Below, one piece after another: positions 1 through 33,863 of a stretch of DNA of 33,863 bases. Source of the stretch: Candidatus Moraniibacteriota bacterium (GTDB lineage: Bacteria; Patescibacteriota; Minisyncoccia; Moranbacterales; GWC2-37-73); NCBI GenBank assembly GCA_028715015.1, contig JAQTLF010000009.1:1-33863 (forward strand). Direction: 5' to 3'. A program made the translations under genes and the position numbers. Positions within the stretch are counted from its first letter, which is position 1. Each line of letters begins with the position of its first letter. The notes below the pieces were generated by a model that had not been told where the DNA came from, searched no databases, and saw only the letters and a program-made list of their open reading frames with translations.

Positions 1-8
1 TTTTTGAC

Positions 9-78
9 AAAAGAAAAACCCCATTAGCAATTTATATTCTCATTCGAGAATAGCATTGATTTCAATGCGCTAATGGGG
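9..78 (-). terminator. intrinsic terminator with three-way-junction fold
   Basis: Minus strand: CCCCATTAGC (78-69), hairpin GCATTGA-AA-TCAATGC (68-53), hairpin TATTCTC-GAAT-GAGAATA (52-35), closing GCTAATGGGG (28-19), then TTTTTCTTTT. Confidence 0.75.
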
Positions 79-79
79 T

Positions 80-268
80 CTAACCGACACAAAGGAAAAT
101 CGGGCGACTTCTGTGAATGTTGAGCTTGGGCTCAGCAATCCTTGCCCTTAGGTCGATTTTTTCAAACTCACTCATTGGAACCATCGAATTGCTGCTTGCG
201 CTCATTGCGTCAGCAAATCGATCTTCCACCCAACATTGAAGCTCAAGAAAATTAACCGTCTTTCTCAT
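80..268 (-). CDS. small hypothetical protein (~62 aa; track start at 277 is GTG, ATG at 268 preferred)
   Basis: ORF preceded by SD-like GAGGTGA 6-7 nt before ATG; consensus promoter upstream (431-459) and terminator directly downstream (9-78). No family recognised. Confidence 0.55.
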   Translation of the reverse strand: MRKTVNFLELQCWVEDRFADAMSASSNSMVPMSEFEKIDLRARIAEPKLNIHRSRPIFLCVG

Positions 269-324
269 GGCACTCACCTCTCTCCTTTGATTTGAAGGAT
301 ATTTTTAAATATCCCTTTTTAAAC

Positions 325-362
325 AACAGAAGACAATCTCTCCGTGGAAACTGTCTTCTGTT
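325..362. repeat. hairpin, AACAGAAGACA / TGTCTTCTGTT, in leader of small ORF
   Basis: Perfect 11 bp inverted repeat with a 16 nt loop. Confidence 0.7.
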
Positions 363-430
363 TTCAAAATACGCGCAAGCACACAATTTGAACACACGCT
401 ATTTAATTTTCCTCATCTCACTATATTCCA

Positions 431-459
431 ATTATACTCCTTTTTTGACGTTTTGTCAA
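431..459 (-). promoter_or_regulatory. consensus sigma70-type promoter for small ORF
   Basis: Minus strand TTGACA - 17 nt - TATAAT. Confidence 0.75.
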
Positions 460-474
460 TAAAATGTTGTTATC

Positions 475-483
475 TGTGGATAA
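475..483 (-). promoter_or_regulatory. single consensus DnaA box TTATCCACA
   Basis: Plus TGTGGATAA, within palindrome GTTATC-TGTG-GATAAC (469-484). Confidence 0.45.
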
Positions 484-491
484 CTCAAATT

Positions 492-1787
492 TTATGGCTT
501 AATGAAAGGTTTTTTACGCCATTCAATTGACTGGCGACAGAGGAGATTTTCCCTGTCGGATGGATTTGCCAGAATTTTTTCCACCACCTTCTCCATGCGC
601 GTGCCTTGCGACCCTTTGACCAAAACGAGGTCGCCAACGCTAAGCATTTCAGCAATCTTCTTGCCGGCATTCTCCGGATCATCGAATTGGAAAATGTTGG
701 CAGCCGGAAATCCAAGCGCAATAAGTTCAGCCACTGCAAATTTCATGCGATCCCCAACCGCCATGAAAACATCCGCCCTTTGAGCAAATATTTTTTTGGC
801 AACTTCCCTGTGCCCTTCTTCGGTCGAATCGCCCAATTCCAACATGTCACCCAAAATCGCAATTTTTCTTTGACCTTTGAGTTCATTCAAGACATTCAAT
901 GCCGCCAAGGTGGAAATCGGCGATGCATTGTAAGTGTCATCAATGATAAAACTTCCATTGGCACCTTGGATCAGATTCATTCTGCCAGCCGGCGAATGGA
1001 AATTTTCCAAAGCTTGGGCAATGTCGATCAGATTCATTTTGAAAACAACACCAGCTGCCACTCCGACAAGAGCCGCATACACATAGTGTCCGGCCAGGAT
1101 ATGCCTGAGTCTCACGGGAATGTTTTTCCCGTCATAATTCAATTTGAAACTTATTCCTTCGGGCAGATTTTCCTGGTAGTTGTATACAACGTGCGAAGCG
1201 CCGACTTTGGCATTTTCAGCCAAGCCGAATGTCATGACTTGCGCCTGGGTGTTGTTGCCCATCTTGAGAGTGTTTTCATCATCCGCGTTCAAAATGGCCC
1301 AGCCGTCTTGCTTGATGGATTCAATCAAGACTCTTTTTTCCTTGGCAATGTTTTCAACCGTTTTGAAAAATTCAATGTGGCTGAGTGAAACATTAGTGAC
1401 AACGCCGACCATCGGTTGGATGAAAGACATGAAATGTTTCATGTCACCTTGCCTGTCCACACCAAGTTCCAAAATCAATATTTCAGGATATCCAGGAAAA
1501 ATGATGACAAAAAGCCATTTGAGAAAAATCCCGAGCCATTTGAAAACATTTCTGCCGCCACTGCCTGCTCCGATGATCGTCAGCGGAATTCCGATTTCAT
1601 TGTTGTAGTTTTTTTGATTTTCACGCACGGAAAATTTTGAAGAAAGCACCGCGAAAACAGCGGCCTTGGTGGATGTTTTTCCAACCGAACCGGTGATGGC
1701 CACGATTTTCGGCTTGTGTCTTTTCAAAACGACAACAGCCATCAAGCGCAACAGTTTTTCCAAAAATATTATTTTTTTTGATTTCAT
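492..1787 (-). CDS. murF: UDP-N-acetylmuramoyl-tripeptide--D-alanyl-D-alanine ligase
   Basis: Mur ligase P-loop VAITGSVGKTSTK, DDTYNASP, AILGDMLELG; last gene of a dcw cluster. Confidence 0.93.
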   Translation of the reverse strand: MKSKKIIFLEKLLRLMAVVVLKRHKPKIVAITGSVGKTSTKAAVFAVLSSKFSVRENQKNYNNEIGIPLTIIGAGSGGRNVFKWLGIFLKWLFVIIFPGYPEILILELGVDRQGDMKHFMSFIQPMVGVVTNVSLSHIEFFKTVENIAKEKRVLIESIKQDGWAILNADDENTLKMGNNTQAQVMTFGLAENAKVGASHVVYNYQENLPEGISFKLNYDGKNIPVRLRHILAGHYVYAALVGVAAGVVFKMNLIDIAQALENFHSPAGRMNLIQGANGSFIIDDTYNASPISTLAALNVLNELKGQRKIAILGDMLELGDSTEEGHREVAKKIFAQRADVFMAVGDRMKFAVAELIALGFPAANIFQFDDPENAGKKIAEMLSVGDLVLVKGSQGTRMEKVVEKILANPSDRENLLCRQSIEWRKKPFIKP

Positions 1788-1800
1788 GTATTTAAAAATT

Positions 1801-3717
1801 TTAATCTCCCGAAGTTATTATTTTCGCATCACTTTTTTTCGATTTCTTGTCTTCGGCAGGAGCAGGTGCCGGTGCGGGAGCAGAGACTGCAGCGACCGGC
1901 TGGATTGCCAACGGATCCGCGCCGTTTTGATATGTCTTGTACATCGGACTGGTGGTTGGATCCTCAGTCGGTTTCACTTTATAGTATTCTAGCAAAAATT
2001 TCATCACACTTCCAAATGTCGGCGCAGCTGAAGATTCCGCCCACTCCACACCTTTTGGATTCACGATTTTCACAATAACAACAAATTGCGGATCATTGAT
2101 CGGAGCATAGCCTGCAAATGACCCGATGTTCACTCCTTCTTCATATCCTTTCGCTCCGGCTTTGGCGATCTGGGCTGTTCCGGTTTTTCCACCGACAAGA
2201 AATCCTGGCACATCCGCACGTTTGCCATGACCATTAGTCACCACATCCCTGAGCATCTGTCCCATTTTGTCAGCAGTGCTGGCAGAAATGACTTGGCGCA
2301 CTTCCTGAGGTTCAATCGCTTCAGTGTGTCCGTCACTGAATTGCAATTTGTCCACAATTTGAGGTTTCATCAATGTTCCCTTGTTGGCAAGCACGGAATA
2401 ACCTGCAGCCAATTGCAAAGGAGTCACCGAAATTCCTTGTCCAAATGAAGCGGTGAAAAAGTTGATGGTTGTTTTGGGATTGCTCAAATTGCGAGTGTTT
2501 CCCGGAACTTCGCCAGGCAGATCGACATTTGTTTTTTCTCCAAAACCGAATTTATCGACATAGTCAGCAAAAGTCTTGTTACCGACCAGTTTTTCAATAT
2601 AGATGACGCCTGTGTTCAATGATTTTTCCAACACCTGCGTCATGGTTTGCACACCATTGGCTTTCATATCGGAATTGTGAATCTCATAGCCTGCTTCTTG
2701 CACGGCTCCTGTGTCAGTGTAGGTCGTGTCTGGTTCAATTTTTCCATCATCAATGCCGATGGCCTCAGTAAAAGCCTTGAATACTGATCCTGATTCGTAT
2801 GGCTCACTCACGGTCGGATTGCTGAAACGGGAAATGTCTTCCGTTGAAGCAAAATCATTGGGATTGAAACTTGGTTGGTTGGCCATGGCTAAAATTTTTC
2901 CAGTCTTCGGATCCTCAACAATGATCGATGCGCTGTCAGCACTGAATTTTTCCATGGTCTGTTTGAGAATTTTTTCCACTTCAAATTGGACCGTGTGATT
3001 GATGGTCAAAATAAGATCAGGTCCGTCTTGAGCTTCCTGCACATTGCGATCCGACACCGCGATCCAACGACCGCGCGAATCGCCTTCCTGTTCCAACATT
3101 CCTGATTGTCCATGGAGCTTTTTTTCCCAAGATGCTTCCAGTCCATACATTCCACGAGCCGGTCCGTCCCCGCCAGAACCCACAAAGCCGACCACCTGCG
3201 AGGCCAATTCACCTGCCGGATAATAGCGGAAATTTTCAGGAGTCAGATATATGCCGGCAATTTTAGCCTCTCTTATTTTTTGAGACTCATCATCTGAAAG
3301 TTTGTGTTTGAGAATTTCAAACATGTCTTCAGGATTGCTAAATTTGTCTTTCAAAAAATTCTTGTCCAAATTCAGAATCGAAGACAATGTTTCCACCGCG
3401 CCATTGGTGTCTTTCATTTCGCGTGGAACAGCATAGACCATCTGCAACTGCCTGTTCACTGCCAATGGATATGGCTGCCCTTCATCTTGCAAAAAAATCT
3501 CTCCCCGTTTGGCCTGGATTTCAGTGCTGCTACTGTGTTGATTTTCTGCCAATGCCACATATGCTCCATGTCTGGCAACTTGCAAAAAATATAGTTTGCC
3601 AACTATGCTGAACGCTATGAAGAAAATAAAAAAAACCAAGCCGTTTATTCTCCAGTTTTTTTCTGAAGTTTGGTGGCTTGACTGTGACGTGCGTTTTATC
3701 ATTTTGGTCTTATTCAT
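1801..3717 (-). CDS. ftsI: penicillin-binding protein 2 / FtsI-type peptidoglycan transpeptidase
   Basis: N-terminal TM, ESGSVFK (SxxK), KTGT motif (GGKTGTAQIA); dcw position. Confidence 0.9.
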   Translation of the reverse strand: MNKTKMIKRTSQSSHQTSEKNWRINGLVFFIFFIAFSIVGKLYFLQVARHGAYVALAENQHSSSTEIQAKRGEIFLQDEGQPYPLAVNRQLQMVYAVPREMKDTNGAVETLSSILNLDKNFLKDKFSNPEDMFEILKHKLSDDESQKIREAKIAGIYLTPENFRYYPAGELASQVVGFVGSGGDGPARGMYGLEASWEKKLHGQSGMLEQEGDSRGRWIAVSDRNVQEAQDGPDLILTINHTVQFEVEKILKQTMEKFSADSASIIVEDPKTGKILAMANQPSFNPNDFASTEDISRFSNPTVSEPYESGSVFKAFTEAIGIDDGKIEPDTTYTDTGAVQEAGYEIHNSDMKANGVQTMTQVLEKSLNTGVIYIEKLVGNKTFADYVDKFGFGEKTNVDLPGEVPGNTRNLSNPKTTINFFTASFGQGISVTPLQLAAGYSVLANKGTLMKPQIVDKLQFSDGHTEAIEPQEVRQVISASTADKMGQMLRDVVTNGHGKRADVPGFLVGGKTGTAQIAKAGAKGYEEGVNIGSFAGYAPINDPQFVVIVKIVNPKGVEWAESSAAPTFGSVMKFLLEYYKVKPTEDPTTSPMYKTYQNGADPLAIQPVAAVSAPAPAPAPAEDKKSKKSDAKIITSGD

Positions 3718-3757
3718 GGCAGTGTATTTCTAGATCTTACGGTGTACATTTTCAAAT

Positions 3758-4144
3758 TCATTTTGCATTATAGGCAACGGTCGGACTTTCTTCAAGATAT
3801 TTCACATTGGCTGCCGGCGCCATGTTCAATTGCTTGGAATTTTCTTCGATATTGTACAAAGATTTCAATTCCGCTTCCTTTATTTTCAGAGTTCCATTTT
3901 CTTTCTGTTGTTTGGCAATTTCCTGCTCGGCATTGCGAATAGCAATGCCTTTGACAGCAGTTTGATTGACCGAATATATATAGAAAAGCCCTGAAAACAC
4001 CGTGCAGGCAAGCACAACAAGCACCGGGCTTATGAAGCCGGCATTGCTTAGTCTTGGAGCAATTTTCACGCTCTCTGTTTTTCTTTTTATTTTTGGTTGC
4101 CAGTCACAGGATTGATTCCTGATGACAACAGTTCTTTTAGTCAT
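3758..4144 (-). CDS. FtsL-like small bitopic cell division protein
   Basis: Single TM then coiled-coil-like stretch; located between rsmH and ftsI. Confidence 0.6.
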   Translation of the reverse strand: MTKRTVVIRNQSCDWQPKIKRKTESVKIAPRLSNAGFISPVLVVLACTVFSGLFYIYSVNQTAVKGIAIRNAEQEIAKQQKENGTLKIKEAELKSLYNIEENSKQLNMAPAANVKYLEESPTVAYNAK

Positions 4145-4177
4145 TTCTCATGGCTCCCCCCCAGAGAAATTATTGGT

Positions 4178-5125
4178 TTAATTTTTTTCAACTACTCGCA
4201 ACTTCGCGCTTCTTGCACGAGGGTTCCCGGCAACCTCGCCGTCACTAGGCACGATCGGCTTTCGTGTGACAAGATTGATCAGGGCTGTTTTTTGGCAACG
4301 ACACACTGGAAATTCAGGTGGGCAAATGCATCCCCTTGCATTTTCCCTCAGTGCGTATTTTACCAAAGCATCTTCACCGGAATGAAAGGTTATAACAGCC
4401 AGCCTTCCTCCGGGCCTCAACATTTCAACTGCCTGAGAAAGAAACGAAGCAAGTGTTTCAAGTTCCTGATTCACTTCGATCCTTAACGCTTGAAATGTTT
4501 TTGTGGCTGGATGTATTTTTTTTCTCTTGTATGATCCAGGCACTGACCGATCAATGAGCTCCACCAATTCGCTTGTGCGTGTGAACAATTTTTCCGCTCG
4601 CGCCTCAATGATGTTTTTCACGATCGAGTGGGCGTATTGCTCATCACCAAATTCCTTGAGAATCCTGAGCAATTGTTGTTCATCATAGGTATTGACAACA
4701 TCTGCAGCAGTCATTCCTGAGCTCAGATCCATCCGCATGTCCAATGGAGCATCTCCTTGAAAACTTATTCCTCTTTCCTTGTCAGCAAGCTGATCAGATG
4801 AAATTCCCAGATCTGCCAAAATTGCATCGACTGATTTGATGTCGATTGAAGTTAGTCTATCTTTTAGAGCCGCATAGTTGTCATGGAACAATTTAATGCT
4901 TTCTCCAGACATGGCAGCTTTCCCAACTTCATTTCTCTTTTCAAAACGATCAATGGCATCTTGGTCGCAATCAAAGGCGATAAGTTTTCCTTTTGGTCCG
5001 ATTTTCTTAAGAACTTCCAAACTGTGTCCTCCGCCACCCAAGGTCGCATCCACAACGATCATGCCTGGCTTCAAATTCAACGCTTCAACTGTCTCTTTCA
5101 GCAATACGGTCTTGTGAATGCTTCG
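4178..5125 (-). CDS. rsmH: 16S rRNA (cytosine(1402)-N(4))-methyltransferase
   Basis: HKTVLLKETVEAL, VDATLGGGGHS, DLGISSDQL, ITFHSGED. True start likely MRSIHKT (~5128); track N-term (WKLEIGNWKL) is the translated heptamer array. Confidence 0.93.
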   Translation of the reverse strand, partial: RSIHKTVLLKETVEALNLKPGMIVVDATLGGGGHSLEVLKKIGPKGKLIAFDCDQDAIDRFEKRNEVGKAAMSGESIKLFHDNYAALKDRLTSIDIKSVDAILADLGISSDQLADKERGISFQGDAPLDMRMDLSSGMTAADVVNTYDEQQLLRILKEFGDEQYAHSIVKNIIEARAEKLFTRTSELVELIDRSVPGSYKRKKIHPATKTFQALRIEVNQELETLASFLSQAVEMLRPGGRLAVITFHSGEDALVKYALRENARGCICPPEFPVCRCQKTALINLVTRKPIVPSDGEVAGNPRARSAKLRVVEKN

Positions 5126-5250
5126 CATTAATTTCCAATTTCCAATTTCCAATTTCCAATCAATGACCAATTTCCAATGTTTAAATATTTAAAAAAATTT
5201 AATTATTGAAAATTCACTAAAAATTGAAAGTTGTGAATTGAAAATTTTTC

Positions 5251-5685
5251 TTAGTAAATTCCTAATTTTCCCAATTGCTCGGCAATCTCATCGGTGTTTT
5301 CTTCAGCCTTTGTCTTGTATGTTTTCCATTTCTCTTCATCCCAGATTTCCAAACGATTAAAAAGTCCAGCCACTGTCACATTCTTGTCCAAGCCCGCATA
5401 TTCTTTGAGATATTCCGGAAGCAAAACTCTTCCTTGACTGTCGATGTCAACATCGACTGCTCCTGCCAACATCAAACGGACAAAGCTTCGTGTTGTCGAC
5501 TCCCCCATCGGCAACGTTCCAAGTTTTTCCGCCAACTCTTTCCAAATCTTGGCCGGATATACAAACAAACATTTGTCCAACCCGCGAGTCACCACGACTT
5601 TTGTTCCAAGTTCTTTGCGGAACTTTGAAGGAAGCGCCAGGCGCTTTTTCGGATCAATATTATGTTGGTATTCTCCTATAAACAT
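5251..5685 (-). CDS. mraZ: transcriptional regulator MraZ
   Basis: MFIGEYQHNIDPKKRLALPSKFR, DSQGRVLLPEYLKEYAG; start moved to MFIGEY (5685). Confidence 0.92.
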   Translation of the reverse strand: MFIGEYQHNIDPKKRLALPSKFRKELGTKVVVTRGLDKCLFVYPAKIWKELAEKLGTLPMGESTTRSFVRLMLAGAVDVDIDSQGRVLLPEYLKEYAGLDKNVTVAGLFNRLEIWDEEKWKTYKTKAEENTDEIAEQLGKLGIY

Positions 5686-5691
5686 ATATTT

Positions 5692-5745
5692 CCACACATT
5701 TACCCACTTTCCTACACCACAATGTAATATTACTCCACTAACCAC
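5692..5745 (-). promoter_or_regulatory. cluster of five GTGG motifs upstream of mraZ (candidate MraZ boxes)
   Basis: CCAC (plus) at 5692, 5704, 5717, 5735, 5742, directly upstream of the start. Confidence 0.5.
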
Positions 5746-5770
5746 CGCCCGTCAACACATTCAAACCAAC

Positions 5771-5802
5771 AAAAAAGAGGCTTTATTCAGCCCCCTTTTT
5801 GA
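5771..5802 (-). terminator. intrinsic terminator after DNA alkylation repair gene
   Basis: Minus strand AAAAAGGGGGCTGAATAAAGCCTCTTTTTT. Confidence 0.6.
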
Positions 5803-5836
5803 GTTATGCACACCCTTACAGGGTATTTTTTGTAAT

Positions 5837-6538
5837 TTATTTCAATTTCAAATAATATTGTCTTTTCTTTTCTTCGAACCTTTCAATGGCGTAGCGCAGG
5901 GTTGTGCGTGGCATGATAGCAATATGTTTTTGGAGAAATTCCTCCTCATTTTTTTGCGAGCAACGTTTGCCAATTTCACGCAGCATCCAACCGACAGCTT
6001 TGTGGATGAGATCATGCTCATCATGCAAAAGTTTTTCCGCAATCTTCAATGCCCAATCACTTTTACCATGATATATGAATTGGAACGTGGCCAAAATCGC
6101 AATGCGCCGCTCCCAGAGATTTTTTGAAACAGCAAGCTTCAGCAAAATATCCTTGGGCTTTTCTTGCAAAAAAGCGCCGACAATTTTTGGCGCAGTCAAA
6201 TCCACCAAATCCCAATTGTTGATGTGCTTAGTGTTTTTCAAATAGAGCTTGAATATTTTTTCTTGAATTTTTGCATCGCCCTTTTGAAATTTTTCAACCA
6301 AGATGAAAAGTGCCAACAATCTTTCTTCATGGAATTTTGATTGCAAAAGTTTCTGCACTTCGGCAACTTCCATGCGGGCATATTTTCTCACCAAGTTTCT
6401 GGTTGTCGGCACCATGACGCCCAAAAAAACATCGCCTTCAGCATACTGCCCTTTGCCGGTTTTGAAAAATCTTGCCAAAAGTTTGGCCTTTTCATGATTT
6501 GCCGAACTGCGCAATTCTTTTTGTGCTTTTGTATACAT
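5837..6538 (-). CDS. DNA alkylation repair protein (AlkD-like HEAT repeat)
   Basis: GDVFLGVMVPTTRNLVRKY, NNWDLVDLTAPKIVG, HKAVGWMLREIGKR; start likely MYTKAQKEL. Confidence 0.88.
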   Translation of the reverse strand: MYTKAQKELRSSANHEKAKLLARFFKTGKGQYAEGDVFLGVMVPTTRNLVRKYARMEVAEVQKLLQSKFHEERLLALFILVEKFQKGDAKIQEKIFKLYLKNTKHINNWDLVDLTAPKIVGAFLQEKPKDILLKLAVSKNLWERRIAILATFQFIYHGKSDWALKIAEKLLHDEHDLIHKAVGWMLREIGKRCSQKNEEEFLQKHIAIMPRTTLRYAIERFEEKKRQYYLKLK

Positions 6539-6549
6539 ATTTTTTGATC

Positions 6550-6750
6550 CTATTGCAAACCGCCGTAGGTGCTTGAAATGGTGCTGATAGCATATGGTAA
6601 AACAAAAGCCATAGCAATAAGCGGCAAGGCAACTGTCACCACGGTCACCACCAATGTCCAAAGAAAATATTTTCTCAGTTTTTCCACGGAAACATAGATG
6701 GCATCTATTTTCACTTGCTGCTCTTCGATTTTTTTGATCAATTCTTCCAT
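6550..6750 (-). CDS. small membrane protein, coiled coil plus one or two TM segments
   Basis: MEELIKKIEEQQVKIDAIYVSVEKLRKYFLWTLVVTVVTVALPLIAMAFV; resembles small proteins I associate with CPR genomes. Confidence 0.7.
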   Translation of the reverse strand: MEELIKKIEEQQVKIDAIYVSVEKLRKYFLWTLVVTVVTVALPLIAMAFVLPYAISTISSTYGGLQ

Positions 6751-6782
6751 GGTTTTAATTTTAAAATTTTAGTTAATATATG

Positions 6783-6897
6783 ACTTACGCGTTTGTCCGA
6801 GCCAAACATCAGGTGAGGTCAGCCCAAAGATTATTTTTGTTTCATAAAAACCCATGTATGATGAACTTTGATGTTTGGTGAGGGCAAATGCGTAAGT
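6783..6897. repeat. 115 bp element with ~29 bp imperfect terminal inverted repeats (MITE-like)
   Basis: ACTTACGCGTTTGTCCGAGCCAAACATCA (6783-6811) versus reverse complement of 6869-6897 ACTTACGCATTTGCCCTCACCAAACATCA. Confidence 0.6.
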
Positions 6898-6949
6898 TCT
6901 ATAATATTTGAAACAATTGAAGAATAAAATTTTCAAAAATTTTAATTCT

Positions 6950-8584
6950 TTAATTGTTTTTAATCGCCTTGTTCATCTGCATTTTCGCAATGGTCATGCG
7001 AATTTTTTCATAGGAAATTTCTGACGGCAAAATTGTTTTGAGCGGTCCCAATCTTTCACAACTTCCCTCTTTTTCAATCGCAGACAAAATTTTCTTTTCT
7101 TCAGCCGGCGTCAGATGTTCATCGATTCTGAATTCTCCCCCATTCAAATACCAATCGATCAAATGATTATAAATCGTGCTCACACCCAGTGAACGTATTT
7201 TGGCGATTTTTTCAGGAGCATAGTTTTGCTTGTACAAATTCGCAGTTTCCAAAATCGTGCCGCCAAGAAAACCTTTGGATTTTCTTGCTGCCGCTCTTTT
7301 TTTCCTGCCGGTGTCTGCGGATATTTCTGATTTTTCCCATTTGTAATTCAGACACACATCGCAACCCTTGCAATTGCCGGAATGTTTTGCCACTGCCGGA
7401 TCACCGAAATATTCCAACAGCAAAAGTCTTCGACATGTTTTTTGCAAAACATATTCTTTCATTTTGTTCAATTTGTCATATTTCACATCAATAACCTGTT
7501 GTGATTCGGACCAGCTTTTTCCTTGCGATTTCATGTCATTTCGGCTGGTCATGATGAAAAAATTGTGCAGACTGGCGTCGCTTTTGGAATGCAACAAAAT
7601 GCAAAATGCATTCTCGCCATCTCTCCCGGCCCTGCCAGCTTCTTGATAATATCCCTCCGGAGTTGCTGGCATGCCCACATGGATCACGAAGCGGATGTCG
7701 GCTTTGTCCACTCCCATGCCGAATGCGATCGTGGCCACAATGACTTTGAATTTGTTTTCCATGAAGTCATTTTGAATCTGACTTCTTTTTTCTCCAGTCA
7801 TTCCTGCATGATAGGCTGCGGCGTTCACACCATTTTCCTTGAAAAATCTCACCAGCTCTTCAGTTTCTTTGCGTGTGATGGCATATATGATTCCTGAACC
7901 GGCAATGGATTTCACGATCCTGAGCGCTTCTTCGATCCTTTCTTTTTTCTTGAGATTTTCGCGCACAAAAAATTTCAGATTGGGTCTGTCAAATCCGCGC
8001 ACAAAAACTGCCGGATCATCCAAGGCCAAGCGCTCAATGATGTCATCTTTCACTTCAGGAGTGGCCGTGGCAGTGAAGGCCGCCACAATCGGACGCTTCT
8101 TGAGCATGGCAATATATTCTTTGACTGCCAGATAGTCGGGACGGAAATCATGACCCCATTGCGAAACACAGTGCGCCTCATCCACTGCCAACAAATACAC
8201 ATCCAACTCGGCAAAAAGTTTTTGGAATTGCCGATTGCCAAAACGTTCAGGCGCGATGTAGACAATTTTCGTTTTGCCGTTTTTGATGTCGGACATCCTT
8301 TGATCAACTTCATCAAAAGAAAGCGAACTGTTGATATAGGTGGCTGAAATTCCTCGAGCATTCAAGGCGTCAACTTGGTCTTGCATCAGCGCGATAAGCG
8401 GAGAAATGACAATAGAAATGTTTTCATGCAAAATCGCAGGAAGCTGAAAACAAAGTGATTTTCCTCCTCCGGTCGGCATCAAAGCCACCACGTCTTTCCC
8501 CGCGATGATCGCCTCGACAACTTCTTTTTGCCCAGGTCTGAACTCGGCAAAAGAAAAATATTTTTCCAATTCTTTTTCAAGCAT
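6950..8584 (-). CDS. recQ: RecQ-family ATP-dependent DNA helicase with C-terminal helicase/HTH-type domain
   Basis: FRPGQ, MPTGGGKSLCFQLPA, DEAHCVSQWGHDFRPDY, GRAGRDG, zinc-binding Cys cluster (CRRLLLLEYFGD..CKGCDVC); ATG at 8584 likely. Confidence 0.93.
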   Translation of the reverse strand: MLEKELEKYFSFAEFRPGQKEVVEAIIAGKDVVALMPTGGGKSLCFQLPAILHENISIVISPLIALMQDQVDALNARGISATYINSSLSFDEVDQRMSDIKNGKTKIVYIAPERFGNRQFQKLFAELDVYLLAVDEAHCVSQWGHDFRPDYLAVKEYIAMLKKRPIVAAFTATATPEVKDDIIERLALDDPAVFVRGFDRPNLKFFVRENLKKKERIEEALRIVKSIAGSGIIYAITRKETEELVRFFKENGVNAAAYHAGMTGEKRSQIQNDFMENKFKVIVATIAFGMGVDKADIRFVIHVGMPATPEGYYQEAGRAGRDGENAFCILLHSKSDASLHNFFIMTSRNDMKSQGKSWSESQQVIDVKYDKLNKMKEYVLQKTCRRLLLLEYFGDPAVAKHSGNCKGCDVCLNYKWEKSEISADTGRKKRAAARKSKGFLGGTILETANLYKQNYAPEKIAKIRSLGVSTIYNHLIDWYLNGGEFRIDEHLTPAEEKKILSAIEKEGSCERLGPLKTILPSEISYEKIRMTIAKMQMNKAIKNN

Positions 8585-8590
8585 GAATGC

Positions 8591-8646
8591 AAGCATTTAA
8601 ACATTTAAGCATACAATCATTTAAGCATATAAACATGCAAACACAA
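8591..8646. repeat. period-8 tandem array, consensus AARCATNT, ~7 units
   Basis: AAGCATTT AAACATTT AAGCATAC AATCATTT AAGCATAT AAACATGC AAACACAA. Confidence 0.8.
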
Positions 8647-8709
8647 AACATTTACTGGCAACAAAAGACGAGGCACTGCCTCGTCTCTGCATTTCGTGTA
8701 AATTTGTAT

Positions 8710-11682
8710 CTACCTGAACAACCCTCTCGTCATCCAGCCAAACACTCCTGTCTGGAAAATATGTTTGAATTCTTGCAGTCTGGAAACTGCGTTTTGAGTT
8801 GTGGAGAGATAAACTCCATAAGTTGTGTCCTTAATTTTCATGAGTCCCATCTTCTGCAGAACTGTTTGCAAAAGTCCCACATCCTGGCCACGGGAACCCA
8901 GTGATAGATTTCTGGTAAATGTTTGTTCAGTTTTTTTGAGCCATTTTTGGGCTGATTTGAATTTTTTGGTAAGAGTGTTGGATTTCTTTTTGGCTTTGTG
9001 ATTTTTATGACTTTTATGATTATCGTCATTTGAAACAGTTGTTATAGTTGAAGTTGGAGCTGTTGTCGGAGCTATTACTGGAACTACAGCCTTGTCTTTG
9101 GTGGCGGCAAACTTGGTGGCATGGGTTGTTTGGAAACTGCAGATTCCACCTGTAACCGTGCAAGAAGTTTCTTGATTCCAAGTTGTTTCATTTTCTTTTT
9201 GATACAAAACTGTCAGAGTTTGACCCTTGTATGAATCCCCCACATTGATGTCGATGGTGATCGGTTTGGAAAAAGTCAGGTTGAGATTGGGAATTCCAAA
9301 TTTGATGGCTTTGATTGAATCCATGCTGGTCAGATTGTCAGCTGTGGTTTCTGCGGATATTATCTGAGTCAAATCCAGATTACCTCCGCCTGTTTTGGTC
9401 ATTTGGGTTTCTTGTGGAATGATGACTGAAACATTTTGAGTGTTAATAGTGTAGTTGGCATTAAAGGTAGCCTGGGTTGTCTGAGTCGGGTCGGTGCCAA
9501 TAATTGAAATTGCTCCAGCTGAATAGTCAGCAGGGATTTGATTCGTATTAGTGATTGTTTTGGTTTTTGAAATTGAAAAATTGATTATGCTGGAGTTGCC
9601 GACTGCGTCTGTGGCAATGAGAGTGTAGTCACCGACTGCGAAAATGTCGCTGCCTGAAGTGTAAGCGTTGCCATTAAGAGTGGCTGTGCCATCACTGAAA
9701 GTCGGATTTTGAGTCACATAATATGTTTGGTTGTTAGTAACACCAGTGATTGTTGGCGGGGTCGTGTCGATGGTGTATGTTTTGGATTTTATCGTTTCTG
9801 AATTTCCGTTTTTGTCTTGGGAGAAGAATTTGAGAGTAGTGGTTGTTGAAATTTCTATCGGAATTGAATATTGAGTTGAAGATGTGGTTGGGTCACTTCC
9901 ATCAATGGTGTAATATGTTTTGTCGCAGCCGACACCAGTGCTGTCATCGCATGTAAGCGTGATGTTTTGTGTGTTGTTGTATGTGCCTGTGTTTATGTTG
10001 GCGGTGGTGGTTGGGGCTGTTGAATCTTGAAATTCATAGGCGCCGATGTCCCAATTGGCGCCTGATTTTGGATTGCCTGCGTAGTCTGAAGTCAGCCCCA
10101 CATCAGTGCCAGCGTTGATGGCGGGAGAGGTGTTTTGGAGGGTGAAAATATTTGCACTGGAATTTGTAAAAAATGGATTTGCATTTTTACTATGCAATTC
10201 ATTTGTTGAATGATAAGTTAACCATGAAATATTATTTACCTCATCAGTACTATAAAATTTATTCTCATCAAGAGGATAATAAAGATTATAATCAAGAACA
10301 GTATACGCACTATTTGCAGCATTTGTTATTTCCCGTGGCTTACCTGCACCAGAAATAGTATTTTTAATTGTTACACTACCAGCTGACTTGCCACCACTCA
10401 TATATATATTTCCTCTTGTTGAGGGAGTTGTCACTGTATTGCCATTAAAGATATCCCCCACCGCATAACCATTGGCCCAACTGATGTTATTATAAAAAAT
10501 ATTGGTTCCCGTGCTCACATCACCAATTCCTGTCGTATAGTTGTGATGAGCAATACAATAATAACATTTTACGTTTGTAGCATTATTGTGAGGCAAAAAA
10601 CCAGCACCATCATATATAACATCAACTGTTCCATTGTAAGATGCTTCACTGCGCCAATACGTTATATTATTAACTGACATTGAAGCAAGAAAACCAATAT
10701 GCTTATTATTATCTGCCCTACAATTATTATAAGTTATATTGTACGATGTATCTTTTGCGATAAATCCCTGCGCAAAATTATCATTTGCTGTACAATTATT
10801 ATATGTAATGTCATGAGATGCTCCATATGCTGCGAAACCAGAATCTGTGCTATTTGTCATGCTACTATTACTCGCCGTTATGTTTGATGAATCAGTAAAG
10901 ATGAAACCTGCCCCCAATGAAGCTGTAACATTATCAATAATTCCAGTATTAACATTTGCCAGCGAAATGCCTGCTACTGACGGAACATTGGTTATGGTAA
11001 CGTTGGATCCAGAAACAGTAACAACGCCAGACAATGTTGAATTATTCACCGTTATAATTGAACCGTTTATCGACACACCAGGATTAATGATTGAATTTTG
11101 CAAAGTTATAGTGCTGTTATTTGCATTTGTAAGATTAATACCACTCCTGGATAATGTGCCGCTTATCAAATTAACATTGTCAAACAAAACATTGCTTAAT
11201 ATACTACTGGACCAAATATTATAACCATAGCCACCCATATTGCTGGCAATATCTTTAAATTGAAGGTTAGAACCAGCTTTTATTATCATGCCTATATTAG
11301 TTGATGCTGCCGTACCGATATAATTATAAGTAAGACCCTTGATTATAACGTTTGATTTAGCGTTCGTATCTATAAGATAACCAGAGGTAATTGCGATTAT
11401 AGGAACCTCGCCTGATACATTAGCGTAAGTAATTTCATTCCCAACAGCAGAACCACCCGAAGGCAAAGTTAGCATCGTTGAATAATTTCCACCTTGGCTA
11501 CTAAAAAGAACCGAATCTCCAGATGAAAAAGTGCATGAATTGACTTGTGCCATATTGAGCGCTGTCCCTGCAGCATTAGAACTTGTCGCATTTGCTTTAT
11601 TAGCACAAGTTACTGCACCATCAGCTCTTACATAATACGTCGCTGCACTCGCCTTTCCACTAAAACCAAAAAACAATCCCAA
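8710..11682 (-). CDS. large secreted surface protein: beta-helix repeats, chitobiase-C-like and Ig-like segments, C-terminal peptidoglycan-binding-like domain
   Basis: Signal peptide core continues upstream in the same frame (KKNSKISSLAFAILFLGLFFGFSGKASA); NITYNNCTANDN-type beta-helix repeats; TYYTIDGSDPTTSSTQY; C-term LSLGSRGQDVGLLQTVLQKMGL. The track start is a TTG inside the signal peptide. Confidence 0.8.
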   Translation of the reverse strand: MGLFFGFSGKASAATYYVRADGAVTCANKANATSSNAAGTALNMAQVNSCTFSSGDSVLFSSQGGNYSTMLTLPSGGSAVGNEITYANVSGEVPIIAITSGYLIDTNAKSNVIIKGLTYNYIGTAASTNIGMIIKAGSNLQFKDIASNMGGYGYNIWSSSILSNVLFDNVNLISGTLSRSGINLTNANNSTITLQNSIINPGVSINGSIITVNNSTLSGVVTVSGSNVTITNVPSVAGISLANVNTGIIDNVTASLGAGFIFTDSSNITASNSSMTNSTDSGFAAYGASHDITYNNCTANDNFAQGFIAKDTSYNITYNNCRADNNKHIGFLASMSVNNITYWRSEASYNGTVDVIYDGAGFLPHNNATNVKCYYCIAHHNYTTGIGDVSTGTNIFYNNISWANGYAVGDIFNGNTVTTPSTRGNIYMSGGKSAGSVTIKNTISGAGKPREITNAANSAYTVLDYNLYYPLDENKFYSTDEVNNISWLTYHSTNELHSKNANPFFTNSSANIFTLQNTSPAINAGTDVGLTSDYAGNPKSGANWDIGAYEFQDSTAPTTTANINTGTYNNTQNITLTCDDSTGVGCDKTYYTIDGSDPTTSSTQYSIPIEISTTTTLKFFSQDKNGNSETIKSKTYTIDTTPPTITGVTNNQTYYVTQNPTFSDGTATLNGNAYTSGSDIFAVGDYTLIATDAVGNSSIINFSISKTKTITNTNQIPADYSAGAISIIGTDPTQTTQATFNANYTINTQNVSVIIPQETQMTKTGGGNLDLTQIISAETTADNLTSMDSIKAIKFGIPNLNLTFSKPITIDINVGDSYKGQTLTVLYQKENETTWNQETSCTVTGGICSFQTTHATKFAATKDKAVVPVIAPTTAPTSTITTVSNDDNHKSHKNHKAKKKSNTLTKKFKSAQKWLKKTEQTFTRNLSLGSRGQDVGLLQTVLQKMGLMKIKDTTYGVYLSTTQNAVSRLQEFKHIFQTGVFGWMTRGLFR

Positions 11683-11745
11683 AAAGAGGATTGCGAATGC
11701 AAGACTGGAAATTTTTGAATTCTTTTTTAATCCGCAGGACTCATC

Positions 11746-11766
11746 GAGAGAGAGAGAGAGAGAGAG
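11746..11766. repeat. dinucleotide tract (GA)10G, minus strand C(TC)10
   Basis: Directly read; lies between ATG at 11774 and the signal-peptide frame of the surface protein. Confidence 0.95.
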
Positions 11767-11822
11767 CGTTTCATTAATTTTATTTTAAACATATTGTTTT
11801 CAAGTATTATTTTCCTACCTAA

Positions 11823-11831
11823 ATTATATCA
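11823..11831 (-). promoter_or_regulatory. extended -10 promoter element TGATATAAT of surface protein gene
   Basis: ~50 nt upstream of ATG at 11774; no good -35 seen. Confidence 0.45.
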
Positions 11832-11838
11832 CAAAAAT

Positions 11839-12672
11839 CTATTTCTGTATTTTTTTCAATATTTTCCTATCTTCCGACTTGATCTTTCTTTCAACTTTTT
11901 TCACATCTTCCTCTGGTGACAAATTCTCGGGAGTGATTCCACGACTTTGCAAGGTTTTTCTGATGGTCAAATTGTTTGTGACATGCTCATTGGAAATTTC
12001 ATTTTCGGTTCGCATGTTTTTATCTTTGGCATTGAAAATCGTGATCTCCGTGGCAAAATCTTTGGCCTTCAAAAGAATCGTTGGCATGAAATCAGCCAAA
12101 GGTTTGGTTTCTTTTATCCCCCATCTTACTTTCATCTCCTGCGTGGTTCTGTTAAAGAGTGCCTTATCGCCTTTGCTACGGATAAAAGCGAAGTTTCGAT
12201 TATCACCAGTTTGTTCAAAAATAACGCCGGAAAGCTCCTTTTCTGTTTGCGCCAATTTCTTTCGAGCCTGAACTCTTTCCGATTCCAAAATTCTTTGCTC
12301 GATTATTTCAAATTTTCGCGTCTGCACCGCAAAATATGTCTGAGCAAAAGCCACCGCTTCCTTTTTTGAATCCCCGTTTTGAGCAATAAGGTATGCTGCA
12401 TAGCGAGTGAGCATGATGTCACCGATCTCTTTTTGTGCTCCTTTAGGCATTTCTATCATTTTGTTGACGTCAACAAAATGATCAGAAACGGCCTGCCTGG
12501 AAATTTCACAAGCGGTTTTTGCCCTTGAAATCACATTTTGAAAATTCCGCCATTCATCATAGCCCAGCAAATGCTGCAAATCGCGAGCCAGCCAAAATTC
12601 CAAACCATCATCAGTTTTTTTACCTATTGATTCAAAATTTTCCGTCAAGATTTTTATTGTTTCTTTTTCCAT
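11839..12672 (-). CDS. dinD: DNA damage-inducible protein D (BRO-N-like domain)
   Basis: FWLARDLQHLLGYDEWRNFQNVISRAKTAC, GDIMLTRYAAYLIAQNGD, FAQTYFAVQTRKFE, NEHVTNNLTIRKTLQSRGITPENL. Confidence 0.88.
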   Translation of the reverse strand: MEKETIKILTENFESIGKKTDDGLEFWLARDLQHLLGYDEWRNFQNVISRAKTACEISRQAVSDHFVDVNKMIEMPKGAQKEIGDIMLTRYAAYLIAQNGDSKKEAVAFAQTYFAVQTRKFEIIEQRILESERVQARKKLAQTEKELSGVIFEQTGDNRNFAFIRSKGDKALFNRTTQEMKVRWGIKETKPLADFMPTILLKAKDFATEITIFNAKDKNMRTENEISNEHVTNNLTIRKTLQSRGITPENLSPEEDVKKVERKIKSEDRKILKKIQK

Positions 12673-12783
12673 ATTCGTTTTTTTATTATACCATAAACAA
12701 AATTTTCAAAACAGCGACAATTATGCATAACAAAAAACAAGGTTTCCCTTGTTTCAATGTTTGAATGATATATGTGCGTAGGA

Positions 12784-13239
12784 CTATTTCACGTCGATTA
12801 TTTTGTAGGAAATAACTCCTTTTGGAGTTGTCACATCAACAACGTCTCCGGCATTGTGACCCATGAAAGCTTTTCCGAGTGGTGATTCGTTGGAGATTTT
12901 AAAATTGGCAGGATCAGCTTCGTTTGATCCCACGATTGTGAATTCCATCTTGGTTCCATTGAAATCAACTTTAACAACAGAGCTCATCTGCGCACCGCGT
13001 TTGGAATCATCCCTTTCCACAACTTGTGAATTTTTGATGACCATTTCAAGTTCGCTGATGCGTGACTCATTTTCATTTTGTTGTGATTTTGCTTCAGCAT
13101 ATTCAGCATTCTCGCTCAAATCTCCCTGCTCCTTGGCTTCTTTGATTGCTCCAGCAATTTCCTGTCTCAAGCGGATCTTGCGATCTTCAAGTTCATCGTT
13201 AAGTTTTTTCAGTCCTTCTTTGGTAATAAATCGCACCAT
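12784..13239 (-). CDS. greA: transcription elongation factor GreA
   Basis: ITKEGLKKLNDELEDRK, DLSENAEYAEAKSQQNENESRI, SPLGKAFMGHNAGDVV. Confidence 0.95.
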   Translation of the reverse strand: MVRFITKEGLKKLNDELEDRKIRLRQEIAGAIKEAKEQGDLSENAEYAEAKSQQNENESRISELEMVIKNSQVVERDDSKRGAQMSSVVKVDFNGTKMEFTIVGSNEADPANFKISNESPLGKAFMGHNAGDVVDVTTPKGVISYKIIDVK

Positions 13240-13384
13240 GACTTTTAGTGATTTTAGTGATTAAAAAATACCGCTCAACAACGGCAAAAATCATACTTTT
13301 TTATGATTTGAGAACACATACATGATATCCGAAAGATGCCGCGCTGTCAATGGGTGGCATCTTTCAGAAAAAATTGATATTTTC

Positions 13385-14518
13385 CTAGAAAAAACCTTTG
13401 ATTTTGCTCAATATTTCCGGGCTGAAAATTTCCCTGACTGTGATGAAGAACATCAGTGAAAGCAATATCAGCATTCCGACAGAATGGAAAACTGTTTCAA
13501 CTTTTTGACTAACCGGCGAGCCTTTCATTTTTTCAATCAAAATGAACAATATTCTGCCTCCATCCAAGGCTGGGAATGGCAAGATGTTCACGATTGCCAA
13601 ATTGACACTGAAAATCGCCACAAATCTAAGCATGAAAACAAATCCCAGAGGAATTATCTGCCCGGTGAAAATTGCCAACTTTACAGGACCCATGACTTCC
13701 ACTCCGGCATTCTGCCCATGGAACAATCCGTAGAAAACTTGGCCGATCATCATCAACATGTTGCCCATTTCTTTCAGTCCTTCCCAAAATGATTGGATGA
13801 AAGAATATTTCTTGGTGATGACTTCGCCCAAACTGGAAATTCCCAAGGCTCCCTTACCTGCTTCAATTTCTGTGCGCGGAGTTCCAGTGAGTGAAAGCTG
13901 TTGATTCCCTCTTTGGACAACCAAGGTCACTTCCTTGCCACGATTCTCTGCAATATATTTTTGAAATTGCTCGACTGTGGCAAAAGTCGCCCCTTCTCCA
14001 TTTTGGGAAACTGTATCACCGATTTTCAATCCCATTTTTTCAGCCGGAGAATTTTGTTCGATTCCTTCAATCAAAATTTTGCTGCCGGCAGTGTTTTCTC
14101 CTGTGACATCCTGATATGAACCGATCATGAAAGTTGCCGAAAGCAAAACCCAAGCCAACAGAAGATTCATGGTGACGCCTGCTGCCAAAACTTTGATCCT
14201 GATCCAAGCTGATTTTGAAGTGAAGCTGTCAGCTTCTTTTTTGCTGCCGCCATCCTCGCCTTTTATTTTCACAAATCCGCCAATCGGAAACCAATTCAAA
14301 GAATAAATCGTGTTTTTTGAAACGATTTCTTCTGAACCTTTGACGATTTTCCATTTGTTGGTTTTTTCATCCAAATAGCATCCGATGGCGCGTGGCGGAA
14401 AACCAAATCCGAATTCATCCGCCTTGATGCCATTTCTCCTGGCCACCACGAAATGTCCAAGCTCATGGACGAAAACCAATATTCCCAAAATAACAAGAAA
14501 GACTAGCAAAGTAAGCAT
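13385..14518 (-). CDS. rseP: RIP metalloprotease (site-2 protease) RseP
   Basis: VHELGHFVVARRNGIKADEFGFGFPP, PDZ region, NILPFPALDGG. Confidence 0.93.
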   Translation of the reverse strand: MLTLLVFLVILGILVFVHELGHFVVARRNGIKADEFGFGFPPRAIGCYLDEKTNKWKIVKGSEEIVSKNTIYSLNWFPIGGFVKIKGEDGGSKKEADSFTSKSAWIRIKVLAAGVTMNLLLAWVLLSATFMIGSYQDVTGENTAGSKILIEGIEQNSPAEKMGLKIGDTVSQNGEGATFATVEQFQKYIAENRGKEVTLVVQRGNQQLSLTGTPRTEIEAGKGALGISSLGEVITKKYSFIQSFWEGLKEMGNMLMMIGQVFYGLFHGQNAGVEVMGPVKLAIFTGQIIPLGFVFMLRFVAIFSVNLAIVNILPFPALDGGRILFILIEKMKGSPVSQKVETVFHSVGMLILLSLMFFITVREIFSPEILSKIKGFF

Positions 14519-14557
14519 TTATTTTTTTATTAAGATTAATGAAATTTCAAAGATTTT

Positions 14558-14675
14558 AAATCTCAAATCCCAAATCTAAATTTCAAATAAAATCTCAAAT
14601 CTCAAATCCGAAATTTGAAACATTTGGATTTTGATCATTTATTTGACATTTGTCATTTTGATTTTGGATTTTCTT
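14558..14675. repeat. heptamer-like AAATCNC array plus opposed ATTTKGA array (inverted arms)
   Basis: AAATCTC AAATCCC AAATCTA ... AAATCTC AAATCTC AAATCCG, then ATTTGGATTTTGATC...ATTTTGGATTTT. Confidence 0.7.
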
Positions 14676-14678
14676 CAA

Positions 14679-15236
14679 TTACACTGTCATAATTTCCACT
14701 TCTTTTTTGGCGCGGATTTCTTCGATTTTTTTGTTGTATTCATCCACGATTTCTTGGACTTTTTCCTTGGCCTTGAATTCATCATCTTCTGAAATGTCCC
14801 CGGCCTTTTCAGCATCTTTGACTTCTTTCAGCACATCCTCACGAATCGAACGCACTGCGATGCGGGCTTCTTCAGCTTTTTGATTCAAAACTTTCACCAT
14901 TTCCCTGCGGCGATCCTCAGTCAGCATCGGAATGTTTATGCGCACCAAAATTCCATCATTCATAGGATTCAAATTCAGATCAGATGAGCGTATGGCTCCC
15001 TCAATGGCTGCCAATGCTCCACGATCCCATGGTTGGATGGAAATGGTTCTCGGTTCCGGAGTGTTGATGCTGGCAATCTGCTTGAGAGGTGTCTTGGCTC
15101 CATAATAGTCAACCAACAAATCTTCCACCAATGAAGGGTTGGCTCTGCCGGTTCTGATCTTTCCTGCCTCGCCTTTGAAATGCTCGATTGAACCATCCAG
15201 ATTATCTTTGTGCAAATTTATAATGTCGTTGTACAT
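14679..15236 (-). CDS. frr: ribosome recycling factor
   Basis: EHFKGEAGKIRTGRANPSLVEDLLVDYYGAKTPLKQIA; DEFKAKEKVQEIVDEYNKKIEEI. Confidence 0.96.
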   Translation of the reverse strand: MYNDIINLHKDNLDGSIEHFKGEAGKIRTGRANPSLVEDLLVDYYGAKTPLKQIASINTPEPRTISIQPWDRGALAAIEGAIRSSDLNLNPMNDGILVRINIPMLTEDRRREMVKVLNQKAEEARIAVRSIREDVLKEVKDAEKAGDISEDDEFKAKEKVQEIVDEYNKKIEEIRAKKEVEIMTV

Positions 15237-15245
15237 ACGCTAATT

Positions 15246-15277
15246 AATTTTAAATTTTAAATTTTAAATTTGAAATT
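15246..15277. repeat. heptamer array (AATTTTA)3 AATTTGA
   Basis: Directly read. Confidence 0.75.
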
Positions 15278-15283
15278 ATTTCG

Positions 15284-16345
15284 TTAAAAACTTCTGAGAC
15301 CTGCATAAATCCTGGCTGTATTTATTTGATCATATTTCAAAACACTTATTTCTTTGGAAGTGTCCAATTGGAATGTGGTCCATTTTGCGCCACTGTCTGT
15401 TGATTTGTATAGCGCTTTGGATGAAGAGTACATGATTTCTTTGGAATTTTTCGGGTTGACCGCAATGACCCTAACAGGAAAAGCTTTGGAACTTTCGATC
15501 AGGTTCATGGGACTCCAGGTTTCTCCTGAGCGACGGAAGATTCCTTTGTCCGTTCCCACATACACCACACCGCCCAAATATGGGTCGGTCACAAGACTAT
15601 ATACGCTGGAAGTGCGACCTGCTGTGTCAATTTTTTCCGTGATGTTTTCCAAAGTGGCGCCGCCATCTCTGGTTTCAATAACACCCAACTGGAACACTCC
15701 GAAAAACAAATGGGCACTATTGGCCGCATCAAAACCGATGCTAATGATGGGACCGGCAAGATTTTCACTCATTTTCAAGTTGACCCAAGAGTGTCCGCCA
15801 TCTGTTGTTTTGATGATCACACCTGCATTTGTTCCGGCATACAAAATTTGCGGATTGTTCTGATCGATTGCCAGAGCTGAAATTATTGTCCCGTCTGACG
15901 GCTCAGTGTAGATTTCTTTCCATTCCTGTCCTTCGGCAAGTCTTTTGAAAATTTTAGCCCTGCCATTGAAAACACCGCTGCCATACATGACATCAGGATT
16001 TCTCGGATCGAAAACCAAGCCATAAGCCTTGTCAGGATAGGCCACGTTTGCCCATGTTTCTCCTGCATCTTTTGTTACAAACAAACCATTGGACATGGTG
16101 CCGATATATATGATGTTGGGATCTGTCGGATGGATCACCATCGACAACACATCGATTCCTGAGATGGTTTTCTTGTCAGTTATTTTTATCTTCGGATTCC
16201 AACTGGCTGCGCCATCATCTGTTCTGATCACCGTGGCATTGGCCATGCTTATCTTGGCATTTGGCGCAATGGAACTTGGCAAAGAGCAACCCGAAAGAAA
16301 GAAGGTTGCCAAAACAACAGGCACGATCAAAAGTGTTTTTTTCAT
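15284..16345 (-). CDS. lipoprotein with BNR/Asp-box (YCF48/sortilin-like) repeats
   Basis: MKKTLLIVPVVLATFFLSGCS lipobox; repeats of the type TKDAGETWANV, TTDGGHSWVNL, STDSGAKWTTF. Confidence 0.82.
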   Translation of the reverse strand: MKKTLLIVPVVLATFFLSGCSLPSSIAPNAKISMANATVIRTDDGAASWNPKIKITDKKTISGIDVLSMVIHPTDPNIIYIGTMSNGLFVTKDAGETWANVAYPDKAYGLVFDPRNPDVMYGSGVFNGRAKIFKRLAEGQEWKEIYTEPSDGTIISALAIDQNNPQILYAGTNAGVIIKTTDGGHSWVNLKMSENLAGPIISIGFDAANSAHLFFGVFQLGVIETRDGGATLENITEKIDTAGRTSSVYSLVTDPYLGGVVYVGTDKGIFRRSGETWSPMNLIESSKAFPVRVIAVNPKNSKEIMYSSSKALYKSTDSGAKWTTFQLDTSKEISVLKYDQINTARIYAGLRSF

Positions 16346-16413
16346 AATTTTTCTTTTGTGTTCATTATGTATCAATTATATCAAAGAAAATAAAAAGAAT
16401 CCAGGAATATGGT

Positions 16414-16483
16414 GTTCGAATCCCTCTGTGTACAAAAACAAAAAAATCCCCGGGAGGGATTTTCGTTTTTGTGGGCACAGAGT
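16414..16483. repeat. degenerate tRNA 3'-end palindrome around a terminator-like hairpin
   Basis: GTTCGAATCCCTCTGTG (16414-16430), hairpin AAAATCCC..GGGATTTT, GTGGGCACAGAG (16471-16482). Confidence 0.7.
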
Positions 16484-16620
16484 TTTATGTTTGCGCGTCG
16501 TTTGTTCGTCGACACTCACAAACTCCTTGTCCGCGGCAGCGCTGAAGGCTTCTAAGGTCGCATTCATCGGCGCACGCTGCGATGTCGTCCTGCTGAACGA
16601 CATCTTGCTTAGCTTCTGCC

Positions 16621-16701
16621 GGTTCGAATCCCTCTGTGCCCAATTTAAAAACTCCCCAAGGGGAGTTTTTAAAATTCTGTGGGCACAGAGGGATTCGAAC
16701 C
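16621..16701. repeat. perfect 22 bp inverted repeat of tRNA-Lys 3' half around a terminator hairpin
   Basis: GGTTCGAATCCCTCTGTGCCCA (16621-16642) versus TGGGCACAGAGGGATTCGAACC (16680-16701); hairpin AAAAACTCCCC-AA-GGGGAGTTTTT (16647-16670). Confidence 0.9.
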
Positions 16702-16752
16702 CCCGACCATCGGCTTAAAAGGCCGCTGCTCTACCGACTGAGCTATGTGCCC
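16680..16752 (-). tRNA. tRNA-Lys (anticodon TTT)
   Basis: GGGCACATAGCTCAGTCGGTAGAGCAGCGGCCTTTTAAGCCGATGGTCGGGGGTTCGAATCCCTCTGTGCCCA folds as a cloverleaf; CCA not encoded. Confidence 0.95.
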
Positions 16753-16851
16753 GCATATTTCAACTGACAAGTACAACGATATTAATTATATCTGATATAA
16801 AAATTAAGTCAATAAGGCTTTGTGATTTTCAAAAACTTTGCGTATTGTTCC

Positions 16852-17349
16852 CTATTTTTCCCGTTTTTTCACGAAAACCAAAAATGCCAGAGGCAAAACC
16901 ATCCAGGCAAAAGCCCACCAAGGATCAACAAAATAGCTGAAAGAATTTTTGGAAACATATTTCAAAATATCTTTAGCCGGCAAAAATGAGAACAAAACAC
17001 TTAGCAACAGAACGACCTCGAAAAAACTCATCAGAAAAACTTGCCACAGCGCCATGCCTGATCCTGACTGATGGATGTCAAACAGATATTTGTTCATCAA
17101 GGTCAACAAAACCACGAATATCAAAAACACCAACACTGAAGAATTGGGGTTGAAACCCATCACATCTTTGGGAACAACACGCAGCAAGGCCAAGGAAATA
17201 TAGATGTTGATCAAAAAATTGTGCAAACGAAAACGTCCGATCAAAAGCCAGAAAATCGTGCTGAGAACCAAAAGAACCAAAACCAAGGTCACCATTTCAG
17301 CCACACTGCTGGCCAATCCGAAGCTTTGAAAAAGTTTGTCCAATTGCAT
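16852..17349 (-). CDS. hypothetical multi-pass membrane protein
   Basis: Several hydrophobic segments (VTLVLVLLVLSTIFWLLIG, VFLIFVVLLTLM, VFLMSFFEVVLLLSVLFSFL). Confidence 0.7.
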   Translation of the reverse strand: MQLDKLFQSFGLASSVAEMVTLVLVLLVLSTIFWLLIGRFRLHNFLINIYISLALLRVVPKDVMGFNPNSSVLVFLIFVVLLTLMNKYLFDIHQSGSGMALWQVFLMSFFEVVLLLSVLFSFLPAKDILKYVSKNSFSYFVDPWWAFAWMVLPLAFLVFVKKREK

Positions 17350-17417
17350 GAATTTTTATCTTAATGTTATATGATTATCTTAACTGTATTTAACCTTAAC
17401 GGCAAGTGCTTTCGAAG

Positions 17418-17446
17418 TGGACAAAACAAAAAATGCACGCTACAAT
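17418..17446 (+). promoter_or_regulatory. promoter TGGACA-N17-TACAAT with ATG 10 nt after the -10
   Basis: -35 at 17418-17423, -10 at 17441-17446, ATG at 17457. Confidence 0.6.
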
Positions 17447-17456
17447 ACTTAGTATT

Positions 17457-18956
17457 ATGGAACATTCTGAAATACCCAAAACAATCTTTTTTTGGACGCT
17501 TGTTGTCCTTTTTTGGCTTACTGCAGGCATAATTATTGGATATGCCTTCGGCTATCGCTACAATTTTAGCAATGGAATTTTTGTTTATGGCGGCAGCGTG
17601 ACACTCAAAACCACACCCCAAGAAGTCAATGTATACCTAAATGGAGTGCTGATGCCATCAAAATCATTCAACAGATTGAACAATTCCTATCATATTGGCG
17701 GAATCAAACCGGGCAATTATCTGCTTGAAGTCAAGGCGCCCAACTATCAATCATGGTCCAAGAAAATATCCGTCCACAGCGGAATCTCCACGGAATTTTG
17801 GAACATCGTGCTGACGCAAAATTCATATGCCCGCGAAGATTACGAATCTCCGGGAATCGAAAAATTCTTCATTTCCCCTCGCAAAAATCTGGCGGCCTTT
17901 TCCCAGCAAATTGAAAATGATTTCTTTGTGAAGATCTTCAATCCCGGCACACTTGAAATGACCCAGGCTTTCGATGCCAATGACTACAAATTCACCAATG
18001 ATGACAAAGAGAACATCGAATGGTCTCCGCAAGCCCATCGCATCATTATCCCTGCCATCAAAAACGATGGCGGCGAGAAAAACTATTTCATTGTCACTTT
18101 GGATGGATTGGAGACGGTAAATCTCAAAGAGCTTACTGGCGCCAACAATCTCTCACATGCCCGTTGGGATCCCAAAAACAAGGATGTAATGTTCTACATG
18201 TCAGACAATGATCTCTATCACATTGATCTGAGCAATCCTGAAGACAAAAAAATGGTGGCTTCAAACATCGCCAGCTATGACCTTTCGCCCAAAGCTTTGT
18301 TCTATTTCCAATTGCCGGAAGGCATTGTCTACAAGACAAGTTTTGACGCCACCGACACACCTTTGCAAATCACAACCTCAGCGCCGCAAAACATGGGAGA
18401 CAATTCCTATCAGATCATCGTATATGATGATGACCGCATCGTGTTCCTCAACAAAAGCCATGATCTGTTCATATATAACAAAGGCGAAGAAGACACCTAT
18501 TTCCGAGAACTTTCCAATAATGTTTTTGGCACCCAATTTTCCGATGATGGCAAAAAAATGCTTTTTTGGAATGACCATGAAATAATGGCCTATTTCGTGA
18601 GAAAATGGGAAGTGCAACCAACCCGAAATGAAAATGAATTGATGCCGATTACCAAATTTTCAGACACAATTGAAAATGTCCAATGGACAAGGGACTATGA
18701 ACACGCCCTCTTCACCAATGACAACAAGATCAAAATGATCGAGATCGACAACCGCGACCATCGCAACATGATGGACGTGCTAACCCTCAATGACAGCAGC
18801 TCCCTGCTGGTGAACAACTTCACTGATTCCAAACTCTATTACACTGAAAAAAATGACCAGGGACTCAATTCCTTGCATGCCATCTATTTCCCAGAACGCA
18901 CCACATTCTTCCAAAGCCTCTTCCCAACTGGAACAAATACCGCAGCCCAAAATTAA
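17457..18956 (+). CDS. PEGA-domain, single-TM protein with beta-propeller-like C-terminal region
   Basis: TM WTLVVLFWLTAGIIIGY; GSVTLKTTPQEVNVYLNGVLMPSKSF..GIKPGNYLLEVKAPNYQSWSKKI (PEGA). Start moved to 17457 because of the promoter. Confidence 0.8.
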   Translation: MEHSEIPKTIFFWTLVVLFWLTAGIIIGYAFGYRYNFSNGIFVYGGSVTLKTTPQEVNVYLNGVLMPSKSFNRLNNSYHIGGIKPGNYLLEVKAPNYQSWSKKISVHSGISTEFWNIVLTQNSYAREDYESPGIEKFFISPRKNLAAFSQQIENDFFVKIFNPGTLEMTQAFDANDYKFTNDDKENIEWSPQAHRIIIPAIKNDGGEKNYFIVTLDGLETVNLKELTGANNLSHARWDPKNKDVMFYMSDNDLYHIDLSNPEDKKMVASNIASYDLSPKALFYFQLPEGIVYKTSFDATDTPLQITTSAPQNMGDNSYQIIVYDDDRIVFLNKSHDLFIYNKGEEDTYFRELSNNVFGTQFSDDGKKMLFWNDHEIMAYFVRKWEVQPTRNENELMPITKFSDTIENVQWTRDYEHALFTNDNKIKMIEIDNRDHRNMMDVLTLNDSSSLLVNNFTDSKLYYTEKNDQGLNSLHAIYFPERTTFFQSLFPTGTNTAAQN

Positions 18957-18971
18957 ACACAGTCATCAGTC

Positions 18972-19005
18972 ATCAAAAAACGCATTGTGAGATGCGTTTT
19001 TTGAT
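18972..19005 (+). terminator. intrinsic terminator
   Basis: ATCAAAAAACGCAT-TGTGAG-ATGCGTTTTTTGAT, perfect 14 bp stem. Confidence 0.8.
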
Positions 19006-19022
19006 TGCAGTAAATTAAGAAG

Positions 19023-19143
19023 TAGTTCTTGGTTTTTGCTTTGTTTGTTTTCTTTTGAGGCCATCCGCAGCGACAGCGAGGACGAGCGATTGGCCGTGAT
19101 TTTTGGCCAAGAGCGTGCCGAGAAAAAGAATAAGCAAAGCAAA
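19023..19143. repeat. dispersed structured repeat, copy 1
   Basis: Aligns almost gaplessly with 27762-27881; ends are complementary (TTTGCTTTGTTTGTTTTCTTTT / AAAAGAATAAGCAAAGCAAA). Confidence 0.8.
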
Positions 19144-19158
19144 CAAAAAACCCTCATC

Positions 19159-19184
19159 AAAAAACACTCCCGAAGGAGTGTTTT
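19159..19184 (-). terminator. terminator after rpsI
   Basis: Minus strand AAAACACTCC-TTCG-GGAGTGTTTTTT. Confidence 0.8.
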
Positions 19185-19200
19185 GTAGAAATCATGATAA

Positions 19201-19770
19201 CTAGCGTTTTGCCCACTGTGGAGCTTTGCGGGCTTTCTTGAGTCCGGCTTTCTTTCGTTCAACTTCGCGAGCGTCTCGTGTCATCAATCCAAGATCTTTC
19301 AAAGATTTCTTGAATTCAGCGTTGAATTCAACCAATGCTCGAGCAATTCCCAATCTCACAGCTTCAACTTGCCCTGTGACACCTCCACCACGCACCAATA
19401 CAGTCATGGTGAACTTTCCATGCATACCAACAGCTTTGAGGGGTTGCAGCATGTTGTTTTGAAGTGAAATTGTTGGGAAATAATCTTTCATCTTCTTGTC
19501 GTTGATGATAAGATCCGTGTCCTGAGCTTTGTCATCTTCAAAAAGACGAACCTGAGCAACGGAAGTCTTTCTTCGTCCCACAGCGTAAAAATATTTGCCA
19601 GCAATTTTCTTCGCAACTTTGACAACCTTTTCAACTTTCTCTGTTTTTTCAGTTTTAACTTCTTTGACAACTTTTGCAACTTTGACAACCTTTTCAACTT
19701 TCGGCTTTGCAGCTTTCACAGCCTTAGGTTTTGCCACTTTTTCAGTTTTCTCTACTTTTTTTACTGCCAT
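19201..19770 (-). CDS. rpsI: 30S ribosomal protein S9 with ~55 aa Lys/Val/Ala-rich N-terminal extension
   Basis: YAVGRRKTSVAQVRLF...GGGVTGQVEAVRLGIARAL...TRDAREVERKKAGLKKARKAPQWAKR; start MAVKKVEK. Confidence 0.93.
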   Translation of the reverse strand: MAVKKVEKTEKVAKPKAVKAAKPKVEKVVKVAKVVKEVKTEKTEKVEKVVKVAKKIAGKYFYAVGRRKTSVAQVRLFEDDKAQDTDLIINDKKMKDYFPTISLQNNMLQPLKAVGMHGKFTMTVLVRGGGVTGQVEAVRLGIARALVEFNAEFKKSLKDLGLMTRDAREVERKKAGLKKARKAPQWAKR

Positions 19771-19779
19771 ATCTTGGTC

Positions 19780-19807
19780 ATGGAACATGGAACATGGAAC
19801 ATGGAAC
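19780..19807. repeat. heptamer array (ATGGAAC)4
   Basis: Directly read; same word at 20275-20288 (x2) and 23109-23136 (x4). Confidence 0.95.
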
Positions 19808-19861
19808 AAAAATTCCGAATCCGCATTGCATGCTATATGCTTTATGATCTATGTTATATGA

Positions 19862-20251
19862 TTAACGCGTAACGTCTATGTGTTTGGCTGTGTGCTCGCT
19901 TCCGTCAAAGACGCTCAAGCGAAGCATCATCTTGTCTCTGAGTTTGTTTTTTGGAAGCATTCCATATACCGCATTTTGGATAACTTTTCCAGAATCTTTT
20001 GCAAGCAAATCTTTCAAAGAGATCGAAGATATTCCTCCTGGATATCCACTGAATTTGTGATAGATTTTACCTTCCAATTTGTTCCCAGTCACACGAATCT
20101 TGCCCGCATTGATCACGATCACAAAATCGCCTCCATCAATGTGTGGAACATAGTCAACTTTATTTCGTCCGCTTAGTGTCTTTGCAATTTCAGTTGCCAA
20201 GCGTCCAAGCACTTTTCCCTGAGCATCAAAGAGGTGATATTGTCTGTTCAT
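19862..20251 (-). CDS. rplM: 50S ribosomal protein L13
   Basis: GKVLGRLATEIAKTLSGRNKVDYVPHIDGGDFVIVINAGKIRVTGNK; start MNRQYHLFDA. Confidence 0.94.
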   Translation of the reverse strand: MNRQYHLFDAQGKVLGRLATEIAKTLSGRNKVDYVPHIDGGDFVIVINAGKIRVTGNKLEGKIYHKFSGYPGGISSISLKDLLAKDSGKVIQNAVYGMLPKNKLRDKMMLRLSVFDGSEHTAKHIDVTR

Positions 20252-20364
20252 AACTATTTCATGAGACACGTAACATGGAACATGGAACAAAAAATCTACT
20301 TTCTCACGATTTCTTTTTATAATTCCATTGCTCTATGTTCTATGCTGTATGTTCTATGATTTTT

Positions 20365-20730
20365 TTATACAAATTCAATTACTGCCATTTCAGCACCATC
20401 ACTTTTTCTTTGACCCATTTTGATGATGCGTGTGTATCCACTGGAGCGCTGGGAAAATTTCTGGGCAAACTCACCAGAAAGTTTTTTGACAGCGATAAGT
20501 GGCAATTCTTTTCTCAAATCTCTAAGCACTGCAACTTTTTTGGTCTCATCCTTGGAAATCTTCTTTGTCTTGGTGATTATTTTGTCCACCATCGGTTTGA
20601 TTTCCTTGGCCTTAGCCTCTGTTGTGGTGATTTTTTCTTTCATGATAAAACTACCCAAAAGAGTCTTAAGTAGAGCCACTCTCTGTTTCTTTACCCTGCT
20701 AAATTTTCTGCTTCTTCCAAGATGATTCAT
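20365..20730 (-). CDS. rplQ: 50S ribosomal protein L17
   Basis: MNHLGRSRKFSRVKKQRVALLKTLLGSFIMKEKITTTEAKAKEIKPMVDKIIT. Confidence 0.95.
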   Translation of the reverse strand: MNHLGRSRKFSRVKKQRVALLKTLLGSFIMKEKITTTEAKAKEIKPMVDKIITKTKKISKDETKKVAVLRDLRKELPLIAVKKLSGEFAQKFSQRSSGYTRIIKMGQRKSDGAEMAVIEFV

Positions 20731-20838
20731 ATCTATTAGTTAAAAGTTCATAAAGGTTTAAAGTTCATAAAGTTGCTTCGCATGTCGCTAAGGCGACTCT
20801 ATTTGACTTTATAACTTTCGACTTTATAACTTTCTGCT

Positions 20839-21804
20839 TTACTGTTTTAGTGTAATTCCAAATTCTCCGATTGATTTTTTAATTTCTTTTATACCTTTGT
20901 CTCCCATTCCTTCCAAGGCTCGCAAATCTTCTTCGCTCAATTTTGCGATGTCTTTGATCTTAGAAATCTTGCCAGCTTCAAGCACATTCAGTGTTCTGGT
21001 TGAAAGATTTTTAAGTTCGCTGACCTTGATTTTCATTGGGTCTGCAACTTCCTCAGTCGCAGCAGCCACCTCTTCAACAATCACAGCTTCTTGAACCTCT
21101 TCAACCGCTTCTTCCACGATTTCGATTCCGCCAAGCACTGAGAATTGTTCAACCAAGATGGTTACAGCTTTTTTGAAAGCTTCTTCTGGAGTGATGCTTC
21201 CGTCAGTAACGATTTCAAGAGTGATCTTATTGTAGTCTGTGCGCTTTCCAACTCGCATGTTTTCAACTTCATAGTTCACACGACGAATCGGTGTGTACAC
21301 AGCGTCAATCGCAATAACTCCGATTTCTTTTTCTGGTCGATTCTGTTGATCAATCGGAACATAACCCAATCCTTTGGAAATTTCCAATTCCATTTCCAAT
21401 TCAACTTTTTTATCAGTCACAGTCGCAATGATCTGGTCAGTGTTCACGACTTCAACGCTTGAAGGACATTTGATTTCTTTGGCAGTAACTTTTCCTTCTC
21501 CTTTGAATTTCAAACTCACTTTAACCGGTTCATCGCTGTGCATCTTGAAGCGAATTTTCTTCAAATTCAAAATGATCTGCACTGCATCTTCCATAACACC
21601 GTCAAGTGTGGAAAATTCATGGGAAACTCCGGTGATTTTTACTGATGTGATGGCTGCACCTTCCAAAGATGCCAAAAGAACACGCCTGAGCGCATTACCA
21701 AGGGTCATACCATAACCTGGATAACATCCCATGATTTCGAACTTACCGCTCTTCTCATCAATTGGGGTGTACTTTGGTTTTTGAGGAATTGACACTGTCT
21801 GCAT
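20839..21804 (-). CDS. rpoA: DNA-directed RNA polymerase subunit alpha
   Basis: FEIMGCYPGYGMTLGNALRRVLLASLEGAAITSVKI; alpha-CTD LSTRTLNVLEAGKISKIKDIAKLSEEDLRALEGMGDKGIKEI. Confidence 0.96.
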   Translation of the reverse strand: MQTVSIPQKPKYTPIDEKSGKFEIMGCYPGYGMTLGNALRRVLLASLEGAAITSVKITGVSHEFSTLDGVMEDAVQIILNLKKIRFKMHSDEPVKVSLKFKGEGKVTAKEIKCPSSVEVVNTDQIIATVTDKKVELEMELEISKGLGYVPIDQQNRPEKEIGVIAIDAVYTPIRRVNYEVENMRVGKRTDYNKITLEIVTDGSITPEEAFKKAVTILVEQFSVLGGIEIVEEAVEEVQEAVIVEEVAAATEEVADPMKIKVSELKNLSTRTLNVLEAGKISKIKDIAKLSEEDLRALEGMGDKGIKEIKKSIGEFGITLKQ

Positions 21805-21894
21805 ATCCTCTTTCTAACGGATAGTTCATCCCGATTTATTGGGACAAAAAACACGTTTTTCAATTAAAAAAGTTAAAGTGAACAAAAAATATTA

Positions 21895-22530
21895 TTAGCG
21901 TGAATATGATTCAACAACCATTTGCGGATCAACATGGATTCCCACATCTTCGCGAGTCGGCTGCGCAATTACTGTTCCTTCCATCTTGGAAAGATTGAAC
22001 TGAATCCAGCGTGGGAAATCTTTCTTATTGGTCAACACTTGGATCTGATTCTTGAAATATGCGTTGTCTTTCTTTGATTCCTTAACGCTGATAACATCAC
22101 CGACTTTAACCAAGCAAGATGGAATGGTGAGTTTTTTTCCATTAACCAAGAATGCACCATGGGTCACAAGTTGTCTGGCTTGGATCGGAGAAGATGCTAG
22201 TCCCATTTTGCGAACCACATTGTCCAAACGCATTTCCAATCTGTTCATCAACAAGTCACCGGTAACACCTGGTTTGTTGGAAATTTCATCATAATGTTTG
22301 CGGAATTGTCTTTCCAAAACTCCATACATTCTCTTGATGCGTTGTTTCATTGCCAATTGTTTTCCAAATTCGCTCAAACCTCTGGAAATATTCTTTCCGT
22401 GGACTCCTGGAGCGTATGGGCGCCTGCTTATAGCACACTTGGCGCTATTGCAACGATCACCTTTCAAGAAAAGCTTTTCTTGAGCTCTGCGACATCGTTT
22501 GCATTTTGATCCTAATAAATCTCTTGCCAT
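21895..22530 (-). CDS. rpsD: 30S ribosomal protein S4
   Basis: QLAMKQRIKRMYGVLERQFRKHY...RLDNVVRKMGLASSPIQARQLVTHGAFLVNGKKLTIPS. Confidence 0.95.
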   Translation of the reverse strand: MARDLLGSKCKRCRRAQEKLFLKGDRCNSAKCAISRRPYAPGVHGKNISRGLSEFGKQLAMKQRIKRMYGVLERQFRKHYDEISNKPGVTGDLLMNRLEMRLDNVVRKMGLASSPIQARQLVTHGAFLVNGKKLTIPSCLVKVGDVISVKESKKDNAYFKNQIQVLTNKKDFPRWIQFNLSKMEGTVIAQPTREDVGIHVDPQMVVESYSR

Positions 22531-22549
22531 AAAGTAAGGTTTTAGTTTT

Positions 22550-22603
22550 TTAGCTTTTTAGCTTTTTAGGTAAAATGTATTTCCTAAGAAGCTGAGAAGC
22601 TAA
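22550..22603. repeat. inverted arms of octamer words (TTTTTAGC / AAGCTNAG) with 12 nt loop
   Basis: TTAGCTTTTTAGCTTTTTAGG (22550-22570) / CCTAAGAAGCTGAGAAGCTAA (22583-22603); 18 of 21 Watson-Crick plus 3 G.U. Confidence 0.85.
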
Positions 22604-22623
22604 TGCCTAATAAGCTGTTAAAA

Positions 22624-23100
22624 TTATACTCTTCTAGGTTTCTTGGCTCTGCATCCATTGTGTGGAATTGGTGTAACATCCTTGATAGCAGTAAGTTCAA
22701 ATCCTTTGTTTGCCAAAGTTCTGATTGATGATTCACGTCCGCTTCCAACTCCTTTGACGAACACATCCAATTCATGCACGCCATATTTCTTGACTTTTTC
22801 AGCCACGTCATGCACAACCTGAGTTGCTGCATATGGAGTTGCCTTCTTGGCACCTTTGAATCCCAAAAGTCCGGAACTTGACCATCCAAGCATTCCACCA
22901 TTTGCATCAGAAATCATCACCATGGTGTTGTTGTAGGTGCATTTTATGTGGGCTTGCCCCTTAGAGATCTGGCGCTTCAGCTTCTTTTTTTTCTTTTTTG
23001 CTTCAACCTCCACAGCTTCAACAGCCTGGGTGTCAGCAACTTCAACCTCGGTAGATTCTTCGGCCAAAATTTCTTCAGTTGTTTTAATTTCCTCTGCCAT
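22624..23100 (-). CDS. rpsK: 30S ribosomal protein S11 with acidic then Lys-rich N-terminal extension
   Basis: KGQAHIKCTYNNTMVMISDANGGMLGWSSSGLLGFKGAKKATPYAA...IPHNGCRAKKPRRV. Confidence 0.95.
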   Translation of the reverse strand: MAEEIKTTEEILAEESTEVEVADTQAVEAVEVEAKKKKKKLKRQISKGQAHIKCTYNNTMVMISDANGGMLGWSSSGLLGFKGAKKATPYAATQVVHDVAEKVKKYGVHELDVFVKGVGSGRESSIRTLANKGFELTAIKDVTPIPHNGCRAKKPRRV

Positions 23101-23203
23101 AAATATTCATGAAACATGGAACATGGAACATGGAACAAAAATTCCGAGACCAAACCATGCGTATTTATTATTGCTCTATGATTTATGCTATATGTTCTAT
23201 GAT

Positions 23204-23590
23204 CTAAGTCTTTGATTCTGATCTTCGTCCGCTTCCCATTGTTCTGCGAACATTTCCTCTTACTGTTCTACTGTTGGTCTTTGTTCTTTGACCGTTCACA
23301 GGAAGTCCTTTCTGATGACGAACTCCGCGATAACTTCCAACTTCTTTCAATCGCTTGATGTTCATTTTGACTTCATGCTTGAGTTCTCCTTCAACCTTGT
23401 ATTTCTTTTCGATCTCATCTCGCAATTTGTTGGCATCCTCAGCTGACAAATCCTTTGTCCTGATTGCCTGGTCAATGTTGAGAAGTTTCAGAATTTTGCG
23501 ACTTGTTGAAGGTCCGATTCCGAAGACATATGTCAAAGCAATTTCTATTCTTTTTTCATCGGGAAGATTTATTCCAGCAATACGTATCAT
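23204..23590 (-). CDS. rpsM: 30S ribosomal protein S13
   Basis: MIRIAGINLPDEKRIEIALTYVFGIGPSTSRKIL...SYRGVRHQKGLPVNGQRTKTNSRT. Confidence 0.96.
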   Translation of the reverse strand: MIRIAGINLPDEKRIEIALTYVFGIGPSTSRKILKLLNIDQAIRTKDLSAEDANKLRDEIEKKYKVEGELKHEVKMNIKRLKEVGSYRGVRHQKGLPVNGQRTKTNSRTVRGNVRRTMGSGRRSESKT

Positions 23591-23700
23591 ATAATCAGGT
23601 TTCAGCTTTTTAGCTTTTTAGCTTTTTAGCTTTTTTTAAAAATTATATCTATTACATCTAAACAGCTAATAAGCCAATGCCTAATAAGCTGCCATTTTAT

Positions 23701-23814
23701 TTATCCTTGTCGTTGCTTATGCTTCGGTGTAGTACAAATAACATAGACTTTTCCTCTACGTTTTACTATTTTGCATTTAGCGCATATTTTCTTAACTGAT
23801 GCTCTTACTTTCAT
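23701..23814 (-). CDS. rpmJ: 50S ribosomal protein L36 (37 aa; absent from ORF track)
   Basis: Manual translation [37 protein letters not shown]. Confidence 0.95.
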
Positions 23815-23905
23815 AAAATTTGTTTACCACCAACTACTTATAACTTTTTCTCCAGTCACTGTTGAGGCGACTGTCATTAGTTGTGAGTCTTTAGTTATTA
23901 GTTAT

Positions 23906-24130
23906 TTACATTCTTTGAGTCACTCTTCCTTTTGTCAGATCATATGGACTCATTTCCATGAGCACGCGATCACCAGGAAGCAGTCTTATGTAGTTCACTC
24001 GCATTCTTCCGGAAATATGGGCCAGCACTTCGTGTCCATTGTCCAGCTTCACTCGAAAAGTGGTGCTTGGCAATGTTTCAATAATCGTACCTTCGATTTT
24101 TATCAATTCTTTTTCCTGTTTTGGGGCCAT
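23906..24130 (-). CDS. infA: translation initiation factor IF-1
   Basis: [63 protein letters not shown]. Confidence 0.95.
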
Positions 24131-24260
24131 ATTTTGAGTTACATTACAACATAAAAATAGAGGGGATTTACTTCCAACACACTATCCTCATTCTTGAAAT
24201 TCAAATAGTAAGTTCCTCTAATCGGTAGACTCTATTAAGTTTTTCCAAAAACGTATAGGA

Positions 24261-24289
24261 ATTTTAGCAAAGTATTGTTTTTCTGTCAA
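24261..24289 (-). promoter_or_regulatory. strong promoter of infA-ribosomal operon
   Basis: Minus strand TTGACA-N17-TAAAAT. Confidence 0.8.
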
Positions 24290-24351
24290 CCCCAATAGTT
24301 GGCACATGGTGCCAATCTTGCACATGCAGCATTTTTGGCTCCAATAAGCCA

Positions 24352-26262
24352 TTAGTTGCCCTCTGTTGCGATTTGTACACTGACCCTCTGGGCATACTGG
24401 GAAATACGCGTCACAAAGGATGGAGAAAACTCCACATTCACATTTTTTATGGTTGGATATTTGCGTAAGATTGCCGGCAGTTGATCATCAGTTTTGCCCA
24501 AAAGTTCTTTTTTTATTTGTTCGCTGTCAATAATAGGCGTTGAAGTTATTTCACTGTGAACTTTCAATTCTATGATGTTTTTGTCAAAATCAGCATTGGA
24601 AGTGCCGTATTCTATTTTGGAAATGACTTTTTTTACCTGTTTGGTGTCATTGGCGCCATTGATTGATTTTTCAATTATGGATCTGACGTCGGTTTCAGAA
24701 AAAACCAAGACTCGGACTGAGGCTGTGGCAGTGTAGTTGAATGTGCTTACCATATCGCCAACCTTCACGCCAGCCGATGATTTTGTGATTGTCACTTTTT
24801 CAGCTTCATCAAGCAGAATTTCACTGTCGGACAATCCACCTTTGATTTCCTGATTTATTTTTTCAGTCAAAGCATCCTGGGTTTTTTGCTTGGCATTGTC
24901 AATATCTTTTTGTGAGGCCACTCCGCCTGCGGAACTTGTTCCGTCGGATGAGCCACCCACCATCTGCTCAGTTGATTTGGCATAAAATTTGTCATATTTA
25001 GGACTGTCTTTGAAACCTGGAATGTTAAATTTCACTGGTCCTATATTGAAGTCACTTCCAGCTTGATCAGCAATTACCTCAGCAGAAACTGCGCCAGGTT
25101 TCACTTCACCGGCAACCGTGCTCCTTCCAGGCACAACAATATTTTTTTGCAAGCGGAATATTTTTCCATCTTCAGATTCCAGTCTTGTGGTCGCTATCAA
25201 TGTTTGCGGATTGTTGTCAAATTCATTATAGATGACAACGGTGCCGTGAGCCTTTTTCCCGCCAACCGAACTTGAGCCTGAAATTTCATATGGCAAAGTG
25301 ATGCTCTCTTCCTTGTCGATGACTCTGACTGCGATGTTGTGGTCATCGGCAGGCAAAGCGTTCGTTGCATTGAGCACCAAATCTATTTTATCCTTTAACA
25401 CGTTCGGGGTAATGACAATCTTGGCGCTTGGCAAGAAAAGAAACACAGCTGTTCCGACAAAAACAAACAGGCACAGGATCACAAATCCGACCACAACTTT
25501 TTTTATTCTTTTTTCCCTGACAGGAGTTGGGCTTTCGGAAGCATTGGCGGCAGCTTTGTTGGCAGAAAACATTTTTTCCAAACTCTTGGCTTTGTTGGGA
25601 TCAAGCTGTTGGTGATAAGCGCTGCCAGCAAATGATTGCGCACCGGCGCGCAAAGCAGGTTTTCCAACCACTGGTCCAGCAGGACTTTGGGATGGATATT
25701 GAAATTGTTTTTGAATTATTGGCTTTTTTTCTTCCAGAGAATGATGACTCACTGAGTTTACAGGAATGCGTCTGCTGACAGCTTTGGACTGAATCGCTTT
25801 GATGTTTTTCTCCGGGATTTCTCTGCCAAAATTTTCAGTTGCATCATAGAAATTATTTGAACCGACAGATCTCAATCTTATTGATTTGTCTTGATCTTGC
25901 TGGACACTGACAGGTTCATATGTCCCCATCTCGTCTTCATCATCTTCGTCATATTCCCCATCTTCAAGTTCGCCATTGGCAAAAGCATCATTGACTGAAG
26001 GCGCTGTCTCATCCAAACTGGCCAACACTTCGATTCCGCTGCGCTCAGCCATGGAAGCTCCGATCTCATCTTGCGTCACAATGAAGACTTTTTTGCCAAC
26101 CTTGTCAGCTTCACGTTTCAACAATTTCAGATTCACGATGCTTTGCAAAAAAAGCGCACGTTTTGGCACCACAAAATAATTATCAACAGACATTGATTTA
26201 TTTAGCCGATCAACGACCGATGAAATTTCCTCTTCAATATCGATGTAGAATGTCTGATGCAT
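24352..26262 (-). CDS. hypothetical single-TM protein (large C-terminal extracytoplasmic part, possibly baseplate-J-like)
   Basis: IDIEEEISSVVDRLNKSMSVDNYFVVPKRALFLQSIVNLKLLKREADKVGKKVFIVTQDE, TM VVVGFVILCLFVFVGTAVFLFLP. Confidence 0.65.
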   Translation of the reverse strand: MHQTFYIDIEEEISSVVDRLNKSMSVDNYFVVPKRALFLQSIVNLKLLKREADKVGKKVFIVTQDEIGASMAERSGIEVLASLDETAPSVNDAFANGELEDGEYDEDDEDEMGTYEPVSVQQDQDKSIRLRSVGSNNFYDATENFGREIPEKNIKAIQSKAVSRRIPVNSVSHHSLEEKKPIIQKQFQYPSQSPAGPVVGKPALRAGAQSFAGSAYHQQLDPNKAKSLEKMFSANKAAANASESPTPVREKRIKKVVVGFVILCLFVFVGTAVFLFLPSAKIVITPNVLKDKIDLVLNATNALPADDHNIAVRVIDKEESITLPYEISGSSSVGGKKAHGTVVIYNEFDNNPQTLIATTRLESEDGKIFRLQKNIVVPGRSTVAGEVKPGAVSAEVIADQAGSDFNIGPVKFNIPGFKDSPKYDKFYAKSTEQMVGGSSDGTSSAGGVASQKDIDNAKQKTQDALTEKINQEIKGGLSDSEILLDEAEKVTITKSSAGVKVGDMVSTFNYTATASVRVLVFSETDVRSIIEKSINGANDTKQVKKVISKIEYGTSNADFDKNIIELKVHSEITSTPIIDSEQIKKELLGKTDDQLPAILRKYPTIKNVNVEFSPSFVTRISQYAQRVSVQIATEGN

Positions 26263-26403
26263 TATCCGAATTATAATCCTAATTATATCCGAATTTTACA
26301 CGAATAAAAATTACGATTTTATTACGATTTTATTATTTTTCAAATCCGATTTATCTAGTCACAATTCGAATATAATTCGGAAAAATTCGGATGTCAATTC
26401 GTA

Positions 26404-27663
26404 TCAGTCTTGCATGGTTTGCAAAACTCTGCGCAAAATTCCGGCCATGACTTTTTCTTCGCCTGTAACATCGAGCACCAGATTGGCCAAGCCCATCGGG
26501 GTGACATCCTGTGGATTTCTCAACTCACCTGTCTGGTCAACAATGCGGGTCACATCACGAGGTTGCAAATAATTCACGCTTGGCGGCTTGGAAAATGGCA
26601 GACTTTGAGCCCATTCCTGTGTCAGCAAAATGTTCTTGATTCCTGGCAATCCTGATCCCCCACCACAAAGCAAAATTCTTGATGGCAAAACATCGCTTCC
26701 GGCAAATTCTGCCAGTGAAAGTTCCACCCCACTGAGCCAGACCGCGCAATCGCTCTGCAAAATCTGTTCGATTTTTGAACTTATATTGGCGTCCAATTTT
26801 CCTTCGGAATATTTTATTTTCAATTCCTCAGCTTCATCAAAATCAATCCTGAGTTCTTGCGCCAATTTTTTTGTAAAAGCCCTGCCGCCAAAAGCGAACA
26901 TTTTTGTTCCTTCAAGTCCCCCATTTCTCACCACTGCAATGTCTGTTGTTCCGCCACCTATATCAATGAAAATTGCACTAAAGTCCAAGGCGTCGTCATA
27001 GTCGACGCTGCGAGCCACTGCATACGGCTCCGCAGCGATGCTAAGCAAATCAATGTTAAGCTCATCGGCAATCGCTTGCAAAGCTCCCAGATGGATCATG
27101 GGAGCATAGGCATTGAAGATGCTGACTGAAACATCCTTGCCCTGGAATCCGACCGGGTTTGTAACCTGATATCCATCAATACGCACATCCACAATGGCAG
27201 CATTGATGAGCTTTACATCAATGTCCTGTCCCGTTTCCCAAGAAATCTGCTCCTGGATTCTTTCATAAGCTTTGTTTTGCACTTTTTGGATGATGTTTTT
27301 GAGTTCGGGAAAATCAATGCGGCTGTCAGGATTTCCACGTTCATAGTGCACCATGGTTGTCGTTCCTTTCACCAATTCACCCGCAATGCCCACAATGGCT
27401 TTTTTAACTTTTTTTATTTTGGCATTTTCCAAAGCCATGCTGATCGAGGCTTGGCAAGTTTCAATCACGCCTGAAATGTCGGAAACTGCACCGCTTTGCA
27501 TGTTGCCTTTTTTCTGACGTTCCTTTCCCACTCCCACCACCACACCAACTTTTTTTTCATCATCGATCGTGAAAACAAGCGCCTTGGCAACTTCCGTACC
27601 AATATCAAGTGCCAAATAGTATTGGGCACTATTCCCTGAAAATACTTTTGAAAAAATCCCCAT
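26404..27663 (-). CDS. FtsA/PilM-like actin-family ATPase
   Basis: YYLALDIGTEVAKALVF, FIDIGGGTTDIAVVRNGG, ILLCGGGSGLPGI. Confidence 0.8.
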   Translation of the reverse strand: MGIFSKVFSGNSAQYYLALDIGTEVAKALVFTIDDEKKVGVVVGVGKERQKKGNMQSGAVSDISGVIETCQASISMALENAKIKKVKKAIVGIAGELVKGTTTMVHYERGNPDSRIDFPELKNIIQKVQNKAYERIQEQISWETGQDIDVKLINAAIVDVRIDGYQVTNPVGFQGKDVSVSIFNAYAPMIHLGALQAIADELNIDLLSIAAEPYAVARSVDYDDALDFSAIFIDIGGGTTDIAVVRNGGLEGTKMFAFGGRAFTKKLAQELRIDFDEAEELKIKYSEGKLDANISSKIEQILQSDCAVWLSGVELSLAEFAGSDVLPSRILLCGGGSGLPGIKNILLTQEWAQSLPFSKPPSVNYLQPRDVTRIVDQTGELRNPQDVTPMGLANLVLDVTGEEKVMAGILRRVLQTMQD

Positions 27664-27761
27664 AAAGAAATAATTTTATCTTCCATTTAACTTTTTTATT
27701 ATACCATGAATTTTGTAAATAAAAAATGAGAGATTCTTCCTAATGTATGGTTTCAAAAAAA

Positions 27762-27881
27762 TAGTTCTTGGTTTTGCTTTGCTTGTTTTCTTTTGAGGCC
27801 ATCCGCAGCGAGAGCGAGGACGAGCGATTGGCCATGAATTCTAGCCAAGAGCGTGCCGAGAAAGAGAACAAGCAAAGCAAA
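27762..27881. repeat. dispersed structured repeat, copy 2
   Basis: TTTTGCTTTGCTTGTTTTCTTTTGAGGCC...GTGCCGAGAAAGAGAACAAGCAAAGCAAAA; aligns to 19023-19143. Confidence 0.8.
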
Positions 27882-27937
27882 ATATCACCAACAAGAGCCA
27901 CGAATTAAACGTGGCTCTGAGCGAGCCTGTAACATGC

Positions 27938-27965
27938 AAAAACAGCCCCTTGCGAGGCTGTTTTT
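27938..27965 (-). terminator. terminator after fusA
   Basis: AAAAACAGCC..GGCTGTTTTT; further hairpin GAGCCACG/CGTGGCTC at 27895-27917. Confidence 0.75.
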
Positions 27966-28026
27966 GAAAAGTGTTTTTTGAATTTTTCTAAGAAGCTGAG
28001 AAGCTAATGCCTGATAAGCTGTTCTA

Positions 28027-30111
28027 CTATTTCTTGGCAATAATCTCATCAGCCACATTCTTTGGAACTTCTGAATAATTTGAGAATTCCATTGAATAGC
28101 TGGCGCGTCCTTGGGTCATTGATCGCATTTGGGTTGCATATCCGAACATGTTTGCCAAAGGAACTTCCGCTTCGATTTCTTTCACACGCGCATTTCCTTC
28201 TCCACGATCATTGATTTCCTTGATCATACCACGACGTGAGTTGATGTCTCCCACCACATCTCCCATGAATTGTTCCGGTGTTGTCACCACAACTTTCATG
28301 ACAGGTTCGAGGATGACAGGGTTGGCACGTTTCACAGCTTCTTGCACAGCCATTGATCCGGCAATTTTGAAAGCTGCTTCGGATGAATCGACTTCATGGA
28401 AAGATCCATCATACAAAGTCACCATCACATCAACCATCGGATATCCAGCCAACACACCGTTTTCCAAAGCTTCTTTTGCTCCGACGCTGATAGGCTTGAT
28501 GTATTCCTGAGGAATAACACCACCTTTGATTTCATCGAAGAATTCAAAGCCTTTGCCTTTTTCATCCTGAGGTTTGACTTTGAGCCAGCAATGACCATAT
28601 TGTCCGCGACCTCCAGATTGTTTGACATATTTTCCTTCAGCTTGCGCTTCAGATTTGATTGTTTCACGATAGGCCACTTGTGGTTGACCAATGTTCGCTT
28701 CAACTCCGAATTCTCGTTTCATGCGATCAACAATAATGTCCAAGTGAAGTTCACCCATCCCTGAAATGATTGTTTGTCCAGATTCTTCATCAGTTCGAAG
28801 ACGAAGTGTCGGATCTTCACCGGCAAGTTTGCGAAGCGCAACTCCCATTTTTTCTTGATCAGCTTTGGTCTTCGGTTCAACAGCAATGTCAATCACAGGT
28901 TCAGGGAAAACGATGTTTTCAAGTTGGATCTGATTTGCTTCGTCGCAAAGAGTGTCTCCGGTCGTGGTATTTTTAAGACCAACCAAAGCGCCAATTCCAC
29001 CAGCCCTAATCTCATCAATTTCCTCACGATGATTGGCATGCATCTGCAAAATTCGTCCAATTCTTTCTCGTTCACCATTGGTGGAATTGATCACATATGA
29101 ACCAGCTTTCAATGTTCCGGAATACACACGGAAGAAAGTCAATTGACCCACGAATGGATCAGTTGCAACCTTGAAAGCCAAAGCTGAAAATGGTTCGTTG
29201 TCATCGGCATGTCTTTCAATTTCCAATCCTGTTTTTGGATCAGTTCCTTTGATTGAAGTAACATCCAAAGGAGATGGAAGATAGTCAACCACAGCATCCA
29301 AAACCAATTGCACTCCTTTGTTGCGAAGAGCTGTTCCAGTAAACACAGGGACAATTTTTGCATCGATGACAGCCTGGCGAAGAGCAACTTTCAATTCTTC
29401 AACTGAAATTTCTTCTCCTCCCAAATATTTTTCCATGAGAACATCATCAGTTTCAGCAATTTTCTCAACCATTTTTTCTCTCCAAGATTGAGCTTTTTCC
29501 AAAAGTTCAGCTGGAATTTCAGCCTCAACCACGATTTCTCCCATGGCTCCATCGAAAGAATAGGCTTTCATTTTCATCAAATCAACCACACCGGAAAATT
29601 CATTGCGTTCTCCGATCGGCATTTGAAGTGCGATCGCATTCGGAGTCAAACGATTCCAAATCGAATTGAGCACATAATCAAAATCAGCGCCTTCTTTGTC
29701 GATCTTGTTAACGAAACAGATTCGAGGAACTTTGTATTTGTCAGCCTGACGCCAAACCGTTTCTGATTGCGGTTCAACTCCTTCTTTTCCATCAAAAATA
29801 ACCACAGCTCCATCCAAAACGCGAAGTGATCGTTCAACTTCCACAGTGAAGTCAACATGTCCAGGAGTGTCGATGATATTGATCGGATGACCTTTCCAAA
29901 AACATTTGGTTGCAGCTGAGGTGATGGTGATTCCACGTTCCTGTTCCTGTTCCATCCAGTCCATGGTTGCAGCACCTTCATGCACCTCACCAATCTTGTG
30001 GGTGATTCCCGTGTAGAACAAAATACGCTCAGTGGTTGTGGTTTTTCCACCATCAATGTGAGCAATAATACCGATATTTCTTAATTTTGAGATTTCACTT
30101 TCTGTAGACAT
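28027..30111 (-). CDS. fusA: translation elongation factor G
   Basis: [73 protein letters not shown]. Confidence 0.97.
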
Positions 30112-30172
30112 AATAATAAATTTAGCTTTTTATTTATTTAACTTAATTTAATCCTATATATTATTGCAAGTA

Positions 30173-30261
30173 CCCACGAATCTGCAAATAAACTACAAAT
30201 CTACAAATGTCCTGCTATATTTAGCAATTTGTAGATTTGTAAAGATTTGTATATTTGTGGG
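30173..30261. repeat. long inverted repeat with ~36 nt arms between fusA and rpsG
   Basis: CCCACGAATCTGCAAATAAACTACAAATCTACAAAT / ATTTGTAGATTTGTAAAGATTTGTATATTTGTGGG with GCTA-TATT-TAGC mini-hairpin in the loop. Confidence 0.85.
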
Positions 30262-30263
30262 AT

Positions 30264-30731
30264 TTATGCGAAGTGAGCAAACGCCTTGTTTGCTTCAGCC
30301 ATACGGTGGGTATCATCACGCTTTTTCATCGCGCTGCCAACTTTGTTTGAAGCATCAATAAGTTCATCTGCCAATTTTTCAGCCATTCGTTTGCCTTTCT
30401 TTGATCTCACTGCTGCCAGAATCCAACGAACTGCAAGTGTTTGTCTGCGTTCTCCGGAAACTTGGATCGGAACTTGATAGTTTGCACCACCAACTCTTTT
30501 TGATTTCAATTCAAGCAAAGGAGAAACATTTTTGATCGCTTGTTCAAAAACGTTAAGTCCGCCTTTTTTGGTTCTTTCGTGAATCACATCAAAGCAATCA
30601 TAAATCACTCTTTCCGCCACACTTCTTTTTCCATCTTGCATTACATTTCCAATGAAGCGTCCCACCAAAATATTTCCATATCTTGAATCAGCTTTCCATT
30701 GTTTCACATATGTTCGTTTTCTTCGTGCCAT
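30264..30731 (-). CDS. rpsG: 30S ribosomal protein S7
   Basis: KQWKADSRYGNILVGRFIGNVMQDGKRSVAERVIYDCFDVI...VGGANYQVPIQVSGERRQTLAVRWI. Confidence 0.96.
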   Translation of the reverse strand: MARRKRTYVKQWKADSRYGNILVGRFIGNVMQDGKRSVAERVIYDCFDVIHERTKKGGLNVFEQAIKNVSPLLELKSKRVGGANYQVPIQVSGERRQTLAVRWILAAVRSKKGKRMAEKLADELIDASNKVGSAMKKRDDTHRMAEANKAFAHFA

Positions 30732-30767
30732 ATTAACTAAATTTATTCTAATTATTCAAAAGTTAAA

Positions 30768-31190
30768 CTATTCAGTCTTATCCTTAGGTCTCTTTGCTCC
30801 ATATTTTGAACGAGAGCGATTTCGTTTGTCAACACCGGCGCTGTCCAAAACTCCACGCACAATGTGATAGCGGACACCTGGAAGATCTTTAACACGTCCT
30901 CCACGGATCATCACGATTGAATGCTCCTGCAAGTTGTGTCCAACTCCAGGAATGTAGGCTGTAACTTCCATTCCATTTGTAAGTCGCACACGGGCAATCT
31001 TACGCAGCGCTGAGTTAGGTTTTTTTGGAGTGGTTGTTGAAACCTTGATGCAAACTCCTCGTTTGAAAGGATTCACAGTCTTTTTTGGTTTGTTTTGCAA
31101 AGTGTTAAAAGTCATTGTCATTGCTGGCGACTTTGTTTTCTTCACTGCAGATTTTCGGCTCTTTTTCACTAATTGGTTTATTGTTGGCAT
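30768..31190 (-). CDS. rpsL: 30S ribosomal protein S12
   Basis: [13 protein letters not shown]...[70 protein letters not shown]. Confidence 0.97.
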
Positions 31191-31318
31191 ACTCTTCAGT
31201 TAAACTCAAAAATTTATAATTAAAAAATCAGACGTCTGATTAAGACTTCATCCAGAACGAAATGAGCCTCAAATGACCTCTTTTTTACTCGAAAAACGAC
31301 TAGTAATCTAGCAAAACT

Positions 31319-31347
31319 ATTCTACACAATTATTAAATTTATGTCAA
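31319..31347 (-). promoter_or_regulatory. promoter of rpsL-rpsG-fusA operon
   Basis: Minus strand TTGACA-N17-TAGAAT. Confidence 0.75.
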
Positions 31348-31431
31348 ACGTGTTAATAAGGCCATGCCAATCTCAACCTCACCCCAACCCTCTCCTAATC
31401 TAAAGAGAGGGAGAAAAATGGAAGAAAACTT

Positions 31432-32124
31432 CTATATCGCCAAACCGAAAAATAGGTTCAGCATAAGATTCAGGAAAAATCCCAAAGGACCGGAGAAGAT
31501 GATTATGAATAAAAGCAGCAGCATGAAGCCATATTGCTCAAACATTATCATAACCTCTGTTCGGACTGGAAAAATTGCAAATAGAAGCTTTGAACCGTCC
31601 AGGGGTGGAAATGGAATAAGATTGAAAAAAGCCAAAATAACATTCCAGAAAATCACCAACATGGAAATTTCAAAAAAAATAGAACCCACCGAGCCAGAAA
31701 TGATCCCACTGACAGCGCTCCAATTGTTGAAGTTGTGCACGATTGCAACTTTCAGTGCCGCAGGAATTGTGATCAAATGAGCAATAAAAGCAAAAACAAG
31801 TGCAATCAAAATGTTCGATCCTGGTCCGCCCAAGGCCACCAAAGCTGGTCCCCACTTTTGATTTTTCAGGTTATATGGGTTGTATGGCACAGGTTTGGCC
31901 CAACCAAAAGCAAATCCCGTGGTCATGATCATGAATAGCGGCACCACGATTGACCCCCATGGATCAATGTGTTTGATGGGATTGAAATTAAGCCTGCCAG
32001 AATATTTGGCAGTCGCATCGCCAAGCCAAAGAGCCACAAAGCCATGAGCCACTTCGTGAATAATAATGGTATAAATAAGGATAAAAACGTAGAATCCGAT
32101 CAGGATCATTGAATTCAAATCCAT
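31432..32124 (-). CDS. site-2 protease family protein (peptidase M50)
   Basis: IIIHEVAHGFVALWLGD (HExxH), NLIPFPPLDGSKLLFAI. Confidence 0.9.
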   Translation of the reverse strand: MDLNSMILIGFYVFILIYTIIIHEVAHGFVALWLGDATAKYSGRLNFNPIKHIDPWGSIVVPLFMIMTTGFAFGWAKPVPYNPYNLKNQKWGPALVALGGPGSNILIALVFAFIAHLITIPAALKVAIVHNFNNWSAVSGIISGSVGSIFFEISMLVIFWNVILAFFNLIPFPPLDGSKLLFAIFPVRTEVMIMFEQYGFMLLLLFIIIFSGPLGFFLNLMLNLFFGLAI

Positions 32125-32269
32125 AACATTGACTACAAATTTACAAAATTATACAAAAATACAAAATTAGGGATTGCCAAAACTCAATATATATGATACA
32201 CTGAAACTTGTAATAAATCAATGTCATATTAGCATTCAAACATACGAGCATATAAACAATAATTTTTTG

Positions 32270-32308
32270 TTTAAATGTTTAAATGTTTAAATGTTTAAAT
32301 GTTTAAAT
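32270..32308. repeat. octamer array (TGTTTAAA)~5 directly upstream of rpmB
   Basis: TTTGTTTAAATGTTTAAATGTTTAAATGTTTAAATGTTTAAATTC. Confidence 0.9.
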
Positions 32309-32312
32309 TCAA

Positions 32313-32486
32313 ATGAGTAAAACATGCAGCGTGTGTGGCCGTGGAACAATTGCTGGAAATTCTCGAAGCCATTCAAACATAGCCTCCAAAAGAAAATTCA
32401 GTGTCAACATCCAGACCAAGAAAGTTGACGGAAAGAAAACCAAGATGTGCACCAAGTGCATCAAGACTGAAAACAAAGAAGCTTAG
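32313..32486 (+). CDS. rpmB: 50S ribosomal protein L28 (57 aa, CxxC/CxxC; absent from ORF track)
   Basis: Manual translation MSKTCSVCGRGTIAGNSRSHSNIASKRKFSVNIQTKKVDGKKTKMCTKCIKTENKEA*. Confidence 0.95.
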   Translation: MSKTCSVCGRGTIAGNSRSHSNIASKRKFSVNIQTKKVDGKKTKMCTKCIKTENKEA

Positions 32487-32510
32487 TTTTCAATTTCAAT
32501 CAATTCTTCC

Positions 32511-32543
32511 AAAATCCCTCGCCGCAAGGTTGAGGGATTTTTT
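32511..32543 (+). terminator. terminator after rpmB
   Basis: AAAATCCCTC..GAGGGATTTTTT. Confidence 0.8.
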
Positions 32544-32550
32544 GCGCAAG

Positions 32551-32919
32551 CTATTTCTTTTTCTTTGATTTTGTTATTGAAGATTCTTTTGATGTTACAG
32601 TTGTCACAGCGACCTCGGTTTCTTTTTTGTCTTTTTTTCTTTCCACTTTGAATATTTTTGACAAATAGAGAGAAACGGCGACCACAATGACTGTCAAAAG
32701 AAAAGCATACAGAAACTTTGCCCTAAGGCCATTTCCGGAATCGGCAAAAAATCTTTCAATGAAAGCTTTGATGGCATCATTCCAGGCAAGACCAGCCACG
32801 AGTCCGAAACTGGTGATGATATAGCCCAAGGTTTTTTCCCGAACTTCCCTTTCAAGTTCAGCTCCCTTGTCTTTGAATGTGACCATTTTTTCTGTGATTT
32901 TTTCCATTTTTTTATTCAT
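32551..32919 (-). CDS. DUF5654-like membrane protein
   Basis: EREVREKTLGYIITSFGLVAGLAWNDAIKAFIERFF and a second TM segment. Confidence 0.7.
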   Translation of the reverse strand: MNKKMEKITEKMVTFKDKGAELEREVREKTLGYIITSFGLVAGLAWNDAIKAFIERFFADSGNGLRAKFLYAFLLTVIVVAVSLYLSKIFKVERKKDKKETEVAVTTVTSKESSITKSKKKK

Positions 32920-32955
32920 GATTACTACTTACGTGCCCAATACAAATCTTCTTTC

Positions 32956-33621
32956 TTAAAAAAGTCTTGCAGTTGGTTTTTCAAAAACCATTTTGCGATA
33001 CACTGCGCGAGTTGTTTCAACATCCCGTTTGCAATATTCCAAAATGTCATTCACTTTTCCATCGGCAAAAAACTGCGCCACTTGTGATCCGTCAATGCCG
33101 CCTGTTTTTGAAGATGGCACATCCAAGGCATAGGCCAAATAATCAAGACTGACACTTGAATTTGCCCATTTGACCCATTCTTTCATGGTGTCAAAAACGG
33201 GATAGCTTCGATATCTGGCAAAGTTCAAATCATAGGCAGGTTTCACGCCAAGCACGATCGAACGCTGATAGATGAAGCGCAAATCGAAATCCATCACATT
33301 GTGCCCCACGAAAAGCAAGTCGTAGTCCGGATATTGCGGATTGCGCGGCGCTGAACTGATCGCATCAACCAGGTGCCAAAATTGCTGCAATGTTTCCTTT
33401 TCGTTGTTTTCATTGTAAAAATTCTGCGCCGGCTCGTCATCAACCGCATAGCCGATGCACAAAATTCTTCCAAAAGCTCCGTCGAAATTCGTCTTACTGA
33501 CAAACTCGTCAAATTTTTCCTGATCAAACTGCGGATTTTTCTTGTCGAAAAGATGCCTCAGTGTTTCTATTTTTGACTGCTCTGCCGGCAAAGTTTCAAT
33601 ATCCAGAAAAAGTTTATGCAT
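32956..33621 (-). CDS. PolB-like 3'-5' exonuclease (RNase H fold)
   Basis: MHKLFLDIETLPAE (ExoI), GHNVMDFDLRFIYQR (ExoII), LEYCKRDVETTRAVY (ExoIII). Confidence 0.85.
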   Translation of the reverse strand: MHKLFLDIETLPAEQSKIETLRHLFDKKNPQFDQEKFDEFVSKTNFDGAFGRILCIGYAVDDEPAQNFYNENNEKETLQQFWHLVDAISSAPRNPQYPDYDLLFVGHNVMDFDLRFIYQRSIVLGVKPAYDLNFARYRSYPVFDTMKEWVKWANSSVSLDYLAYALDVPSSKTGGIDGSQVAQFFADGKVNDILEYCKRDVETTRAVYRKMVFEKPTARLF

Positions 33622-33767
33622 ATGTTTTTCAATATATTTTAATTTATTCATTATAGCACAAAATACAAATACTAACTTTTATCTTTAGTAAGGAAAAGTT
33701 ACAAAAGGCTCCCTTGCCTACCGGCATGGTTCCACATTTCTTTCAAAAGTTTTCTTCCATACCATTC

Positions 33768-33863
33768 TCCCCTCAGATGAGGGGAGATGTCCCGATACGG
33801 AATCGGGACAGAGGGGTTGAGCTAGGCCAGTGCTCAACCCCACCTCGGTCCTCCCCTTATCTA
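33768..33863. repeat. dispersed multi-hairpin repeat, truncated by window end
   Basis: CTCCCCTCAGATGAGGGGAG; GTCCCGATACGGAATCGGGAC; GGGGTTGAGC...GCTCAACCCC; related tract at 31370-31425. Confidence 0.7.

Follow-up and report, generated by a model that had tools for sequence, protein, structure and literature searches.

A candidate phase-variable surface protein gene with a CT-repeat leader in a Moranbacterales genome, and CT/GA tracts in its relatives

Background

Phase variation by simple sequence repeats (SSRs) is regarded as a hallmark of animal-associated bacteria. The SSR loci of Haemophilus influenzae and Neisseria often use tetra- or pentanucleotides, and in the lic genes ATGs in two frames leave two of the three repeat phases ON. 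The CPR bacteria (Patescibacteria) account for much of the diversity of bacteria and presumably live on other cells, and to our knowledge little is known about variation of their surfaces.

Helicobacter pylori oipA has CT repeats in the signal-peptide region and encodes a phase-variable outer membrane protein (PMC10564699), and SabA is another CT-repeat phase-variable outer membrane protein of this species (PMC2715451). The locus described here resembles oipA, as well as sabA, babB and hopZ, in that a CT repeat lies in the 5' coding or signal-peptide region, where a change in unit number switches a surface protein. It shares with the Haemophilus and Neisseria loci a repeat within the 5' coding region, but the genes are unrelated. 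The first-pass annotation had likened it to the latter; the closest precedent is oipA. Within CPR genomes, a hypervariable repeat gene of Gracilibacterium BD1-5 has been described and slipped-strand mispairing discussed for it (PMC6851277); its 9-nt in-frame repeats change the length and composition of the protein and are not an ON/OFF frame switch. This gene is the nearest case; in the open-access literature (subscription papers were outside the scope) no description of ON/OFF switching by SSRs was found for CPR/Patescibacteria. In the first-pass annotation, too, it was not known as an established theme there. Switches of this kind are familiar, but the lineage looks new, and so, most of all, does their occurrence in the reverse transcriptases (RTs) of diversity-generating retroelements (DGRs).

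Results and discussion

Anatomy of the locus

The window, that is, the whole stretch of DNA analysed, spans 33,863 nucleotides of a Candidatus Moraniibacteriota genome. On its minus strand the locus reads ...ATTA ATG AAA CG (CT)10 C GAT GAG TCC TGC GGA TTA AAA AAG..., with a dinucleotide tract between the nearest ATG and a long open body (Table 1). The tract, the frames and the intact body are direct observations. Between the TAA at 11787 and the stop that ends at 8710 the body frame is uninterrupted, and its earliest ATG, GTG or TTG is TTG 11682, within the hydrophobic core of the signal peptide. ATG 11774 lies 29 nt from the GAT codon, so that its frame reads MKRSLSLSLSMSPAD and then a stop. 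ATG 11792 shares this frame, and the predicted protein may therefore begin there. Both ATGs are off the body frame, and hence the signal-peptide segment is frame-shifted against both, at 10 units; they are joined to the body at 9 or 12. As the 2-nt unit is not divisible by three and lies between start and body, unit changes alter the frame.

Table 1. Features of the tract-bearing locus, in window coordinates
Feature	Position	Strand	Basis or remark
DinD, DNA damage-inducible protein D, Bro-N domain (upstream neighbour)	12672-11839	minus	NCBIfam NF008573 5e-107
Promoter-like extended -10, TGATATAAT	11831-11823	minus	sequence; directly 3' of dinD stop
Second, upstream ATG, MFKIKLMKRSL..., MFKIKLMKRSLSL...	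11792-11790	minus	frame that of ATG 11774
ATG adjoining the tract, ATGAAACG(CT)n	11774-11772	minus	sequence; flanks shared with G002
C(TC)10 dinucleotide tract, proposed slipped-strand switch	11766-11746	minus	sequence; 21 nt, 10.5 units
Open body of the surface protein	11745-8713, stop 8712-8710	minus	1011 codons + stop
Post-tract segment encoding the signal peptide, DESCGLKKNSKISSLAFAILFLGLFFGFSGKASA followed by ATYY	11745-11644	minus	homologous signal peptides in L022, G010
Right-handed parallel beta-helix	11448-10516	minus	Pfam Beta_helix E=3e-4; AlphaFold; Foldseek
CHB_HEX_C_1 / Fn3-associated domain	9993-9787	minus	Pfam 3e-17
C-terminal PG_binding_1-like domain	8892-8737	minus	Pfam 1.5e-4, 22.3 bits vs cut-off 23

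These results leave the first-pass description of the locus unchanged. Direct reading confirms that no in-frame start precedes TTG 11682, the account of ATG 11774 followed by AAACG, C(TC)10 and an out-of-frame stop is exact, and recomputed frame arithmetic again joins start and body on loss of one unit or gain of two. The extended -10, placed earlier about 50 nt upstream, ends up 49 nt 5' of ATG 11774. It has promoter-like counterparts in G010, a genome of the same GTDB family but another genus (TGCTATAAT, in the corresponding position behind the upstream gene), and in G096 (TGTGGTATAAT, before the tract gene). No Shine-Dalgarno-like sequence is present at ATG 11774 or ATG 11792.

By the dinucleotide frequencies of the window, chance would give about 4e-9 runs of this kind in a window and about 1e-7 in a genome, and the tract is the only one of at least (CT)8 in the whole 1,056,066-base assembly. 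The window also has many short intergenic tandem arrays with units of 7-8 bp (CATGGAA, TTTTAGCT, TGTTTAAA and others), at 5130-5178, 14558-14671, 19779-19861, 20272-20358, 22540-22569, 23108-23137, 23600-23635 and 32268-32308.

The locus is probably an SSR contingency gene under translational phase variation, with the assembled 10-unit consensus in the OFF state. Transcription would start from the extended -10 downstream of dinD, and translation from ATG 11774 or 11792 would run through the CT tract. Slipped-strand mispairing would add or remove whole units, so that in one of the three repeat phases the leader would be in frame with the signal peptide (ON), and in the other two it would terminate within a few codons (OFF). 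The surface protein exported by ON cells would combine a beta-helix with Fn3-like and peptidoglycan-binding parts. That the tract slips in cells, that the gene is expressed and that expression depends on repeat phase are all inferred. The slipped-strand model accounts for the anatomy of the locus and its intact body, for the differing lengths among relatives and for the gene classes at which such tracts occur.

The encoded protein

The locus would work like oipA but is not a member of the oipA protein family. The protein falls outside the oipA-type Hop family, as Pfam gives Beta_helix, CHB_HEX_C_1 and PG_binding_1, and the window protein is a beta-helix peptidoglycan-binding protein and not a Hop beta-barrel. 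The setting differs from that of oipA as well: the bacterium is uncultured with a genome of ~1 Mb, and its relatives show the GA orientation too, and tracts in DGR RT genes. The AlphaFold model, which covers residues 1-570, has a mean pLDDT of 59, mostly above 80 (>70-80) across roughly residues 160-330, and shows a helix at residues 12-26, the site of the signal peptide, and the beta-helix. Foldseek matches, with low TM-scores, are glycan-active and adhesive beta-helices: AlgE epimerases (AlgE4), GH136 lacto-N-biosidases, PL6 lyases and pneumococcal PfbA. The C-terminal PG_binding_1-like domain is a probable wall attachment. By inference, the product is likely a wall-bound surface protein that binds or processes glycans; the surface role, itself inferred, is probably glycan binding or processing, or host-cell contact. 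IMG/VR contained no relative of the protein and no ATGAAANN(CT)8, and a viral origin is thus without evidence.

Homologues and leader-sharing genes

The close homologues found all carry a CT or GA tract between the start and the signal peptide. The first-pass annotation had proposed comparing tract lengths among homologues, and they do vary: CT10 in the window, CT9 in G010, and GA9 and GA3 in the lake MAG bin-188, with CT16 in the leader-sharing gene of G002. A close N-terminal homologue (51% identity) is present in just one of the 132 order genomes, G010, and reads ATGAAATC(CT)9 and then a signal peptide. This (CT)9 is OFF from both nearby ATGs, and one unit more or less brings one or the other in frame. 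In some relatives the ATGs occupy two frames, so that only one of the three phases is OFF, as in the lic genes.

The MAG bin-188 has two tandem homologues (contig CAJBHC010000069.1, 55-56% identity). Their ATGs are separated from the signal peptides by (GA)9 and (GA)3, and both genes are in frame. Further signal-peptide genes in this MAG carry (GA)10 and about (GA)12, and its tracts of at least (GA)7 are all (4/4) at such leaders, either on signal-peptide genes whose bodies differ or on a copy that is truncated. L022/L042, L039, L040 and L041 of bin-188 form a multigene family of exported proteins with a common GA-tract leader. Contig C91 begins inside a tract and C51 is a truncated copy, which suggests that these loci break assemblies and perhaps recombine.

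G002, of the same genus as the window's genome, has a GDSL-lipase gene with the flanks of the window, ATGAAACG(CT)16CGAT. G010 and G065, from different GTDB families, have near-identical leader and signal-peptide DNA around (CT)9 and unrelated bodies. The leaders of G002 and of G010/G065 on differing bodies indicate that the tract leader is a module combined with different exported domains. In G096 a (CT)10 is followed by similar DNA. Starts are ordinary in more distant relatives (L048, L008), except that G173 (L139) has a short (GA)5, and there an in-frame ATG is absent although the tract is so short. The pattern ATGAAA-N0-8-(CT)7 matched, in 387 genomes of the class, only the window's genome (G000) and G010. 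This makes the exact leader a rarity, and the wider pattern is based on searches for tracts without the leader.

Dinucleotide tracts in relatives

The survey covered about 420 relatives and was blind to genes, with (CT)8 searched in 132 genomes of the order and (CT)9 in 290 of the phylum. Tracts were present in 25 and 34 genomes, respectively, while the control (AC)8 was found in 2 of the 132 order genomes, one of them probably contaminated. One tract per genome was inspected (n=53, with one eukaryotic-looking contig excluded). RT or avd genes of DGRs (Pfam RVT_1, bAvd) hold 31 of the 53, the N-termini of signal-peptide, pilin-like or membrane genes 10, and the junction of HsdS target-recognition domains (TRDs; Methylase_S) 2; the remaining 10 are unassigned. 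Signal-peptide placement was seen for 9 of 47 tracts, against 0.2-0.8% per strand at random positions (p~6e-8), a count that includes L062, probably a chance match. The association with these gene classes across the phylum is an observation, and most of them are of the types known from classical contingency genes. Eukaryotic contamination was considered as a link between the tracts and rejected, as only contig C19 of G074 has such a look. This contig (L077-L080) is rich in CT and AC microsatellites, is probably contamination and was excluded from the counts.

Among 15 surface-type tracts, 5 are ON and 10 OFF, where about 8 ON would be expected at random. Random draws from a population that switches could give such phases, and the OFF excess among them is not clearly beyond chance. 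In L118, L126 and L131 a GA/CT tract lies just 5' of the pilin-like N-terminal methylation motif, two of them in frame and one out. In the two HsdS genes (L054, and L114 near position 1500) a GA tract lies exactly between the TRDs and is in frame in both assemblies. These are candidate phase-variable restriction systems, like the SSR-switched type I restriction hsdS genes; this likeness concerns the relatives only and not the window.

Tracts in diversity-generating retroelements

DGR clade 2, which is restricted to Patescibacteria, was described by Roux et al. (PMC8144416), and its RT/avd gene type is the one that holds most tracts in the relatives. Frameshift, phase variation, dinucleotide or RT repeat switching is not mentioned in that paper. 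Fifteen RT genes have the tract mid-gene, with RT sequence on either side, and in 13 of them (L049, L057, L064, L071, L108, L110, L112, L113, L119, L127, L128, L133 and L134) the halves are in different frames (OFF); L084, L111 and L132 are in one frame (ON). Most of the GA/CT tracts are flanked by the FxSI/FxxxxH motif on one side and the GxPxGNLTSQ motif on the other. This arrangement suggests phase-variable DGRs.

In a second arrangement, avd and RT are divergent, and a single CT/GA tract marks the point where their 5' ends abut or overlap (L051, L053, L060, L063, L065, L069, L107, L109, L115, L121 and L122). Such a head-to-head tract could affect both genes. These loci were left out of the ON/OFF counts, because a GTG right after the GA tract, or an antisense ATG, could be the RT start. 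The window's own genome has a DGR-like locus (L135, G000:C29:5821-6432) with an RT, a divergent avd-like gene and Trp/Asn-rich repeat ORFs, and no long dinucleotide tract is present in it. An RT with a divergent avd-like gene is the type for which Roux et al. describe the clade restricted to Patescibacteria; together with the many genomes of ~0.4-1.5 Mb in the class and phylum, it points to a patescibacterial lineage.

We lean slightly towards a common, phylum-wide CT/GA contingency system in these ultra-small, presumably host-dependent bacteria that switches surface or pilin-like proteins, HsdS and, most often, DGR RT and Avd. Slippage would then toggle a hypermutation machine, with one mutator switching another.

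Alternative explanations

Two points weigh against the slipped-strand model: G173 lacks an in-frame ATG at its short (GA)5, and OFF phases are somewhat over-represented (surface tracts, 10 of 15; mid-RT tracts, 13 of 15), as some unknown reading of these frames would also predict. It is possible, though unlikely, that translation of the body always begins at a non-standard or internal start beyond the tract, which would then be neutral or a leader-peptide element. G010 and G065 do have an in-frame GTG where the hydrophobic segment begins, and the missing in-frame start at the short GA tract of G173, like the OFF excess among assemblies, fits such a start. In the window, however, no ATG, GTG or TTG lies between the tract and the hydrophobic core, and TTG 11682 would give no charged n-region; in bin-188 and in several pilin or transmembrane genes the ATG used is in frame and reading continues across the tract, and the mid-gene HsdS tracts are beyond explanation by an N-terminal start. 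The OFF excess in consensus sequences would also be explained by action at the RNA level, with transcriptional slippage or ribosomal frameshifting giving each cell a fixed minority of full-length product. This is the least credible of the alternatives, as CT and GA orientations at the same site conserve no single slippery codon and lengths span about 3 to 27 units.

An assembly or sequencing error, with a fixed in-frame number of units in the real gene, is very unlikely. The 21-nt tract fits well within short reads, and at this site independent assemblies have tracts of 7-16 units that are out of frame. Errors are common in dinucleotide runs, and mixtures are hidden in the consensus of a MAG, but even a wrong length would leave a long CT tract in the 5' coding region. 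Hardly more room, and if anything a little less, remains for a recent pseudogene, in which the gene is lost and the frame has yet to decay. Only the absence of an in-frame start from the assembly speaks for it, whereas ~1010 codons are free of stops and the tract is kept at the same site in homologues of 51-56% protein identity; an intact body of this length, although no start joins it, is unlike an old pseudogene. The reading proposed at the outset, a slipped-strand contingency locus that is currently OFF, is well supported by the homologue tracts, the flanks shared with G002 and the gene classes across the phylum, all without read or expression data.

Conclusions

In MAGs, surface genes in the OFF phase have no start, which makes mis-annotation easy, and in several relatives the tracts are points where contigs break. 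The survey makes DGR regulation directly testable in existing reads. Candidate SSR switching in reduced environmental genomes suggests an arms race with prokaryotic hosts or phages, similar to that of animal-associated bacteria.
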